DNA of 64,000 nt from an uncultured Lachnospiraceae bacterium (lineage in GTDB: Bacteria; Bacillota; Clostridia; Lachnospirales; Lachnospiraceae). The stretch lies in contig CAMEIX010000017.1 of assembly GCA_945919075.1 (NCBI GenBank), forward strand, positions 1 to 64,000, written 5' to 3'. Under the pieces are notes generated by a model. The model was not told the DNA's origin, ran no database searches, and worked only from the letters and a program-made list of their open reading frames with translations. Positions 1 to 64,000 of the stretch are shown here, piece by piece (positions within the stretch are counted from its first letter, which is position 1; each line of letters opens with the position of its first letter). The translations under genes and the position numbers were made by a program.

Positions 1-28
1 TTTATAGCAGTATAGAAAAAACAGGCAG

Positions 29-574
29 TTGTGGATAAAACTACGGAAACTCAAGACAGACATGCAGGTTGATTTTGAATCGGGAAATATGTTTCTATTT
101 TCTTTTGGAAAAGATAAGAAAACATGGGAATTTGGTGAAGAGCCACTTCCTTTTACATCTTTTCAATTTGGGAATTTACTGATTACAGATGAAGATTTGC
201 TCTCAGACCTGGGAAAAGCCCCGAAATGCAAAGCTGTTTTAGAAGCGGATGTATCTGTGCTAGGAGCATCAATTACGGATAAAAAGTATGATCGCCCTGC
301 AAATCCGGCATTGTCGTTATTAGGAGATGCAAATACAGGAACTATCATTAAATTTGAAATGCTTGGACCGGAGGACGATGCGATTGTAATGCTGGCAGAA
401 ATTCTCATAGGTTTTATTTTTCAATTTGGAGCACCGAAGGAAATAAGGGTGTCAAATATAATTGTGGAAGCCGGACTTGAGCAGATATGTAATGTGTGTG
501 GTATTAAACTTCGCAGAGTAAAAAGATTAAAAGGATTGGAAGATTTCAAATATAGCATACAAAGAATTAGATAG
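29..574 (+). CDS. Uncharacterised protein, possibly DUF6930/DUF7309-like
   Basis: 181 residues from a TTG at 29; an in-frame ATG at 62 is an equally good start because neither has a convincing Shine-Dalgarno. An in-frame TAG lies at 5-7, so the frame does not continue to the window edge. The C-terminal third (GAPKEIRV, then a run ending in CGIKL and a leucine-rich tail) resembles the recurring 'G-P-K-E-I-x-V ... C-x-x-x-G-I' pattern of the DUF6930/DUF7309 group seen in Clostridia; that is recalled similarity only. No signal peptide or membrane segment. It may be the 3' part of a longer gene broken just upstream. Function unknown. Confidence 0.45.
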   Translation: MWIKLRKLKTDMQVDFESGNMFLFSFGKDKKTWEFGEEPLPFTSFQFGNLLITDEDLLSDLGKAPKCKAVLEADVSVLGASITDKKYDRPANPALSLLGDANTGTIIKFEMLGPEDDAIVMLAEILIGFIFQFGAPKEIRVSNIIVEAGLEQICNVCGIKLRRVKRLKGLEDFKYSIQRIR

Positions 575-683
575 TAGCTTGTCAAATAAGTTATGATGAA
601 ATGAAAAGCATGTACGAAGGAACTTTCTAAATTTTGAATAAAAAAGAAATAATGTGTATCACGCAAATAAGTAAAAAAGCAAA

Positions 684-723
684 GAGGAGAAAAATTACTA
701 TTGGTAATTTTAGCTCCTTTTTT
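684..723 (+). terminator. Rho-independent terminator after the first ORF
   Basis: AAAATTAC (691-698) pairs with GTAATTTT (704-711), extended by GAGGAG/CTCC, and is followed by a run of Ts at 717-723. It ends the first transcription unit and overlaps the promoter of the next gene. Confidence 0.6.
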
Positions 724-730
724 GTATAAT
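701..730 (+). promoter_or_regulatory. Putative SigA promoter of the diguanylate cyclase gene
   Basis: TTGGTA (701-706), an 18-nt spacer and TATAAT (725-730), about 50 nt before the start codon; a GAGGAGA Shine-Dalgarno sits just ahead of the ATG at 783. Confidence 0.5.
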
Positions 731-782
731 AGTAATTAGTTTGAAATACTAAGTATTTAAGAAGTATAAGAGGAGAGAAAAA

Positions 783-2411
783 ATGGAAATGAAATCCGTT
801 ATTTCTATTACAATAGAAGTATTTGCCTTACTTATCAGTTTGCTTATTAGTTTCTTTTTAGTGATTAGTAAAAGAAAAGATCAAAAAGACGGGATGATTC
901 TTAAAATGGTATCATTAACCGTAATCTTATTACTTAGTGATATACTGGCTTATGGGTTTAGAGGGAATACCAGCGAGCTTGGATGGTACATCGTACGGAT
1001 TAGCAACTTCCTTGTATTTGCCACCAACTATTTAATGTTAATTGCCTATGGTAAGTGTTTGCGAGTGTATACGCAATCCGATAGCAAAAAGCAGTGTAAC
1101 TTCCTTTATGCAGTATGGTTTATGGCTATCGTTTCTATCATCATGTTAATTGTTTCACAGTTTTTTGGATTCTTGTACTATTTTGATGGGGATAATTTAT
1201 ACCATCGTGGATTCCTGTATATACTTACCCAGGTGGCACCTGTTGTAGGCGGAATTATCTATATGGGTATTCTTTTGTTAAATAGAAAGAAATATCAGAA
1301 AAATGTAGGAATTGCATTAGCAACGTATTTGGCGTTACCATATTTAGCTACCTTGTTCCAGATTTTTGTCTATGGCTATCCGGCACAAACAGTCGCCTGC
1401 GTAATCGGATGCTGGGGACTCTTCTTGGCAAGAGAGCTGGAGGTACATAATTTACTGGAAGAAGTGATAACGAATGAGAAAGAAAAACAAAATCAATTAG
1501 AGGAGGCACTTACCAGGGTTAAAGAACAGTATTCTGTATTAAAATCCATGTCCGAAATCTATTACAGTATGCATCTTATTGATCTTGTAAATGATACTGT
1601 AGAAGAGTTAAATTCAAAAAATGAAGTACAGGATGTGGTAAACAAAACGGATGGGGCCACAAAGATGATGAGTAATATCATCAATCTGGCTACAACAGAA
1701 GAATATAAAAACGAAGCGTTGTCTTTCACAGATTTATCTACTCTTGCCGACAGGATGCAGAATAAAAAGATGATTAGCGATGAGTTTATAGGAAATCATT
1801 TAGGCTGGTATCGAGCTGTATTTATTGTAATTGAAGCGGATGCTTCAGGTAAGCCCACCAAGGTAGTCTTTACTACACAAAGTATTGACGAAGAAAAACG
1901 CCAGCGAGAAACACTTATTTATAATTCCAGAACGGATCAGTTAACAGGACTTAATAATAGGAGGGCCTATGAAGAAGATATCTTAAAATACGATACAGAG
2001 CCTATGGAAGATGATTTTGTATATATTTGTTTTGATGTAAATGGATTAAAGCGGGTAAATGATACCTTAGGCCACGCTAGTGGAGATGAACTTATTATAG
2101 GTGCCTGTGAGTGTATGAAAAAAATATTTGAAGAATACGGGAATCTATACCGTACCGGTGGAGATGAGTTCATATTTATAGGTAGATTGGACGAGGAACA
2201 ATTAGACAAAGAAATCCGAAACTTTGATGAAACAGTAGCAAATTGGTCCGGTAAATTAATTACAAATATTTCGGTATCTCATGGTGTTGTGACGAAAAAA
2301 GAAAATGCTGAAAATTCTATTGATAATATTGCAGTCATTGCGGATCAGAGAATGTATGCCTCAAAGAGGGCATATTATCAAGAAATGGGTAACGATCGTA
2401 GAAGAAGATAA
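783..2411 (+). CDS. Membrane diguanylate cyclase (7-TM sensor, GGDEF output)
   Basis: 542 residues. Seven hydrophobic segments fill about residues 5-220, followed by a charged coiled region (about 225-265), a PAS-like linker domain (about 265-380) and a C-terminal GGDEF domain starting at the typical TDQLTGL motif near residue 384. The signature GGDEF itself is intact at 459-463, so the protein should make c-di-GMP from two GTP at the inner face of the membrane. The RxxD inhibitory site normally found just upstream of GGDEF is absent (the stretch reads EEYGNLYRT), so product inhibition through that site is not expected. The sensed signal is unknown. It sits immediately upstream of a small protein gene and the large lysozyme gene, possibly the same transcription unit up to 3124. 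Confidence 0.93.
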   Translation: MEMKSVISITIEVFALLISLLISFFLVISKRKDQKDGMILKMVSLTVILLLSDILAYGFRGNTSELGWYIVRISNFLVFATNYLMLIAYGKCLRVYTQSDSKKQCNFLYAVWFMAIVSIIMLIVSQFFGFLYYFDGDNLYHRGFLYILTQVAPVVGGIIYMGILLLNRKKYQKNVGIALATYLALPYLATLFQIFVYGYPAQTVACVIGCWGLFLARELEVHNLLEEVITNEKEKQNQLEEALTRVKEQYSVLKSMSEIYYSMHLIDLVNDTVEELNSKNEVQDVVNKTDGATKMMSNIINLATTEEYKNEALSFTDLSTLADRMQNKKMISDEFIGNHLGWYRAVFIVIEADASGKPTKVVFTTQSIDEEKRQRETLIYNSRTDQLTGLNNRRAYEEDILKYDTEPMEDDFVYICFDVNGLKRVNDTLGHASGDELIIGACECMKKIFEEYGNLYRTGGDEFIFIGRLDEEQLDKEIRNFDETVANWSGKLITNISVSHGVVTKKENAENSIDNIAVIADQRMYASKRAYYQEMGNDRRRR

Positions 2412-2458
2412 GGTTATTTTGTCTGCTTTAACATTACTACAGGTATGAGGTGGGTTCC

Positions 2459-3124
2459 ATGGTAACTGGTACAATAAGGAGTGCTGTGCATTTACAGGTA
2501 TTAGAAAATAAATGGCAGCAAAAGAAAAACAGTATAAATGAAAAGAAGCCTTTATCAGAAATGACGCAGGAAGAAAGAATGCTTTCTCATTTTCAGGAAA
2601 TGGCTGAAAAAGAACGTGAAAGTAATAAGCACGCGGATACTTATAACAAATTGAAATCAGGGGGAAAACTGACCTCTGAAGAAATTGCATATTTAGAGGA
2701 ACATGATCCCGAGGCGTTGCGAAAATATCGTGAAGATCAGGCCGAAAAGGCTGCATATGAGAGAGAACTGAAAAAATGCAGGACCAAAGATGAGGTAGAA
2801 CGGGTGAAGATGAATAAGCTTGGTAACTTTTCGGCAAAGGCCAAACAGATCACGAACAATCCGTATATTCCTCTGGACAAAAAAGTCGAGCTGATGAATC
2901 AGTTAAATAATAAGTTATGTCTTATAGATGAGGCACATCAGAAATTTGTAAAATCCAGGCAGTATCAGGATATGCCGACGGATGTGGAACTTCAAGAAAA
3001 AAGTGCGGAGGAAGTTCCCGAGAATCAGGAACCGGTTAAGGAGAGTATTGCAACCGATACCGATGAAACGGAGGACGGGATGAGGAATGCTGTTGCAGAA
3101 AGGGAAGAAAATGACAGAACCTAG
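2459..3124 (+). CDS. Small hydrophilic protein of unknown function
   Basis: 221 residues from the ATG at 2459, chosen because GAGGTGG lies 5 nt upstream; a GTG at 2450 is the alternative. Highly charged and largely helical: residues about 35-110 are rich in E/K/R (SEMTQEERM, EEIAYLEEHDPEALRKY), the middle is basic, and the last 50 residues are very acidic. No membrane segment, signal peptide or recognised domain. The 'T.EEIAYLEEHDPEALRKYRE' type of segment is common in uncharacterised Lachnospiraceae proteins of this size. It follows the diguanylate cyclase by about 50 nt and is probably co-transcribed. Function unknown. Confidence 0.7.
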   Translation: MVTGTIRSAVHLQVLENKWQQKKNSINEKKPLSEMTQEERMLSHFQEMAEKERESNKHADTYNKLKSGGKLTSEEIAYLEEHDPEALRKYREDQAEKAAYERELKKCRTKDEVERVKMNKLGNFSAKAKQITNNPYIPLDKKVELMNQLNNKLCLIDEAHQKFVKSRQYQDMPTDVELQEKSAEEVPENQEPVKESIATDTDETEDGMRNAVAEREENDRT

Positions 3125-3139
3125 CATATAATTATCAAA

Positions 3140-3184
3140 ACCCAGCAGGCCTCTCAACGAAGCGTACCATGTTGGGTCTTTTGA
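3140..3184 (+). terminator. Probable terminator before the lysozyme gene
   Basis: ACCCAGCA (3140-3147) pairs with TGTTGGGT (3170-3177), with one G-U pair and a long loop, followed by CTTTT. Moderate quality because the loop is 22 nt. Confidence 0.5.
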
Positions 3185-3219
3185 TTTTATGTGTCTGTTT
3201 ATGAGTGGGAGGAAATAAA

Positions 3220-6200
3220 ATGCGTAAAAATTCGTTATTCGGAAGATTTTTAGCGGTAGCGATGGCTACACTTATGATAGTAACCGCTTTACCACAGCCG
3301 CTTTATGTTCATGCAGCAGGCGATATCACCTCGGAGGATGTTTTCGATGATGACCCTGAGCGCTTTAGGGCAGAACAACAGGCAAAATACGACCCTTCGA
3401 CATTGATTCCTTTTTCTGATGTAAATGTAGAAGATATGTCCCTTATGTATGTGGATACCGAAAAGTACCTTCATGGAAAATATGCCACAAATTATGATAT
3501 TACAAGAGGAATTGATGTATCCAAACATCAGGGGACGATTGACTGGAATAAGGTAAAGAATGACGGCGTGGAATTTGCTCTGATCAGAGTAGCATTCAGA
3601 GGTTATGGCGCTGCAGGTAATATGGCGAAGGATGCAAAATATATTGAGAATATTACGGGGGCAAAAAATGCAGGCATTCCTATAGGGGTATACATATTCT
3701 CACAGGCAACAACTGTAAAAGAAGCGGAGGAGGAAGCAGAACTTGCGCTTTCTTGTATCAAAGGCTATTCCATTGATCTTCCTGTCGTAATGGATTATGA
3801 ATATGTTAGTTTAAGTACAGGTCTTGGAGGCCGTCTTTATGATGCACAATTAACCAGGGAAGAGGCAACCGCTATCTGTAATGCATTCTGTAAAAAGGTG
3901 ACAGACGCAGGGTATGAAGCCATGGTATATGCCAATCGGGATATGTTAAATAATCATCTTTATGCAGATCAGATTAGTAATCAGTACAAGATCTGGATAG
4001 CCAGATGGAATACACAGACCGGTTATCAGGGAGATTATAGTTACTGGCAGTTTACGGACAAGGGGTCCGTGAATGGTATTAGCGGAGCCGTTGATCTTGA
4101 TTTTAGATATGAACTCATTCAAGATGAACCGGATACGGACCGGGATGTATCAGAGGTAAAAGCCTATGCCTATGATGCAGATTCCCAGACAGAAATTGCT
4201 GTTTCACAGGAAATGTCCAACCCTGTTAATCCGGGTACTACCATTCGTTTAACATCCGATACACAGAATACAGCAATCTTTTATACAATAGGCACCACCA
4301 ATGCGGAACCCCCCGTGCCAACCAGGGAAAATGGAATCCGATACACGGAACCTATTGAAATCACTTCAGACACAGTTGTGAAAGCAATTGCAATGAAGTC
4401 ATTATATAGGGATAGTAAGGTGGCAACATTTTCCTTCTCTGTAAAGGATACCTCTTTGAATCAGGGTGACGTTTTAGATTCTGATCTTCCGGAGGGTGAA
4501 AGTAAAGAAGAACAGATATCCAAGATTGGAAAATACTTCTGGACATCAACGATTGAAGAACAGACCTATACAGGAAAGCAAATCAAGCCGGAATTCCGTG
4601 TCTATTATGGAAAGAAACTTTTAAAAGAGAAGACGGATTATACGGTTTCCTACAAGAACAATACTAATGTAGGAACGGCTACGGTGGTAATAAGCGGCAA
4701 GGGAAACTATACAGGAAGCTATCAGACTACATTTCAAATTTCTACAAGAGATATTTCCGATGCGGTTTCAGCAATTGCCCCTATATCGGTTCCCTTTACA
4801 GGTAAAAAACAGGCGCCAGCTATCAACTTGACAATAGACGGAAGAAAGCTTGTAGTGAATCGGGATTTTTACTTATCCATTGTAAGAAAATCAGATTCAG
4901 AAAGGGAACCGGATGAACCGGTAAAGGAGTGTAAGGACCCGGGTACCTACATATTTACTGTCTCCGCAAAAGAGAATAGTAATTATCATGGAAGTGGGAA
5001 GGTAGAATTTACAATCCGTGCAGAGGCCACCTCCTTAAGCACCGCTAAAATCAAGGTTGCAAATCAAAATTATGCAGACTGGTTTAGCGTTGGAAGTAGT
5101 ATAGATGATGACAGTGATGACTGCCTGGTTGACCCCACGGATTCTTCCAGAGTTTTTGCGCTTACAGGACCGGAAGGTGGTATCAGACCATCCATAATGG
5201 TGGTAGATAAAAATGGCAATGAGATACCAAAAGAAGAGTATGATATAAGTTTTGGCAACAATACAGGCGCAGGAACAGCTACTGTTACAATTACAGCAAA
5301 GAGTTCCAGCACTTTATATGTGGGAAAGAAGACCCAGAATTATCAGATAGCAGGGTATGCAATATCTAAGGCAGGTGTATTTTATACAAATCCTGCAAGT
5401 GGACTAACTACGGACATTACCAAGGGACTAGTACTTACTTATGATGGTAAGCCCAAGGAACCACTTGGAAGCGGTTCTTTGGAAGGAGATGATGTTCCGG
5501 ATAGTATTTCTGTTATCTATAATGTAAATGCCGGTAAGGAGCCAATCATCTTAAAAAAAGGAAGAGATTTTACAGTATCTTATGTAGGTAACATCAAAGC
5601 CGGTAATGCGACTGTAATATTGTCCGGTAAGGGGAGATTTACAGGAACACTAAAGAAGACATTTAAAATCAAGGAATTCGTAGCATCTGAGGATGACAGC
5701 TTGGATAATCACATTTTGATTTTAATGCAGAATCCTGACAAAGAAGAAATTTTAGCAGATTCTCTTGATGGTGAAAACAGACCGGTTTCCGAATATTATT
5801 ATATCAAGGGTGGAGTAACACCCAAGGTAAAGGTTTTCTACGAACCGGACGGTATCGTGACCTTAAATAGTACAACACCGTCCCAGAGTGCAGTGGAACT
5901 GGTGGAAGGCGAAGATTTTCTGGTAAAGCATACCAACAATAAAGCTGCAAACAGTTTTGATGCAAAAAATAAAAGCGGAGTCAGTATTGCACCTACCATC
6001 ACCATTACCGGAAAAAAGAGCTTCAAAGGGAATGTAAGTATTACCTATAGCATACTGAAAGCGGACCTTGGAAAGATGTCTATTACAGTAGCGGATAAGA
6101 ATTGCACCGGACGGGTTGGCGATTTTGCAGTTGCTCCTGTCATGACAGACAGTGCATCAGCAAACAAAGCAAAACTGGTCAAAGGTGTGGACTATGAAAG

Positions 6201-6906
6201 TAATCTGGAATACAGACTGGCGGAAGCAACGTATGTGAGAAAATACGATCCTATTCAAAAGAAGTCCGTGAAAAGGTGGGTTGCCGCAGATACCATTCTG
6301 GATCCCAAGACCGATATTATTGAGGATAATACTGCCATCAAAGTAGTGGTAAAGGGGAAAGGCAACTACGAGAATTCCATTTCGGCAGTGTATCGTATGA
6401 ATAATCTTGACATTGCCAAAGCTACGGTTAAGGTTGCAGACCAGACTTATTTCGGTCAGGCTGTCAGGCCGGGAAAGAAGGATATTCTCTCTATTTCCAT
6501 GAAGATAAATGGTAGGACAGTACTTCTTAAGCCTGAGGATTATGAGATTGTAGGTTACCGGAATAATACCGGTCGCGGCACAGGAATCATGACGATTCAT
6601 GGTCTTGGTGATTATTGCGGATATAAGAATGTTTCTTTCAAAATAAATGCAAAATCCTTCTTTTATATGATTGAATACAAGGCGAATGCCGATACCTGTA
6701 GCGGTACCATGCCGGTGCAGAATGTACTTTTGAAAGGGACAAAGCTAAAAAAGATAAGCTATAAAAATCCAGGCTACCAATTTGTTGGCTGGAATACCAA
6801 AGCAGACGGAACCGGAGAAAACTATCGGGATGAGCAGGAGCTTGCCGATATTTATCCGGGTGCCAGACTTACGTTATATGCGCAATGGAAAAGAACTTTA
6901 GAGTAA
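3220..6906 (+). CDS. Secreted multi-domain GH25 lysozyme/autolysin
   Basis: 1228 residues from the ATG at 3220 (GGGAGG upstream; the longer frame from 3205 is rejected). A signal peptide covers about 1-33 (basic start, hydrophobic core, YVHAAG cleavage region). The GH25 muramidase domain runs from about 92 to 300: GIDVSKHQG with D99, and the VMDYEYV strand with D192 and E194, the expected acidic catalytic residues; it closes with the family's YWQF...G-x-V-D-L-D-F motif. A chitobiase-C-like segment follows (about 330-405), then at least five repeats of the form 'YTGK.I.P...V.Y....L....DYTVSY.NN...GTATV.I.GKGNYTG', and a C-terminal Flg_new/InlB-type repeat ending YAQW. It should cleave peptidoglycan at the cell surface; the repeats probably bind or space it in the wall. 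No sortase motif or choline-binding repeat is seen. Confidence 0.93.
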   Translation: MRKNSLFGRFLAVAMATLMIVTALPQPLYVHAAGDITSEDVFDDDPERFRAEQQAKYDPSTLIPFSDVNVEDMSLMYVDTEKYLHGKYATNYDITRGIDVSKHQGTIDWNKVKNDGVEFALIRVAFRGYGAAGNMAKDAKYIENITGAKNAGIPIGVYIFSQATTVKEAEEEAELALSCIKGYSIDLPVVMDYEYVSLSTGLGGRLYDAQLTREEATAICNAFCKKVTDAGYEAMVYANRDMLNNHLYADQISNQYKIWIARWNTQTGYQGDYSYWQFTDKGSVNGISGAVDLDFRYELIQDEPDTDRDVSEVKAYAYDADSQTEIAVSQEMSNPVNPGTTIRLTSDTQNTAIFYTIGTTNAEPPVPTRENGIRYTEPIEITSDTVVKAIAMKSLYRDSKVATFSFSVKDTSLNQGDVLDSDLPEGESKEEQISKIGKYFWTSTIEEQTYTGKQIKPEFRVYYGKKLLKEKTDYTVSYKNNTNVGTATVVISGKGNYTGSYQTTFQISTRDISDAVSAIAPISVPFTGKKQAPAINLTIDGRKLVVNRDFYLSIVRKSDSEREPDEPVKECKDPGTYIFTVSAKENSNYHGSGKVEFTIRAEATSLSTAKIKVANQNYADWFSVGSSIDDDSDDCLVDPTDSSRVFALTGPEGGIRPSIMVVDKNGNEIPKEEYDISFGNNTGAGTATVTITAKSSSTLYVGKKTQNYQIAGYAISKAGVFYTNPASGLTTDITKGLVLTYDGKPKEPLGSGSLEGDDVPDSISVIYNVNAGKEPIILKKGRDFTVSYVGNIKAGNATVILSGKGRFTGTLKKTFKIKEFVASEDDSLDNHILILMQNPDKEEILADSLDGENRPVSEYYYIKGGVTPKVKVFYEPDGIVTLNSTTPSQSAVELVEGEDFLVKHTNNKAANSFDAKNKSGVSIAPTITITGKKSFKGNVSITYSILKADLGKMSITVADKNCTGRVGDFAVAPVMTDSASANKAKLVKGVDYESNLEYRLAEATYVRKYDPIQKKSVKRWVAADTILDPKTDIIEDNTAIKVVVKGKGNYENSISAVYRMNNLDIAKATVKVADQTYFGQAVRPGKKDILSISMKINGRTVLLKPEDYEIVGYRNNTGRGTGIMTIHGLGDYCGYKNVSFKINAKSFFYMIEYKANADTCSGTMPVQNVLLKGTKLKKISYKNPGYQFVGWNTKADGTGENYRDEQELADIYPGARLTLYAQWKRTLE

Positions 6907-6913
6907 TTTGAAG

Positions 6914-6945
6914 GCTCAGCCCTTGTTACAGGGGCTGAGCTTTTA
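6914..6945 (+). terminator. Rho-independent terminator of the lysozyme gene
   Basis: GCTCAGCCC (6914-6922) and GGGCTGAGC (6932-6940) form a perfect 9-bp stem followed by TTTT. Confidence 0.85.
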
Positions 6946-6977
6946 ATATTTACAAAACAAAATAGGTATGTTAAAAT

Positions 6978-7006
6978 TGAATAAGTATTCAATGAATGAA
7001 TATTCA
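6978..7006. promoter_or_regulatory. Tandem palindromic operator, likely TetR autoregulatory site
   Basis: TGAATAAGTATTCA (6978-6991) is a perfect inverted repeat around a 2-nt centre. TGAATGAATATTCA (6993-7006) is a near-identical copy containing the perfect palindrome TGAATATTCA. The two copies are 15 bp apart and lie about 45 nt before the TetR start, which suits cooperative binding of two dimers; the binding protein is inferred from position. Confidence 0.6.
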
Positions 7007-7051
7007 AAAAACGCGGAAAGCGATAAATATTTAGTACAAAGAGGTAACAGA

Positions 7052-7627
7052 ATGGAAACAAGAAAAGAACAAAAGGAACGGAGAAGACAGGAGATTGTAA
7101 ATGCAGCGTTGGAGTTGTTTGTGAGTAAAGGATATGCGGCTACCAAGGTAACAGACATTGCAAAACGGGCGAATATGAGTACGGGACTCATGTTTCACTA
7201 TTTTGAATCCAAAGAGGCTTTATATGAAGAATTAATCGAAATGGGCTTAGAAGGAACCAGATATCCGGGAGCACAGCAGTGTGAGCATGCTATAGATTTT
7301 TTTGTGACATTTACAGAAGAGTTATTCACTTATATGGAGCAACAACCTATTATGGCAAAGATGTTTGTGCTGATGGCGGAGGCACAGCGGAGTGAAGCTA
7401 CACCGGAGCATATCCGGGAAATAGCAATGAAAGTTAATACGATAGAACAGTTTGTACCAATCATCGAATGGGGACAGAAAGAAGGAACAATCAGGGAAGG
7501 AGAGCCCCTGGTGATTTCCAATGCATTCTGGTGCAGCATTCAGGGCATTGCGGAGAGGTATGCTACCAATCAGCAAATTGCATTACCGGACCCGCAGTGG
7601 ATTGTGGATATTGTTAGAAAGAGATAA
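7052..7627 (+). CDS. TetR/AcrR family transcriptional regulator
   Basis: 191 residues. The ATG at 7052 is chosen because GAGGT lies 7 nt upstream and the protein then begins METRKEQKERRRQEIV, the usual TetR N-terminus; the longer frame from 6968 would run through the operator. The helix-turn-helix spans about residues 16-60 (IVNAALELFVSKGYAATKV...MSTGLMFHYFESKEALYEEL). The C-terminal ligand-binding half is intact in length (about 60-191). It is followed after 12 nt by a CrtI-like oxidoreductase gene and probably controls that gene and itself through the tandem palindrome at 6978-7006. Ligand unknown. Confidence 0.9.
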   Translation: METRKEQKERRRQEIVNAALELFVSKGYAATKVTDIAKRANMSTGLMFHYFESKEALYEELIEMGLEGTRYPGAQQCEHAIDFFVTFTEELFTYMEQQPIMAKMFVLMAEAQRSEATPEHIREIAMKVNTIEQFVPIIEWGQKEGTIREGEPLVISNAFWCSIQGIAERYATNQQIALPDPQWIVDIVRKR

Positions 7628-7639
7628 GGAGTGATACAG

Positions 7640-9127
7640 GTGAAAAAAGTGGTAATTATTGGCGGCGGAATTGCCGGGATGACAGCAGGAGTGCTGTTAC
7701 AGAAAGCCGGATTTGCAACAGAGATTTATGAAAAGAATGCTCTGCCTGGAGGACAGTGTACCGGATGGAAACGGGAAGGATATTTCATTGATAATTGTAT
7801 TCATTGGTTGACCGGAACCAGACCGGGCAGTGCCTTATATGATCTTTGGAAGGAAATCCATGCATTAGGCGACGATGTAGAATTATATGAAAAGGAAATG
7901 TTCTTTTCCTCTAAATTAAATGGACAGACCCTTACCTTCTGGCGGGATAAGGAAAGGACCAGGCAGGAAATGCTTGCATTGTCACCGGAGGATGAAAAGG
8001 AAATTAACAAATTAATGGATTATGTGACATTGGCGGAAACCATGACGGTTCCGGTGGAAAAGCCTTTTGATGCCATGAATCTGATTGACTTTCTAAAAAT
8101 GGGTATGTCCATGAAAGAAATGGGTAAGGTGATGAAGGAATATGGCAAATTGGATATCCGGGAGTTGGCTATGCGTTTCAAGCATCCCCTCATACAGCGT
8201 GCCATTGTAGATTATATGCCAAGTGGGTATCAGGCATATGCCTTTCTGGTATCCTATGCTACCGTAACCGGAGGAAATGGGGATATTCCCAAGGGTGGTT
8301 CCCTTGCCATGTCCCTTCGGATTTGGGAAAAGTACAAGGAATACGGTGGTATTATACATACGAATACAAACGTAGAAAAAGTGGTAGTAAATCAAAAAAG
8401 GGCAGAAGGAATTCTATTGGATAATGGACAAACAGTGGCTGCAGATTATGTAATATGTGCCTGTGACACAGATTATACATTCCGAAAACTCCTGCCTGAA
8501 ATTTATATGCCGAAAGGACTTAAGGAACTCTACGCAAACAGGGAAAAATACCCGGTCAGCAGTGGATTTCAGATTGCCTATGCTGTGGATGGTGTGTTCC
8601 CGCTCCTTACGGGTACAAGGGTATTTTCCTGCAATGAAATAAAGGTAGGAAATCAGAGTGTACGGTGTATGAGTATTCAGTCCTATGATTATGAACCTGA
8701 TTTCGCCCCGGAAGGCAAGATGATTCTGCAAACTAATTTTTCCCAGACAGAGGAGGATTACAAGTATTGGGAAGCACTTTATAAGGACAAGGAAGCATAC
8801 AGCGCGGTAAAAAATGAAATTGCCAAGCAGGCAGTGGAGCGTGTTACCTTCGAGTACCCGTTTCTGGAGGGGAAGATTCGTGTGATTGACGTATGGTCCC
8901 CCATGACTTATACGAGTTATTGCAATTCCTATAAGGGCGCTTACATGAGTTTTGTCACAACCAAGCAGGCAAAGAGCATTACCGTACCGGGAGTGGTAAA
9001 AGGGATTGATAATGTGCTCTTGGCAAGTCAATGGTTAATGGGGCCCGGCGGACTGCCAACGGCAGCTGCCATGGGAAAATTTGCGGCATGGAGAATTGCA
9101 AAGAAAGAAAAATGTAGTATCAACTAA
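7640..9127 (+). CDS. CrtI-type FAD-dependent oxidoreductase (phytoene desaturase-like)
   Basis: 495 residues from the GTG at 7640, with AAGGAG 8 nt upstream; a GTG at 7631 would place the SD inside the gene. An N-terminal dinucleotide-binding motif (VIIGGGIAGMTAGVLL, residues about 5-20, then an acidic strand end at EIYEK) binds FAD. The C-terminus carries the family's second FAD motif (GPGGLPTAAAMGKFAAW). The family (COG1233) includes carotenoid desaturases and isomerases, but in gut Clostridia most members have unknown substrates and no carotenoid genes are nearby. It is the second gene of a TetR-controlled pair, so a role in handling a hydrophobic inducer is plausible but unproven. Confidence 0.82.
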   Translation: MKKVVIIGGGIAGMTAGVLLQKAGFATEIYEKNALPGGQCTGWKREGYFIDNCIHWLTGTRPGSALYDLWKEIHALGDDVELYEKEMFFSSKLNGQTLTFWRDKERTRQEMLALSPEDEKEINKLMDYVTLAETMTVPVEKPFDAMNLIDFLKMGMSMKEMGKVMKEYGKLDIRELAMRFKHPLIQRAIVDYMPSGYQAYAFLVSYATVTGGNGDIPKGGSLAMSLRIWEKYKEYGGIIHTNTNVEKVVVNQKRAEGILLDNGQTVAADYVICACDTDYTFRKLLPEIYMPKGLKELYANREKYPVSSGFQIAYAVDGVFPLLTGTRVFSCNEIKVGNQSVRCMSIQSYDYEPDFAPEGKMILQTNFSQTEEDYKYWEALYKDKEAYSAVKNEIAKQAVERVTFEYPFLEGKIRVIDVWSPMTYTSYCNSYKGAYMSFVTTKQAKSITVPGVVKGIDNVLLASQWLMGPGGLPTAAAMGKFAAWRIAKKEKCSIN

Positions 9128-9148
9128 AATAAATTCCGGATACCCCCC

Positions 9149-9205
9149 TTGAATATTTAAGTCAATCCCATAGAATATTATTAAACAAAGTTGGTCAAAC
9201 CAAAA
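9149..9205 (+). promoter_or_regulatory. Promoter and dyad before the truncated TetR / ABC operon
   Basis: TTGAAT (9149-9154), a 16-nt spacer and TAGAAT (9171-9176) make a plausible SigA promoter. Just downstream, TTGGT (9191-9195) and ACCAA (9199-9203) form an inverted repeat around CAA, placed over the expected transcript start, where a TetR repressor would block initiation. Confidence 0.5.
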
Positions 9206-9226
9206 CGGACTTAGGGGGATGACGTA

Positions 9227-9535
9227 ATGAACGACAGATTCTATGAACTGCCGGAGGAAAAACAACTGGCAATATTTAACGCTTCCATGGAAGTATTTGG
9301 GAAAAATGACTACAAACGTGCCTCCACGGATCTAATTGCGAAGAAAGCCGGGATTTCAAAAGGAATGCTCTTTTACTATTGGGCTTTCTTTTCTCAGAAA
9401 GAAGAAGTTACGGATGGATATCTTCACACAAAACAAATGACAAACACACCGATAAGTCTTTCGGAAATAGAGAAGGAGTATGAAGGCTGGGTGGACATGT
9501 TTAAGAAAATTGCGTACAAGGAGGAATTCCAATGA
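9227..9535 (+). pseudogene. TetR regulator with a large internal deletion
   Basis: 102 residues against about 190-200 for the family. Residues 1-48 are a normal TetR DNA-binding domain (NDRFYELPEEKQ ... RASTDLIAKKAGISKGMLFYY). The next residues jump straight to what looks like the C-terminal tail of the same subfamily (FFSQKEEVTDGYL ... MFKKIAYKEEF), so about 90 residues of ligand-binding and dimer core are missing while the reading frame is kept. The stop overlaps the ABC ATPase start (ATGA), the usual arrangement for an operon repressor. The product might still bind DNA weakly but could hardly sense a ligand. The reading as an in-frame deletion is inference from length and from both ends matching family ends. 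Confidence 0.65.
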
Positions 9536-10353
9536 GTGCAATAGAAATTAAAAATCTGACAAGGGATTATGGAGGCGGAAAGGGCATCTTTGATGTTTCG
9601 TTTCAGGTTAACAAGGGGGAGGTGTTTGGCTTCCTTGGACCAAACGGGGCAGGCAAAACAACCACCATCAGACATCTCATGGGATTTATTAAAAATAAAT
9701 CCGGTGTTTGTACCATTAATGGAATGGACTGCTGGAAGGAAAGTGCAAAGATTCAGAACACTTTAGGATACATACCGGGAGAAATCAATTTCTTTGATGA
9801 TATGACGGGAACAGAGTTTTTGGCATTTATAGCGAAATACAGGGGGCTTACCGATCTGGAGAGGCAGAAAGAGCTTCTGGAAAGATTTGAACTTGACCCC
9901 AAAGGCAAAATCCGAAAAATGAGTAAGGGTATGAAGCAGAAAATCGGGATTGTTACTGCCTTTATGCATAATCCGGACATTCTGATTTTGGATGAGCCCA
10001 CAAGCGGACTGGACCCCTTAATGCAGAACCGGTTTATTGAACTTGTTGCAGAAGAAAAGAAAAAAGGAAAGACGATTTTACTGTCCAGTCACATTTTTGA
10101 GGAGGTAGAAAAGACCTGCGACCGTATCGGTATTATCCGAGCCGGAAAACTGATGACTGTGGATCTGGTGGAAACCCTGAGGGAACGTCATATGCATACC
10201 TATACAGTTACGCTGGATACGCCGGAGGAAGCAGCCGCGTTTGCAAAGGATTTCGACGGGACTGCCACAGGAGTGAAAGCAACGGTTGCCTCCAAGCAAA
10301 GTCTGGAAAATATCTTTATGAATTACTATGGAGGTAACAGCGATGATCAATAA
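9532..10353 (+). CDS. ABC transporter ATP-binding protein (multidrug/ABC-2 type)
   Basis: 273 residues, ATG at 9532 with AAGGAGG upstream inside the preceding gene. Walker A GPNGAGKT occupies 36-43, the signature reads MSKGMKQK near 133, and Walker B is LILDEPTSGLDP with D154/E155, followed by the switch histidine in LLSSH. The C-terminal 50 residues are the small appended domain typical of CcmA/DrrA-type ATPases. It energises the ABC-2 permease encoded next, with which it overlaps. Together they should export a drug, lipid or peptide across the cytoplasmic membrane; the substrate cannot be read from sequence. All catalytic motifs are intact although the linked TetR is deleted. Confidence 0.93.
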   Translation: MSAIEIKNLTRDYGGGKGIFDVSFQVNKGEVFGFLGPNGAGKTTTIRHLMGFIKNKSGVCTINGMDCWKESAKIQNTLGYIPGEINFFDDMTGTEFLAFIAKYRGLTDLERQKELLERFELDPKGKIRKMSKGMKQKIGIVTAFMHNPDILILDEPTSGLDPLMQNRFIELVAEEKKKGKTILLSSHIFEEVEKTCDRIGIIRAGKLMTVDLVETLRERHMHTYTVTLDTPEEAAAFAKDFDGTATGVKATVASKQSLENIFMNYYGGNSDDQ

Positions 10354-11143
10354 AACCTTATATTTGCGTGAAATGAAAAAGAGTCTGAAGATGTTACTTA
10401 TTTTTGCTATGATTCTTACCATGTATGTGGCGATTATCATCAGTATGTATGATCCAAAGATGATGGAAACCTTGGATAATTTTTATGAGATTATGCCGGA
10501 AGTCATGTCAGCAGTAGGTATGACCGCAGGTGCAAACAGCCTCATCGGGTTTATGGTGTCCTATCTTTACGGATTTATTTTACTTGTTTTTCCTATGGTA
10601 TTCGCCATCCTGCGTGGAAACGGCCTTATTGCCAAATACACGGACAGCGGAGCCATGGCAGTGCTGGTAGCTTCTCCTGTAAAAAGAAAAAGCATTGTCA
10701 TTACCCAGCTTAGTGTACTGATTAGTGGTGTTTTACTGTTAATCGGATATGCAACGGGACTGGAGTTTGTAGTTGCCAATATGCAGTTCCCGGGCGAACT
10801 GGCAGCAGGCGAATTACTGAAACTCAATTTAGGCTTACTTGCCTTACAGTTATTTATTGCGGGAATCTGTTTTTTGTCCTCCTGTCTTTTTTCGGAGACC
10901 AAATACAGCATCGCTTTCGGTGCGGGAATTCCGGCATTGATGTATATTTTACAAATGCTGGCAAATGTGGGTGAGAAGGCGGAAAAGATCAAGTATATCA
11001 CCTTCTTTACCCTGTTTGATGCGAATGGAATTGTAGCCGGAGATGCCGGAGCCTTTACGGGTTCGGTGGTATTACTGGTGGGAGCTGTCGTGATGTTTGC
11101 GGCAGGGGTAGAAATTTTTAGCAGGAAGGATTTGTGCGTGTAG
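10343..11143 (+). CDS. ABC-2 type permease
   Basis: 266 residues from the ATG at 10343 (GGAGGT 7 nt upstream; the ATG at 10328 lacks an SD). It overlaps the ATPase gene by 11 bp, indicating translational coupling. About six hydrophobic segments: near residues 15-40 (LLIFAMILTMYVAIIIS), 70-95, 120-145, 165-190, 195-215 and 235-258, with a first extracytoplasmic loop after segment 1. This is the membrane half of the exporter whose ATPase is at 9532. GLLALQLFIAGICFLSSCLF is typical of the ABC-2 family. Substrate unknown. Confidence 0.88.
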   Translation: MINKTLYLREMKKSLKMLLIFAMILTMYVAIIISMYDPKMMETLDNFYEIMPEVMSAVGMTAGANSLIGFMVSYLYGFILLVFPMVFAILRGNGLIAKYTDSGAMAVLVASPVKRKSIVITQLSVLISGVLLLIGYATGLEFVVANMQFPGELAAGELLKLNLGLLALQLFIAGICFLSSCLFSETKYSIAFGAGIPALMYILQMLANVGEKAEKIKYITFFTLFDANGIVAGDAGAFTGSVVLLVGAVVMFAAGVEIFSRKDLCV

Positions 11144-11154
11144 GAGGTTAAACG

Positions 11155-11844
11155 ATGGCTTTTCAGATGATCCATATGGAAATTGCATACCGGCTTCTGG
11201 AATGCCCTTTAGGGATTGAGAATCCGGCTGATTTTCTGATAGGTTCGGTAGCCCCGGACAGTGTACATATGAACCCGGATTTTGAAATTGGCAGGAAGGT
11301 AAAATCCCATATGTTTGAAGGATGCGGAGAGTGGGGAGACACGCAGGACTATGCGCGATGGAACCAAAACATCGGAGAAATGCTTGCTAAAGCAGGGACT
11401 ATGAAGAACAGGACGGATTATAGAGATTTTGTTCTGGGAATGTGCGTGCACTGTCTGACAGATTATTGGAACGACCTTACTATCTGGAGGAGGCTTCAAA
11501 AAGAATACATACCGCCGATGAGTCCGGGGGAGTTTAAAGATGCCTATTACCCGGAGGCTCGCGGCATTGATATATGGCTCTATCAGAACAGCAAAAATAC
11601 AAAAGCCATTATCAAACTGCTTTCAGAGGCTTCTGCATTTGACGTGGAAGGAATGGTAAACAGGGAAGATATTGAGAAACAAAGAAGGCATTTACTAAAC
11701 GTGCAGTATCATGTCCCAACCGTGGATATTTCGAGGTACCGTTTCCTGTCCGCAGATTTTTTAGAGAATTTTATAGAATCTGCGGTGAAACACATTGCAG
11801 ATTCTATAAAGGAAAGCGGCATTATCGCCAGGCAACAGAATTGA
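11155..11844 (+). CDS. Zinc-dependent phospholipase C-like domain protein
   Basis: 229 residues, GGAGG 7 nt before the ATG. Features of the Zn-dependent PLC/S1-P1 fold family (PF00882): an early MIHMEIAYRLL segment with histidine, GSVAPDSVH near residue 36, and a central FVLGMCVHCLTDYWND helix that supplies H and D metal ligands. There is no signal peptide, so unlike secreted clostridial alpha-toxins this is a cytoplasmic protein; such short members are usually annotated as hypothetical hydrolases. It follows the ABC-2 permease by 11 nt and is probably the last gene of that operon. Its 3' end overlaps the convergent GntR gene by 23 bp. Catalytic activity is not established. Confidence 0.7.
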   Translation: MAFQMIHMEIAYRLLECPLGIENPADFLIGSVAPDSVHMNPDFEIGRKVKSHMFEGCGEWGDTQDYARWNQNIGEMLAKAGTMKNRTDYRDFVLGMCVHCLTDYWNDLTIWRRLQKEYIPPMSPGEFKDAYYPEARGIDIWLYQNSKNTKAIIKLLSEASAFDVEGMVNREDIEKQRRHLLNVQYHVPTVDISRYRFLSADFLENFIESAVKHIADSIKESGIIARQQN

Positions 11845-12538
11845 ATTGAAAGGAATCGGGATTGTTTCGGGATTCGGTATATTCAAACATTTCCCCGTTT
11901 AAATTATAATTTCTTGAAGTGATAACCGGGGTACAATCGTAATCTTCAATTTTCAGATATTTTTTGTCCAGCTCGCTGATGTGGGAGATGGTGATGCTTC
12001 GCTTTATGGTTCGTATTTCCATCCCCACTACATTTTCGATATAGTCAAAGAGGGAGCCGGCGGCAATTTCCGGGGTCAGACCGGGAATCAGGTCCTTCCG
12101 TAAAAGAGTGGTGTCAAGGGATTTAGCAGTACCGTTTAGGTAACGCACGCGCTGGATAAAATAGAGGGTAGTCCCTTCGGGAAAATAAGTCCTTTGGGAG
12201 AGCCGTCCGTCTGCCACAAGTTCCGTAAAATTTATGACCTGAGTGGTAACCCGGTAGCCGCTCTTTTCGGCAGACTGCGAAAAGCCGGAGATGCCGCTTC
12301 TGGTAAGATTGTATCTCTGGGATTCGTGATAGATGACCCGGACTCCCTTGCCATGATGGGGCTGGACCAGACCTTCTTCGATTAGAAAGAGAGTGGCTTT
12401 TCTAATCGTATTGCGGGAACAGTTATATTTCTCTGTCAGATCATTCTCGGAGGGAAGATAGTCTCCGGACTCGTATTCGTGGCTTAATATCTTCTGCTTG
12501 ATTTCTTTGTATATATTTTCATATTTGGCTTTTGGCAT
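11822..12538 (-). CDS. GntR/UTRA-family repressor, TreR-like
   Basis: 238 residues, starting at the ATG at 12538 (minus), preceded by GGAGAAACCAGG; the longer frame to 12583 is rejected. The N-terminal winged helix (about 1-70: YENIYKEIKQKILSHEYESGDYLPSENDLTEKY then CSRNTIRKAT) is followed by a UTRA effector domain (about 85-235). Overall it is closest in style to trehalose/phospho-sugar repressors of the TreR group. No trehalose genes are nearby; the divergent genes are a BglG antiterminator and a beta-glucoside PTS, so a phosphorylated beta-glucoside is the likely inducer. It is separated from the bgl genes by an inverted repeat at 12617-12641. Confidence 0.88.
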   Translation of the reverse strand: MPKAKYENIYKEIKQKILSHEYESGDYLPSENDLTEKYNCSRNTIRKATLFLIEEGLVQPHHGKGVRVIYHESQRYNLTRSGISGFSQSAEKSGYRVTTQVINFTELVADGRLSQRTYFPEGTTLYFIQRVRYLNGTAKSLDTTLLRKDLIPGLTPEIAAGSLFDYIENVVGMEIRTIKRSITISHISELDKKYLKIEDYDCTPVITSRNYNLNGEMFEYTESRNNPDSFQFNSVAWR

Positions 12539-12616
12539 CCTGGTTTCTCCACTAAAATTTACCTGAAACAAATGATAAACCATAATCGGTAATCCTATTT
12601 TACCATAACTAAGAGT

Positions 12617-12641
12617 ACTTGTTCAACTTGTTTGAACAAGT
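12617..12641. promoter_or_regulatory. Inverted-repeat operator between GntR and bgl genes
   Basis: ACTTGTTCAA (12617-12626) and TTGAACAAGT (12632-12641) are perfect 10-bp arms around a 5-nt centre. The site lies 79 bp upstream of the GntR start and 50 bp upstream of the -35 of the bglG promoter, so one repressor could serve both directions. The assignment to the adjacent GntR protein is inferred from position. Confidence 0.65.
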
Positions 12642-12690
12642 TTATTTATATTAACCAAAAAAGGGACAAAAATATAGGTAGTTGTGTCAA

Positions 12691-12719
12691 TTGACGCAAA
12701 TTCGCCTTTTCGGTATTAT
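12691..12719 (+). promoter_or_regulatory. Promoter of the bgl operon
   Basis: TTGACG (12691-12696), 17-nt spacer, TATTAT (12714-12719). The -35 lies in the near-palindrome TGTCAATTGACG (12685-12696), a possible second regulatory site. The 80-nt leader to bglG contains no recognisable RAT sequence. Confidence 0.65.
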
Positions 12720-12803
12720 AATCTTAGAAAAGCTGATGAGCCGTGATTTCTAATAAGTAACAAGCTTTCATGGGTCGGTTTCCAATTAAAAAGGATAGGT
12801 TGC

Positions 12804-13655
12804 ATGAAAATTGTTAAAGTATTTAATAATAATGTGGTCAGTTCCACTGATGAAAAGATGAGAGAAATCATGGTTCTTGGGAAAGGGATCGGCTTTCAGA
12901 AGAAGCCGGGCGACGAGATCGATGAGAGTAAGGTTGAAAAGATTTTCCGACTGCCCAGTGATGTGACTCCCGAAAATAAGTCCCACTTCCAGAGTCTGGT
13001 GGAAGAGATTCCGTATGAATATATTAAGTATGCCAATGAGGTTGTGAAAATGGCAACCGAAGGCCTCGGGAAGAAAATAAACCATAATATCTACATCACA
13101 TTAACGGACCATATTTACTATGCGGTAGAGCGGTTTCGACAAAACATTGAAATTCACAATGCCATGTTGTTTGAAATCAAGAGTTTCTACAATCCGGAGT
13201 TTTTAATCGGACTAAGAGCGGTGGATTACATCAACAAGAAGGAACAGATCAAACTGACCGAGGATGAGGCGGCATTTATCGCACTCCATATTGTAAATGC
13301 AGAATTTGATGTCACCATGAATCAGGTTATGAGTATGCCGCGGATGCTTAGTGATATTTTAAGTATAGTGCGAATGTCCTTTAAGGAGAGTATTAACGAG
13401 AAAAGCATCGAATACGAAAGATTTGTGGTACATTTGAAATATATGTTACGGAGAACCTTCGAAGGTGCCTGCTACTCGGAAAAACAGGATGATTTGTTTA
13501 CTCTTTTGACGAAAGAGGAGCAACCGGCATATGGAATTGCCAAGAAGATTCGTAAGTATATGCTTGAGAAAACCGGCAAAGAAATTCCGGATGAGGAAAT
13601 GTGTTATCTGATGATTCATCTGTCACGGATTCACAAGTATGGTTTATTAAATTAG
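12804..13655 (+). CDS. licT: BglG/LicT-family transcription antiterminator
   Basis: 283 residues. N-terminal CAT RNA-binding domain (1-55: MKIVKVFNNNVVSS, then VLGKGIGFQKKPGD) followed by two PTS regulation domains (about 70-170 and 180-283), with conserved histidines in contexts such as ALHIVNAEF and LMIHLSRIH that are phosphorylated by EIIB/HPr. It binds RAT RNA and prevents termination when its sugar is being transported. A near-textbook RAT element overlapping a terminator lies 34 nt after its stop, before the GH1 gene. The gene is therefore expressed ahead of the switch it controls. The closest well-known relatives are LicT and SacY; the symbol is by family and not proven orthology. Confidence 0.92.
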   Translation: MKIVKVFNNNVVSSTDEKMREIMVLGKGIGFQKKPGDEIDESKVEKIFRLPSDVTPENKSHFQSLVEEIPYEYIKYANEVVKMATEGLGKKINHNIYITLTDHIYYAVERFRQNIEIHNAMLFEIKSFYNPEFLIGLRAVDYINKKEQIKLTEDEAAFIALHIVNAEFDVTMNQVMSMPRMLSDILSIVRMSFKESINEKSIEYERFVVHLKYMLRRTFEGACYSEKQDDLFTLLTKEEQPAYGIAKKIRKYMLEKTGKEIPDEEMCYLMIHLSRIHKYGLLN

Positions 13656-13688
13656 CCGGTACTATAAAATTGAAAACAGTTCAGAATG

Positions 13689-13717
13689 GGATTGTTACAT
13701 TCAGTTGGCATGACCCG
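13689..13717 (+). promoter_or_regulatory. RAT (ribonucleic antiterminator) element
   Basis: A 29-nt segment beginning GGGATTGTTAC and ending GGCATGACCC matches the two-armed RAT pattern recognised by LicT/BglG proteins (GGATTGTTAC...GGCA..ACC). Its 3' bases ACCC (13714-13717) are also the 5' base of the terminator stem, so the two folds are mutually exclusive. Confidence 0.85.
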
Positions 13718-13764
13718 GATGAGAAGAATAGGATTTTCCTATTGTTTTTCGTCTGGGTTTTTTT
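13714..13764 (+). terminator. BglG-controlled intrinsic terminator
   Basis: ACCCGGATGAGAA (13714-13726) pairs with TTTTCGTCTGGGT using three G-U pairs; inside it, AATAGGA and TCCTATT form a second perfect stem. A run of Ts follows from 13758. It overlaps the RAT element and would stop transcription before the GH1 gene unless the antiterminator is bound. Confidence 0.85.
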
Positions 13765-13802
13765 ATTGATAAAATGTTAATAATGATGATAGGAGGTAAT
13801 GA

Positions 13803-15242
<1,440 letters not shown>

Positions 15243-15264
15243 TTCCGGATTCGATAAGAAAGTC

Positions 15265-15297
15265 AGGTAATTGGCCGTGGCCGGGTGACAATTACCT
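15265..15297 (+). other. Intergenic hairpin between GH1 and EII genes
   Basis: AGGTAATTG (15265-15273) and CAATTACCT (15289-15297) are perfect arms; the loop contains the smaller palindrome-like GGCCGTGGCC. There is no T-run, so this is more likely an mRNA processing or stability element that lets neighbouring genes be expressed at different levels than a terminator. Confidence 0.55.
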
Positions 15298-15341
15298 AAA
15301 AATAAAAAGGATAAAATAAAGAGATAAGAGGAGGATAAAAC

Positions 15342-17303
15342 ATGGATTACAAATCATTAGCACAAGCCATTATTGAGAATATCGGTGGCAAATCCAATGT
15401 AAAATCGGTTGTACACTGTGCAACCAGACTTCGTTTTACTTTGCTGGATGCAGCAAAAGCAAACACGGAGAAAATCAGTAAATTAAAAGGTGTTTTGAAA
15501 GTAGTGAATGCGGGGGGACAGTACCAGATTGTAATCGGTCCCGATGTGCCCCAGGTGTATCAGGAAGTCATTGCAATGGGCGGCTTTGAAGCCCATGCAG
15601 GTGTAGAAGATCCGGATGCAGAGAAAGAGGATAAAAGATCTCCGCTCAGTAAGTTGTTGGAAAGCATTGCAAGTATTTTCCAGCCGGTTATCCCGGCCAT
15701 TACCGGTGCCGGTCTGTTAAAGGCAATTCTTGCACTTTGTACTACCTTCCACTGGATGGATAATGCTTCCCAGACCTACGCCATCTTAAATGCAATGGCA
15801 GACGCAGCGTTCTATTTCCTGCCGATTCTTCTGGCACAGTCCTGTGCGAAGAAATTTAAATGTAACCAGGGAACCGCAATGGCACTGGCCGGACTATTAC
15901 TCTATCCCAGTTTTATCAGTCTGCTTAAGGAAAGCGAACAGGTTCTGATGTTTGGTTTCCTCCCGATTACAAAGGCAACCTACACCTCTTCCGTTATCCC
16001 GATTATCTTAGGTGTATGGTTCATGTCCTATGTGGAAAAGGCAGTGCAGAAATTCTGTCCGAAAGCAGTGAAGTTTTTCTTTGTACCGTTCTTAAGTTTG
16101 TTTGTGGGTGGTATTGTTACCATTTCCGCGCTGGGACCTATCGGTGCATGGGCATCGGATCTGATTCAGGCATTCTTCTCCTGGCTGAAGGATTTTGCTC
16201 CCTGGCTGGTACCTACCGTGGTTGGTATTTTCTCACCGCTCCTTGTTATGACAGGTACTCATTATGGTCTGATTCCGATCGGAACCAACAATCTGGGTAC
16301 TGTGGGACATGATGCAGTGGTTGGCCCCGGTATGTTGGTTTCCAATACGGCACAGGGTGCTGCAGGTCTTGCAGTAGCAGTTAGAAGTAAGAATCCTGAT
16401 ACCAAGCAGCTTGCATCTTCCGCAGGTCTTACCGGTGTACTTGGTATTACCGAACCTGTTTTATATGGTATTAACTTACGCTTTATGTTCCCGCTTTATG
16501 CAGCGATGATCGGTGGCGGTGTGGGAGGTCTCTTCCTTGGCCTTACCGGTGTAGAACGTTTTGGCGCAGGCTCCCCCGGATTACTGGTATTACCGGTTTA
16601 CCTTCCTAACGAGGCTGCACAGGCACTTGGATTTACCATGAATAACTTTATCTTTGCCATTCTCGGTGTAGCAATTGCCATGCTGGTTTCCTTCATTTCC
16701 TGCTTCATCATGTTTGGAATCTGGGCAAAGAAAGGCAAACTGGATCCTTCCGAAACAGGGAATAAAAAAGAAATGGAAGCAACAGAAGTAGTAGAGGTAA
16801 AAGAAGTAGAAAAAGAAGCCACGAATGTAACCGATGAAGCACATCCTACAAGCGGCAGTCTCTATGCACCATTAGAAGGCGAAGCAGTGGAACTTGCAAA
16901 GGTAGAAGACGAAGTATTTTCTTCCGGCGCAATGGGTGAGGGAATTGCAATTGTACCTGCAAGCGGTAAAGTATATGCACCCTGTGACGGTATTATTTCC
17001 TCCTTCTTTCCTACAGGACATGCATTAGGAATTGTGGCAGATAATGGTGCGGAAATTCTGATTCATGTGGGGATGGATACCGTGGAATTGGAGGGAGAAG
17101 GCTTCACCCCCAAAGCAGGCGAAGGAGACCGTGTGAAGAAGGGACAGCTTCTTTTGGAATTTGATATGGACCTTATTAAATCCCGTGGTTATAAAGTGGT
17201 AACACCGATTGTTGTAACAAATGCAGATGAATTCAAGAGTATTTTGGCAACTAATTATGGACAAGTCACTACCGAAAGTGAGATTATGAAAATAGAAGCA
17301 TAA
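15342..17303 (+). CDS. bglP: PTS beta-glucoside transporter subunit EIIBCA
   Basis: 653 residues with all three domains fused in the order B-C-A. EIIB (about 1-80) has the phospho-cysteine C26 in VVHCATRLRF. EIIC (about 105-475) has roughly ten membrane segments and the family's GTHYGLIPIG and GITEPVLYG motifs. A charged linker (about 475-510, rich in E/V/K) leads to EIIA (about 510-653), whose active histidine is H575 in ILIHVGMDTVEL. It imports and phosphorylates beta-glucosides at the membrane. Neighbours supply the hydrolase upstream and HPr and EI downstream, so the whole phosphorelay from PEP is encoded here. EIIB and HPr would also phosphorylate the PRDs of the upstream antiterminator. 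Confidence 0.95.
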   Translation: MDYKSLAQAIIENIGGKSNVKSVVHCATRLRFTLLDAAKANTEKISKLKGVLKVVNAGGQYQIVIGPDVPQVYQEVIAMGGFEAHAGVEDPDAEKEDKRSPLSKLLESIASIFQPVIPAITGAGLLKAILALCTTFHWMDNASQTYAILNAMADAAFYFLPILLAQSCAKKFKCNQGTAMALAGLLLYPSFISLLKESEQVLMFGFLPITKATYTSSVIPIILGVWFMSYVEKAVQKFCPKAVKFFFVPFLSLFVGGIVTISALGPIGAWASDLIQAFFSWLKDFAPWLVPTVVGIFSPLLVMTGTHYGLIPIGTNNLGTVGHDAVVGPGMLVSNTAQGAAGLAVAVRSKNPDTKQLASSAGLTGVLGITEPVLYGINLRFMFPLYAAMIGGGVGGLFLGLTGVERFGAGSPGLLVLPVYLPNEAAQALGFTMNNFIFAILGVAIAMLVSFISCFIMFGIWAKKGKLDPSETGNKKEMEATEVVEVKEVEKEATNVTDEAHPTSGSLYAPLEGEAVELAKVEDEVFSSGAMGEGIAIVPASGKVYAPCDGIISSFFPTGHALGIVADNGAEILIHVGMDTVELEGEGFTPKAGEGDRVKKGQLLLEFDMDLIKSRGYKVVTPIVVTNADEFKSILATNYGQVTTESEIMKIEA

Positions 17304-17338
17304 ATTTTGGGAAAGATAGAAAGGAAAGGAGACTAACC

Positions 17339-17596
17339 ATGAAATCTTTTGAATATACCATTACAGACGAAGTGGGAATCCACGCACGCCCCGCAGGAAT
17401 TTTAGCTAAAAAGGTGAAAGAATTTAATTCTGTAGTAACCATATCTAAGGACGGTAAGAGCGCAGAGGCAAAGAAACTGATGGCGGTTATGGGCCTTGGG
17501 GTAAAGCAGGGACAGACTGTTACCGTTACAGTGGAAGGTGCAGATGAAGAGACAGCAGTAGTAGAAATGGAGAAGTTTTTCAAAGAAAATTTATAG
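17339..17596 (+). CDS. ptsH: HPr phosphocarrier, variant lacking Ser46
   Basis: 85 residues, GGAAAGGAG upstream. H15 lies in GIHARPAG, the site phosphorylated by EI, and the fold length is standard. Aligned without gaps to classical Firmicute HPr (H15 and the M48/M51 helix match), the position of regulatory Ser46 is lysine (K45-K46-L47-M48), so HPr kinase/phosphorylase could not act there. The protein can carry phosphate to EII but would not serve as a CcpA co-effector through P-Ser46. It sits 35 nt after EIIBCA and 68 nt before EI, suggesting a PTS module dedicated to this sugar or a variant general HPr. Residue comparison is from memory of the B. subtilis sequence. Confidence 0.93.
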   Translation: MKSFEYTITDEVGIHARPAGILAKKVKEFNSVVTISKDGKSAEAKKLMAVMGLGVKQGQTVTVTVEGADEETAVVEMEKFFKENL

Positions 17597-17664
17597 AAGA
17601 TTTTCATTAAAACCGGAAGGGAATCCATCAGGACAGCCTATGGATTCCCTGATAGGAGGACAGT

Positions 17665-19278
17665 ATGAGAGAATTTGCGGGAAAAAGTGTATGCAAGGGG
17701 ATTGCAATAGGGAAAATCAAGTATTTTACAACGAAGGAAAATACGGTAGTTAAGAGAAAAGTCCAGGATACGGATGCGGAAATAGAAAGATACGAGGCGG
17801 CAAAGCAGAAAGCAATCGAAGAACTGGAAAATCTTTATGAGAAGGCTGTTGTGAAGGTGGGTGAAGATAATGCCGCTATCTTTAATGTGCATGCCATGAT
17901 GTTAGAGGATGACGATTTTAATGATTCGGTGGCAAATATTATTACCACCCAGCAGACCAATGCGGAGTATGCGGTTGCTTCTACCGGGGATAATTTTTCC
18001 GAGATATTTGCCAATATGGACGACGATTATTTTAAGGCCAGAAGTGCGGATGTAAAGGATATTGCAGAGAGAGTGATTCGTGTTTTGCAGGGAGTAACGG
18101 ATTCCAGGGAACTGGGAGACGAACCCGTAATCTTAGTGGCAGAAGACCTTTCTCCTTCGGAAACCGTACAGATGGACAAGGATAAATTACTTTCCTTTGT
18201 AACCCGTTTGGGCTCTGCAAACTCTCATACTGCAATTCTTGCAAGGACCATGGCCATACCGGCACTTGTGGGCGTGGAATTTGACGGGGATTATACCGGA
18301 CATATGTGCATTGTGGACGGATACGAAGGACGGATGATTATTGATCCCAAGGAAGAGGTTTTAGAGAAATACCGGGTGAAAAAAGAAGCAGATGATACGA
18401 ATAAAGCATTACTTGCAGAACTTAAGGGCAAGGAGAATATCACAGCATCCGGCAAAAAAATTAACCTTTATGCCAATATCGGAAACCCCGGAGATTTGGG
18501 AGCGGTCTTAAATAATGATGCCGGCGGAATCGGGCTTTTCCGTTCGGAATTTTTATATCTGGAAAGTAAGGATTATCCTACTGAGGAAGAACAGTTTGCA
18601 GCCTATAAAAAGGTTGTGGAGGCCATGGGCGGCAAAAAGGTTATTATCCGAACCTTGGATATCGGTGCAGATAAGCAGGTGGATTATTTCCATCTGGATA
18701 AAGAGGAGAATCCGGCACTCGGTTACCGGGCAATCCGCATCTGCCTTACCAGACCGGAAATCTTTAAGACCCAGCTTAGAGCACTGTTTCGTGCCAGTGC
18801 ATACGGAAATCTTTCCATCATGTATCCCATGATTATATCGGTGGATGAAGTGTTAAAAATCAAAGAGATTTCCAAAGCGGTAAGGGAAGAATTAAAAGCA
18901 GAAGGATTCCCAATCGGAGAAGTGGAAGAAGGCATTATGATTGAAACTCCGGCAGCAGCCATTATGTCGGATGAACTGGCGAAACATGTGGATTTCTTCA
19001 GCATCGGAACCAATGATTTAACCCAGTATACCCTTGCCATTGACCGTCAGAACGCAAAACTGGAGCCATTCTATGATGCTCACCATCCGGCCCTTCTAAA
19101 GCTGATTGAGATGGTCGTTGAAAACAGTCACAAGGCAGGAATCTGGACGGGTATTTGTGGAGAGTTAGGAGCGGATACGGAACTTACGGAAACCTTCGTA
19201 AAGATGGGAATTGATGAGTTATCCGTGGCACCCGGAGCCATTCTCCCGGTTAGAAAAGCAATCCGGGATATTAGATAA
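17665..19278 (+). CDS. ptsI: PTS enzyme I (phosphoenolpyruvate-protein phosphotransferase)
   Basis: 537 residues, AGGAGG before the ATG. Order: N-terminal HPr-binding/phosphohistidine region with active H188 in GSANSHTAILAR (the common form is GGxTSHxAI, so the loop is a variant), then the PEP-binding TIM barrel with GGIGLFRSEFLYL, SIMYPMI, FSIGTNDLTQYTLAIDR and the active-site cysteine in GICGELGAD. It takes phosphate from PEP and passes it to H15 of HPr. Last gene of the bgl locus, followed by a strong terminator. The variant loop next to a Ser46-less HPr suggests the two co-evolved. About 30 residues shorter than E. coli EI, within the normal range. Confidence 0.95.
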   Translation: MREFAGKSVCKGIAIGKIKYFTTKENTVVKRKVQDTDAEIERYEAAKQKAIEELENLYEKAVVKVGEDNAAIFNVHAMMLEDDDFNDSVANIITTQQTNAEYAVASTGDNFSEIFANMDDDYFKARSADVKDIAERVIRVLQGVTDSRELGDEPVILVAEDLSPSETVQMDKDKLLSFVTRLGSANSHTAILARTMAIPALVGVEFDGDYTGHMCIVDGYEGRMIIDPKEEVLEKYRVKKEADDTNKALLAELKGKENITASGKKINLYANIGNPGDLGAVLNNDAGGIGLFRSEFLYLESKDYPTEEEQFAAYKKVVEAMGGKKVIIRTLDIGADKQVDYFHLDKEENPALGYRAIRICLTRPEIFKTQLRALFRASAYGNLSIMYPMIISVDEVLKIKEISKAVREELKAEGFPIGEVEEGIMIETPAAAIMSDELAKHVDFFSIGTNDLTQYTLAIDRQNAKLEPFYDAHHPALLKLIEMVVENSHKAGIWTGICGELGADTELTETFVKMGIDELSVAPGAILPVRKAIRDIR

Positions 19279-19356
19279 AATAGAAAATGTCAAAAATCAT
19301 CAAATTCATAGTCAAAATAGGTGCCTGAGTATCTATAGCGAAAAATTTAGAAAATG

Positions 19357-19392
19357 GTATCCCTTAATTTTCAAAAAAGGGATACTATTTTT
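19357..19392 (+). terminator. Rho-independent terminator of the bgl/PTS operon
   Basis: GTATCCCTT (19357-19365) pairs perfectly with AAGGGATAC (19377-19385), followed by TATTTTT. Lies about 80 nt after ptsI. Confidence 0.8.
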
Positions 19393-19510
19393 ATGATTAT
19401 TTTGTATAGATACAGGATAGCGATTATGAGTACATAAATCGTTGACATAACGCACATAATGGATGCAAAATGGGAAAAATCTGTATAGACCGACTTCCTG
19501 CATTTAATGA

Positions 19511-19725
19511 GCGCTTTTTTGAGATTTTATCATTTCACGCTGACGCCTATTTGGGGAGCATAGGTGCAAAATCCATTTTTCTCTAAATACGCTGATATTT
19601 TACACTTAACTTTCAGCGCTTTTTTTATTTTTAAAATTCCTACCTACATTTATTGATGAAATGTCAGCGTATTTTCTATTTTTCCCAAATGCGCTGATTT
19701 GGGCCTCTAAAAACTCAGCGTTTTT
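19511..19725. repeat. Cluster of alternating CGCTGA/TCAGCG hairpin arms
   Basis: Six copies of one hexamer in both orientations: CGCTGA at 19538, 19590 and 19692; TCAGCG at 19613, 19664 and 19715. Neighbouring opposite copies can pair (19590 with 19613, 19664 with 19692, 19692 with 19715), and two of the right arms (19613 and 19715) run into T-tracts, as in terminators. The stretch is AT-rich between arms and has no coding potential. It looks like a nested or degenerate palindromic repeat array. Confidence 0.6.
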
Positions 19726-19769
19726 GGCAAACATGGGAAATAACGCTTACTATGGCCCTTTGAGCATCC

Positions 19770-20110
19770 CTTGCTCTAAAGAGCTCGGTCAATTCCAATT
19801 TGTATCACAATCATTGTCCTAACAAAACACTAATGTCATCCACACAGAGAAGTATTGGAAAATCGACGGGAAGCCGGGGCATAGGAGGCGAATGAGAGGG
19901 TTTAAACCCCGCGCGGGAAGATATATGCCCCGCGGAGCGGTGCCATTCGCATTCCGCTACACTTCATGCTCATGACGCGCTGTCGCGCTATGTGTCTGTT
20001 CGCATAAATGTGCATTTGTGAGTAAACTCCCATGCACATTCATGCTCCATCCTCGCACCGCTCGTAGAAACGCGCAAATCCTGGTTTGTGGATGTAAAAA
20101 CTATGAAATA
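19770..20110. other. GC-richer noncoding element with interleaved inverted repeats
   Basis: No credible gene. Base composition rises sharply relative to flanks. Visible structure: GGGGCATA (19876-19883) with TATGCCCC (19924-19931); GCGAATG (19888-19894) with CATTCGC (19944-19950), interleaved with the first pair as in a pseudoknot; the palindrome GGGTTTAAACCC (19898-19909); and AATGTGCAT (20007-20015) with ATGCACATT (20032-20040). It could be an RNA gene, a mobile-element remnant or a dispersed palindromic repeat. Strand not assignable. Confidence 0.45.
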
Positions 20111-20189
20111 AGAAAGCAATTTGTATAGAATTAAAAAATTTCCATATCATAATGTTATTCTAAAATGTCTGTTGACAGGAGTTGATAAT

Positions 20190-20903
20190 ATGATAAAGGA
20201 AATTATGTCTATCATTGCACTTTCGTTAGGGTCCATACTTGCCATCTTTATTCTTACAAAACTGATGGGATACCGACAGATGTCCCAGATGAGTATGTTT
20301 GATTATATCATTGGAATCACCATCGGTTCCATTGCTGCGGAAATGGCCACTTCTTTAGAGGAGAATTTTATGCAGCCGCTCACTGCCATGATTGTATATG
20401 CGTTAGCTGCCGTGGCATTGGCATGGGTAACAAGCAAATCCGTAAAAGCAAGAAGGGTAATCGAAGGATCGCCTCTCATTCTCCTTGGTAAGGGGGAATT
20501 GTATCATGATAATTTAAAGAAGGCGAAGATGGATGTGACGGAATTTCTGGCACAGTGCCGTGTGAATGGTTATTTCGATATTTCCAAACTGGAAAGCGCC
20601 ATTTTGGAGGGAAACGGGAAAATCAGTTTCCTCCCGAAATCGGAAGAACGGCCACTCACACCTGCCGATATTAAGATGTATCCCGCACAGGATTTTCTGG
20701 TAGCCAATGTGATACTGGATGGAAAGGTTATGGAGGATAATCTGAAGCATACGGGCAGGGATGAAAAATGGCTGTTCAGACAGATGAAAGCCCATGGTGC
20801 AAAACAGGTAGAGGATGTACTGCTTGCTACCTGTGATATGTCCGGTAATGTGACGGTCTATCTGAAAGATAATAAAAAGCAAGCAAAGGATGTACTGATC
20901 TAA
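20190..20903 (+). CDS. DUF421 (YetF/YcaP-like) membrane protein
   Basis: 237 residues from the ATG at 20190 with AGGAG about 9 nt upstream; the frame from 20121 has no SD. Three membrane segments at about residues 5-25 (IMSIIALSLGSILAIFIL), 35-55 and 60-80, followed by the cytoplasmic DUF421 domain (about 85-237) containing GSPLILLGKGEL and the typical LRxxGYFDI-like strand (RVNGYFDISKLESAILE) and ISFLPKSEERPLTP. Members of this family are widespread in Firmicutes, some linked to spores or stress, but the biochemical role is unknown. A FAD/Rieske oxidoreductase gene follows after 70 nt on the same strand. Confidence 0.88.
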   Translation: MIKEIMSIIALSLGSILAIFILTKLMGYRQMSQMSMFDYIIGITIGSIAAEMATSLEENFMQPLTAMIVYALAAVALAWVTSKSVKARRVIEGSPLILLGKGELYHDNLKKAKMDVTEFLAQCRVNGYFDISKLESAILEGNGKISFLPKSEERPLTPADIKMYPAQDFLVANVILDGKVMEDNLKHTGRDEKWLFRQMKAHGAKQVEDVLLATCDMSGNVTVYLKDNKKQAKDVLI

Positions 20904-20973
20904 AATCTTCTTTGTTCGGAATAGGAAAATCCAAACTGCAAAAACTATAGAAAAACGAAAGGGAAATGCAGTT

Positions 20974-22362
20974 ATGGAATCCATATGGAAAAAAGAGACA
21001 CAGATACCCGAAAGAGAGTCCTTACAGGAGAACACCACGGTACACACGGTGGTAATCGGAGCCGGAATGGCGGGAATTCTGATTGCCTACTTTCTCAAAA
21101 AGGAAGGAAAAGACGTGATTGTTGTTGAGGCAGACCGGATTGCCGGCGGACAGACAGGGAACACGACGGCAAAGATTACGGCTCAGCATGGGTTATGTTA
21201 TGCAAAAATGATAAAGAATGCCGGGGAAGAGAGAGCAATGGGATATGCCATGGCAAATAAAGAGGCAATCCGGCTTTATGAGAAAATCATAGAGGAGGAG
21301 AAGATATCCTGCGACTTTCAGAAACTTCCGTCCTACCTTTATTCGGTAAGACCGGATAGAACGGAGGAATTAAAGGAGGAGGCGAAAGTGGCAGCCAGAC
21401 TGGGAATAGATGCCGGTTATGTGGTGGGTAACAGCCTGACCGACCTTCCTTTTGAGATAGCGGGCGCGGTATGTTTTCATAATCAGGCACAGTTTCAGCC
21501 CCTGAAATTCGTAAAGCATTTGGCAGGGAAAATCACAGTTTATGAGCATACCAGTGTGTTGTCGGTGAAAAAGCATGAGGTTTTTACGGATAAGGGGACC
21601 ATTACTGCTGAAAATATTGTGTTTGCCACCCATTATCCTTTTCCGATTGTTCCCGGGTTTTATTTCCTCAGACAGCACCAGGAGAGAAGTTATGTGCTTG
21701 CTCTTCCTGATAAAAAGGAGATAAACGGAATGTATTACAGTGTGGATGAAGGTGGTTTGTCTTTCCGGAAGGCGGGGGACATGCTTTTGGTGGGAGGCGG
21801 CAGTCACAGAACAGGAAAATCTTCCTGCAAGAAAGGAACACATCCGGCGTGTACAGGGGAAGGATTTCACTATCTGCGGAAAATGGCGGGAAGCTTTTAC
21901 CCGAATTTGGAAGAAGCAGCCCATTGGGCAGCCCAGGACTCAATGACTCATGATTCGGTTCCTTTCATAGGAAAGTTTTCTACCATGAGACCTTACTGGT
22001 ACATTGCTACCGGATTTAATAAATGGGGCATGACCGCCTCTATGATAGCAGCCATGATTATCAGTGACAGTATACAGGGAAGGGAGAATGCTTACGCAGG
22101 TATCTTTAAGCCACAGCGTTTTTTGTTTCGGGCATCCGTTAAAAATCTGTTGACGGATGTGGGACAGAGTATCGTGGGGCTGTCTAAGGGTCTGTTTGGC
22201 AATAAGGACATGAGATGCCCCCATATGGGCTGCAGACTTACCTGGAACCCGGAGGAGGAAAGTTTTGACTGCCCCTGCCATGGTTCCCGCTTTGACCGGG
22301 ACGGAAACCTGATTGACAATCCGGCACAGACATCGCTTTATCGCAATGAAAAATATAGGTAA
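20974..22362 (+). CDS. FAD-dependent oxidoreductase with C-terminal Rieske domain
   Basis: 462 residues. DAO-type FAD fold: VVIGAGMAGILIAYFLKKEG (about residues 28-47) with the acidic strand end VVEAD, then GNTTAKITAQHG. The last 60 residues are a Rieske [2Fe-2S] domain with CPHMGC (first Cys/His pair) and CPCHGSRFD (second pair), so all four ligands are present. A glycine-betaine/amino-acid-oxidase-like reaction with electrons routed through the iron-sulfur cluster is likely, but the substrate is unknown; the same architecture is annotated in Firmicutes as 'FAD-dependent oxidoreductase/Rieske'. No signal peptide or TAT motif. It may be co-transcribed with the DUF421 gene upstream. Confidence 0.9.
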   Translation: MESIWKKETQIPERESLQENTTVHTVVIGAGMAGILIAYFLKKEGKDVIVVEADRIAGGQTGNTTAKITAQHGLCYAKMIKNAGEERAMGYAMANKEAIRLYEKIIEEEKISCDFQKLPSYLYSVRPDRTEELKEEAKVAARLGIDAGYVVGNSLTDLPFEIAGAVCFHNQAQFQPLKFVKHLAGKITVYEHTSVLSVKKHEVFTDKGTITAENIVFATHYPFPIVPGFYFLRQHQERSYVLALPDKKEINGMYYSVDEGGLSFRKAGDMLLVGGGSHRTGKSSCKKGTHPACTGEGFHYLRKMAGSFYPNLEEAAHWAAQDSMTHDSVPFIGKFSTMRPYWYIATGFNKWGMTASMIAAMIISDSIQGRENAYAGIFKPQRFLFRASVKNLLTDVGQSIVGLSKGLFGNKDMRCPHMGCRLTWNPEEESFDCPCHGSRFDRDGNLIDNPAQTSLYRNEKYR

Positions 22363-22463
22363 AGGGTTTGTTTCCTTGCAACGCCCATGAAAAGAAGATA
22401 TAATAGAAACTGTGCCTGAACAGGAATGTTTTGGATAAAAGGGCAGGTTTGGAGAGAAAGCGG

Positions 22464-24902
22464 ATGGAAACAGGAAACCATAAAGAATGCGGAAAGAAGA
22501 AAAAAATGCCTGGGATGACAGGAAAACAGAAAGTGATATCGGTATATCTGTTTTCCTTTTTTGTGCCTGTCTTCATAATGATGGCAATCTATGCATCCCT
22601 GGGAATTGGGTACCATGGGAAACTGACGGTTTTATCTTTTGACCTCAAGGCACAGTATGCACCGTTTATTGCAGGGCTTCGTTATCTGCTAAAAGATCCG
22701 GGGTCCATTCTATTTAACTGGAACAACTCTCTTGGGGGAAATTATCTGGGTACATTTGCCTACTATCTGGGCAGTCCGTTAAATCTCCTCACTTTGCTTT
22801 GGAAAACAGAAAATATTGCACAGGCAATTTATGTACTGACACTGGTAAAAATCGGTTTCTGTGGTCTGTCATTTGCCGTCTATTTACATCGCAGTCATCC
22901 GGACAGAGAGATTTCTTATACGAATATTCTGTTTTCCCTGTGCTATGCACTGATGTCGTTTAATATTGCATATTGCATGAATATTATGTGGCTGGATGCC
23001 GTGATTTTGTTCCCTTTGGTGATTCTTGGTGTGGATCGGATTTTAGAGGGGAAAAAAGGAGGAGTATTTTTTGCGGGCATCCTGCTTACCTTTATCAGCA
23101 ATTACTACATGTCCTATATGGTAGGAATTTTTACATTCCTGTACTTCCTGCTTAAAATCTTCGCTATGCCGGAAAAACAAAACATAAGGTATTACATAAG
23201 GCGTTTTATATGTTTTGGTATCAATACACTGCTTGCACTTGGTGTGGCAATGCCGTTACTTCTCCCGTCTATCATTTCTATGAAGAAATGGGATGTGTCG
23301 GGCACCCTCTCCAGGAATATGGAGGAAGTATACAAGTTTAATCCGGGAGCTCTTTTGATGAAGTTTCTTCCTTCCCAATTTGATTCCCTGTATTCCGAGG
23401 GAGGGAAACCTTTTATTTTTTGTGGAACTATTATGTGGTTTCTGGTGGTATTGTTTTTCATTCAGAAAAGAAACAGGAAAGAAAAAATCACCTCATTTTT
23501 GCTGCTTTTCATAGTTTTCTTAGGATTTATATTCCCCGGTGTGGATTTTATATGGCATGGCATGCGTTATCCAAATGATTTTCCCTATCGTTATGCTTTC
23601 CTGTTTTCCGGTTATGCATTGATGGTCGGGTATGAAGCATGGATCCGGCTGGAGTGGAAAGAGAAGGGAAAACAAGGGATTTGTATCGTTATGATACTTT
23701 ATACCGTAGTAGAAATGTACCTAAACGGTACGGCGATTGTTTCAGGTATCTATCAGGAAGTATTGTATGAAAATGCGGAGGAAAACGCAATCCAAAATGA
23801 ACTGTATGCACCGCTTGCAGCAAAAATCAGAACCGATGATGGATTCTACCGGATGGGAACCTCGGAAAAGTATGTCGGCTTTAATGTGGAGTCTATGTAT
23901 GGTTTGAACGGTACGGATTACTTTTCTTCCAGTCATAACAGTTCGGTCAAAAGCTTTTTAAGACACATGGGAGGGGCTTCCGACTATGTGGGGATGACGA
24001 TGACCACCAGGGGATTTACTCCTCTTATGGACAGTATTACCGGTATAAAGTACCGGATAGGTATAGAAAATCCTGCAGGAATATACAAAGAAACTGCAAC
24101 TGCCGATAGTCACGGAAGAGAACTGAAACTCTTCCAAAATGAAAATGCACTGAACGTTGCTTTTATGGTGGATCCATTAAGTGATAAGACTGTACCGGAG
24201 TGGGAAAATGACCCATTTGCAAACCAATGGATGCTGCTTGACTATCTGGGAATTGAAGATAGCTGTATTTATTGGAAAGTACCTTATAATGCAACGGTCA
24301 ATACTCGGGGGAATGATTTACAGATATCCGTTTTGTTTCAGTGTGAAACAGAGAATCCCTTGTATTGTTATCTGGATGCCACTACGGACAAAAACGGCCG
24401 GGTAAGTTTTTACCTGAATGGGGAATTATTCTTTGATGCCGGACAACTGGATGTCAGAAGAGTGTTGGAATTACCGGAAATGGAGAAGGGAAAGGAACAT
24501 ATACTTACCATTACGGGACCGCTATATGAAGTGGAGGGCTTCTTTCTGTGTGCTTTTGATATAGAAGCCTATATTTCTGAAATTGGTCTTTTACAGGCAG
24601 ACCAACTTGAACATGTCAGTTATAAAGGGAATCAGATCCGGGGAAGCGTGGAAGTGAAAAATGCCGGGACGCTGTTCACCACCATTCCCTATGATGATGG
24701 ATTTACCGTGTATGTGGATGGTAATAAAACGGAATACGAAAAAGCATTGGATACTTTTTTATGTGTTGAACTTACACCGGGAAGACATGAAATCCAAATT
24801 ATTTACAATCCGCCGGGGCTCTTTGCCGGGCTGCTTATTATGATATTCTCGGTGCTTGGTACAGTAGTATTTTATCAAGAAAAATTTTCGAAGAAAATGT
24901 AA
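22464..24902 (+). CDS. YfhO family membrane protein
   Basis: 812 residues from the ATG at 22464 (GGAGAGAAAG upstream; TTG at 22431 is less likely). A basic cytoplasmic start is followed by about a dozen membrane segments up to residue about 440 and a large extracytoplasmic domain (about 440-780), ending in a last membrane segment (GLFAGLLIMIFSVLGTVVFY) and a basic tail. Early motifs FDLKAQYAPFI and the long loop with GGNYLGTFAYYLGSPLNLL are characteristic of YfhO (PF09586). B. subtilis YfhO acts in glycosylation of lipoteichoic acid with a polyprenyl-phosphate sugar donor, so surface glycosylation is the likely role. A GT2 gene of the GtrB/CsbB kind lies 4 kb away at 28699, a possible donor-forming partner. 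Confidence 0.9.
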   Translation: METGNHKECGKKKKMPGMTGKQKVISVYLFSFFVPVFIMMAIYASLGIGYHGKLTVLSFDLKAQYAPFIAGLRYLLKDPGSILFNWNNSLGGNYLGTFAYYLGSPLNLLTLLWKTENIAQAIYVLTLVKIGFCGLSFAVYLHRSHPDREISYTNILFSLCYALMSFNIAYCMNIMWLDAVILFPLVILGVDRILEGKKGGVFFAGILLTFISNYYMSYMVGIFTFLYFLLKIFAMPEKQNIRYYIRRFICFGINTLLALGVAMPLLLPSIISMKKWDVSGTLSRNMEEVYKFNPGALLMKFLPSQFDSLYSEGGKPFIFCGTIMWFLVVLFFIQKRNRKEKITSFLLLFIVFLGFIFPGVDFIWHGMRYPNDFPYRYAFLFSGYALMVGYEAWIRLEWKEKGKQGICIVMILYTVVEMYLNGTAIVSGIYQEVLYENAEENAIQNELYAPLAAKIRTDDGFYRMGTSEKYVGFNVESMYGLNGTDYFSSSHNSSVKSFLRHMGGASDYVGMTMTTRGFTPLMDSITGIKYRIGIENPAGIYKETATADSHGRELKLFQNENALNVAFMVDPLSDKTVPEWENDPFANQWMLLDYLGIEDSCIYWKVPYNATVNTRGNDLQISVLFQCETENPLYCYLDATTDKNGRVSFYLNGELFFDAGQLDVRRVLELPEMEKGKEHILTITGPLYEVEGFFLCAFDIEAYISEIGLLQADQLEHVSYKGNQIRGSVEVKNAGTLFTTIPYDDGFTVYVDGNKTEYEKALDTFLCVELTPGRHEIQIIYNPPGLFAGLLIMIFSVLGTVVFYQEKFSKKM

Positions 24903-24972
24903 AATTATAGTAGAATCAGAACCCTGTATTGTGATATAATCTTTTATATATGATATAGGAGGTTTTATCCTT

Positions 24973-26418
24973 ATGACAAGTGAACAGTTTAAAAGAGCAA
25001 ATAGTGCAGTATATCCTGTATTGCTCGTGATTTTAGGTTATTTTTCCGTAGTTACGGGTATCCGGATTGTTTCCGGTGGAGGAACGGTATTTAATTTCAT
25101 CAAAATAGGGGTTTGTGTGGCAGCCATTCTGGTATCTACATTCTTTTTCTTAACCAAGAAAGATACAAAGACGGCCGGGATTGCCATGCTGGTATCCAGC
25201 AGTGCCGCTTATGCGGTGGTAGTGCTTTTATCGGATAATGTAGAAGCATTTGCCTATGCATTTCCCATATTGTTTGCGGCAATGACGTATCTGAATATTC
25301 GTCTGGTGATAGGAGAAAACATGGTTATCCTGCTTGCCAACGTTGTAAAGCTTGTAATGAATATCAAAAGTGCTGACCGGATGGTATATATCTTTATCGT
25401 ACTGATTTCCGTGATTGTTTTCTTTGCATCTGTTAAGGTGGTAAGACTACTGATAAAAAACAATACGGAGAATATGAAGATGGTGCTGACCGCTGCCAGA
25501 CAGCAGGAAGACGATTATGACAGAATCTCCAATATAGCAGATGAGATATCCAAACTTTTTGAAGAAGCAATGCAGATGACAGAACGTCTGGAACATAGTA
25601 TTGATGTCAGCAGCTTTTCCATGAATAACATTGCGGACAGCACGGAGAAGACCGCTGAAGCAATTCAGGAACAGGCGAATATGTGTCTGGATATCCAGAA
25701 TAAGACCGAAGTAGCAGAAAAAGAAACCAGAAGCATGATTGATGCAAGTGATGCCACCAACCGGAATATCGGAGAAGGTGCATCCATGGTCAGAGAATTG
25801 AAAGAGCAGGCTAACAACGTAGAAGCGGCAAGTAATATTACCGTGGAAGTTATGAGAAATCTGGCCGCCAAGGTTGAAAAAGTGGAAGACTTTGTTGGTT
25901 CCATTTTGAAAATTTCCAATCAGACCAATCTGCTTGCACTCAATGCCTCTATTGAAGCAGCCCGTGCCGGGGAATCCGGTAAAGGTTTTGCGGTTGTTGC
26001 GGATCAGATCAGAATCCTTTCCGAACAGACCAAAGAGGCCTCCAACCATATTACCAGCATCATTGGGGAGTTGAATGAAGATACCAAAAAGGCCGGTGAA
26101 AGTGTTGAAAATTCCGTTACTTCCGTGAACCGACAGAATCATCTCATTGTGGAAACCCAGGAGAAATTCGAAAAGATCAGTTCCGGTGTAGAAGATTTGA
26201 TCTGCAGTGTCAACAACACCGAACAGGTTATTCACGATATCATTCGTGCAACATCTGTTATTTCTGAGAATATTACGCATCTTTCAGCTTCCGGTGAAGA
26301 GGTTGCGGCTTCCTCTAACGAAGGATTGGAAACAACCCGTGCAACGGTGGAAGATATGAAACTCTGTAAAGAGATTCTTGAAAAAATGTATAGTTTATCA
26401 CAGCAGTTACTTGCGTAG
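24973..26418 (+). CDS. Methyl-accepting chemotaxis protein
   Basis: 481 residues, AGGAGG before the ATG and TATAAT at about 24935 upstream. N-terminal membrane block (about 10-165, four to six segments) without a large periplasmic sensor and without an obvious HAMP domain. The cytoplasmic coiled-coil signalling domain runs from about 175 to 480; its hairpin tip is [28 protein letters not shown] split around residues 315-345. Glutamine/glutamate methylation helices flank it. It should signal to CheA/CheW from a membrane-embedded sensor. No other chemotaxis genes are in the window. It ends at a strong terminator (26433-26456). Confidence 0.93.
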
Positions 26419-26432
26419 ATTTCAAAAGATGA

Positions 26433-26456
26433 GGGAGCCGTATGGCTCCCTTTTTT
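26433..26456 (+). terminator. Rho-independent terminator of the chemotaxis gene
   Basis: GGGAGCC (26433-26439), loop GTAT, GGCTCCC (26444-26450) and six Ts (26451-26456). Confidence 0.92.
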
Positions 26457-26576
26457 ATAGTATAGGAAACTTCGTTCCTATACTATAAAAAGCTCCGCGA
26501 GGATGCGCACTCGCGCGTACAAGGTAGATGTCGCCTTCGCGACCGCACTCGGCGCGAGAGTCCGCAAGCGGACTCT
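26456..26576. repeat. Four consecutive hairpins, REP/BIME-like element
   Basis: In order: TATAGTATAGGAA (26456-26468) with TTCCTATACTATA (26475-26487), a perfect 13-bp stem with loop ACTTCG; GCGAG (26497-26501) with CTCGC (26510-26514); GTCGC (26530-26534) with GCGAC (26539-26543); AGAGTCCGC (26557-26565) with GCGGACTCT (26568-26576), the last followed by TTTG. No coding potential. The element starts exactly where the preceding terminator T-run ends. It has the look of a dispersed palindromic repeat. Confidence 0.65.
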
Positions 26577-26656
26577 TTGTTCTTATGGCGATGAGTATCT
26601 CGTCTCTGTAACAGTAACCCTTATTCTTCATAAGATATAAATAAGAAAATAGGGGC

Positions 26657-26687
26657 TTGACAAAACAGTTAGGAAAGACTAACCTAT
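26657..26687 (+). promoter_or_regulatory. Promoter overlapped by a DtxR/IdeR-like metal box
   Basis: TTGACA (26657-26662) with a weak -10 TAACCT (26680-26685) at 17 nt spacing. The -10 is embedded in a 19-bp site at 26669-26687 (TTAGGAAAGACTAACCTAT) that matches the actinobacterial DtxR/IdeR consensus at 15 of 19 positions. A metal-dependent repressor bound here would block transcription of the ZIP transporter gene. A second possible -10 (TATAAT) lies at 26718-26723. Confidence 0.55.
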
Positions 26688-26749
26688 TAAAAGGGAATAG
26701 GAATTATGATAAAATTTTATAATAGAATATGGATAGGGAGGTATACCTA

Positions 26750-27532
26750 ATGACTTTGGAAGTTTTGGAGGGTGTATGGATTCCGTTTTTGGGAACAACG
26801 CTGGGAGCCGCATGTGTGCTCTTTATGAAAAATGAGTTAAGTGAGAAATTGCAGAAAATATTAGTGGCTTTTGCGGCAGGAGTCATGGTTGCAGCTTCTG
26901 TCTGGAGTCTGATTATTCCGTCTATTGAGCAGAGCCAGAATCTGGGTAAACTGTCATTTATACCGGCAGTAATCGGTTTTTGGATGGGAATTTTGTTTTT
27001 GCTTGTATTGGATATGATTATTCCCCATATTCATCAGAGCAGCGAGGAGGCAGAAGGACCAAAAGTTGGTTTGAGCAGAACGGTTATGTTGGTACTTGCT
27101 GTTGCCGTACACAATATTCCGGAAGGCATGGCAGTCGGTGTGGTGATGGCGGGATGTCTTGCAGGGAACGGCGATATCACCATGGCCGGAGCACTTGCAC
27201 TTGCTATTGGAATTGCGATTCAGAATTTTCCGGAAGGAGCCATTATTTCCATGCCGCTTAAGGCAGAGGGAATGAGCAAGAAAAAGGCATTTGTTGTGGG
27301 AGCCTTATCCGGTATTGTAGAGCCGTTAGCTGCCATTCTTACGATTCTTGCCGCATCCTTTATTGTTCCGGCATTACCATATCTCTTAAGTTTTGCGGCA
27401 GGCGCTATGATTTATGTAGTGGTAGAGGAACTGATACCGGAGATGGCTCAGGGAAGTCACTCCAATCTGGGAACTATTTTTTTTACAATCGGATTTACCA
27501 TCATGCTTACTCTGGACGTTGCTTTAGGGTAA
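26750..27532 (+). CDS. ZIP family divalent metal transporter
   Basis: 260 residues from the ATG at 26750 (AGGGAGG upstream; ATG 26729 lacks an SD). About eight membrane segments. The metal path motifs are present in the two central helices: VAVHNIPEGMAVGV (near residue 118) and QNFPEGAIISMPL (near 163), with the H-N-x-P-E-G and N-F-P-E-G signatures of the ZupT/GufA group. A short histidine-containing loop (IIPHIHQSSEE) lies between helices 3 and 4. It should import Zn2+, Fe2+ or Mn2+ into the cytoplasm. The DtxR-like box in its promoter argues for iron or manganese regulation. Probably a single-gene transcript. Confidence 0.93.
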   Translation: MTLEVLEGVWIPFLGTTLGAACVLFMKNELSEKLQKILVAFAAGVMVAASVWSLIIPSIEQSQNLGKLSFIPAVIGFWMGILFLLVLDMIIPHIHQSSEEAEGPKVGLSRTVMLVLAVAVHNIPEGMAVGVVMAGCLAGNGDITMAGALALAIGIAIQNFPEGAIISMPLKAEGMSKKKAFVVGALSGIVEPLAAILTILAASFIVPALPYLLSFAAGAMIYVVVEELIPEMAQGSHSNLGTIFFTIGFTIMLTLDVALG

Positions 27533-27553
27533 GCATGAAATAAAAAAATCTTA

Positions 27554-27582
27554 TTGACGAACGGATTATAATCTGCTATAGT
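27554..27582 (+). promoter_or_regulatory. Promoter of the DRE-TIM aldolase gene
   Basis: TTGACG (27554-27559), 17-nt spacer, TATAGT (27577-27582). Confidence 0.6.
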
Positions 27583-27591
27583 ATATTTCAA

Positions 27592-27642
27592 CACTTTAAC
27601 GCGTCGAAGTCCTAAAGAATACGGATGTCTGTGCTTAAAGTG
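27592..27642 (+). other. Leader hairpin upstream of the aldolase gene
   Basis: CACTTTAA (27592-27599) pairs perfectly with TTAAAGTG (27635-27642) and encloses 35 nt containing smaller complementary bits (TCC/GGA). It lies just after the predicted transcript start, about 35 nt before the SD, which is where a small cis-regulatory RNA would sit. It matches no riboswitch class I can recall. Confidence 0.4.
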
Positions 27643-27676
27643 ACAGGTGGACTATAGAAAGGAAGTAAGTATTAAA

Positions 27677-28642
27677 ATGAAACAGCTCGAACACTTATTA
27701 GGGTACAGAAAAAGCATTAAGGTTATGGATGCAACACTTCGCGACGGCGGTCTGGTAAATGATTTCTATTTTACCGACGAGTTCGTAAAGGCATTATATA
27801 AAACTAACATCGAAGCTGGTGTGGATTATATGGAAATGGGTTATCGTGCATCGAAAAAAGTATTTGATGAAAGCAAATTCGGAAAGTGGAAATTCTGTAG
27901 CGACGAGCATATTCGTGAAATTGTGGGAGAAAACAATACGGATTTAAAGCTTGCCATTATGGCGGATATCGGGAGACATAATAAGGATGATTTTGATGAA
28001 AAGGTAAATAGCCCGGTTGATATGGTCAGAGTCGCTGCTTATATTCATCAGATGCCGGAAGCAATCGACATGATTGAAGATGCTAATAAGAAGGGATATG
28101 AGACTACCTGCAATATCATGGCCATTTCCCAGACTCAGGAATCGGACTTGAAAGTGGCATTGGATATGTTAGGAAAGACACCCGTTGATACCATTTATAT
28201 TGTAGACAGCTTCGGTTCCATTTATCCTGAAGAAATGAAGCGTGTAGTAGATATTTACATGGAAGCAGCAACAAAATACGGAAAACAGCTTGGAATCCAT
28301 GCGCACAACAACCAGCAGCTTGCATTTGCCAATACGATTGAGGCATGCGGCGACGGCGTGGACTGGCTGGATGCTACTTATAAAGGAATGGGACGCGGAG
28401 CAGGCAACTGTGCCATGGAATTATTGTTAGGGTTCTTAAAGAACCCGAAATACAATACATTCCCGGTATTCAGGTTTATCTCTGACTACATGGTAAAACT
28501 GGAAGAGGAAGGTACTGTTTGGGGTTACGATTTGCAATATCTGATGACCGGCCAGTTAAATCAGCATCCCAGAACCGCAATCCAGTTTACAAAGGATAAG
28601 AGAAAGGACTATGCTGAATTTTACAAGGAATTAATTGTATAA
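27677..28642 (+). CDS. DRE-TIM metallolyase, 4-hydroxy-2-oxovalerate aldolase-like
   Basis: 321 residues from the ATG at 27677 (AAAGGAAG upstream). The HMGL-like TIM barrel opens with DATLRDGG (about residues 20-27), which carries the catalytic R and metal-binding D, and contains the HAHNN metal-histidine motif near residue 212 and the GMGRGAGN loop near 244. The family uses Mn2+ or Mg2+ and cleaves or forms C-C bonds next to a 2-oxo acid. It lacks the C-terminal communication domain of true HOA aldolases in meta-cleavage operons and no partner dehydrogenase is nearby, so the substrate in this organism is unknown. Single gene between its own promoter and a terminator at 28654-28689. Confidence 0.85.
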   Translation: MKQLEHLLGYRKSIKVMDATLRDGGLVNDFYFTDEFVKALYKTNIEAGVDYMEMGYRASKKVFDESKFGKWKFCSDEHIREIVGENNTDLKLAIMADIGRHNKDDFDEKVNSPVDMVRVAAYIHQMPEAIDMIEDANKKGYETTCNIMAISQTQESDLKVALDMLGKTPVDTIYIVDSFGSIYPEEMKRVVDIYMEAATKYGKQLGIHAHNNQQLAFANTIEACGDGVDWLDATYKGMGRGAGNCAMELLLGFLKNPKYNTFPVFRFISDYMVKLEEEGTVWGYDLQYLMTGQLNQHPRTAIQFTKDKRKDYAEFYKELIV

Positions 28643-28653
28643 TTGTGTAAAAG

Positions 28654-28690
28654 AAAAAGATGTACTCCTTATGGAATGTACATCTTTTTT
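28654..28690. terminator. Bidirectional terminator between convergent genes
   Basis: AAAAAGATGTAC (28654-28665) pairs with GTACATCTTTTT (28678-28689); T-runs are present on both strands, serving the aldolase gene (+) and the GT2 gene (-). Confidence 0.85.
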
Positions 28691-28698
28691 GAAAAAAG

Positions 28699-29661
28699 TT
28701 ACTTCTTTTCTTCGTCCCATGTCCGCTCACTGATTATGTATTTCGGACGCTGCTTGACTTCCAGATAGATTTTTCCGACATACTCTCCAATGACACCCAG
28801 TGAGATTAACTGGATTCCGCCAAAGAAACAGGTAATCGTCAGACTACTGGACCATCCGGGAACGGTAGTTCCCCAGAAATAGGAGCCAAATGCAAAAATC
28901 ATCAGGAGAAAACTTACAATGGAAAAGAAAAATCCCAAACCTGTAATCAGGCGTATGGGACGGATACTCAGACTGGTAATTCCGTCAACAGCAAGAGCTA
29001 ACATTTTGCGGAGAGGATAGTGGCTTTTGCCGGCAATTCGTTTATGGCGCGTGTAATACACACAGGTGCTCTTAAACCCGACCAGTGGGAACATTCCCCG
29101 GAGGAAAATATTGACTTCCTTAAAATGGGAGAACTCTTTCAGTACTCTTGAGGATACCAACCGATAATCGGCATGGTTATAGATGGTTTTAACCCCCATT
29201 CTGTGCATGAGTTTATAAAAGGACTGTGCAGAGGAGCGTTTGAAAAAGGAGTCTGAATCACGGTTGTCCCGTACTCCGTAAACAATCTCAGCACCACTTA
29301 GGTATTCGTCCACCATCTGATTTATGGCATTGATATCATCCTGCCCGTCACAGTCAATGGAAATGGTAATGTCACAAAACTCTCTTGCTTCCATAAGTCC
29401 GGCAAGCAGGGCATTCTGATGACCACGGTTACAGCTTAAGGAAATACCGGAATAATGAGGGCTTTGTCCGGAAAGTGTCTGGATAATGTCCCAAGTGGAG
29501 TCTAAACTCCCGTCATTTACAAACAGAATCCGGCTGGATGCATCGACCTTGTTTAAACCGATTAATTCTTCAATTTTGGACAGAAACAAAGGAGCAGTCA
29601 TAGGAAGAACCTGCTCTTCGTTATAGCATGGAATTACGATTATCAGTCTGGGTGGTTCCAT
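28699..29661 (-). CDS. GT2 family glycosyltransferase, GtrB/CsbB-like
   Basis: 320 residues. GT-A domain at about 1-220: IVIPCYNEEQVLP start, LFVNDGSLDST, and SIDCDGQDD as the metal-binding DXD region. Two C-terminal membrane helices (about 230-255 and 265-290) and a basic tail (VKQRPKYI) follow. This is the architecture of enzymes that transfer a sugar from a nucleotide donor to undecaprenyl phosphate (GtrB, CsbB, YkcC). The product lipid-linked sugar could be used by a YfhO-type transferase such as the one at 22464. Monocistronic, facing the aldolase gene. Sugar specificity unknown. Confidence 0.9.
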   Translation of the reverse strand: MEPPRLIIVIPCYNEEQVLPMTAPLFLSKIEELIGLNKVDASSRILFVNDGSLDSTWDIIQTLSGQSPHYSGISLSCNRGHQNALLAGLMEAREFCDITISIDCDGQDDINAINQMVDEYLSGAEIVYGVRDNRDSDSFFKRSSAQSFYKLMHRMGVKTIYNHADYRLVSSRVLKEFSHFKEVNIFLRGMFPLVGFKSTCVYYTRHKRIAGKSHYPLRKMLALAVDGITSLSIRPIRLITGLGFFFSIVSFLLMIFAFGSYFWGTTVPGWSSSLTITCFFGGIQLISLGVIGEYVGKIYLEVKQRPKYIISERTWDEEKK

Positions 29662-29745
29662 TGAAAAACCTCGCTGTCATAGGATTTTATAATATAATAT
29701 ATTATAGTATTTTGTGGAGCAAATGTAAATAAAGATAAATTTCAC

Positions 29746-29774
29746 TTGAAAACCGGACCCAATAAAAGTAAAAT
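29746..29774 (+). promoter_or_regulatory. Promoter of the rubrerythrin gene
   Basis: TTGAAA (29746-29751), 17-nt spacer, TAAAAT (29769-29774). GGAGGT precedes the ATG at 29811. No clear PerR box is seen in the leader. Confidence 0.6.
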
Positions 29775-29810
29775 AAAGGGGTAAAATATATTCTTGGAGG
29801 TAATAATATT

Positions 29811-30350
29811 ATGGCAAACAAATATACCGGAACACAGACAGAAAAGAACTTGTTAGCTGCTTTTGCCGGAGAATCCCAGGCAAGAAATAAGTACACTTAT
29901 TTTGCATCCACTGCAAAAAAGGAAGGCTATGAGCAGATCGCTTCTCTTTTTCTGAAAACAGCAGATAATGAGAAAGAACATGCTAAAATGTGGTTTAAAG
30001 AACTTCAGGGAATCGGGAACACCAAAGAAAATCTTGCTGCGGCAGCAGACGGAGAAAACTATGAGTGGACTGACATGTATGAAGAATTTGCAAAGACCGC
30101 AGAAGCAGAAGGATTTTCAGAACTTGCTGCAAAATTCCGTGCAGTAGGTGCGATTGAAAAGGCACATGAAGAAAGATATCGTGCACTTCTTCAGAATGTG
30201 GAAACCGCACAGGTATTTGAAAAGAGTACCGTAAAGGTTTGGGAATGCCGCAACTGCGGACATATTGTTGTGGGTACCAAGGCCCCTGAAGTATGCCCGG
30301 TGTGTGCACACCCTCAGAGTTATTTTGAAATAAAGGAAGAGAATTATTAA
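29811..30350 (+). CDS. rbr: Rubrerythrin
   Basis: 179 residues. Ferritin-like four-helix domain with the di-iron ligands in [20 protein letters not shown] and EKAHEERY, followed by a C-terminal rubredoxin-like domain with two Cys pairs (CRNC and CPVC, about residues 143-161). It reduces hydrogen peroxide to water in the cytoplasm using electrons passed from NAD(P)H through rubredoxin, and is a main oxygen defence in strict anaerobes. All ligand residues are present. Ten nucleotides separate it from a MATE transporter gene, with which it is probably co-transcribed. Confidence 0.96.
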
Positions 30351-30360
30351 GACGACATAA

Positions 30361-31713
30361 ATGAGCGAAGAAACCAGATCACAGCAAATTCAATTTGAAA
30401 AGATGACAAAGGAGCCGGTGGGAAAGCTTTTGTTCACATTATCGGTTCCTACCATCCTCAGTATGATGGTGACCAATATTTACAACATCGTGGATACCGC
30501 CTTTGTGGGTACCCTTGGTACCAGCGAGAGCGGAGCGACGGGGGTAGTATTCGGTTTTATGACAATCTTACAGGCATTTGCATTTATGTGTGGTCAGGGT
30601 GCGGGCAGCATTATGTCCAGAAAACTTGGTGGTAAAGATTTAGATGAAGCAACCCGGTACTCCTCTACCGGGTTCTTTTTATCCTTCGGTTTTGGAACTA
30701 TGATTGCCATTTTAAGTTCCCTGTTTCTTCCGGAACTGTTAAAACTTCTCGGAAGTACGGAAACCATAGCTCCTTTTGCCGGAATCTATATTTCTTATAT
30801 CATACTTTCGGCACCGTTTTTTACAGCAAGTTTTACATTGAATAATCTGTTACGCTATGAGGGCAAGGCAAAACTCGGCACCATAGGCATGATGACAGGC
30901 GCAGTAATCAATATCTGTGCGGATGCCCTTCTTATATTTGGATTCGGGCTTGGGATAGCAGGCGCGGGCATTGCTACGGCAGTATCCCAATTCATCAGTT
31001 TTTGCATTCTGCTTTCCATGTTTTTAAGAGGAAAAACGCAGACCGGAATTTCCCTTAAGTTTGTTGCAAGGGATTTGCCTACCATTGGTAATGTTCTGGC
31101 TACCGGTTTCCCCAGTCTGCTCAGGCAGGGGTTAAACAGCGTGGCTACCATGTTGTTGAACGGAACAGCCGGGGCATACGGGGATGAAGCCGTAGCAGCG
31201 ATGAGCATTGTATCCAGGGTCAGTTTTTTCCCTATGGCGATGGCAATCGGGATTGGGCAGGGATTCCAGCCCATCAGCAGTTTTAATTATGGTGCCGGCA
31301 AGAAGAATCGGGTGCGGGAAGCATTTTGGAAAGCCTATCTGGGTTCCTCCGTTGTTCTGCTCTTAGTTTCGGTTCCTGTCTTTCTCTTTGCCGCCCCTGT
31401 GATTCAGGGAATGCGAAATGACGTAAGAGTAATCGAATTGGGTGTCCGAGCCCTCAGACTGATGTGTGTGGCGCAACTGTTTGTACCGCTTAGCATGATG
31501 GTGGAAATGGGGTTCCAGAGCACCGGTGCAAGGCTGCTTGCAAGTTTCAGTTCCAGCCTGCGCAGCGGACTTTTATTCATTCCGGCGCTCCTGCTTTTTG
31601 AAAAGTACAGGGGAATAAAAGGGATTCAGGAGGCACAGCCGGTATCCCTTATCCTGACTTTTGGCATTTGTATATTTTTATGTAAAATATTTATGAAACG
31701 GCTTCGCGATTAA
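30361..31713 (+). CDS. MATE family efflux transporter
   Basis: 450 residues. Twelve predicted membrane segments in two pseudo-repeats; the first starts KLLFTLSVPTILSMMVTNIYNIVDTAFVGTLG and the second half at about residue 240 (GFPSLLRQGLNSVATMLLNG), as in the NorM/DinF-like group common in Clostridia. It should export cationic drugs or metabolites using a Na+ or H+ gradient. The start at 30361 has only a weak SD, so translation may be coupled to rubrerythrin, whose stop is 10 nt away. Substrate unknown. Confidence 0.93.
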   Translation: MSEETRSQQIQFEKMTKEPVGKLLFTLSVPTILSMMVTNIYNIVDTAFVGTLGTSESGATGVVFGFMTILQAFAFMCGQGAGSIMSRKLGGKDLDEATRYSSTGFFLSFGFGTMIAILSSLFLPELLKLLGSTETIAPFAGIYISYIILSAPFFTASFTLNNLLRYEGKAKLGTIGMMTGAVINICADALLIFGFGLGIAGAGIATAVSQFISFCILLSMFLRGKTQTGISLKFVARDLPTIGNVLATGFPSLLRQGLNSVATMLLNGTAGAYGDEAVAAMSIVSRVSFFPMAMAIGIGQGFQPISSFNYGAGKKNRVREAFWKAYLGSSVVLLLVSVPVFLFAAPVIQGMRNDVRVIELGVRALRLMCVAQLFVPLSMMVEMGFQSTGARLLASFSSSLRSGLLFIPALLLFEKYRGIKGIQEAQPVSLILTFGICIFLCKIFMKRLRD

Positions 31714-31848
31714 AGGAAAGCAGATTTGCGGAGTAAAAGGTATCTGAATAGAAGAAAACAAGTCATAAAAACATAAAAAAAGTAAACAAAACTATATAAG
31801 AAAGAAATGCTCTCTGTTATACTTATCACATAGGAGAAGGAGGGTATT

Positions 31849-34560
31849 ATGGGTCAGATTAAATTCTTAAACAAACAGGGCACTTTTTCCATGAAGCAGC
31901 CCGAAAATTATCAGTATCTTTATTTCCCGGTGGCAGGTGAAAAGGGCATCAAGAGTGCGGTAACTCCCAACCTTGGCGGGGACTGCAAACTGGATCAGAA
32001 TTCATTTCTTTTAGAGCCTGTGAGCGTGGAAAATCTTCATAACAATCGTAGCGTACGCAACTTCTGGGTAGATGTGGAAGGGGAAGGCATCTGGTCGGCA
32101 GTGGGTGCATCCGCGGAACAGGAATTCCAAAAATTTACGGATAAACAGGATGACAGTGAAATTACGGCAGGTTTTATGTGGCAGAATATGCACCGTGTTT
32201 CTGAAAACTATGGTCTTACGGCAGATGTGTTGTCCTTTGTGCCGCTTGCACACAATGTAGAAATTATGGCGGTCACAATTACCAATACCGGCAGTCGGGC
32301 AAAAACCTTAAAGAATACGGCAGCTATCCCCATGTATGCAAGAAGTGCGGACAATATCCGGGATCACAGACATGTAACCAGTCTTCTGCACAGAATTTCA
32401 ACCGGTGAATATGGTGTAACCGTAAAACCTACGCTTTCCTTTGATGAGCGTGGACACAGAAAAAATGAACTTACCTATTTTGTCTGCGGTGTGGATGGCA
32501 AAGGGAATAAGCCGGCAGAGTTTTATCCGGTAACCGAATCATTTATTGGGGAGGGTGGAACATTAACCCATCCCAAGGCAATTCTTTTTCGGGAAGAAGG
32601 TGTGAAAGCCGGTGCCGGGGCAGAGGGAAAGGAAGCTCTCGGAGGAATTTCTTTTGCAGAGGTAACCTTAAATCCCGGGGAAAAGGTAAGTTATACCATT
32701 ATCATGGGAGTTACCGCTGATGAGACTGACATTGAGGCTGCTGTAAAAGCATACGATACCGAGGAAAAAGTACTTACTGCAAAGGAAGAAGTGGAGCAGT
32801 ACTGGAATAGCGAGGTCAATGTAAGTTATGATACAGGCAATGATGCGTTTGACGGATTTATGCGCTGGGTAAGCTTCCAACCCTTTCTTCGGAGAATCTA
32901 CGGATGTTCCTTCCTGCCCCATCATGATTACGGACGTGGCGGAAGAGGCTGGAGAGATTTATGGCAGGACTGTCTTTCCCTTCTCATTATGGACCCGGAC
33001 GGTGTAAGACAGATGATTCTGGACAATTACGGCGGTGTTCGTATTGACGGAACCAATGCCACCATCATTGGCACAAACCAGGGTGAGTTCATAGCAGACC
33101 GCAATGGTATTGCACGTGTCTGGATGGACCATGGTGTATGGCCCTTTATGACGACCAAACTCTACATTAACCAGACAGGTGACATAGAAATTCTCAAAGA
33201 AACCGCAAGTTATTTTAAGGATGAGCAGAAGAACCGCGGAACCGGACTGGACAAGGCATGGGATGAGAATTATGGTGTCCGTTTAAAAACAGTGGATGGC
33301 AGGGTTTATGAGGGCACTATTCTGGAACACATTTTACTGCAGCAGTTATGTGCTTTTTATGAGGTGGGAGACCATAACCATATCCGGTTAAGAGGAGCCG
33401 ACTGGAACGATGCACTGGACATGGCAGCAGCAAATGGGGAAAGCATTGCATTTACCTGCGCTTATGCAGGAAATATGTCGGATATCGCAGATATGCTGGT
33501 TGTATTAAAAGAAAAATACGGCTGGAAGAGTGTGGAACTTCTGGAAGAAATGGTACCTCTGATTTCGAGTGATATGACAGGATATGACAACATCGGAGAG
33601 AAGAGAAAATTACTCGCTGATTACACCGCACTATGCGGACATACCGTAAGCGGCAAAAAGGTCTCTGTTGACATTATGGAACTTGCCGATGATCTTCGCG
33701 GTAAGGCAGACTGGATCAAGGAACATGTTAAGAAGACCGAATGGATTCAGGGTACCGGTGATAATAAGGAGGAAGGCTGGTTTAACAGCTATTACGATAA
33801 TCACAAGAATAAAGTGGAGGGTTATTTCCCGAATGAAGTTCGTATGATGTTAACCGGTCAGGTGTTTGCCGTTATGAGCAAAACAGCCACGGATGATCAG
33901 GTTGTCAAGATCTGCAGGGCAGCAGACCGGTACCTCTACAAAAAAGAAGCGGGCGGTTATCGTCTGAATACCGATTTCCATGAAGAAAAATTCGATCTTG
34001 GAAGAATGTTCGGATTTGCATACGGGGAAAAGGAAAACGGTGCTGTTTTCTCCCACATGACGGTAATGTACGCAAATGCTCTTTATCAGCGGGGATTTGT
34101 AAGAGAGGGATATAAGGCATTGCAAACCCTGGCAGACAATGCCATGGACTTTGAAACAAGTAAGATTTATCCCGGTATTCCGGAATATTTCGATGCAAAC
34201 GGAAGAGGTCTTTACCATTACCTTACCGGTGCTGCAAGCTGGTATATGCTGACCTTTATTACCGAAGTATTCGGTGTAAAGGGTATGCTTGGTGATCTGA
34301 CCATTGTACCGAAACTTGTTAAGGAGCAGTTCGACGCAGAGGGTCATGCCACACTTGGTCTTCACTATGCAGGAAAGACCTTTGAAATTACGGTATACAA
34401 CAAAGACAAAGCAGATTATAATGAATACAAAGTAAGTTCCGCAACCTGTAACGGCTGCATTCCGCTTACCATAAAGGATGGAATGGCAGTACTTCCCAAG
34501 AAAGAACTGCAGAAGCTGGACCAGCCGGTGAACAGGATTGAGGTAGTATTGAATCAGTGA
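31849..34560 (+). CDS. GH94 disaccharide phosphorylase (possibly laminaribiose phosphorylase-like)
   Basis: 903 residues, GGAGAAGGAGGG before the ATG. GH94 fold: N-terminal beta-sandwich (about 1-310), helical linker, (alpha/alpha)6 barrel and C-terminal jelly roll. The barrel contains RGGRGWRDLWQD near residue 365 and the catalytic proton donor D521 in ADWNDALD. It phosphorolyses a beta-glucoside to alpha-glucose-1-phosphate in the cytoplasm, saving ATP. The length and the start style (FLNKQGTF...PENYQYLYFP) recall laminaribiose-type phosphorylases of about 900 residues and differ from cellobiose phosphorylase; specificity is therefore inferred, and cellodextrin or other beta-linkages remain possible. 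The next gene, 23 nt on, is a true cellobiose phosphorylase type. Confidence 0.85.
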   Translation: MGQIKFLNKQGTFSMKQPENYQYLYFPVAGEKGIKSAVTPNLGGDCKLDQNSFLLEPVSVENLHNNRSVRNFWVDVEGEGIWSAVGASAEQEFQKFTDKQDDSEITAGFMWQNMHRVSENYGLTADVLSFVPLAHNVEIMAVTITNTGSRAKTLKNTAAIPMYARSADNIRDHRHVTSLLHRISTGEYGVTVKPTLSFDERGHRKNELTYFVCGVDGKGNKPAEFYPVTESFIGEGGTLTHPKAILFREEGVKAGAGAEGKEALGGISFAEVTLNPGEKVSYTIIMGVTADETDIEAAVKAYDTEEKVLTAKEEVEQYWNSEVNVSYDTGNDAFDGFMRWVSFQPFLRRIYGCSFLPHHDYGRGGRGWRDLWQDCLSLLIMDPDGVRQMILDNYGGVRIDGTNATIIGTNQGEFIADRNGIARVWMDHGVWPFMTTKLYINQTGDIEILKETASYFKDEQKNRGTGLDKAWDENYGVRLKTVDGRVYEGTILEHILLQQLCAFYEVGDHNHIRLRGADWNDALDMAAANGESIAFTCAYAGNMSDIADMLVVLKEKYGWKSVELLEEMVPLISSDMTGYDNIGEKRKLLADYTALCGHTVSGKKVSVDIMELADDLRGKADWIKEHVKKTEWIQGTGDNKEEGWFNSYYDNHKNKVEGYFPNEVRMMLTGQVFAVMSKTATDDQVVKICRAADRYLYKKEAGGYRLNTDFHEEKFDLGRMFGFAYGEKENGAVFSHMTVMYANALYQRGFVREGYKALQTLADNAMDFETSKIYPGIPEYFDANGRGLYHYLTGAASWYMLTFITEVFGVKGMLGDLTIVPKLVKEQFDAEGHATLGLHYAGKTFEITVYNKDKADYNEYKVSSATCNGCIPLTIKDGMAVLPKKELQKLDQPVNRIEVVLNQ

Positions 34561-34583
34561 TAAAAATCAGGAGGGTTACACAA

Positions 34584-37016
34584 ATGAATTATGGTTATTT
34601 TGATGATGCGAAAAGAGAATACGTGATCACCAATCCAAAAACTCCCGCACCCTGGGCAAACTATTTAGGTTCCCCGGAATACGGTGCAATCATTTCTAAC
34701 AACGCAGGCGGATACAGTTTTGCAAAGTCCGGTGCCAACGGAAGAATTCTTCGTTATGTATTCAATAACTTTGATCAGCCGGGCAGATATATTTACATCC
34801 GAGATAATGAAAGCAAGGATTTCTGGTCCGCATCCTGGCAGCCGGTAGGCAAGGATCTGGAAACCTATAAAAGCGAATGCCACCATGGTACTGCTTATAC
34901 GAAGCTGATTGCAGATTACAGCGATATTCATTCCGAGGCTCTTTACTATGTCCCTCTTGATAAGACCCATGAAGTATGGAATCTTAAACTTACCAATAAC
35001 GGAAACACCAAGAGAAATCTAACGGTTACCGGATATGGTGAATTTACAAACAACAGCAATTATGAACAGGATCAGGTAAACCTTCAGTATTCCCTTTTCA
35101 TCGGCAGAACAAAATTTGTGGATAACAGAATCGTTCACACCGTTCACGGAAATCTGGATATGCTTCCGGAAGGGGTATATGTGGATAATAAGAGACCCAC
35201 GGACAGAATTTTCGGTCTGGCAGGCGGTAAGGTTTCTTCTTACTGTGGTTCTAAGTATAGCTTCCTTGGAAGATATCATGACTATAGCAACCCTGTAGGC
35301 GTGTTAGAAGGGGACCTTGGCAATGTAGACAACTACAATGATAACTCCTGTGGAGCTCTTTCAACAGTAATCGAGCTTGCTCCCGGGCAGACGAAGGAAA
35401 TCGCATTTATTCTTGGCTTTAAAGAGCCCGAAGAAGCTGCAGTTGTCATGGCAGGTTATGAAGACGTTGCCACTGCCTGTGCAAAAGAATTAGAAGAGTT
35501 GATTGCACACTGGCATGCAAGACTTTCCCACTTCCAGGTGAAGACTCCCAGCAAAGAATTTAATACCATGATTAATACCTGGAATGCTTACAACTGCTTC
35601 ATGACCTTTATCTGGTCACGTGCAGCAAGCTTCGTATATTGTGGTCTTAGAAACGGTTATGGTTACAGAGATACCGTTCAGGATATCCAGGGTGTGATTC
35701 ATCTTGCACCTGAAATGGCAGTGGAAAAGATTCGTTTCATGCTTTCTGCTCAGGTAGATAACGGTGGTGGACTTCCTTTGGTATTGTTTGATTTTGTACC
35801 CGGCGATTCCGGTACTCCTGATGATCCGGAATGGGTAAAACTTACCGGACATCCTCATTATCGTGCGGATGATGCGTTGTGGTTATTCCCTACCGTTTAT
35901 AAATATGTTTCCGAATCCGGTAACCTTGCATTCCTTGATGAAGTCATTCCTTATGCAAACAATCATGATGAGGGTACAGTTTACAATCACTTACAGAGAG
36001 CACTTGATTTTTCCATGAATCATTTAGGCCCTCACGGTATGCCTGCAGGCTTATATGCTGACTGGAATGACTGCTTAAGACTTGGTGCACAGGGAGAATC
36101 CTCCTTCGTAGCATTACAGTACTACCTTGGTATGACTATTCTTCGTAAGTTTGCGGAATATAAGAAGGATGAAGCTTATATCAAGGAATTAGATGAAAGA
36201 CAGGAAAAATTAGGAAAGCTAATCGAAGAGCTTTGCTGGAACGAGGACCGCTTCATCAGAGGCTTCACCGAAAGTGGAGAAGTCATCGGACACCGGGATG
36301 ACCCGGAAGCAAATATGTGGTTAAATCCCCAGAGCTGGGCGGTTATCAGTGGTTTTGCTTCCAAAGAACAGGCTGAGCTCGCCCTGGATAATGTATATAA
36401 ACAGCTGAATACCGAATTTGGTGCAGTGCTTATGGATCCTCCTTATCATGAACACTCCTTTGATGGTGCACTTGCTGTTATTTACAACCAGGGTGTAAAA
36501 GAAAATGCAGGTATTTTCTCCCAGTCCCAGGGTTGGATTATCTTGGCAGAAGCACTAATGGGACATGGTAATCGTGCCTTCGGTTATTTCATGGAAAATG
36601 CACCTGCAGCACAGAATGACAAAGCGGAAATTCGTGAGCTCGAGCCTTATTGCTATGGCCAGTTTACCGAAGGAAAAGCAAGCCCTGACCACGGACGTTC
36701 CCACGTACACTGGTTAACCGGAACCGCAAGTACCATTATGGTAGGCTGTGTGGAGGGTATTATGGGTATGCGTCCTGACTTCTATGGTCTTAGGGTTGCT
36801 CCCTCCATTCCCTCTGAATGGGATGGATTTGAAATCGAAAAGGATTTCCGTGGCAAGCATCTTCATATTGTAGTAAAGAATCCGAACCATGCGGAAAGCG
36901 GTTTTACCAAAATGCTTGTAAATGGCGTGGAAATGCCAGATAACTATATTCCGGAAAGTGCCATGACCGATAAGACGGAAGTGGAATTGACGTTAGGGAC
37001 GTTCCTTTTGTCTTGA
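34584..37016 (+). CDS. cbpA: Cellobiose phosphorylase (GH94)
   Basis: 810 residues from the ATG at 34584, preceded by AGGAGGG. Same length and start as characterised cellobiose phosphorylases (YGYFDDAKREYVITNPKTP...WANYLG, then NNAGGYSF). The barrel has GYGYRDTVQD near 365 and the catalytic acid D496 in ADWNDCLRLG; E and H phosphate-loop regions (HGRSHVHWLTGTAST) are present near 715. It converts cellobiose plus phosphate to alpha-glucose-1-phosphate and glucose in the cytoplasm. It is co-transcribed with the upstream GH94 gene, giving phosphorolytic use of two beta-glucoside types. A 195-bp piece of its 3' end is duplicated 549 bp downstream. A terminator follows at 37028-37060. Confidence 0.94.
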   Translation: MNYGYFDDAKREYVITNPKTPAPWANYLGSPEYGAIISNNAGGYSFAKSGANGRILRYVFNNFDQPGRYIYIRDNESKDFWSASWQPVGKDLETYKSECHHGTAYTKLIADYSDIHSEALYYVPLDKTHEVWNLKLTNNGNTKRNLTVTGYGEFTNNSNYEQDQVNLQYSLFIGRTKFVDNRIVHTVHGNLDMLPEGVYVDNKRPTDRIFGLAGGKVSSYCGSKYSFLGRYHDYSNPVGVLEGDLGNVDNYNDNSCGALSTVIELAPGQTKEIAFILGFKEPEEAAVVMAGYEDVATACAKELEELIAHWHARLSHFQVKTPSKEFNTMINTWNAYNCFMTFIWSRAASFVYCGLRNGYGYRDTVQDIQGVIHLAPEMAVEKIRFMLSAQVDNGGGLPLVLFDFVPGDSGTPDDPEWVKLTGHPHYRADDALWLFPTVYKYVSESGNLAFLDEVIPYANNHDEGTVYNHLQRALDFSMNHLGPHGMPAGLYADWNDCLRLGAQGESSFVALQYYLGMTILRKFAEYKKDEAYIKELDERQEKLGKLIEELCWNEDRFIRGFTESGEVIGHRDDPEANMWLNPQSWAVISGFASKEQAELALDNVYKQLNTEFGAVLMDPPYHEHSFDGALAVIYNQGVKENAGIFSQSQGWIILAEALMGHGNRAFGYFMENAPAAQNDKAEIRELEPYCYGQFTEGKASPDHGRSHVHWLTGTASTIMVGCVEGIMGMRPDFYGLRVAPSIPSEWDGFEIEKDFRGKHLHIVVKNPNHAESGFTKMLVNGVEMPDNYIPESAMTDKTEVELTLGTFLLS

Positions 37017-37027
37017 TGCTGTTTAAT

Positions 37028-37060
37028 AAAAAGACTTCGGCTATAAACCGGAGTCTTTTA
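37028..37060 (+). terminator. Terminator of the GH94 operon
   Basis: AAAAAGACTTCGG pairs with CCGGAGTCTTTT (one G-U pair) around the loop CTATAAA, ending in a T-rich tail. Confidence 0.75.
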
Positions 37061-37289
37061 ATTATTTACCTTGATTAATTTTTTATCATAATCAGAAAAT
37101 CCGTCAAGAATGCGGTTTCGCACTGGATATGTAGTATGTCCATGACTGATTTGTCTATTTTGATTTTTGGGTTGGTTAAGCCGTATAATGCTTAAAAATC
37201 AAGAAGTCAATGGAAAGTTGTAAAGTGTTGGAAATTCCTTATGTATGATGTACCTCGTGAAAGATTTATATACTTTCTATCTGATATTT

Positions 37290-37484
37290 GTAGGCTGTGT
37301 CGAGTTTATTATGGGTATGCGTCCTGACTTCTATGGTCTTAGGGTTGCTCCCTCCATTCCCTCTGAATGGGATGGATTTGAAATCGAAAAGGATTTCCGT
37401 GGCAAGCATCTTCATATTGTAGTAAAGAATCCGAATCATGTGGAAAGTGGTTTTAGCAAAATGCTTGTAAACGGTGTGGAAATG
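37290..37484 (+). pseudogene. Duplicated 3' fragment of the cellobiose phosphorylase gene
   Basis: This 195-bp segment is a copy of 36741-36935 at a constant offset of 549 bp, with about nine mismatches (roughly 95% identity) and no indels. It encodes GMRPDFYGLRVAPSIPSEWD and the following 40 residues of CbpA, then runs into unrelated sequence and a stop. It lies in an ORF of 89 codons (37245-37514) with no SD, so it is read as a dead fragment. Most differences are C-to-T, at third positions or silent, suggesting either a recent copy or some gene conversion. The rest of 37061-37723 is AT-rich with no gene seen. Confidence 0.85.
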
Positions 37485-37723
37485 GCAGTCAGGCTAATTA
37501 TTAAATTTATGTAAAAATGATAAAGCAGTATTGAATTATAGTTCATTATGCTTTATAATAATACCAAAGCATATATTTCTGAAATCATTCTAAAACTTCT
37601 GTTTATTCTAATTTCCTTAAATCTATGCTTGAAATTCAACTAATTCAAAGAGCAGGAGATAAGGATTTAGACGGATGGGACATGGTATTCGGCTTGCTTC
37701 TTATCTCCTGCAAAGGAGGTACC

Positions 37724-38743
37724 ATGAAAAGAAACAAAAGGAAAGCGGCAAGAAATGCCGCAAGGAAGGTAGCCCCGGGGCGGGCAGTGGCAAACCGGAA
37801 CTACAAAAGTTCCATCTTTGAAATGATTTTTCGTGACAGGAGGAAGCTTTTGGAATTGTATAATGCGATGAACAAATCCCATTATACAGATCCGGACGAA
37901 CTGGAAATAGTCACGTTAGAAAACGTCATTTATGTACGTATGAGGAATGATTTAGCCTTTCTGATCGATATGCGACTGTATCTTTACGAGCACCAGTCTA
38001 CATTTAATCCGAACATGCCGCTAAGGGACTTTTTCTACGTGGCAGAGGAGTACCGGAAACTGGTGGATACGAAGAATATCTACTCATCATCCCTGATTCA
38101 GATACCGGCACCGCGATTTACCGTGTTTTATAACGGGCTTAAGGAAAGACCGGAGAAAGAAATCCTGTATCTTTCCGATGCGTATTACACACAGGAGAGC
38201 GATCCGGCACTGGAACTGAAAGTAACCGTATTAAACATTAACCACGGGAACAATAAGGAACTGATGGAAAACTGTCGAACATTAAGGGAGTATATGCTCT
38301 TTGTAGACTGTGTCCGGAGTCATCTTAGGGAGGATGGTCCGGATTTAACCAAAGCGGTATCCGTTGCGGTAGATGAATGTATCGCAAAGGATATCCTGAC
38401 CGATTTCCTAAGGGAAAACCGAGTGGAGGCAATCAACATGAGTAAATATGAAATTGATGAGCAGGAATGGCGAAAGTCGGAACTTAAAATAATGCGTGAG
38501 GAAGTCCGCAAAGAGGTAAAGGAGGAAGTCCGCAAAGAGGTAAAGGAGGAAGTCCGCAAAGAGGTAAAGGAGGAAGTCCGCAAAGAAGTAAAGGAGGAGA
38601 TTCGCTCCGAGGTAAAGGAAGAGATACGTCAGGAAATCTTGGAGGAATTGATAAAGAGGAATCTTGACAGAGGAAAGACTCCGGAAGTGATTGCGGATGA
38701 GACAGGAATTCCCCTTTCAGTCATTGAAAAATATGACGTTTAG
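37724..38743 (+). CDS. Rpn-family PD-(D/E)XK nuclease/putative transposase
   Basis: 339 residues from the ATG at 37724 with AAAGGAGG upstream; the longer frame from 37625 is rejected. A basic lysine/arginine-rich start is followed by YKSSIFEMIFRDRRKLLELYNAM and a nuclease core (about 25-215) with IDMRLYLYEHQST, a D...E-x-Q form of the PD-(D/E)XK active site. Residues about 258-305 are a repeated charged helix (EEVRKEVK units) and the tail (KTPEVIADETGIPLSVIEKY) is a small helix-turn-helix-like element seen at the ends of many family members. Rpn proteins promote RecA-independent recombination in E. coli and are numerous in gut Clostridia. No terminal inverted repeats are visible. Confidence 0.85.
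   Translation: MKRNKRKAARNAARKVAPGRAVANRNYKSSIFEMIFRDRRKLLELYNAMNKSHYTDPDELEIVTLENVIYVRMRNDLAFLIDMRLYLYEHQSTFNPNMPLRDFFYVAEEYRKLVDTKNIYSSSLIQIPAPRFTVFYNGLKERPEKEILYLSDAYYTQESDPALELKVTVLNINHGNNKELMENCRTLREYMLFVDCVRSHLREDGPDLTKAVSVAVDECIAKDILTDFLRENRVEAINMSKYEIDEQEWRKSELKIMREEVRKEVKEEVRKEVKEEVRKEVKEEVRKEVKEEIRSEVKEEIRQEILEELIKRNLDRGKTPEVIADETGIPLSVIEKYDV
38498..38617 (+). repeat. 24-bp in-frame tandem repeats inside the Rpn gene
   Basis: Units begin at 38498, 38522, 38546 and 38570; the first three are identical 24-mers (GAGGAAGTCCGC + AAAGAGGTAAAG) and the fourth differs by one base; a fifth from 38594 is diverged. Each adds eight residues (EEVRKEVK) to a charged helix, so copy-number change would keep the frame. 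Confidence 0.92.
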
Positions 38744-38769
38744 TCAGGCTGATTTGAATCAGACATGTC

Positions 38770-38811
38770 AATGCGAATTAGGCATGAAAAACAAATTAGT
38801 TGCATTTTTTT
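38770..38811 (+). terminator. Probable terminator of the Rpn gene
   Basis: AATGC (38770-38774) with GCATT (38802-38806), continued by AATT/AATT across a small internal loop, followed by seven Ts. Confidence 0.45.
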
Positions 38812-38826
38812 ATAAAATATGATATT

Positions 38827-38856
38827 TTGACAGTACATGAATGCCAAAACTATTCA
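38827..38856 (+). promoter_or_regulatory. Putative promoter of the structured RNA
   Basis: TTGACA (38827-38832), 18-nt spacer, TATTCA (38851-38856). A second TATAAT at 38975-38980 lacks a good -35 and could be an internal start. Confidence 0.45.
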
Positions 38857-38862
38857 TGCAAA

Positions 38863-39188
38863 TATGCCCACCGAAAGGTTAAGCCCATACGGACAGGCGG
38901 GGCAGCTGCCGCGAGTGGCGACAGGCCACATTATTGATTGAGTTAAAAGCTCAAATTTTATAAGTCGATTACTTTATAATCAAAGTAGGGTACACGTCAC
39001 TTGTGAAACGGTCAATAAGAGTAGCCACAGTTATATTTGCTGTTAAGAACTCGAAGAATAGTTTTGGATGGTTTCCATCGCAATATAGGTGCAGAATGCG
39101 CAGCCACAGAAGCGTGAGGGGCATTATGCGGTAGGGCGAAGGAAATGAAAACGAGGCTAGGGACAGGTGATTTCACCTGTCCTTTTTT
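38863..39188 (+). ncRNA. Candidate stand-alone structured RNA, class not identified
   Basis: About 325 nt with no ORF, GC-richer than its surroundings, with a promoter-like sequence before it and a strong terminator at its end. Visible structure: perfect palindrome GGCAGCTGCC (38901-38910), hairpin GTGGC/GCCAC (38915-38929), hairpin GATGG/CCATC (39067-39079), and purine-rich unpaired blocks such as GAAGGAAATGAAAACGAGG typical of RNA tertiary contacts. It does not look like 6S, tmRNA, RNase P, SRP RNA or a riboswitch I can recognise: the downstream decarboxylase gene starts beyond the terminator. Size and autonomy recall clostridial classes such as raiA, but I cannot confirm that. Confidence 0.5.
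39161..39188 (+). terminator. Terminator at the end of the structured RNA
   Basis: GGACAGGTGA (39161-39170) and TCACCTGTCC (39173-39182) form a perfect 10-bp stem with a very short loop, followed by six Ts. It precedes the polyamine operon by 65 nt. Confidence 0.92.
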
Positions 39189-39253
39189 AATGTACTCTGA
39201 GGGTTAATAAAGGGAAGTATTCAGTAAATCAGTTACGATAAGTGAGGTAGAGT

Positions 39254-40702
39254 ATGAATCTGGAGGCACAAAAGCATGCTCCGGTTTACGAAGCATTGGA
39301 AAGATTGAGAAAACAGAGAATTGTACCTTTCGATGTACCGGGACACAAACGTGGTCGTGGGAACCCGGAATTAAAGGAGCTGCTCGGAGAAAAATGTGTA
39401 AGCCTTGATGTAAATTCCATGAAGCCTTTGGATAATTTATGTCATCCCATGTCGGTAATCAAGGAGGCAGAGGAACTGGCGGCAGAGGCATTTGGTGCAG
39501 ACCATGCATTTTTCATGGTAGGAGGCACCACCTCTTCAGTACAGAGCATGGTACTTACCGCATGCCGTGCCGGTGATAAAATTATCCTTCCGAGAAACGT
39601 GCACAAAAGTGTTATCAATGCATTGGTTTTGTGTGGTGCGATACCCGTATACGTGAACCCCGAAGTGGACGAGAAACTGGGGATTTCCTTGGGGATGGAA
39701 TTGCCGGAATTAGAAAAAGCAATCCATGAAAATCCGGATGCGGTTTGTGTATTTGTGAACAACCCGACTTACTACGGGATTTGTTCAGACTTAAAAGGCA
39801 TCGTAAAACTGGCGCATGAACATAAGATGTTAGTGCTTGTGGATGAAGCCCATGGAACCCATCTGTACTTTGGGGAGGGACTTCCGGTTTCCGCGATGGC
39901 AGCCGGTGCGGATATGGCTTCCGTATCCATGCACAAGTCAGGAGGTTCCCTGACGCAAAGCTCCCTGCTCTTAGTGAATAAGACTGTAAACTGGGAGTAT
40001 GTGAGCCAGATTATCAACCTGACTCAGACAACTTCCGCATCCTACCTGTTATTATCGAGTCTGGATATTTCCAGAAGAAATCTGGCACTCCGCGGTGCCG
40101 AGGCATTTGCAAAAGTAAAGGAAATGGCAGAGTATGCCAGGGAAGAAATCAACGCCATTGGCGGATATTATGCATATGGTGCCGAAATCGTAAATGGAAA
40201 AAGCATTTACGATTTTGATGTTACCAAACTTTCGGTATACACCAGAGGCATTGGGCTTGCGGGCATAGAGGTGTATGACCTGCTTCGTGATGAATATGAT
40301 ATTCAGATTGAATTTGGTGATATAGCCAATGTACTTGCCTATATTTCCATTGGCGACCGTATTCAGGATATCGAACGGCTGGTAGGTGCACTGGCGGATA
40401 TCAAGCGTCTTTATTCCAAGGATCCGGCCAGTCTGATGGCAAGTGAATATATTGCACCGAAGGTTTTGGTATCCCCGCAGAAAGCCTTCTATGCGGAGAA
40501 AAAGGCGCTGCCTATCCGGGAGACTGGGGGCAGAATCTGCAGTGAGTTTGTCATGTGCTATCCTCCCGGAATTCCCATCTTGGCACCGGGGGAACTCATT
40601 ACCGATGAAATTATCAGCTATATTCTTTATGCAAAAGAGAAAGGGTGTTCCATGCAGGGCACCCAGGACCCGTATATGGAATATCTGAACGTACTTGCGT
40701 AG
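39254..40702 (+). CDS. speA: Orn/Lys/Arg decarboxylase family, likely arginine decarboxylase
   Basis: 482 residues, the short aspartate-aminotransferase-fold form found in Firmicutes. Starts YEALERLRKQRIVPFDVPGH, has the PLP-stacking and cofactor loop GGTTSSVQS, LVDEAHGTHL (PLP-binding D and A-H motif) and the Schiff-base lysine K228 in SMHKSGGSLTQ. The C-terminal domain ends with MCYPPGIPILAPGE. The family decarboxylates arginine, lysine or ornithine; arginine is preferred here because agmatine deiminase and N-carbamoylputrescine amidase are in the same operon. Product agmatine would then enter the downstream steps. First gene of a six-gene operon with spacings of 12, -1, 46, 64 and -4 nt. 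Confidence 0.92.
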   Translation: MNLEAQKHAPVYEALERLRKQRIVPFDVPGHKRGRGNPELKELLGEKCVSLDVNSMKPLDNLCHPMSVIKEAEELAAEAFGADHAFFMVGGTTSSVQSMVLTACRAGDKIILPRNVHKSVINALVLCGAIPVYVNPEVDEKLGISLGMELPELEKAIHENPDAVCVFVNNPTYYGICSDLKGIVKLAHEHKMLVLVDEAHGTHLYFGEGLPVSAMAAGADMASVSMHKSGGSLTQSSLLLVNKTVNWEYVSQIINLTQTTSASYLLLSSLDISRRNLALRGAEAFAKVKEMAEYAREEINAIGGYYAYGAEIVNGKSIYDFDVTKLSVYTRGIGLAGIEVYDLLRDEYDIQIEFGDIANVLAYISIGDRIQDIERLVGALADIKRLYSKDPASLMASEYIAPKVLVSPQKAFYAEKKALPIRETGGRICSEFVMCYPPGIPILAPGELITDEIISYILYAKEKGCSMQGTQDPYMEYLNVLA

Positions 40703-40714
40703 GAAGGAGAAGTT

Positions 40715-41569
40715 ATGGAACTTTGGTTTTCAGATTATCACACGGAGCGTGTGAAAGTTTCCGTAAAAGTTACCAGACAGTTATTTGGTGAACAAACAGA
40801 CTATCAGAGACTGGATGTATTTGAATCTGAGGAGTTTGGGCGGTTTATCAGTTCTGACGGCAGTATTGTCTTTTCGGAAAAGGATGAGTTTACCTACGAC
40901 GAAATGATTGTCCATGTGCCCATGGCAGTGCATCCCAATGTGGAAAAAGTGCTTGTTATCGGTGGCGGGGACGGAGGAGTTGCCCGTGAACTGTCTTACT
41001 ATTCGGAAATCAAACAGATTGATGTGGTGGAGCCGGACAAGGTTTTTGTGGATGTCTGTAAGGAATTTTTTCCTGACAATGCAAGAGGACTGGAGGATCC
41101 GCGGGTAACCGTTTATAACAGGGACGGACTTCGTTTCCTACGTACCAAACATGAAGAATATGATTTGATTATCAATGATGCCATTGATCCGTTAGGACAT
41201 ACCGCAGGGCTTTTTACCAAGGAATTTTACGGCAACTGCTATAAGGCACTCCGTGAGGATGGCATCATGGTGTACCAGCATGGTAGTCCCTTCTATGACG
41301 AGGATGAGGATACCTGCAGAGCCATGCACAGGAAGGCCAGCCATAGTTTCCCCATAAGCCGCGTTTATCAGGCCCATATCCCGACCTGTTCTTCGGGTTA
41401 CTGGCTGTTTGGATTTGTTTCAAAAAAATACCATCCCCTGAATGATTTTAATGCAGAGAGATGGAATGCAAGAAATATCAAAACATGGTATTACACAACC
41501 AATTTGCACAGAGGGGCATTTATGCTGCCCAGATATGTGGAAGATATGTTAGAAGAGGAGGAGAAATAA
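40715..41569 (+). CDS. speE: Spermidine synthase (SpeE) homologue with altered active-site loop
   Basis: 284 residues, GAAGGAG before the ATG. The aminopropyltransferase fold is clear: WFSDYHTERV, EQTDYQRLDVFES, SEKDEFTYDEM, SAM-binding VLVIGGGDGGVARE and the C-terminal IPTCSSGYW. Canonical enzymes read D-S-S/T-D/E-P at the catalytic loop and Q-x-D/E-x-P later; here these are NDAIDP and YQHGSP, so one serine/threonine site and an acidic residue are changed while both aspartates are kept. Canonical substrates are putrescine and decarboxylated SAM, but no SAM decarboxylase gene is in the window. The neighbours make spermidine by the carboxy route, so this protein may use another amine acceptor such as agmatine, or dcSAM from a distant speD. 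Ends by one-base overlap with the next gene. Confidence 0.88.
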   Translation: MELWFSDYHTERVKVSVKVTRQLFGEQTDYQRLDVFESEEFGRFISSDGSIVFSEKDEFTYDEMIVHVPMAVHPNVEKVLVIGGGDGGVARELSYYSEIKQIDVVEPDKVFVDVCKEFFPDNARGLEDPRVTVYNRDGLRFLRTKHEEYDLIINDAIDPLGHTAGLFTKEFYGNCYKALREDGIMVYQHGSPFYDEDEDTCRAMHRKASHSFPISRVYQAHIPTCSSGYWLFGFVSKKYHPLNDFNAERWNARNIKTWYYTTNLHRGAFMLPRYVEDMLEEEEK

Positions 41570-42828
41570 TGAGCAGATTATTAATTATCGGATGTGGCGG
41601 TGTGGCAGGCGTTGCCATTCATAAGTGTTGCCAGAACAGCGACACCTTTACCGAGATTTGTATTGCAAGCAGAACCAAAGAAAAATGTGATGCATTGAAA
41701 GAAAAACTGGAGGGTACTACCAAGACCAAAATTACGACTGCAAAAGTGGATGCGGACAAGGTGGAGGAACTGATTTCCCTCATGGAATCTTACAAGCCCG
41801 ATGCGGTTTTGAATGTGGCACTTCCCTATCAGGATCTGACCATTATGGATGCCTGCCTGGCCTGCAAGGTGGATTATATCGATACCGCAAATTATGAGCC
41901 GGAAGATACCGACGATCCAAAGTGGAGAGCCGTTTATGAGAAACGCTGTAAAGAAGAAGGCTTTACCGCATACTTTGATTATTCCTGGCAGTGGGCCTAC
42001 AAGGAAAAATTTGAGAAGGCCGGTATTACGGCGCTTTTGGGAAGCGGTTTTGACCCCGGAGTAACCAGCGTATTTTCGGCATATGCCCTGAAACATTATT
42101 TTGATGAAATTGATACCATTGACATTTTGGACTGTAATGGGGGCGACCATGGATATCCCTTCGCAACCAATTTTAATCCGGAAATCAATCTGCGGGAAGT
42201 TTCCGCAAACGGTTCTTACTGGGAAAACGGTCACTGGGTGGAAACCAAGCCCATGGAGATAAAGAGAGAATATAATTTCCCGGAAGTCGGCAGGAAGGAT
42301 ATGTACCTGCTTCATCATGAGGAAATTGAATCCCTTGCAAAGAATATACCCGGCGTGAAGAGAATCCGTTTCTTTATGACCTTCGGGCAAAGTTACTTAA
42401 CCCATATGAAATGCCTGGAAAATGTAGGAATGCTTTCCACCTCTCCCATTCTGTTTGAGGGGAAAGAGATTGTACCCATCCAGTTCTTAAAAGCACTGCT
42501 TCCGGACCCTGCTTCTCTCGGACCCAGAACCGTGGGTAAGACTAACATCGGTTGCATTTTTACCGGCAGAAAAGATGGTAAGGAGAAGACCATATATATT
42601 TACAATGTATGTGATCATCAGGAATGCTATAAAGAGGTTGGCTCCCAGGCGATTTCTTATACTACCGGTGTACCGGCCATGATTGGGGCAGCACTCGTTC
42701 TCAATAAAACCTATGACAGGGACGGCGTCTTTACCGTGGAAGAATTCGATCCCGATCCTTTTATGGACATGTTAAATAAGTACGGTCTTCCCTGGGTAGT
42801 AGTGGAAAACCCGGAAACGGTTGCGTAA
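41569..42828 (+). CDS. Carboxynorspermidine/carboxyspermidine dehydrogenase
   Basis: 419 residues from the ATG at 41569, whose A is the last base of the SpeE stop; GAGGAGG lies upstream. Saccharopine-dehydrogenase-like: Rossmann GCGGVAG at residues 8-14 for NADPH, LNVALPYQDLTIMDACL, the long GSGFDPGVTSVFSAYA loop and the GGDHGYPFATNFNPEINLREVS segment typical of CASDH. It condenses putrescine (or diaminopropane) with aspartate beta-semialdehyde and reduces the imine to carboxyspermidine (or carboxynorspermidine). The decarboxylase that finishes the route is the next gene. The operon makes putrescine from agmatine, so carboxyspermidine is the likelier product. The upstream reading frame to 41461 is excluded because it lies inside SpeE. 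Confidence 0.94.
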   Translation: MSRLLIIGCGGVAGVAIHKCCQNSDTFTEICIASRTKEKCDALKEKLEGTTKTKITTAKVDADKVEELISLMESYKPDAVLNVALPYQDLTIMDACLACKVDYIDTANYEPEDTDDPKWRAVYEKRCKEEGFTAYFDYSWQWAYKEKFEKAGITALLGSGFDPGVTSVFSAYALKHYFDEIDTIDILDCNGGDHGYPFATNFNPEINLREVSANGSYWENGHWVETKPMEIKREYNFPEVGRKDMYLLHHEEIESLAKNIPGVKRIRFFMTFGQSYLTHMKCLENVGMLSTSPILFEGKEIVPIQFLKALLPDPASLGPRTVGKTNIGCIFTGRKDGKEKTIYIYNVCDHQECYKEVGSQAISYTTGVPAMIGAALVLNKTYDRDGVFTVEEFDPDPFMDMLNKYGLPWVVVENPETVA

Positions 42829-42874
42829 GAAGCCTATAAATAATGCTGTGTAACTTGTAACGGGCGGGAAAAGA

Positions 42875-44008
42875 ATGAAAGAATTAGATAATTTACAGAC
42901 ACCCTGTTACGTGGTGGATGAAGAAAAAATAATAGACAACTTAAAAATATTACAGAGAGTGGAAAAAGAAAGCGGATGTCACATTCTGTTGGCGCAGAAG
43001 GCTTTTTCTATGTTTTCCCTGTATCCGTTAATCGGAGAATACATCAGCGGAACCACAGCCAGCGGACTGTATGAAGCCAGACTCGGGGCGCAGGAAATGG
43101 GAAAGGAAAATCATGTTTTTGCACCTGCGTACAAAGAAGAGCATATGAAGGAACTGGTGAAAATCTGCGACCACATTATTTTTAATTCCTTTGCACAATA
43201 CGAAAAATATAAAGAGATGTGCAAGGATGTGAGTGTGGGAATCCGAATAAATCCCATGTACTCCACACAAGAAGGCCATGCCATTTATGACCCCTGTGCA
43301 CCCGGTTCCAGACTGGGTGTGGTGCGGGAACAGTTTCGTGAAGATATGCCGTATGGCGAAGGGGGAATCGAAGGCCTTCATTTTCACACGCTTTGCGAGC
43401 AGAATGCGGAGGATCTGGTCAAAACCTTCCGGGCTGTGGAAGAACAGTTCGGACCCTGGCTCCATAAGGTAAAATGGCTCAATATGGGGGGCGGTCACCA
43501 TATCACCAGACCGGATTATCAGGTGGAGGTCTTAATCGAACTTATTCAATACATCAAAGAGAAATATGGTGTGGAAGTATATCTGGAACCCGGTGAGGCC
43601 ATTGCATTAAATGCGGGATATCTGGTGACGGAGGTCATGGATAAAGTGCAAAATACCTGTGAAATTCTTGTATTGGATGCTTCTGCCGCCTGTCATATGC
43701 CGGACGTTCTGGAAATGCCTTATAGGCCGCCTCTTCGCGGAGGCTATCCGGCAGGAGAAAAGCCTTTTACTTATCGCATTTCTTCCCTTACCTGCCTTGC
43801 AGGTGATGTAATCGGGGATTATAGCTTTGAAAAGGAAATCAAGGTGGGAGACCGTCTTGTATTTGAAGACATGGCGATTTATTCCATGGTAAAGAATAAT
43901 ACTTTCAACGGCATTCCTCTGCCGGATATTGTATTACTTACCGGAAATAAAGAGTATAAATTAATCCGCAGATTCTCCTATGAGGATTTTAAGGGGAGAC
44001 TTTCTTAG
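42875..44008 (+). CDS. nspC: Carboxynorspermidine/carboxyspermidine decarboxylase
   Basis: 377 residues. Alanine-racemase-like PLP barrel of the NspC type: TPCYVVDEEKI start, PLP lysine K42 in LLAQKAFS, HFHTLCEQ, NMGGGHHIT (phosphate-binding glycines) and YLEPGEA, with the C-terminal CLAGDVIGDY containing the catalytic cysteine. It converts carboxyspermidine to spermidine. It follows the dehydrogenase by 46 nt and completes the aspartate-semialdehyde-dependent spermidine pathway described for Vibrio, Campylobacter and many gut bacteria. No key residue is missing. Confidence 0.95.
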   Translation: MKELDNLQTPCYVVDEEKIIDNLKILQRVEKESGCHILLAQKAFSMFSLYPLIGEYISGTTASGLYEARLGAQEMGKENHVFAPAYKEEHMKELVKICDHIIFNSFAQYEKYKEMCKDVSVGIRINPMYSTQEGHAIYDPCAPGSRLGVVREQFREDMPYGEGGIEGLHFHTLCEQNAEDLVKTFRAVEEQFGPWLHKVKWLNMGGGHHITRPDYQVEVLIELIQYIKEKYGVEVYLEPGEAIALNAGYLVTEVMDKVQNTCEILVLDASAACHMPDVLEMPYRPPLRGGYPAGEKPFTYRISSLTCLAGDVIGDYSFEKEIKVGDRLVFEDMAIYSMVKNNTFNGIPLPDIVLLTGNKEYKLIRRFSYEDFKGRLS

Positions 44009-44072
44009 CGGAAAAATTTGGAAAGGAAAATTATCCGGTCTCATAGGAAGCATTGGATAATACGAGCAGGTA

Positions 44073-45227
44073 ATGGTATTAAATCGTACACCGAAGGCGG
44101 ATGGATTTTTCATGCCCGGAGAATTTGAACCGCAGGACGGATGCATTATGATCTGGCCTGTGCGTCCCGGCTCCTGGCCGAATAAGGCTAAGGCAGCCAG
44201 ACGTGCATTTGTAGCTATTATAAAAGAAATTGCAAAGAGTGAGAATGTATATGTGGCAGCAGAAGAAGCGGCGATAGAATCTGCAAGGGAAATGCTTGCG
44301 GACATTCCCAATGTCACTATCTTTTCGATGGAATCGGACGATGCATGGGCAAGGGATGTAGCACCTACTTTTGTGAAAAATGGTGCAGGAAAGGTGCGTG
44401 CCGTAAACTGGGAGTTTAATGCCTGGGGCGGCAGTTTTGACGGTTTGTATCAGGATTGGGAGAAAGATAATGCCTTTGCCCAAAGAATTGCGGACAGATT
44501 GGGGTATGACATTTATGATGCAACACCCTTTGTGTTGGAGGGCGGCAGTATCCACAGCGATGGGGAGGGAACCGTGCTGGTGACCGAAGCCTGTCTACTG
44601 AGCGGTGGCAGAAATCCCAAAATGACGAAAGAGGAAATTACCGAAAAATTAAAAGAATATCTGGGGGCGGAAAAAATCATCTGGCTTCCCAGAGGAATTT
44701 ATCAGGATGAAACCAATGAGCATGTAGATAATGTGTGTGCCTTTATCCGTCCCGGAGAAGTGGTACTTGCCTGGACGGACAATGAAAGTGACCCGCAGTA
44801 TGCGCTTTCCATGGAAAGTCTTAAGGTACTGGAAAAAGAAACTGATGCGAAGGGGCGCAGAATCATTATCCATAAATTACCGATTCCCGATGTGCCGGTC
44901 TTAGTAGAGGAAGAAGATTTGGCCGGCTATGTGTTTGCAGAGGGGGAGGATAATCGTGAAGCCGGGGAACGGCTGGCGGCATCCTATGTGAATTTCTATT
45001 TTTCCAATGATGCCATATTACTGCCGGCGTTTGGCGGGGAAAACAGAGAGAGCGATGAACGGGCAGCAGCTATATTGGAGAAACTTTGTCCCGAAAGAAG
45101 AATTGTACCGATTCCCGCCAGGGACATTCTGCTGGGGGGCGGTAATATTCATTGTATTACCCAGCAGATACCGGCGAAAGAGGGGAGTTCCCAATATACC
45201 TGTTATGAAAGGGAGGTATTATTTTGA
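44073..45227 (+). CDS. aguA: Agmatine deiminase
   Basis: 384 residues. Guanidino-group hydrolase fold: [20 protein letters not shown] start, [11 protein letters not shown] (substrate and catalytic acid region), [22 protein letters not shown], the catalytic histidine in DETNEHVDN and nucleophile C361 in [11 protein letters not shown]. It hydrolyses agmatine to N-carbamoylputrescine plus ammonia in the cytoplasm. Weak SD (GAGCAGG). Its TGA overlaps the TTG start of the next gene, so the two steps from agmatine to putrescine are translationally coupled. An alternative use on aminopropylagmatine-type intermediates cannot be excluded. Confidence 0.95.
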
Positions 45228-46099
45228 GAAAGGTAACCGTAGCTGCAATCCAGATGAAATGCAGCAGGATTGTAGAAGAAAATCTGAATAAAGCGGAGAA
45301 TATGATACGGGAGGCAGCAAGTAAAGGAGCTGGCGTGATCCTTCTTCCGGAACTGTTTGAAAGAGAATATTTCTGTCAGCAGAGGCGCTATGATTTTTAT
45401 GAATATGCGCTGCCTGCCATGGAGAATCCGGCAGTGCAGATGGGTGTCCGGCTGGCAAAGGAACTTAATGTGGTATTGCCTGTCAGCTTTTATGAGAAGG
45501 AGGGCAACGTGCTCTACAACTCCATAGCGTGTATTGACGCAGATGGAGCGGTTCTTGGAGTTTATCGCAAGACGCATATTCCGGATGACCATTTCTATCA
45601 GGAAAAATTCTATTTTACACCGGGGAATACCGGATTTCAGGTTTATGAGACAAGGTATGGAAAAATCGGGATTGGAATCTGTTGGGATCAATGGTTTCCG
45701 GAAACTGCCCGCTGCCTTGCCATAGCCGGTGCAGAAATGATTCTGTATCCCACCGCCATCGGTTCCGAACCCATATTAAATACGGACAGCTCCGGTCATT
45801 GGAGAAGAGTCATGCAGGGACATGCCGCATCCAACCTGATGCCGGTGATCGCAGCAAACAGGATTGGCTTAGAAAAAGTAGAACCCTGTGAGGAAAATGC
45901 AAATCAGTCCTCGGAACTTGTTTTTTATGGTTCTTCCTTTATGACGGACGAAACCGGTGACCTGGTGGAAGAGGCAGATAAGGTTACAGAACAGATACTG
46001 CTTCATACCTATGACCTGGATGCTATGAAGGAAAACAGGCTGGCGTGGGGAATCTTCCGCGACAGACGACCGGAAATGTATGGAATGATATGCAAATAA
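45224..46099 (+). CDS. aguB: N-carbamoylputrescine amidase
   Basis: 291 residues from the TTG at 45224, which overlaps the aguA stop (TTGA); AAAGGGAGG lies 9 nt upstream and no ATG gives a full-length enzyme. Nitrilase fold with the catalytic triad E43 (LLPELFE), K116 (YRKTHIPD) and C153 ([10 protein letters not shown]). It hydrolyses N-carbamoylputrescine to putrescine, CO2 and ammonia. Last gene of the polyamine operon. The rare TTG start in a coupled overlap suggests its translation depends on ribosomes finishing aguA, keeping the two proteins in step. Confidence 0.95.
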
Positions 46100-46112
46100 A
46101 CAGAAAGAAAAA

Positions 46113-46137
46113 GGGGGTGCATGCCTGATGCACCCCC
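46113..46137 (-). terminator. Terminator of the minus-strand SCP2 gene
   Basis: GGGGGTGCAT (46113-46122) and ATGCACCCCC (46128-46137) form a perfect 10-bp stem. The T-run lies on the minus strand side (AAAAA at 46108-46112 on plus), so it mainly serves the SCP2 gene but probably also stops the polyamine operon. Confidence 0.75.
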
Positions 46138-46148
46138 TATACCAAATA

Positions 46149-46490
46149 TTATTTGTGTTTTTTCCGTTTGGATAATTTAACTTTATTAAACAGAGCAATT
46201 TTGTCAGGATTGCCATCCACGTGAAAAACTCCTGAGGAAATGGCAGTCTTATAATCCAAACTACCATCCAGAACGGACAGAATGGCCGAGGTGTCTGCGG
46301 TAACAAGGGCATCCCGGTCATGATAATCATAAGGTTCTACACAAACCTGGCGGTTGGCAATTTCAATATAAAATGCCCCGGCTGCTTCTCCGGTTACGTT
46401 CACCTGAACCGCAACATGTTCATATACTTCTCTTGCGTCTGCATATTCATAGACGTCACGTACCTTGAGTACCAATTCTTCGTATGTCAT
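46149..46490 (-). CDS. SCP2 sterol-binding-domain-like protein
   Basis: 113 residues on the minus strand with AGGAGGGGTG before the ATG. Single SCP2-like domain: an N-terminal amphipathic segment, VTGEAAGAFYIEIANRQVCVEPY strands, then DALVTADTSAILSVLDGSLDYKTAISSGVFHVDGNPDKI, the usual 'T.D...l..ll.G.ld...a...G.i.v.Gd......l' pattern, and a basic tail. Bacterial members bind hydrophobic ligands in a pocket but have no set role. Monocistronic and divergent from the riboswitch-controlled ABC genes. Confidence 0.8.
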   Translation of the reverse strand: MTYEELVLKVRDVYEYADAREVYEHVAVQVNVTGEAAGAFYIEIANRQVCVEPYDYHDRDALVTADTSAILSVLDGSLDYKTAISSGVFHVDGNPDKIALFNKVKLSKRKKHK

Positions 46491-46675
46491 ATTACACCCC
46501 TCCTGTATGTATAATTTTTAGAAAATATTTTGATTGGGGAATATTTTTCTATAAATAAAGTATAGCATCTTTTTTTGTGTATTTAAAGAGGTAAATGCAA
46601 GTTAGTTATCTGTAATTTTGGCAAAATAAAACATAATTTATGCAAAACAAATATTTCTATTCGATTTTTTCAAAA

Positions 46676-46711
46676 ACAGATTGACATATAGAAAACTATC
46701 TGTTAATCTGT
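46676..46711 (+). promoter_or_regulatory. Promoter within an 11-bp dyad, ahead of the riboswitch
   Basis: TTGACA (46681-46686) and TAATCT (46704-46709) at 17 nt spacing. ACAGATTGACA (46676-46686) and TGTTAATCTGT (46701-46711) are inverted repeats with one mismatch that cover both promoter boxes, an arrangement expected of a repressor site. Confidence 0.5.
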
Positions 46712-46719
46712 CAATAATC

Positions 46720-46816
46720 CTTAGGGGAGTAATCGGCACGAAAGTGTGGTAGGTCAACATCCTGGTGACTGCAATGCAGTGTAAATCCTGGCTTACCTTA
46801 ATTGATGAGACTTAAG
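46720..46816 (+). ncRNA. yybP-ykoY (Mn2+-sensing) riboswitch aptamer
   Basis: Begins with P1 CTTAGG (46720-46725) pairing with CTTAAG (46811-46816), contains the conserved GGGGAGTA (46724-46731) of loop L1 and GAGAC (46807-46811) of L3, with the GTCAACATCCTGGTGAC and CTGCAATGCAG hairpins between. This order of invariant elements is the yybP-ykoY pattern; the class responds to Mn2+ and usually raises expression when manganese is high. Assignment is by eye. Confidence 0.75.
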
Positions 46817-46823
46817 TATGGCT

Positions 46824-46885
46824 TATGCTGTACTGGTCCCTAAACATTGTTTATCCGGCGGGTACAGCATACTGTACCCGCTTTC
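46824..46885 (+). terminator. Riboswitch expression platform: antiterminator and terminator
   Basis: Terminator: GCGGGTACAG (46858-46867) and CTGTACCCGC (46872-46881), then TTTCT. Upstream, TATGCTGTAC (46824-46833) is perfectly complementary to GTACAGCATA (46862-46871), so it can open the terminator stem. Alternative pairing next to the aptamer is the signature of a transcriptional switch. Confidence 0.8.
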
Positions 46886-46949
46886 TGTTGTGTATGTATT
46901 ACAAAACGAGAATACGGAGTGCGAACAAAAAAACTTAAGGAGGAAAAGT

Positions 46950-47648
46950 ATGAAACTGAAGATTAACAATGTGCACAAATTTTATGGAGAAGGAGAGAGC
47001 CGCGTAGAGGTTTTACGGGGAATTGACTGTGAGATTAAAGACGGGGAAATCTGTGTTCTTTTAGGACCGTCCGGCTCCGGAAAATCCACTCTGTTAAACA
47101 TCATCGGGGGCATTGAGACTGCGGATGAGGGATGCATTGACATCGGGGATGACTGCACCGATGATATGAATGAAAAGCAGCTTACTCTTTACAGAAGAAA
47201 CCATTTAGGATTTGTCTTCCAGTTCTATAATCTGATTCCCAATTTAACGGTAAAAGAAAACATAGAGGTGTGTGCATACCTTTCGGATAAGCCCCTCGAA
47301 ATCAACGATCTTTTAAAGACGCTGGGGCTTTATGAACACAGGGATAAACTTCCTTCCCAATTATCCGGCGGACAGCAGCAGAGATGTGCTATCGGTCGTG
47401 CACTGGTTAAGAATCCCTCCCTGCTTTTATGTGATGAACCCACCGGTGCGTTGGATTATTCCACATCAAAGGAAATTTTGAAACTGATTGAGGATATTAA
47501 CGCGAAATATCATAATACCATTTTAATCGTGACTCATAACGATGCGATTAAATCCATGGCAAACAGGGTGCTTCGCATGCGGGACGGTAAAATTGTAAAA
47601 AATTATGAAAACGAGACACCCATCCATGCTGCAGATTTAGAGTGGTAG
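46950..47648 (+). CDS. ABC transporter ATP-binding protein (MacB/LolD type)
   Basis: 232 residues from the ATG at 46950 (AAGGAGG upstream). The longer frame beginning at 46818 is excluded because it would translate the riboswitch terminator. Walker A GPSGSGKST (near residue 39), Q-loop FVFQFYNLIPNLT, signature LSGGQQQR near 145, Walker B LLLCDEPTGALD near 165 and switch histidine in IVTHND. Members of this subfamily pair with FtsX-like permeases, as here, and drive extrusion from the membrane or mechanotransmission and not bulk import. Expression should respond to the Mn2+-type riboswitch immediately upstream. Confidence 0.93.
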   Translation: MKLKINNVHKFYGEGESRVEVLRGIDCEIKDGEICVLLGPSGSGKSTLLNIIGGIETADEGCIDIGDDCTDDMNEKQLTLYRRNHLGFVFQFYNLIPNLTVKENIEVCAYLSDKPLEINDLLKTLGLYEHRDKLPSQLSGGQQQRCAIGRALVKNPSLLLCDEPTGALDYSTSKEILKLIEDINAKYHNTILIVTHNDAIKSMANRVLRMRDGKIVKNYENETPIHAADLEW

Positions 47649-47662
47649 GAAGAGGTGATATC

Positions 47663-49915
47663 ATGAAAAATCCATTAAACAGAAGAGTGTTTCGCGAAAT
47701 AAAGGAAAATGCAGGAAAGTATCTTGGAATTTTTGTCATTCTGGCATGTATTATTTTTGTAGGCTCTGCATTCATGGTTACCTTAAGCAGTGCGGATATT
47801 ACCCTGAAAAATCAGGAAAATACGCGCATGACGGAAGATGGTAATTTCGAACTTTTACAGGAAATGCCGGAGGATGCGAAAAAGTTTTTTGAGGAAAACC
47901 AAATTCTCTTGGAAGAAAATTTTTATGTTACCGAGAATGAGTTTTTAGAAAAAGCGAAGGTTCTTGTTTACAACGAAAGAGAGACACTGAATCTCTATGA
48001 TATTTTTGAAGGCGAAGCACCAAAGAACGAATCAGAAATTATTCTGGACCGGCTGTTCGCCGACAACCATGATATAAAAGTGGGGGATAGCATTACCCTG
48101 TGCGGTAACAGGTTTCAGGTAAGCGGTCTGGCAGCTTTTGCAGATTATACATCCCTGTTTAAGTCCAATCAGGACCTGGTCATGGATGTACAGGGCTTTG
48201 GAGTAGCCATGGTAAGCAGGGAAGGCTTTGAGAGGTTTGATAAAAGTCAGATTACACATCATTACAGTTACCGCTTCGAAGACCGGGACCTGAGCGATAA
48301 GGAAAAAAAGGAACTGGCAGAGGATATGCAGGTGAGTCTGGTGATGAACGGGTGCCTTTTACAGAACTTTCTTAGTGCGGACCACAACCAGTGTATCAGT
48401 TTTCTGAAAAATGATATGGGTAAGGATGGTCCCATGATGGAAGTATTTCTCTACATACTGCTTGTCATCATTGCCTTTGTGTTTGCCGTGCTGACCGGAA
48501 ATACGATTGAAAAAGAGGCTACGGTAATCGGTACATTAAGAGCTCTTGGATACACACGCGCGGAAATGATCTGGCATTATTTGCGGCCTACTTTACTGGT
48601 AACGGTTGTGGCAGCGATTGTGGGAAATATCCTGGGCTATACCGTCATGCTTGAGCCCTTTCTTTCCATGTACTATTCTTCCTATTGTCTGCCGCCCATT
48701 GCCATACAGTTTTCCATGCGGGCTTTTGCAATCACAACGATTGCGCCTGTTGTGATTATGGTGATAATCAATGTGGTTCTCTTGTATAACAAGCTGGTTT
48801 TAAGTCCCCTTAAGTTTTTGCGTAAGGATTTAAAGAAGGGAAAACAGAAAAAGGTGGTAAAACTTCCCGACTTATCTTTTATGAGCCGTTTTCGCATTCG
48901 GGTGATTCTGCAAAATAAGATCTGCTATCTGATTTTATTTGTCGGTATTTATCTGTCCGGTCTGCTTTTAATGTTTGGTGTGGGACTGGGCCCCTTACTG
49001 GACCATTATGTGGAGAATATTGACCAAACTTTGCCGTATGAATATCAATATATCTTAAAAGCACCGGTGGAGGCAGGGGGTGGCGAAAAGGTTAAGATGT
49101 ACTCCATGAGTACCTACAGCAAACAGTATGATAAGGATATCGAAATCACTCTGATGGGAGTGGAGAAAAACAGCAGCTTCTTTGACTATGTGCCCTCGGC
49201 AAAAGAGGAGGAAGCAGTCATTACAGAGCCCATGGCAAAGAAACTGAAACTGAAGGCGGGCGATGAAATTACCCTGAAAGACAGTTATTTTGACAAGGAA
49301 TATACTTTTAAGATTACGGCAGTCTGTGATTACGACAGTACGCTTGGCATCTTTATGGAGAGAGAAGTTTTAAATAAACTGTTAGGCGCCGATGCAGAAG
49401 ATTTCAACTGTCTGGTCTCCAATGAAAAGCTGACGATCGACGAGGCATATCTTGCGAAGTATCTTACAAGAAGCGACATAATCGGGGCAACCGGGCAATT
49501 GATGGATATGTTTGATACGGTTCTTAAAGTGTTCAGCATTTCCTCCGTGGTGATATACATGATTCTGATGTATATTTTAACCAAGACCGTAATTGAGAAG
49601 AATGCGCTTTACATTTCCTTTATGAAGGTCTTTGGTTATAACAGCAAGGAAGCAGGAAGTCTTTACCTTCATGCCACCGGCATAACCGTTATTCTTTCCG
49701 TGCTGGTATGTCTGCCCTTGCAGCATCTTGGGTTTGGAGCCCTGATGGACTCCATCACCGGTATGATCGAAGGATATGTTCCGTTCTATCTGCCGGCATG
49801 GGTCTATGTCTTTATTGCGGTAGTCGGCATTGGGGCATACTTCGTGATTAATTCTTTTCATGTACGGAAGGTACAAAAGATTCCTATGAGTGATGCCCTG
49901 AAAAACAGGGAATAA
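47663..49915 (+). CDS. FtsX-like ABC permease
   Basis: 750 residues from the ATG at 47663 (AGAGGTGAT upstream). First membrane segment at about 18-40 (YLGIFVILACIIFVGSAFMV), then a large extracytoplasmic domain (about 45-270), three segments between about 275 and 395 forming the first FtsX core, a segment near 425 (KICYLILFVGIYLSGLLLMFG), a second extracytoplasmic domain (about 450-620) and three last segments (about 630-740). Eight segments with two external domains match the long two-core permeases paired with one ATPase. The preceding ATPase gene ends 14 nt away. Substrate unknown; the upstream riboswitch class is usually attached to manganese export or homeostasis genes. Confidence 0.9.
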   Translation: MKNPLNRRVFREIKENAGKYLGIFVILACIIFVGSAFMVTLSSADITLKNQENTRMTEDGNFELLQEMPEDAKKFFEENQILLEENFYVTENEFLEKAKVLVYNERETLNLYDIFEGEAPKNESEIILDRLFADNHDIKVGDSITLCGNRFQVSGLAAFADYTSLFKSNQDLVMDVQGFGVAMVSREGFERFDKSQITHHYSYRFEDRDLSDKEKKELAEDMQVSLVMNGCLLQNFLSADHNQCISFLKNDMGKDGPMMEVFLYILLVIIAFVFAVLTGNTIEKEATVIGTLRALGYTRAEMIWHYLRPTLLVTVVAAIVGNILGYTVMLEPFLSMYYSSYCLPPIAIQFSMRAFAITTIAPVVIMVIINVVLLYNKLVLSPLKFLRKDLKKGKQKKVVKLPDLSFMSRFRIRVILQNKICYLILFVGIYLSGLLLMFGVGLGPLLDHYVENIDQTLPYEYQYILKAPVEAGGGEKVKMYSMSTYSKQYDKDIEITLMGVEKNSSFFDYVPSAKEEEAVITEPMAKKLKLKAGDEITLKDSYFDKEYTFKITAVCDYDSTLGIFMEREVLNKLLGADAEDFNCLVSNEKLTIDEAYLAKYLTRSDIIGATGQLMDMFDTVLKVFSISSVVIYMILMYILTKTVIEKNALYISFMKVFGYNSKEAGSLYLHATGITVILSVLVCLPLQHLGFGALMDSITGMIEGYVPFYLPAWVYVFIAVVGIGAYFVINSFHVRKVQKIPMSDALKNRE

Positions 49916-50059
49916 AAGATAAGGAGTAGATTTTTATACAACTTGACGTTGAAAAGAAAAGATAATAATATTGAATTACAACATATGAGGGGGCAAACAT
50001 AATTACTTCCTTTAATTTTAGTACATGGACAAGTGGAGTTTGGTACAGGGGGATAGGGA

Positions 50060-50518
50060 ATGTGTAATAAGGACACTATAAAAAGAATAATGAATAAGAA
50101 AATACCGGGAAAATTTTGGGTTTTTCTTCTGATTTTTGTGGTATGTGGTGTGCTTGGTTATCATTTGATTAATGAGTATGTTATATATAAAAATCCCAAG
50201 ATGTATCTGCATACTAGCACTCGTAAAAATGGTGATGATATAGTACAAAATTTTTGGTTAACGACACAATGTTCCCGATTTGGAATGCCAAAAGAGTACC
50301 ATGACAGAGAAAAAGAATGGTATGATAAAGTAGTTACCTATCAGACTTTACTTGAAACTGATTATGTATATCCAAAACAAGTTTATGTATCGCATGAAAT
50401 AAGAGATGGAAAAACATATTTAACTTATGATGGTACTGTAACTACAAAAGAGGGACAGGCGGCAGAAATACATAAGGTCATAGAATTGTCTTTTGAAGTA
50501 TCTACATTTTCCAATTAA
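50060..50518 (+). CDS. Small membrane-anchored protein of unknown function
   Basis: 152 residues. A basic start is followed by one membrane helix (about 18-40, FWVFLLIFVVCGVLGYHLI) and an extracytoplasmic domain of about 110 residues (WLTTQCSRFGMPKEYHDREKEWY...YVYPKQVYVSHEIRDGKTYLTYDGTVTT). An alternative start at 50090 (MNKKIPGKFW) would shorten the cytoplasmic part. Markedly AT-rich compared with neighbours, hinting at a different origin. Not recognised. It lies 145 nt after the FtsX permease and ends at a strong terminator shared with the convergent DHHW gene. Confidence 0.7.
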   Translation: MCNKDTIKRIMNKKIPGKFWVFLLIFVVCGVLGYHLINEYVIYKNPKMYLHTSTRKNGDDIVQNFWLTTQCSRFGMPKEYHDREKEWYDKVVTYQTLLETDYVYPKQVYVSHEIRDGKTYLTYDGTVTTKEGQAAEIHKVIELSFEVSTFSN

Positions 50519-50528
50519 TAGTCAAAAC

Positions 50529-50568
50529 AATCTCCGTTTAACTGTGTAGGGTAAACGGAGATTTTTCT
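50529..50568. terminator. Bidirectional terminator
   Basis: AATCTCCGTTTA (50529-50540) and TAAACGGAGATT (50552-50563) form a perfect 12-bp stem, with T-rich tail on plus and a shorter one (TTGTTTTGAC) on minus. Confidence 0.85.
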
Positions 50569-50573
50569 TTTGG

Positions 50574-51674
50574 TTATTTCAAAGTAGTGCTGTTGTTTAA
50601 GACACTTGTGGAGTACAGGAAAAGAACATCCTGGTCGTCAAACTCTATGAAGCGTCCCAGAATCTGCGGCGCAATATAGCGAATGTCCACCAGAGTTACT
50701 TTTGCATAGTTTTCGGCGAAAAGGGGAGCAATACTGCTGCCGAAGGAATCCCTGAAAAGAATCAGTTCCTTATTGGTGGATGCGTTTGGATTGGTGATTT
50801 CAATCAGGGATTTGGACCCGGATAAGTATAGCTCGTAAGGATCGTTTCCATGCCCTTTTTCCAAATCATAGACAGGCATGGTATCCCCTGTTTCAAAGTC
50901 CTTTACCACGCAGGCATCCAAAAAGGGACTTTCCAGATAGTAGAGATTTTCTGCCGGAAGGGGGAGAGCAGACTGCCCGTAGTACACCCCGTAAAACGGT
51001 TTATCCAGTTGTGCTGTGGAATAGGATTCTTTAAGGCTGCCGCCCATGGCTTCTGCCAGATATCCGGCTACAGGCAGAAGCTTTTCCTGACGCCAGTGAG
51101 TGTCCGTAGCATAATAATCGTCTATGGATAAAAGCGGCATAATATCGATATATTCTGCAAAAGGTGTCTCTGCGCACATCTTACGAACAAACTCTTCATA
51201 GTCCATGGAAAGGCAGCTGTTTTTGTCTGCCAGAAAATAGCTTTTGTCAGGGACAATCGTCAGATATACATTTATGTTTTTGTCTGCCATATAGGTATCG
51301 TATAAGTACCCGAAACGTTTTCCTGCATAAGTAATGGAGGAGTCATTTAACGGATATTCCATCTTGGCTGCATAGCCGTCATTTACATAAATCTGATTGT
51401 TGTCCTTTTGTCTGAAAACATAGAAAGAAACCATTGCCTTTAATGTCCTGAAGTTATCCCGCAGAGGAAACTGGTCCAGGGTATAATTTTCAAAATCGCT
51501 CATAAATTTATTGTCCAATACGGATTCCATGGTAAGCGTGGGCATTTTTGCAAGAGGTCTCCGTTCACTGGTGCTTACGTCTTTGTCAGGTGCTATGATG
51601 CCCCACAAAAGAAATCCAAAGAGGAAGAAAGCGGTGGCAAAACAGGTGATGTAATTTTTAATTTTCGTCCGCAT
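50574..51674 (-). CDS. DHHW/AlgX-like acyl-transfer partner protein
   Basis: 366 residues. N-terminal signal anchor (about 7-28, CFATAFFLFGFLLWGII) then an extracytoplasmic SGNH-like domain with TDTHWRQEKLLP (the DTHW variant of the DHHW motif, near 192) and ILFRDSFGSS near 308 (serine in the GDS-like position). These are the AlgJ/AlgX/DltD-type elements that move acyl groups onto a surface polymer. The gene follows the MBOAT gene by 11 nt on the same strand, the standard pairing: MBOAT passes an acetyl group across the membrane and this protein transfers it. The target polymer is unknown; no alginate or dlt genes are present. Confidence 0.85.
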   Translation of the reverse strand: MRTKIKNYITCFATAFFLFGFLLWGIIAPDKDVSTSERRPLAKMPTLTMESVLDNKFMSDFENYTLDQFPLRDNFRTLKAMVSFYVFRQKDNNQIYVNDGYAAKMEYPLNDSSITYAGKRFGYLYDTYMADKNINVYLTIVPDKSYFLADKNSCLSMDYEEFVRKMCAETPFAEYIDIMPLLSIDDYYATDTHWRQEKLLPVAGYLAEAMGGSLKESYSTAQLDKPFYGVYYGQSALPLPAENLYYLESPFLDACVVKDFETGDTMPVYDLEKGHGNDPYELYLSGSKSLIEITNPNASTNKELILFRDSFGSSIAPLFAENYAKVTLVDIRYIAPQILGRFIEFDDQDVLFLYSTSVLNNSTTLK

Positions 51675-51685
51675 AATATACCTCC

Positions 51686-53071
51686 TTAGAATCTGAAATA
51701 CAGGAACGGATTAAAGGAACCGTCAATCAGAAATGCGCTGCAAACGGCAAGCAGTGCAAGCAAAACGGCGGGCTCTAGAAAACTTTCGCCAAACCATTTT
51801 TTTGCCGCTTTTGCGGGAAGCGGGGTGGAACCGAGAAGGCCAATCAGAATAAGAATGGCATAACTGCTTAGGTAATACAGGGTTTCGGTGCTTATAAGCG
51901 GAAGACCTGCAAATCCAAACATGGACCCAAGGGTTGCAAGGGCTGCCGGCACGTTTGGAGAATCAAAGAATACAAAACTAAGCAGTACAAAAAACATTAC
52001 ATAAAGATGGGGGATAACCCCGCTTTTCGGTAGTTTCTTTAACAGCCACAGTTTTTCCAGAACAAGGAGAATGGCAAAGTAAAGGCCCCACAAAATAAAG
52101 TTCCAGCTTGCGCCATGCCAGAACCCGGTTGCCATCCAGACAATCAGAATGTTAAAAATCCATTTCGGTTTGGATACCCGGTTTCCTCCAAGCGGGATGT
52201 AGAGATAATCCCGAAACCAGGAGCCTAAGGTCATATGCCATCTGCGCCAGAACTCCGTGATGTTTCTCGAAATGTAGGGGTAATTAAAATTCTCCGGAAA
52301 TTGGAAGCCAAATACATGCCCAAGTCCGATGGCCATGTCCGAATAACCGGAAAAGTCAAAGTAAACATGCAGGGTATAGGCAATGGCATAAACCCAGGCA
52401 AAGACCAGGGATTTATCGTTACTTGCTTTATAGATATTGACCAGCTGGGCTAAGGTATTGGCAAGAAGGATTTTCTTGGTAAGCCCCAGTACAAAACGAC
52501 GGATTCCCAGAGAGATTTCTTCTATGCTGTGGGTTCGTTTTTTTAGCTGCGGTGCTATGTCGGCATAGCGCACGATGGGACCTGCGATGAGCTGGGGAAA
52601 CATGGCAGCATAAGCCGCAAAATCTATGAGATTTTTCTGTGCCGGGACATCCTTTCTGTAAACATCCACGGTGTAGCTTAAAATCTGAAAGGTATAGAAG
52701 CTGATTCCGATGGGCAGAGCAATCTTAAGCAGGGGAACGGACATTCCGGTTAATGCATTAAAGTTTGCAAGAAAAAAGTCCGTATATTTGCAATAGCCTA
52801 AAAGGAAAAGGCTAAACAAAACAGAAACGGTCAAAATGATTTTTGACCGTTTGGGATTACTATCGGAGTACCTTTCAATCAGTATCCCGCAAATGTAACC
52901 CTGCAGAATGGAAACCATCATGAAAACCAAAAAGCGGGGCTCCCCCCAGGCATAGAAAAACAAACTGGAGAAAAGCAGGACCGCATTTTTCAATTTCTCA
53001 GGTGCCAAAAAGTAAAACAGGATTACAACAGGCAAAAAATAGAATAAAAACGGAATACTGGAAAAAATCAT
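51686..53071 (-). CDS. MBOAT O-acyltransferase (AlgI-like)
   Basis: 461 residues with about eleven membrane segments. Starts FSSIPFLFYFLPVVILFYF, and has NITEFWRRWHMTLGSWFRDYLYIPLGGNR split near 250-280 and the catalytic histidine in TGFWHGASWNFILWG near 313. These are the diagnostic MBOAT motifs of the AlgI/PatA group. It transfers acyl (usually acetyl) groups from a cytoplasmic donor through the membrane to an external carrier or polymer. It is co-transcribed with the DHHW gene downstream and preceded by a lipoprotein gene 36 nt upstream. Confidence 0.94.
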   Translation of the reverse strand: MIFSSIPFLFYFLPVVILFYFLAPEKLKNAVLLFSSLFFYAWGEPRFLVFMMVSILQGYICGILIERYSDSNPKRSKIILTVSVLFSLFLLGYCKYTDFFLANFNALTGMSVPLLKIALPIGISFYTFQILSYTVDVYRKDVPAQKNLIDFAAYAAMFPQLIAGPIVRYADIAPQLKKRTHSIEEISLGIRRFVLGLTKKILLANTLAQLVNIYKASNDKSLVFAWVYAIAYTLHVYFDFSGYSDMAIGLGHVFGFQFPENFNYPYISRNITEFWRRWHMTLGSWFRDYLYIPLGGNRVSKPKWIFNILIVWMATGFWHGASWNFILWGLYFAILLVLEKLWLLKKLPKSGVIPHLYVMFFVLLSFVFFDSPNVPAALATLGSMFGFAGLPLISTETLYYLSSYAILILIGLLGSTPLPAKAAKKWFGESFLEPAVLLALLAVCSAFLIDGSFNPFLYFRF

Positions 53072-53107
53072 AAGATACTCCTATCGTTATACAATATCCT
53101 TGTTCAA

Positions 53108-53797
53108 TTACAAAATATCTTTTTCTACTTCCACGGAAGCATTGGGATAAGCTTCCATCAGCTTATTCTTGAAGTTTTCGATATTGTCGGTTTTACCGAA
53201 CATGGAAACTACGGTGTTATCCACCCGGATAATCACTAATTTGTCCGGGAAACCACACATCCACTGTCTTTCGGAAATATGGGTGTCCAGCGCGTTTATT
53301 ACATCCATGACGTCTGCTTCGTCTGCCACATGGAAAGCGGCACCGGTAAAGGTATTGGCATTCATCATATGCATAAGAGAAGCAGCAGAATCTACTTTAT
53401 CCAAAACATCTGCAGGAAGTCCCAGAGCAGCATCCACTGCTTCGGCATCTTCCAGACTATAAGCAGAGGGCTCGTCCATTTTATTGTTTTCTTCCGAGAA
53501 GTCACCACCGGCAGCGGGGAATTTGTCCTCTTCCTCAAAAAGATTCCATGCACTGCTTAAAACGGCAACCGGATCATCGGAAGAACCGCTCTCGGAACCG
53601 TTATCTTCTGCCGCACCATCGCTCTCTGTGCCGGTACTATCTTCGGTATCTTCTACAGAATCTTCCACGGATTCCATGGTATCGGAAACCTCTGTGGAAG
53701 GAGTCTGATTCTGGGTGTCGTCCTCTTTTTTGCTGCCGCATGCAACAAGGGAAAGAACCATAACACCGGTTAATAATAATACTGTTAATTTTTTCAT
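53108..53797 (-). CDS. Secreted lipoprotein associated with MBOAT/DHHW genes
   Basis: 229 residues, CGGAGGT before the ATG. Lipoprotein signal with lipobox LVAC (C20), then a long acidic S/E/D/T-rich spacer (about 22-75) and a compact C-terminal domain (about 105-229) ending with FGKTDNIENFKNKLMEAYPNASV. The spacer suggests a domain held away from the membrane. The C-terminal part resembles small lipoproteins often placed next to MBOAT genes in Lachnospiraceae (DUF4358-like), but I cannot confirm the family. Upstream gene of the three-gene minus-strand acyl-transfer cluster. Function unknown. Confidence 0.8.
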   Translation of the reverse strand: MKKLTVLLLTGVMVLSLVACGSKKEDDTQNQTPSTEVSDTMESVEDSVEDTEDSTGTESDGAAEDNGSESGSSDDPVAVLSSAWNLFEEEDKFPAAGGDFSEENNKMDEPSAYSLEDAEAVDAALGLPADVLDKVDSAASLMHMMNANTFTGAAFHVADEADVMDVINALDTHISERQWMCGFPDKLVIIRVDNTVVSMFGKTDNIENFKNKLMEAYPNASVEVEKDIL

Positions 53798-53971
53798 AAT
53801 AACCTCCGTAAAACATGTAGTATTTTTATTGTAACAAAAGAGTTACGAAAAATATACATGGTATTTATGGGTTTTTTAAAATTATTTTTTCTGGAAAATA
53901 TTACCCACCGGGTGTATGATGGACATGGTCTTATTATGGCAGAATTTTGAAGGGAATATACGGAGAAACAA

Positions 53972-54727
53972 ATGCAGAAGAATTATCCTTATTTATATGA
54001 AACTCATTTACATACCTGCCAGGGAAGTAAATGCGCAAAGTCCACAGGACGGGAAATGGCGAAGGCAGCAAAGGAAGCAGGATATGCCGGCATATTTGTG
54101 ACGGATCATAACTGGTACGGGAACTGTGCCGTTGACAATACGCTGCCATGGGAAGAGTTTGTGACAGAATTTAAGAAAGGATATGAGGATGCAAAAGCCT
54201 GGGGAGATGCCAATGATTTTGCCGTATTTTTCGGCTATGAAGCAGGGTATGGCGGACCGGAGTTTCTGATTTATGGAATTTCGCCCGAATGGCTGCTTGC
54301 ACACCCCGAAATTAAGGATGCCTCTATCGAAGAGCAGTATCGGCTGGTGCATGAAGCAGGAGGTATGGTGATTCAGGCTCATCCTTACAGGGAAGCCTGG
54401 TATATTTCGGAAGTGAAGGTGTTTCCGGACTGGGTGGATGGGGTGGAAGGTGTGAATGCTACCCATTCTAATTCAAAGAGTGCAAGCCATAACAATCCAC
54501 TCTATGACAGGCGTGCCATTGCCTATGCAACGAAACATAATCTGCCTATGACAGCGGGGTCCGATATTCATACTACCGAACTGCTTGGAGGCGGTGTGGC
54601 ATTTTCTCGTAAACTGTCTTCCGGAGAGGACTATTGCAGGGCCATACTTTCCGGGGAGGATTACCTGCTTACAAATGGTGAGGTCTGGTACGATAAAAAG
54701 GGAAATGTCAAGAAGGAGGAATCGTAA
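53972..54727 (+). CDS. PHP-domain phosphoesterase
   Basis: 251 residues. PHP metal-binding motifs in order: ETHLHTCQGSKC (H-x-H, about residues 10-21), FVTDHNW (D-H, near 43), FFGYEAGY (E), IQAHPYREAW (H, near 133) and TAGSDIHTT (D-H, near 192). The order and spacing fit a complete trinuclear PHP site of the YciV/TrpH-like group, which hydrolyses 3',5'-nucleoside bisphosphates or sugar phosphates. A weak SD (ACGGAG) precedes the ATG. It is followed by a GNAT gene with no gap. Substrate unknown. Confidence 0.9.
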   Translation: MQKNYPYLYETHLHTCQGSKCAKSTGREMAKAAKEAGYAGIFVTDHNWYGNCAVDNTLPWEEFVTEFKKGYEDAKAWGDANDFAVFFGYEAGYGGPEFLIYGISPEWLLAHPEIKDASIEEQYRLVHEAGGMVIQAHPYREAWYISEVKVFPDWVDGVEGVNATHSNSKSASHNNPLYDRRAIAYATKHNLPMTAGSDIHTTELLGGGVAFSRKLSSGEDYCRAILSGEDYLLTNGEVWYDKKGNVKKEES

Positions 54728-55210
54728 GTGGAACTGACGGAATTGGGGATAGAGGAACTGGACGAGGCCTTTGGACTGTATCAGGAAGCCATTGGGGAAC
54801 CCGGTTGTGTTTGGGATGAATACTACCCTCAGAAAGCACAGATCAAAGAGGATATAGAAGAACATTGTCTGTATGGCATAAGGGATGAAAACGGAAAAAT
54901 CATGGGCATAGTTGCAAGGGATCGTGATGAGGATATTGACGGACTTTCCTGCTGGAACAAAGAATGGATGCCGGGAGCAGAACTGGCAAGACTGGTGGTG
55001 GCAAAGGAATACCAGAACCGGGGACTGGCAAGACTTTTAATTACGAAGATGCAGAAGGTGCTGAAAGCACAGGGATTTAAAAGTGTGCATTATCTGGTGG
55101 CTGAAGTTAATTACCGAGCCAGAAAATCCTATGAGAAACTTTCTTTTGAGTTAAAAGGGGAAACGGATCTTTGGGGGCATCATTATCTTTGTTATGAGAA
55201 AGAATTGTAG
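54728..55210 (+). CDS. GNAT family N-acetyltransferase
   Basis: 160 residues from a GTG at 54728, directly after the PHP stop, with AAGGAGG 8 nt upstream. Acetyl-CoA binding motif A is ELARLVVAKEYQNRGLARLLITKM (about residues 78-101), with the Q/R-x-x-G-x-G/A turn as NRGLARL, and motif B follows (FKSVHYLVAEVNYRARKSYEKLSF). It transfers an acetyl group to an amine of unknown identity. Co-transcribed with the PHP gene. Confidence 0.9.
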   Translation: MELTELGIEELDEAFGLYQEAIGEPGCVWDEYYPQKAQIKEDIEEHCLYGIRDENGKIMGIVARDRDEDIDGLSCWNKEWMPGAELARLVVAKEYQNRGLARLLITKMQKVLKAQGFKSVHYLVAEVNYRARKSYEKLSFELKGETDLWGHHYLCYEKEL

Positions 55211-55316
55211 GTATTTCAAATTTTGAAAAAGTTTATAGTTTTTTAATTGACTTGTATCTAACGTAAAAATACAATTTAGATTAATGTGAGGAAAATTGTG
55301 GAAGGGAAAGAAAGGT

Positions 55317-57356
55317 ATGGGTCAGATTTTTAAATATTTAAAAGAAGCTTGGCCGCAGGCAGTTATTATTTTCTTATTGCTGATCGTCCAGGCTTTTTGT
55401 GATTTGGAATTGCCCCAATACACATCTAAAATTGTGGATGTGGGTATCGGACAGGGAGGTATCGAGTATGCTGCGCCTGAGAAGATGAGTGGGGAAACCT
55501 ACCGGATGATGCAAACCATCATGTCCGAAGAAGAAAAGGAAATGATGGATTCTTATTACCGGGAGGATGAGGACGGTCATTACATCCTCGTGGATACGAA
55601 GGAAAAGGCTAAGAAAGAAATTGATGACTTTGTAAAAGAAAAACTGGCGGCGCAGTTACCGGACGGGAATGAATCCTTTGTATCTGCGGCAGCCGTACAG
55701 TTTGTAAAGGCAGAATATGAGAAGGTGGGTGTGGATACCGATAAGGTGCAGACCGATTATCTGTGGTCTGTGGGACTTAAAATGTTAGGTCTTTCCGCAC
55801 TGATGTTAATTGTGGCAGTTCTAGTGGGATTCTTTGCATCCAAGACCGGTGCCAAAATCGGACGAAATTTGCGCGAAAGGGTATTCGGAAAGGTGGTATC
55901 GTTTTCCGGAGCGGAAATTGATAAATTTTCCACGGCGTCTCTGATTACAAGGTGTACCAATGATATTCAGCAGATTCAGATGGTAACCATTATGTTCCTC
56001 CGCATGGTTCTTTATGCTCCCATTATCGGTGTGGGTGGTGTTATCCGTGTAATGAATACGGGAACAGGAATGGGATGGCTCATCGGCGTAGCGGTAGGAG
56101 CGATAATGGCACTGGTTATGGTGCTTTTAGTAGTGGCTATGCCGAAGTTTAAGAGTATGCAGACCCTGGTGGATAAACTGAATCTGGTGTCTCGGGAAAT
56201 CCTCACCGGTATTCCGGTCATCCGTGCGTTCAGCCGGGAGAAGTACGAAGAGGAACGGTTTGACAAAGCCAGCAGAAATTTAATGAAAACGCAGCTCTTT
56301 ACCGGACGTGTCATGAACTTTATGATGCCGGTTATGATGTTGATTATGAACGGAATATCCGTGGCCATTATCTGGTTTGGCGGCAAAGGTATTTCTGCAG
56401 GAAATCTGCAGGTCGGGGAAATGCTTGCTTTTATCACCTACACCATGCAGATTGTAATGTCCTTCTTAATGCTAACCATGATCTCCATTATTTTACCCAG
56501 AGCGGGTGTGGCTGCAAACCGTATTGAAGAGGTAATCCGTACCGAAGCCGGTGTAAGGGATAAGGAAGAGGTAAAGGATGAAGCACTTTCCGATGTGAAG
56601 GGCGAGATTACCTTTGAACATGTGAATTTCCGCTATCCCGGTGCGGGAGAGGATGCCTTACATGATTTGAATTTTACGGCAAAGAGCGGGCAGACGACAG
56701 CCATTATCGGTAGTACGGGCTGTGGCAAATCCACATTGATGAACCTGATTCCACGGTTCTATGATGTGACAGGCGGCAGGATTATGTTAGATGGGATTGA
56801 TATCCGCGACATTTCCCAGAAGAAACTCCGCAGCGTGCTCGGATTTGTTCCGCAGAAGGCAGTATTGTTTTCCGGAACCATAGACTCCAATATTAAATAT
56901 TCCGGACCGGAAGTCAGTGATGAAAAGAGGGATGAGGCAGCCCTTATTGCACAGGCTGTGGAATTTATAGAGAGCAAACCCCAGAAATACGAAGCCCCCA
57001 TTTCACAGGGCGGAACCAATGTTTCCGGCGGACAGAAGCAGCGTCTTTCCATTGCAAGGGCAATTGCGAAGCAACCCAAAGTATTTTTATTTGATGACAG
57101 TTTTTCGGCACTGGACTTTAAGACGGATGCGGCACTCAGAAAGGCACTCCATGAAAAGGTGAAGGATGCCACCGTACTGATTGTGGCACAGCGCATCAGT
57201 ACTATCTTACATGCGGACCAGATTCTGGTATTGGATAACGGCACCATTGTAGGAAAAGGAACCCATGAGGAATTGCTGCAAAACTGTGAGGCATATCAGG
57301 AAATCGCAAGATCCCAGCTTTCCGAAAAAGAACTGAAAGGGGGCGCATCCGTATGA
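55317..57356 (+). CDS. Heterodimeric ABC exporter subunit with degenerate catalytic site
   Basis: 679 residues from the ATG at 55317; a TTG at 55296 with GAGG upstream is possible. Type IV exporter half: membrane segment near 15-35, an inserted extracytoplasmic domain of about 110 residues (35-145) between helices 1 and 2, five further helices to about 400, then the ATPase domain. Walker A GSTGCGKST begins at 465 and the signature is VSGGQKQR (intact). Walker B is FLFDD with aspartate D594 where the catalytic glutamate should be, so its own ATP site is weak or inactive. The insertion and the D-for-E change resemble BmrD/TM288-type partners. It overlaps the next gene by 4 nt and works as a heterodimer with it. 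Drug or lipid export is likely. Confidence 0.93.
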   Translation: MGQIFKYLKEAWPQAVIIFLLLIVQAFCDLELPQYTSKIVDVGIGQGGIEYAAPEKMSGETYRMMQTIMSEEEKEMMDSYYREDEDGHYILVDTKEKAKKEIDDFVKEKLAAQLPDGNESFVSAAAVQFVKAEYEKVGVDTDKVQTDYLWSVGLKMLGLSALMLIVAVLVGFFASKTGAKIGRNLRERVFGKVVSFSGAEIDKFSTASLITRCTNDIQQIQMVTIMFLRMVLYAPIIGVGGVIRVMNTGTGMGWLIGVAVGAIMALVMVLLVVAMPKFKSMQTLVDKLNLVSREILTGIPVIRAFSREKYEEERFDKASRNLMKTQLFTGRVMNFMMPVMMLIMNGISVAIIWFGGKGISAGNLQVGEMLAFITYTMQIVMSFLMLTMISIILPRAGVAANRIEEVIRTEAGVRDKEEVKDEALSDVKGEITFEHVNFRYPGAGEDALHDLNFTAKSGQTTAIIGSTGCGKSTLMNLIPRFYDVTGGRIMLDGIDIRDISQKKLRSVLGFVPQKAVLFSGTIDSNIKYSGPEVSDEKRDEAALIAQAVEFIESKPQKYEAPISQGGTNVSGGQKQRLSIARAIAKQPKVFLFDDSFSALDFKTDAALRKALHEKVKDATVLIVAQRISTILHADQILVLDNGTIVGKGTHEELLQNCEAYQEIARSQLSEKELKGGASV

Positions 57357-59215
57357 GCGGAGAAAATGTAAGAAAACCGGGCGGACCCCGACGGGGACCC
57401 ATGGGACATGGTCCCGGAGGCGGGATGATGCCGGGAGAAAAGGCGAAGGACTTTAAAGGAACCATAGTAAAACTGATTCAATACATGGGAGCCTTTCGGT
57501 ATGCCATTCTTGTAGTGATGATTTTTGCAGTAGGCAGTACCTTATTTAATATTGTGGGCCCGAAGGTCATGAGCAAAGCCACCACGGAACTGTTTAACGG
57601 TCTTATGGCAAAGTTTCAGGGAATCGGGGATATTGACTTTACCAAGATCGGAAAGATTCTTCTGACGGTATTGATTTTATATATCATTAGTGCATTTCTG
57701 TCCTTTTTGCAGGGATATGTGATGACCGGAGTATCCCAGAAACTCAGCTACCGTTTCCGTAAGGAGATTTCCGAAAAGATTAACCGCATGCCTTTAGCTT
57801 ATTTTGAGTCCAAAACGGTGGGCGATGTTCTTTCCCGTATTACCAATGATGTGGATACTCTGGGACAGAGCTTAAGCCAGAGTGTTACCACCCTGATAAC
57901 CTCGGTTACCACCTTGATCGGCGTGCTGGTGATGATGCTTTCCATCAGTCCTCTCATGACACTGATTGCACTGGTGATGCTTCCCGTTTCCGGTATGTTA
58001 ATTGGTGTGGTAATGAAATTTTCCCAGAAGTATTTCGTAACCCAGCAGGAATATCTGGGGAAAATTAACGGACAGATTGAAGAAACCTTCAGCGGCCAGA
58101 ATATCGTGAAGGCCTTTAACAAAGAAGAGGATGTTTTAAAGGAATTTGGGGATACCAACCGGATTCTTTACCAGTCGGCATGGAAGTCCCAGTTTTTATC
58201 CGGACTGATGCAGCCGATAATGATGTTTGTGGGGAACCTGGGGTATGTGGCAGTGGCGGTAAGCGGCAGCATTCTGGCCATTCGAAGTGTCATTGAAGTG
58301 GGAGAGATCCAGGCATTTATTCAATATGTGAAAAATTTTACCAACCCCATTACCCAGTTGGCACAGGTCTCCAATATGTTTCAGTCCACTGCGGCAGCGG
58401 CAGAGAGGGTCTTCGAGTTCTTAGAAGAAGCAGAGGAAGAGACGACGGTGGAAAATCCGGTTAAGCTTACGGATATCCGGGGCGAAGTTCGCTTTGAAAA
58501 TGTAGAGTTCGGTTACAATCCGGACAAAATCATTATCAAAAATTTCTCCTGTGATGTAAAACCGGGTCAGACAGTTGCTATTGTAGGCCCCACCGGTGCC
58601 GGCAAGACTACCATGGTAAAACTGCTTATGCGTTTCTATGATGTCAATAAGGGAGCCATTCTGGTGGATGGGCACAATATCAAGGATTTCAACAGAAGTG
58701 ACTTAAGGGAGCAGTTTGGCATGGTATTGCAGGATACCTGGCTGTTTAAGGGAACCATTATGGAAAACATCCGCTATGGTAAGCTGGATGCGACGGATGA
58801 GGAAGTGATTGCAGCAGCCAAAGCCGCTCATGCGCATCACTTTATTCAGACGCTTCCGGGCGGCTATGAGATGGAACTTGCGGAGGATGCCAGCAATGTA
58901 TCCCAGGGACAGCGACAGCTTTTAACCATTGCAAGAGCGATTCTGGCAGATAATCCGATTTTGATTTTAGACGAAGCAACCAGTTCCGTGGACACCAGAA
59001 CCGAAGGACGTATCCAGAGAGCCATGAACAATCTCATGAAAGGGCGTACCAGTTTCGTGATTGCACACCGCCTCTCCACCATCAAAGATGCGGACGTGAT
59101 TTTAGTTATGAAGGACGGTGATATTGTAGAACAGGGAAATCATGAGGAGCTTCTTCGTAAGAACGGATTTTATGCGGCCTTGTACAATTCCCAGTTTGAA
59201 GAAGCGACAGCCTGA
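57353..59215 (+). CDS. Heterodimeric ABC exporter subunit with consensus Walker B
   Basis: 620 residues, ATG overlapping the previous stop (ATGA). A glycine/proline-rich start (about 1-25, MSGENVRKPGGPRRGP then MGHGPGGGMMPG) precedes six helices (about 45-345) and the ATPase domain. Walker A GPTGAGKTT is at 412-420 and Walker B is LILDEATSSVD with catalytic E541. The signature reads VSQGQRQ instead of SGGQ. In the heterodimer the good Walker B here pairs with the intact signature of the first subunit to form the active site, and the altered signature pairs with the altered Walker B of the first subunit, forming the degenerate site. This reciprocity supports a true one-active-site exporter. 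Confidence 0.95.
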   Translation: MSGENVRKPGGPRRGPMGHGPGGGMMPGEKAKDFKGTIVKLIQYMGAFRYAILVVMIFAVGSTLFNIVGPKVMSKATTELFNGLMAKFQGIGDIDFTKIGKILLTVLILYIISAFLSFLQGYVMTGVSQKLSYRFRKEISEKINRMPLAYFESKTVGDVLSRITNDVDTLGQSLSQSVTTLITSVTTLIGVLVMMLSISPLMTLIALVMLPVSGMLIGVVMKFSQKYFVTQQEYLGKINGQIEETFSGQNIVKAFNKEEDVLKEFGDTNRILYQSAWKSQFLSGLMQPIMMFVGNLGYVAVAVSGSILAIRSVIEVGEIQAFIQYVKNFTNPITQLAQVSNMFQSTAAAAERVFEFLEEAEEETTVENPVKLTDIRGEVRFENVEFGYNPDKIIIKNFSCDVKPGQTVAIVGPTGAGKTTMVKLLMRFYDVNKGAILVDGHNIKDFNRSDLREQFGMVLQDTWLFKGTIMENIRYGKLDATDEEVIAAAKAAHAHHFIQTLPGGYEMELAEDASNVSQGQRQLLTIARAILADNPILILDEATSSVDTRTEGRIQRAMNNLMKGRTSFVIAHRLSTIKDADVILVMKDGDIVEQGNHEELLRKNGFYAALYNSQFEEATA

Positions 59216-59282
59216 TTATCACCGATGAAATAATTCATAGGTAATAATGCATTGTGGTACTTCCTTTTTGGCCCTTTTTATG

Positions 59283-59288
59283 GTACAA
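59283..59288 (+). promoter_or_regulatory. Likely -10 of the HD-GYP gene
   Basis: TACAAT at 59283-59288 lies about 36 nt before the preferred start and inside the longer reading frame, which argues against the upstream start at 59252. No strong -35 is evident. Confidence 0.4.
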
Positions 59289-59323
59289 TAATTGCTATGG
59301 AAGAATTGGAGAGGGAAACACTT

Positions 59324-60616
59324 ATGAGGGCTGAACTTGTTACAACAGAAGATATATTTAACGTCATCAGTAAGACCCTTGGCATTATGAGTGCCAAGGT
59401 TCTTTCTCATGGTGAAATTGTTGCATATATTTTTTATAATATGTTAAAAGAGGAGGCCTCATATTCGGATAATGAACTGGCAGAGTGGACCATGATTGCC
59501 ATGCTCCACGATATTGGTGCGATTAAGACGGACGGCACCAATGTGGATCTTTCTGTTCTGGAGACCAAGAATGTGTGGGCACACTCCATCTATGGGTATC
59601 TGTTTTTAAGATATCTGTCACCGGTAGGCTCCAAAGCGGATGCGGTATTATACCACCACCTTGCCTACAATCTGCATAATCAGATCAGTTGTCCATACAT
59701 GAAGGAAGCGGAATACCTGACCCTTGCTGATAAGATGGATGTCTTTATGCGTACGGATATCCCGGGTATGGAGAGGGACTATTTTGCCAAAAAGGCAGGG
59801 ATTGACTTTTCACCTTCCGCCATGGACCGGTTTAACCGTGCCCAGAAGCATTTTAAATTCCTGGAGAAATTAAAGACCGAGGCATATCGTGAAGAAATGC
59901 GCGAAATCTTCCGGAAGGTTACCTTCAGCGAAAAGCAGAAGAGAGGATTTCTCGAAATGTTAGTATATGCTATCGATTTCAGAAGCCAGCAGACGGTTAT
60001 CCATACCATGTCGACAAAGGCATTTTCCCTGGAAATCGGAAAACTGATGCGGGTTAATAAAAGAGATATGGATGCCCTTTATTACGGTTCCCTGCTCCAT
60101 GATATTGGTAAGATTGCCATTCCGCTCAGCATTTTGGAATGTCCCAGGAGACTGACGGATGAAGAGATGCGGATTATGAAGGCGCATGTAATCATTACGG
60201 ACCGGATATTAAACGGGGTGTTGGATGAGAAGGTTGCCAGAATTGCCACAAGACACCACGAGAAGCTGGATGGCAGCGGGTATCCTTTAGGGCTGAAAGA
60301 GACAGAACTTTCTAATTTGGAACAGTATGTTGCGGTGGCGGATATTCTGAGTGCTCTTTACAGTAAGAGAAGTTATAAGGAAGCTTTTCCGCCGGAGAAG
60401 GTAAAGGGGATTTTGCAGTCTGATGCGGATAACGGCAAAATCAATAAAGAAGCGGTGAAAGCGGTTATCGATAATTTTGATATGATTACCAGAAACTATG
60501 AGACCGAACGAAATGATACCATGGAACGGTATAAAGAAATCTTAGATCAGTATGACAGCATCTATCAGAAATTTAAGGTGATTGATGTAAAACAATATTA
60601 CAGGGATAAGATATAG
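59324..60616 (+). CDS. Dual HD protein with C-terminal HD-GYP domain
   Basis: 430 residues from the ATG at 59324 (GGAGAGG upstream); starts at 59297 and 59252 are alternatives without an SD. The N-terminal half (about 15-180) is an HD-like domain with MIAMLHDIGAIKT, HSIYGYLFLRYL and YHHLAYN. The C-terminal half (about 230-390) is HD-GYP, with LLHDIGKIAIP, KAHVIITDRIL and the diagnostic HHEKLDGSGYP. HD-GYP domains hydrolyse c-di-GMP to GMP using two or three metals. Both halves keep their HD residues. It stands opposite to the diguanylate cyclase at 783 in function. It is followed after 41 nt by two AIM24-family genes. Confidence 0.93.
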   Translation: MRAELVTTEDIFNVISKTLGIMSAKVLSHGEIVAYIFYNMLKEEASYSDNELAEWTMIAMLHDIGAIKTDGTNVDLSVLETKNVWAHSIYGYLFLRYLSPVGSKADAVLYHHLAYNLHNQISCPYMKEAEYLTLADKMDVFMRTDIPGMERDYFAKKAGIDFSPSAMDRFNRAQKHFKFLEKLKTEAYREEMREIFRKVTFSEKQKRGFLEMLVYAIDFRSQQTVIHTMSTKAFSLEIGKLMRVNKRDMDALYYGSLLHDIGKIAIPLSILECPRRLTDEEMRIMKAHVIITDRILNGVLDEKVARIATRHHEKLDGSGYPLGLKETELSNLEQYVAVADILSALYSKRSYKEAFPPEKVKGILQSDADNGKINKEAVKAVIDNFDMITRNYETERNDTMERYKEILDQYDSIYQKFKVIDVKQYYRDKI

Positions 60617-60657
60617 CATTCATAAACTATAAATTCAAAAAAGAGAGGGAAGGGAAA

Positions 60658-61422
60658 ATGTTCCAGTTAAACAATTTTTATGACAACGGAAACATGAAAT
60701 GTATCAGTCAGATGGGGTGTTATAAACTTTTCGAACATGAGAGGGATTTAAGTGTGTCACCTGCCAGTGCAGTCAATGCTTATTTTGCTTCTGAAATGAA
60801 TGTTCGGAAGAGACAGGTTCTTGCACAGCTTTCCGGTACAAACGGTGTTATCACCCAGGCAGGAGCCATGCAATGGACTTTGGGGAATGTCCAGATGAAT
60901 ACCAATGTAAAGGGTGTGGGTAACTTCCTTGGAAATATGGCGAAAGCCGCAGTGACAAAGGAATCCACCGTGAAGCCGGTTTACTTCGGAAACGGTCTTT
61001 TGATGTTAGAGCCTACGTATAAGCATATTATTTTCCTGGATATTGCACAGTGGGGCGGTTCTGTAGTTCTGGATGATGGTCTTTTCCTTGCCTGCGACAC
61101 GACCATTCAGCATTCCGTGGTGGCACGGAATAATGTTTCTTCCGCAGTATTTGGCGGAGAGGGTCTGTTCAATCTCTGTTTATCCGGTCAGCAGGGTATT
61201 GCGGTGCTCGAAAGCCCGGTACCACAGCAGGAGCTGATTGCATTCAATTTGCAGGATGATGTGGTTAAAATTGACGGTAATATGGCTATTGCATGGTCAA
61301 GCAGCCTGCAGTTTACGGTAGAAAAATCCGGTAAGTCATTGCTTGGCTCTGCGGTTTCCGGTGAAGGACTTGTAAATGTTTACAGAGGCACGGGTACAAT
61401 CCTGATGGCTCCTACAGCATAG
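60658..61422 (+). CDS. AIM24 family protein, copy 1
   Basis: 254 residues, GAGGGAAGGG before the ATG. The whole protein is an AIM24 (PF01987) beta-rich domain: MNVRKRQVLAQLSG, GAMQWTLGNVQMN, VYFGNGLLMLEPTYKHI, then the repeated NVSSAVFGGEGLFNL and SLLGSAVSGEGLVNVYRGTGTILM strands. It has no signal peptide or membrane helix. AIM24 proteins are widespread in bacteria and related to a yeast mitochondrial factor; bacterial function is unknown. It is about two thirds identical to the next gene, pointing to tandem duplication. Confidence 0.9.
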   Translation: MFQLNNFYDNGNMKCISQMGCYKLFEHERDLSVSPASAVNAYFASEMNVRKRQVLAQLSGTNGVITQAGAMQWTLGNVQMNTNVKGVGNFLGNMAKAAVTKESTVKPVYFGNGLLMLEPTYKHIIFLDIAQWGGSVVLDDGLFLACDTTIQHSVVARNNVSSAVFGGEGLFNLCLSGQQGIAVLESPVPQQELIAFNLQDDVVKIDGNMAIAWSSSLQFTVEKSGKSLLGSAVSGEGLVNVYRGTGTILMAPTA

Positions 61423-61432
61423 GAGGTGTCAG

Positions 61433-62326
61433 ATGGTTACTTATTCCAATGTTTTTGATAACGGCAATGCCAATGTGATTGCCCAGATGGGCTCTTTTCA
61501 GGTGATTGAACATGAAAAGGATTTAAGTGTAAGCAGTTATAATGCGCTCAGTGAATATTTTGCTTCCAAAATGAACATCCGGCGTAGACAGGTTCTGGCA
61601 ACACTGGAAAATTCCGGCGTGGTATTGCAGGCGGGAGCCATGCAGTGGATGAGCGGTAATGTGCAGATGAATTCCGGCGTAAGCGGCGTGGGCAACTTTT
61701 TGGGCAATGTGGCAAAGGCGGCAGTGACCAAGGAATCCGTAGCAAAGCCCATTTACTTCGGAACCGGCAGCGTGATGTTGGAGCCTACCTATAATCATAT
61801 TTTATTACTGAATGTAGCAGAGTGGGGACAGATTGTTTTACAGGACGGAATGTTCCTTGCCTGTGACAGTGTCCTGCAGCGTCAGGTAGTTGCACGAAAC
61901 AATGTTTCTTCCGCTGTGTTTGGAGGGGAAGGATTATTTAATCTGGCACTAAGCGGAAATGGAATTCTGGTTTGTGAAAGCCCGGTGCCCAGAGAGGAAT
62001 TGATTGAAATTATTCTTCAGGATGATGAAATGAGAATTGACGGGAACATGGCGGTTGCCTGGTCGGGCAGTCTGCAGTTTACGGTTGAGAAATCTACCAA
62101 GAGTCTTCTCGGTTCTGCAATTTCCGGGGAAGGACTTGTCAATGTATACCGCGGAAGCGGACGGATTTTATTAGCACCCACCATTAAGGAGAGCGCACAC
62201 TCAAAGCCATCCGATTCCAACAGTGATAAAGGTCCCAGTCAGGCACCTACCCAGGCGGGAGGCGCTGCGGCTCAGGTTGGCGGAGCACTGAAAACCTTGG
62301 GGAATGTGATGGATTTCTTCAGTTAA
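61433..62326 (+). CDS. AIM24 family protein, copy 2
   Basis: 297 residues, ATG 10 nt after the first copy with AGGAGG between. Residues 1-250 are collinear with copy 1 (MNIRRRQVLATLENS, GAMQWMSGNVQMNSG, VFGGEGLFNLALSGNG, GSAISGEGLVNVYRGSG). Residues about 255-297 are an extra low-complexity tail rich in S, P, Q and A (SHSKPSDSNSDKGPSQAP, then a short hydrophobic ALKTLGNVMDFFS). The pair may form a hetero-oligomer. Function unknown. The last gene of the HD-GYP cluster; the next gene runs on the opposite strand one base later. Confidence 0.9.
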   Translation: MVTYSNVFDNGNANVIAQMGSFQVIEHEKDLSVSSYNALSEYFASKMNIRRRQVLATLENSGVVLQAGAMQWMSGNVQMNSGVSGVGNFLGNVAKAAVTKESVAKPIYFGTGSVMLEPTYNHILLLNVAEWGQIVLQDGMFLACDSVLQRQVVARNNVSSAVFGGEGLFNLALSGNGILVCESPVPREELIEIILQDDEMRIDGNMAVAWSGSLQFTVEKSTKSLLGSAISGEGLVNVYRGSGRILLAPTIKESAHSKPSDSNSDKGPSQAPTQAGGAAAQVGGALKTLGNVMDFFS

Positions 62327-62327
62327 T

Positions 62328-63191
62328 TTATGACCTTTCCCATCTTCCGCTGGCACCACAGGGAAGAATGAGGCCGTTGCTGCTTACGGGCAGACCGATT
62401 TCGGAAGCGGTAACACTGCCGCCGAAATTTTTCCGGATAGCAGTATTTAGCATATAGGAGAGTACCGCAGGCTGCAGGCCGGTGGTATAGGAATTGATTA
62501 AAAAGAAGAGGGCATCGTCGGAAAGAATCTGCGTAGTCAGTTCGATAAACGGCCAGATGTTCTCTTCTATTTTCCAGATTTCGCCCTTAGGACCTCTTCC
62601 ATAGGAGGGCGGGTCCATGATGATACCATCATATTTATTGCCGCGGCGGATTTCCCGCTCCACAAATTTTACACAGTCATCTACCAGCCATCGAATCGGA
62701 GCATCTTTTAGTCCGGAGGAGATGGCATTTTCTTTTGCCCAGCCAACCATGCCTTTAGAAGCATCCACATGGGTGACCATAGCACCGGCTGCAGCGGCAG
62801 AGAGTGTGGCACCGCCTGTATAGGCGAAAAGATTCAGCACTTTTACGGGTCTGCCGGCTTTTCTTATTTTGTCGGAAAACCAGTCCCAATTGACTGCCTG
62901 TTCCGGAAAAAGACCGGTATGCTTAAAACTGAAGGGCTTCAGATTAAATGTGAGGGAGCCATAGGAAATGCTCCATTCGTTTGGGAGATTAATAAATTCC
63001 CATTCTCCGCCTCCCTTTGCACTTCTGTGATAGTGGGCATTTTTATTCTTCCAGCCTTTGTGGTCATGGGGCGTATTCCAGATGACCTGGGGGTCAGGGC
63101 GAACCAGTATATAATCACCCCAGCGCTCCAATTTCTCGCCGCCGGAGGTATCCAGTACTTCGTAATCTTTCCAATTATCTGCTATCCACAT
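62328..63191 (-). CDS. Class I SAM-dependent methyltransferase (RlmI/YccW-like)
   Basis: 287 residues. The PF10672-type fold: VLDTSGGEKLERWGDYILVRPDPQ at the start, then SYGSLTFNLKPFSFKHTGLFPEQ, motif I VLNLFAYTGGATLSAAAAGA (about 120-140), VDASKG, and the catalytic motif MDPPSYGRGP near 198. Family members are rRNA cytosine-5 or unknown RNA methyltransferases. It has no PUA domain, so it is the short form. Monocistronic, ending one base from the AIM24 gene on the other strand. Target unknown. Confidence 0.88.
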   Translation of the reverse strand: MWIADNWKDYEVLDTSGGEKLERWGDYILVRPDPQVIWNTPHDHKGWKNKNAHYHRSAKGGGEWEFINLPNEWSISYGSLTFNLKPFSFKHTGLFPEQAVNWDWFSDKIRKAGRPVKVLNLFAYTGGATLSAAAAGAMVTHVDASKGMVGWAKENAISSGLKDAPIRWLVDDCVKFVEREIRRGNKYDGIIMDPPSYGRGPKGEIWKIEENIWPFIELTTQILSDDALFFLINSYTTGLQPAVLSYMLNTAIRKNFGGSVTASEIGLPVSSNGLILPCGASGRWERS

Positions 63192-63287
63192 AGTGTATCT
63201 CCTGTCTGTACCGATTCTTTTATAAGTGAAGAGAATCGTTCGTTATTTTCCAAGTATAACAGTTTCTGTTTTTTTTCTCAAGACTTG

Positions 63288-64000
63288 CTAAACTGCATTT
63301 GGATCCATGCGAAACTGGCGTTGAATCCATTTGATTGCAAATTCAGAGAAACGCAGTGCCTGCGGACTGATCTTTTCATAAGAGGGAAATGCGATGCCGA
63401 TGGTCCGGTAGGAGGGGGGATCCAATTCCAGAAAAACGATATCCTTTTCGAAACCGTTTAGCATCAGTTCCGGCACAATGCAGATTCCCAGATTTTTGGC
63501 CACCATGGCAAGCATGGCATAGTCGTCCTCAACGGTGTATTGAATGTTGGGCTTAATGCCGCAGTCCTGCAAAACGGTACGGGCATCCCGGTCGATGGTG
63601 TCAATGAGGCTGATAACGGATTCCTTTTCAAACAGGGACACCGGACAGCTTTTTAAAGATGCCAGGGGGTGGTCCTTCGGGAGAGCGGCAAGCAGTCTGT
63701 CTTTATAAAGAGGAAAGGATTTATACTTTTTGCTGATGGGCAGGGGTACAAAGCAAAAGTCCATCTGTTCATCCTTCATGGCCTCTTCAATCTTATTGTA
63801 CCCGAAATCTACCAGCTCGAAGCGGATGTCCGGTTCCATATTCCGGTATTCCTTTAAGATTTCCGGAAGCCAGTTTACGGCAACGCTTGTAAAGGTCCCG
63901 ATTTTAATTACCTTACCCGGAGAAGGGGACAATTTTAGAACTTCGCTTCTTAAGCGGGTATCCGCATCTACCACTTCCTTTATATAAGGTAACAGTTTTT
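63288..64000 (-). CDS. LysR family regulator, 5' end cut by the window
   Basis: 237 codons are visible; the frame is open to the window edge, so the first 60 or so residues with the helix-turn-helix lie outside. What remains is the linker helix (LLPYIKEVVDADTRL) and the LysR substrate-binding domain, with IKIGTFTSVAVNWLPEILKEY opening and AALPKDHPLASL in the middle, ending DPNAV. This subfamily (LTTR with IGIAFPSYEKISP near the end) regulates metabolic or transport genes in response to a small molecule. The ligand and target cannot be deduced here. Confidence 0.9.
   Translation of the reverse strand, partial: KLLPYIKEVVDADTRLRSEVLKLSPSPGKVIKIGTFTSVAVNWLPEILKEYRNMEPDIRFELVDFGYNKIEEAMKDEQMDFCFVPLPISKKYKSFPLYKDRLLAALPKDHPLASLKSCPVSLFEKESVISLIDTIDRDARTVLQDCGIKPNIQYTVEDDYAMLAMVAKNLGICIVPELMLNGFEKDIVFLELDPPSYRTIGIAFPSYEKISPQALRFSEFAIKWIQRQFRMDPNAV

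Follow-up and report, generated by a model that had tools for sequence, protein, structure and literature searches.

We consider it probable, at roughly 0.7, that a predicted type VII (YbbAP-like) ABC operon in the window (the whole stretch of 64,000 nucleotides analyzed here, from a gut bacterium) is switched on at high Mn2+ by a four-segment attenuator joined to a yybP-ykoY aptamer whose Mn2+-sensing core is intact. The coordinates of the features are given in Table 1.

Table 1. Features of the leader and of the ABC/FtsX operon in the window
Feature	Position	Strand	Basis
Likely sigma-A promoter: TTGACA (46681-46686), 17 nt, TAATCT (46704-46709)	46681..46709	+	TTGAC position in leaders
yybP-ykoY (Mn2+ riboswitch) aptamer, three-way junction form	46717..46818	+	Covariance model R1
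P1.1 switch helix, 5' strand, pairs with 46811-46816	46720..46725	+	Pairing
L1, GGGGAGTA	46724..46731	+	Sequence
P2 hairpin	46736..46747	+	A-U to G-C change kept in 1/7 sequences
P3 arm, 46748-46755 with 46790-46797, containing L3 and P4	46748..46797	+	Compensatory changes
L3, TCAACATCCT	46754..46763	+	A46759, counterpart of A48 of X. oryzae
Enlarged P4 with GTAAAT bulge	46764..46789	+	GUAAAU in 5/7 aligned leaders
Segment 1: GAGAC (46807-46811) and P1.1 3' strand, contested by aptamer and hairpin 1	46807..46816	+	GAGAC in 20/20; hairpin 1 pairing
Hairpin 1 core GTATGGC/GCTGTAC, without U-tract in the window	46816..46833	+	Folding
Segment 2: antiterminator arm, pairs with 46862-46871	46824..46833	+	10 perfect pairs
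Segments 3 and 4: intrinsic terminator 2, tail TTTCTGTT imperfect	46858..46881	+	-17.8 kcal/mol
Ribosome binding site AAGGAGG	46937..46943	+	Sequence
ABC ATPase, 232 aa	46950..47648	+	PF00005, 2.2e-33
FtsX-type permease, 750 aa, two FtsX modules	47663..49915	+	PF02687 and PF12704

A yybP-ykoY-type leader had been proposed by the sequence-only reading. The Rfam model RF00080 gave no match to the window leader even at E ≤ 10, an outcome that formally spoke against the proposal in the terms of that reading; it should be noted that the curated cut-off of 45 bits is a database threshold and not a property of the class, and that the model is underpowered for the clade of the window. Of the 14 control genomes, just 2 yielded a score that reached the cut-off. 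E. coli mntP scored 41.6 bits, the mntP leader of the window's own genome 19.9 bits, and all scores remained below the cut-off throughout 117 genomes of the order. Because RF00080 was too insensitive for the window, its genome and these 117 genomes, a new covariance model, R1, was built from 19 other yybP-ykoY leaders (alignment A3), consisting of E. coli mntP (L037) and 18 leaders found with RF00080. Eighteen of these seeds lie below the RF00080 cut-off, as does the nineteenth, E. coli mntP, and ABC-linked leaders are absent from them. E. coli alx (L038) was omitted because RF00080 reported nothing for it at E ≤ 1, and L042 because its leader is identical to that of L041. R1 matched the window aptamer with 50.7 bits (E = 7.4e-9), which bears out the proposal, and the features described in the leader lie where they had been placed. 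Among the 105,717 bases scanned, R1 matched the window and all six homologues, and nothing besides up to E = 10. A whole-genome R1 scan did not return the window leader; with 11 to 32 candidates scored per genome, the absence of a match is weak evidence.

The leader precedes the same operon in all five relatives found via the permease protein, and locus L003, found via the leader DNA, has the same leader and operon. The other DNA matches to the leader (besides L003 and the window itself) spanned 15-32 bases, were chance-like and were not accepted as relatives. The fold of the whole leader stood out from shuffled sequences (z = -2.6); the folding of the aptamer alone was indistinct from them (z = +0.37). 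The leader signal is more than chance, and on sequence and comparison we assign the leader to the yybP-ykoY Mn2+ riboswitch class as a member with a conserved core.

Judged from sequence, the sensing core (L1, the Mn2+-reading L3 adenosine and GAGAC) matches that of mntP leaders. The L1 motif GGGAGUA adjoining P1 and the GAGAC element were each present in all 20 ABC-linked leaders (window included) and in all 91 mntP leaders. The L3 adenosine, which is described as reading Mn2+ (PMC6754395), was present in 20 of 20 and in 87 of 91, respectively, the 87 being those that the L3 pattern caught. The L1 and P1 hallmarks described earlier were recovered; GAGAC, which had been placed in L3, is instead the 3' strand facing L1. 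Compensatory changes were observed in four of nine predicted P3 pairs (seven sequences). Of 21 leaders, 20 carried TTGAC 34-56 nt 5' of the aptamer, compared with 6.4% of random 60-mers; a stricter promoter scan omitted the window site, whose second hexamer matches at 3/6.

Alternatively, the leader could be a variant of the yybP-ykoY class that responds to a different divalent ion or condition, with the ABC operon outside the Mn2+ response. Variants of altered ion specificity have been suspected, as an explanation for genes that do not fit Mn2+ (PMC7266159). The window has an enlarged P4, and 3' of the sensing adenosine and the U that follows it, it reads CCU, whereas ACU predominates in mntP leaders. 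However, the three core elements are unchanged in all ABC-linked leaders, and the L3 10-mer TCAACATCCT also occurs on two mntP leaders. Furthermore, six ABC leaders of another type (L085, L145, L152, L153, L155 and L156) have aptamers 95-98% identical to those of mntP (85/88 between the L085 aptamer and the mntP aptamer of the window's genome), while the best non-ABC match of the window aptamer reaches 80% only. We regard such a variant as unlikely. The new type of Mn2+ response raised in the sequence-only reading would be possible on the output side only, as the sensing core matches that of mntP leaders.

Downstream of the aptamer, the terminator and the perfect 10-bp antiterminator that had been noted before were both found. 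Rather than the plain pair of a full switch, they are part of a four-segment relay, which many mntP leaders have as well. Hairpin 1 (segments 1:2), the antiterminator (2:3) and terminator 2 (3:4) are, by sequence and comparison, mutually exclusive pairings and are kept across leaders. In the window, the 2:3 duplex has a calculated energy of -19.5 kcal/mol, with none of 200 shuffles as low, and the terminator-like site is the sole one in 501 bases, compared with a shuffled mean of 0.1. The 2:3 complementarity beat shuffles (at most 10 of 200 as low) in 17 of 18 ABC leaders and 21 of 29 mntP leaders, and the between-hairpin pairing is also present in the mntP leader of the window's genome. This test covered distinct sequences whose second hairpin begins 34-104 nt 3' of GAGAC (18 ABC, 29 mntP, 3 P-type ATPase and 1 other). 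The 20 ABC leaders are represented in it except for L114, which has no second terminator, and L237, whose second terminator the detector did not resolve. The count of further terminators took in any terminator-like hairpin up to 230 nt after GAGAC and may extend into the gene. Over 12 leaders (alignment A6, the alignable ones of the GTAC type among the 20), pairing amounted to 97.6% in hairpin 1, 90.0% in the antiterminator and 92.2% in terminator 2, and fell to at most 57.4% when the register was slid. Covariation of the antiterminator was moderate, with 27 of 500 shuffles reaching its pairing, and double changes in hairpin 1 were not above shuffles (159 of 500).

On the basis of these pairings, we propose that without Mn2+, segment 1 would quit the aptamer and pair with segment 2; segment 3 would then be free, terminator 2 would form and transcription would stop. 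With Mn2+, P1.1 would be locked and segment 2 released to pair with segment 3, so that RNA polymerase could read through. In trp-type attenuators, 1:2 and 3:4 pairing terminates and 2:3 pairing antiterminates. The window leader resembles them in segment logic, whereas segment 1 would be held by a metal aptamer and not by the ribosome. With the RF00080 members (E. coli mntP, L. lactis yoaB) it shares the L1/L3/GAGAC core, the P1-P4 layout and the P1.1 switch helix. It differs from them in its three-way junction, its enlarged P4 and its position on ABC/FtsX genes, and its P1.1 would feed a four-segment relay instead of a single overlapping terminator.

When segment 1 was held in truncated transcripts, antiterminator pairs rose from 5.8 to 12.0 on average; the window's own truncated transcript showed no rise (12.2 to 12.7 pairs). 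Of the 18 ABC leaders, only 7 tipped mostly to the antiterminator as full transcripts, and the others would therefore need kinetic switching. With P1.1 forced in the window, the antiterminated fold (-48.7 kcal/mol) and the terminated fold (-49.6 kcal/mol) were tied, as P1.1 leaves room for a 6-bp stub of hairpin 1 to form alongside it. We give only a small chance to an OFF switch, in which ligand-locked P1.1 would stack on this stub, segment 2 would be sequestered and terminator 2 would form. Such a fold is 0.9 kcal/mol better than P1.1 plus the antiterminator, and one review terms yybP-ykoY riboswitches OFF switches (PMC11477304). On the other hand, holding segment 1 lowered antiterminator pairing by at least one pair in 0 of 18 leaders, and hairpin 1 is terminator-like in 8 of 20 ABC-linked leaders, where it would be excluded by P1.1. 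In addition, the yybP-ykoY riboswitch of L. lactis is reported to be an ON switch, for which stabilization of P1.1 is established as the antitermination step (PMC11087558).

The genes that a switch turned on by Mn2+ would control are, as had been read from the sequence, an ABC ATPase and an FtsX permease with eight helices (AlphaFold model, pLDDT 80.9). The best solved relative of the ATPase by sequence is BceA, and the permease scored above the cut-offs of both PF02687 (FtsX domain; 55.4 versus 25.5 bits) and PF12704 (MacB-type periplasmic core domain; 29.2 versus 27 bits). Because a sequence search of the permease against solved structures gave nothing useful, a fold search was run, in which the model matched YbbP, BceB, HrtB, LolC/E and MacB. 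YbbP was the best Foldseek match; by VIA-align, BceB (Z = 20.0) tied with the YbbP chains (21.6 and 19.6). HrtB is among these matches, yet a common fold says nothing on substrate. The ATPase and permease are thus modeled as a predicted type VII ABC (MacB/FtsX/LolCDE/YbbAP) system. Against the YbbAP equivalog NF041854 of NCBIfam, a score of 18.9 bits was obtained (cut-off 999), and against the MacB model NF007826 the ATPase reached 194.6 bits (cut-off 966), ATPase and permease being separate genes. The E. coli type VII system YbbAP-TesA is described as likewise having a separate ATPase and a permease of two FtsX modules (PMC12646458), although the window permease is only 13-14% identical to it, and no TesA-like gene was seen among the scanned neighbors.

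Direct export of Mn2+ or a Mn2+ complex by this pair, which would make it a new manganese efflux system, appears quite improbable. The leader type is common to mntP and P-type ATPase genes, and the heme exporter HrtB in the fold lists was solved with Mn-protoporphyrin; however, the other close folds (YbbP, BceB, LolC/E and MacB) come from systems that work on substrates of the membrane or envelope, as is described for YbbAP (PMC12646458). The pair may perform mechanical envelope work, extracting or presenting a membrane-borne substrate, and it might be part of the MntP Mn2+-excess response without itself being an ion pump.

Among 119 classified leaders, 91 stood before mntP, 11 before a P-type ATPase gene and 9 before an ABC ATPase gene, with an FtsX gene adjoining in those nine, so that the ABC exporter was the third most frequent target (8 of 118 without the hand-picked L237). 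The survey of 120 leaders is non-random: it comprised the 30 best R1 loci of one scan, 59 of the next 61 of that scan, the 30 top loci of a second scan, and L237 (G279), taken out of order because the permease beside it had been seen beforehand. Two loci were passed over, G252 and G000:C29 (the latter already included as L165). L199, where there was no space for a gene, remained unclassified, and the window's subfamily, which scores 44-59 bits, is under-represented. The ABC pairing is no peculiarity of the window's genome, whose second yybP leader stands on mntP.

The leader recurs before ABC/FtsX operons in other Clostridia, also outside the family, and the permeases of these operons fall into at least three clades. 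The permease loci examined (sets of 59 and 29) were the best-scoring part of the matches. The tree kept 52 of 62 permeases (600-860 aa), and a leader was scored as an R1 match within the locus, contig-cut loci such as L093 being scored as lacking. In the window's permease clade, the leader was upstream in 9 of 11 rows, and L093, one of the two leaderless rows, starts at a contig end. The operon of a close relative, L118, is present without the leader, and among the permease loci L094-L117 (35-39% identity) the leader was found in 2 of 24 only. The tree came with a warning that long branches are joined in the 24-27% group, and we therefore claim separate clades and no number of gains. G199 additionally has a leader-bearing second permease fragment (L231), which overlaps the first.

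It is very improbable that the leader is a leftover or hitch-hiker of a lost mntP that leaves the ABC operon unregulated. Remnants seem to exist: in L191, the leader is followed by what by eye looks like an mntP with part of it deleted, and by a TetR gene. Also by eye, L114 has an additional promoter-like site downstream of the leader and upstream of the gene. Nevertheless, the leader is kept in 9 of the 11 rows of the window's clade, and the window's genome retains an intact mntP with its own leader.

The Mn2+ riboswitch targets that the literature names include ion pumps and TerC-like proteins. In B. subtilis, ykoY/meeY (TerC) under a Mn2+ riboswitch is described as tied to envelope and secretion physiology besides efflux (PMC10550928); TerC is a membrane metal transporter, in contrast with the ABC system of the window. 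We hold as evenly balanced the broader proposal that an envelope machine belongs to the manganese regulon of Clostridia. In this view, mntP-type Mn2+ riboswitches serve type VII ABC/FtsX operons from three or more permease clades, and a four-segment attenuator reads out the signal, with a single metal aptamer controlling two consecutive terminators by way of an RNA arm that is shared. The four-segment platform would allow such double control by a single aptamer. The regulon is easily overlooked by routine annotation, because RF00080 is silent at the window leader and below its cut-off in the 117 genomes of the order. If the recurrent link to type VII ABC systems is true, manganese excess would be a signal for envelope work, beyond metal pumps, and growth with Mn2+ would provide a first physiological handle on FtsX operons.

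The sequence-only reading had assigned the leader to the yybP-ykoY (Mn2+ riboswitch) family, and all the motifs it named were found in the window sequence (for coordinates of the leader and operon, see the table). It had pointed to the Rfam yybP-ykoY covariance model as a check, and this model, RF00080 (Rfam 15), failed to match the leader: nothing was reported at E<=10 in the 371 bases around it or at the gathering score over the whole window, and the single match in the window's genome (E 6.6) was not at the leader. Two of 14 control genomes held an RF00080 match above cut-off; the model gave E. coli mntP 41.6 bits (cut-off 45), reported nothing for E. coli alx at E<=1 and, over 117 genomes of the order, had matches at E<=0.01 in 16 and at the cut-off in none. 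RF00080 is thus insensitive in this setting, and because of this a new covariance model, R1, was built from 19 seed leaders: one was that of E. coli mntP, and the other 18 were taken from the 19 RF00080 matches in the order-wide scan. No ABC locus was chosen as a seed; all 19 seeds lay under the RF00080 cut-off, the firm anchor being E. coli mntP, which is given as an established Mn2+ riboswitch in excerpts of PMC11647493. R1 scored the window leader at 50.7 bits (E 7.4e-9) and matched all six homologous leaders (44.6-55.2 bits), with nothing else up to E 10 in 105,717 bases. The window aptamer appears to be an ordinary Mn2+ riboswitch overlooked by Rfam.

Features of the leader and the operon downstream
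Feature	Position in window	Remark
Structured leader	46717-46818	upstream of terminator and two genes
Enlarged P4 with GUAAAU bulge	46764-46789	
Terminator	46858-46881	3' of leader
ABC ATPase, 232 aa	46950-47648	first gene after terminator
FtsX-type permease, 750 aa	47663-49915	second gene after terminator

The L1 motif GGGAGUA, the L3 adenosine and GAGAC were each present in all 20 ABC-linked leaders. L1 and GAGAC also occurred in 91 of 91 mntP leaders, and the L3 pattern matched 87 of these (three of the misses read TCGACAT). The L3 adenosine is the counterpart of A48 in the X. oryzae riboswitch; according to parts of PMC6754395, the stably docked state is lost when A48 is mutated. P4 was longer in the window's relatives, and the GUAAAU bulge was found in five of seven aligned leaders. 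A three-way-junction yybP-ykoY is described for Streptococcus in a portion of PMC9495176, which places a three-way form inside the class.

Genomes with an R1 match numbered at least 197 of the 348 searched in the family (E<=0.01), at least 77 of the 121 in the genus and at least 85 of the 148 in the class (both at E<=0.001); these are lower bounds because few candidates were scored per genome, and the family-wide scan missed the window leader itself. The downstream gene could be classified for 119 of 120 fetched leaders: 91 MntP, 11 P-type ATPase, 9 ABC ATPase (8 of 118 without the hand-picked locus L237) and 8 others. The last group comprised two TetR genes and, at loci L225, L206, L183, L157, L184 and L082, an MgtE, a Na/Ca exchanger, a Na:alanine symporter, two oxaloacetate decarboxylase beta subunits (OAD_beta; that of L184 assigned by similarity to L157) and a flotillin-like gene. 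At L191 (101-560), a yybP leader is followed by an mntP that is partly deleted (by eye) and then by a TetR gene, perhaps a stage of target replacement. Tandem R1 matches at G584:C60:4832-4927 and 4976-5067 (48 bases between) and at G683:C199:16059-16170 and 16469-16580 (298 bases between) look like double Mn2+ aptamers. An FtsX gene was seen by tblastn in seven of the nine ABC loci, and in the remaining two, L155 and L156, it came from the permease-side search. Among the best-scoring permease loci, that search placed the leader at 12 of 59 in family and genus and at 4 of 29 in the class (the match at L247 is truncated by the locus end), the latter including L238 and L239 of another family, with permease identities of 52-53%. 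L292 (same genome and contig as L251) carries the leader upstream of ABC and FtsX genes. A second yybP leader in the window's genome lies immediately 5' of mntP (Pfam Mntp). Excerpts of PMC7266159 state that yybP RNAs precede diverse genes. Our literature searches on yybP-ykoY, FtsX/MacB and riboswitch platforms found no paper linking yybP-ykoY to FtsX, with the limit that the gene lists of the two founding papers and of the Streptococcus mgtA paper may include an ABC transporter; nor did they find one on yybP-ykoY with the four-segment layout described below.

Ordinary members of the class have a terminator that overlaps the 3' strand of P1.1, the switch helix of the aptamer (for example, GAGACTT...AAGTCTC-T in L046 and L049), in agreement with L. 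lactis, where Mn2+-stabilised P1.1 prevents an overlapping terminator according to sections of PMC11087558. A further terminator-like hairpin followed within 230 nt in 18 of 20 ABC and 43 of 91 mntP leaders, and the 5' arm of this second hairpin is the complement of the 3' arm of hairpin 1. This arm duplex reached -8 kcal/mol or lower in 18/18 ABC and 28/29 mntP leaders tested, and it beat dinucleotide shuffles (10/200 or fewer as low) in 17/18 ABC, 21/29 mntP, 2/3 P-type ATPase and 1/1 other leaders. In 12 aligned ABC leaders, standard pairs made up 97.6% of hairpin 1, 90.0% of the antiterminator and 92.2% of terminator 2, as opposed to at most 57.4% after any register slide. Shuffled partners matched the pairing in 0/500 cases for hairpin 1 and terminator 2 and in 27/500 for the antiterminator; pairs changed on both sides numbered one, three and six for hairpin 1, antiterminator and terminator 2, counts matched by shuffles in 159/500, 34/500 and 2/500, respectively. 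On these comparisons terminator 2 appears well supported, the antiterminator moderately so and hairpin 1 through pairing alone. Hairpin 1 resembles a first terminator, U-run included, in 8 of 20 ABC leaders (L035, L059, L114, L120, L140, L145, L218 and L237); the window's hairpin 1 has lost its U-run.

Formation of P1.1 would exclude hairpin 1, and the arm thus freed would disarm terminator 2. With hairpin 1 as first terminator and its arm complementary to the second hairpin, one aptamer would control both, that is, two terminators in series. The folding energetics were supportive but not clean. Holding segment 1 (GAGAC and the P1.1 3' strand) in truncated transcripts raised the mean number of antiterminator pairs from 5.8 to 12.0, with a gain of at least three pairs in 14 of 18 leaders and a loss of at least one in 0 of 18; the window's own truncated transcript went only from 12.2 to 12.7. 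In full transcripts, 7 of 18 leaders, including the window, shifted mainly to the antiterminator. Left unconstrained, the window's leader folded best into hairpin 1 together with terminator 2 (-57.8 kcal/mol), and with P1.1 forced the antiterminated form reached -48.7 versus -49.6 kcal/mol for the terminated one. Kinetics would be needed for the remainder of the switching.

Mapped onto a tree of 52 permeases, presence of the leader requires 6 changes (shuffled mean 13.2, 0/500 as low), and the starred branches force 6. The window's permease clade has 11 rows, nine of them with the leader. Of the leaderless rows, L093 begins at a contig end, and a second, overlapping permease fragment of its genome does have a leader (L231); L118 has a short intergenic region and no leader. 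Two more permease clades carry it (L103/L120 and L140/L145/L146). The case of L114 is doubtful, since by eye its leader and gene are separated by a second promoter-like site. The main rival reading is that the leader is a yybP variant with another ion specificity, and excerpts of PMC7266159 note that such variants are suspected among yybP RNAs. The aptamers of L085, L145, L152, L153, L155 and L156 share 95-98% identity with mntP aptamers of relatives (L085 and the mntP aptamer of the window's genome agree at 85/88 positions); identity is only 78% for L140, of the same permease clade as L145, and 80% for the window. The simplest reading of the six near-identical leaders is that the ABC operon received a copy of an mntP leader, or mntP a copy of the ABC one, and such copying argues for the same ligand.

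The window's draft genome has 55 contigs (3.0 Mb), and those relatives that have named records are MAGs of Lachnospiraceae from horse, goat and roe deer guts. All but one (L120) of 21 leaders, namely the 20 ABC-linked ones and the mntP leader of the window's genome, had TTGAC 34-56 nt 5' of the aptamer, compared with 6.4% of random 60-mers. The position of the window's TTGACA-17-TAATCT, a site not listed by a stricter promoter scan, makes a transcription start just 5' of P1 likely. Divergent from the leader is a gene of the SCP2 sterol-transfer family (46149-46490, minus strand), and 3' of the permease is a 152-aa ORF (50060-50518) with one membrane helix by eye, for which Pfam and NCBIfam gave nothing at E<=0.001. 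An SpF59/ldcC RNA (RF02440, 53.1 bits, above cut-off) at 38865-38912 is possibly a second riboswitch-like leader; shortly 3' of it, the gene at 39254, by eye a basic amino acid decarboxylase, lies within a polyamine-type cluster ending with an N-carbamoylputrescine amidase (TIGR03381, above cut-off). In the relative L036, a T-box leader (RF00230, 100.7 bits) lies 3' of the ABC operon at 7293-7540.

The novelty sits in the target genes and the expression platform, not in the aptamer, and Mn2+ riboswitches of this order may stay unannotated under the current RF00080.
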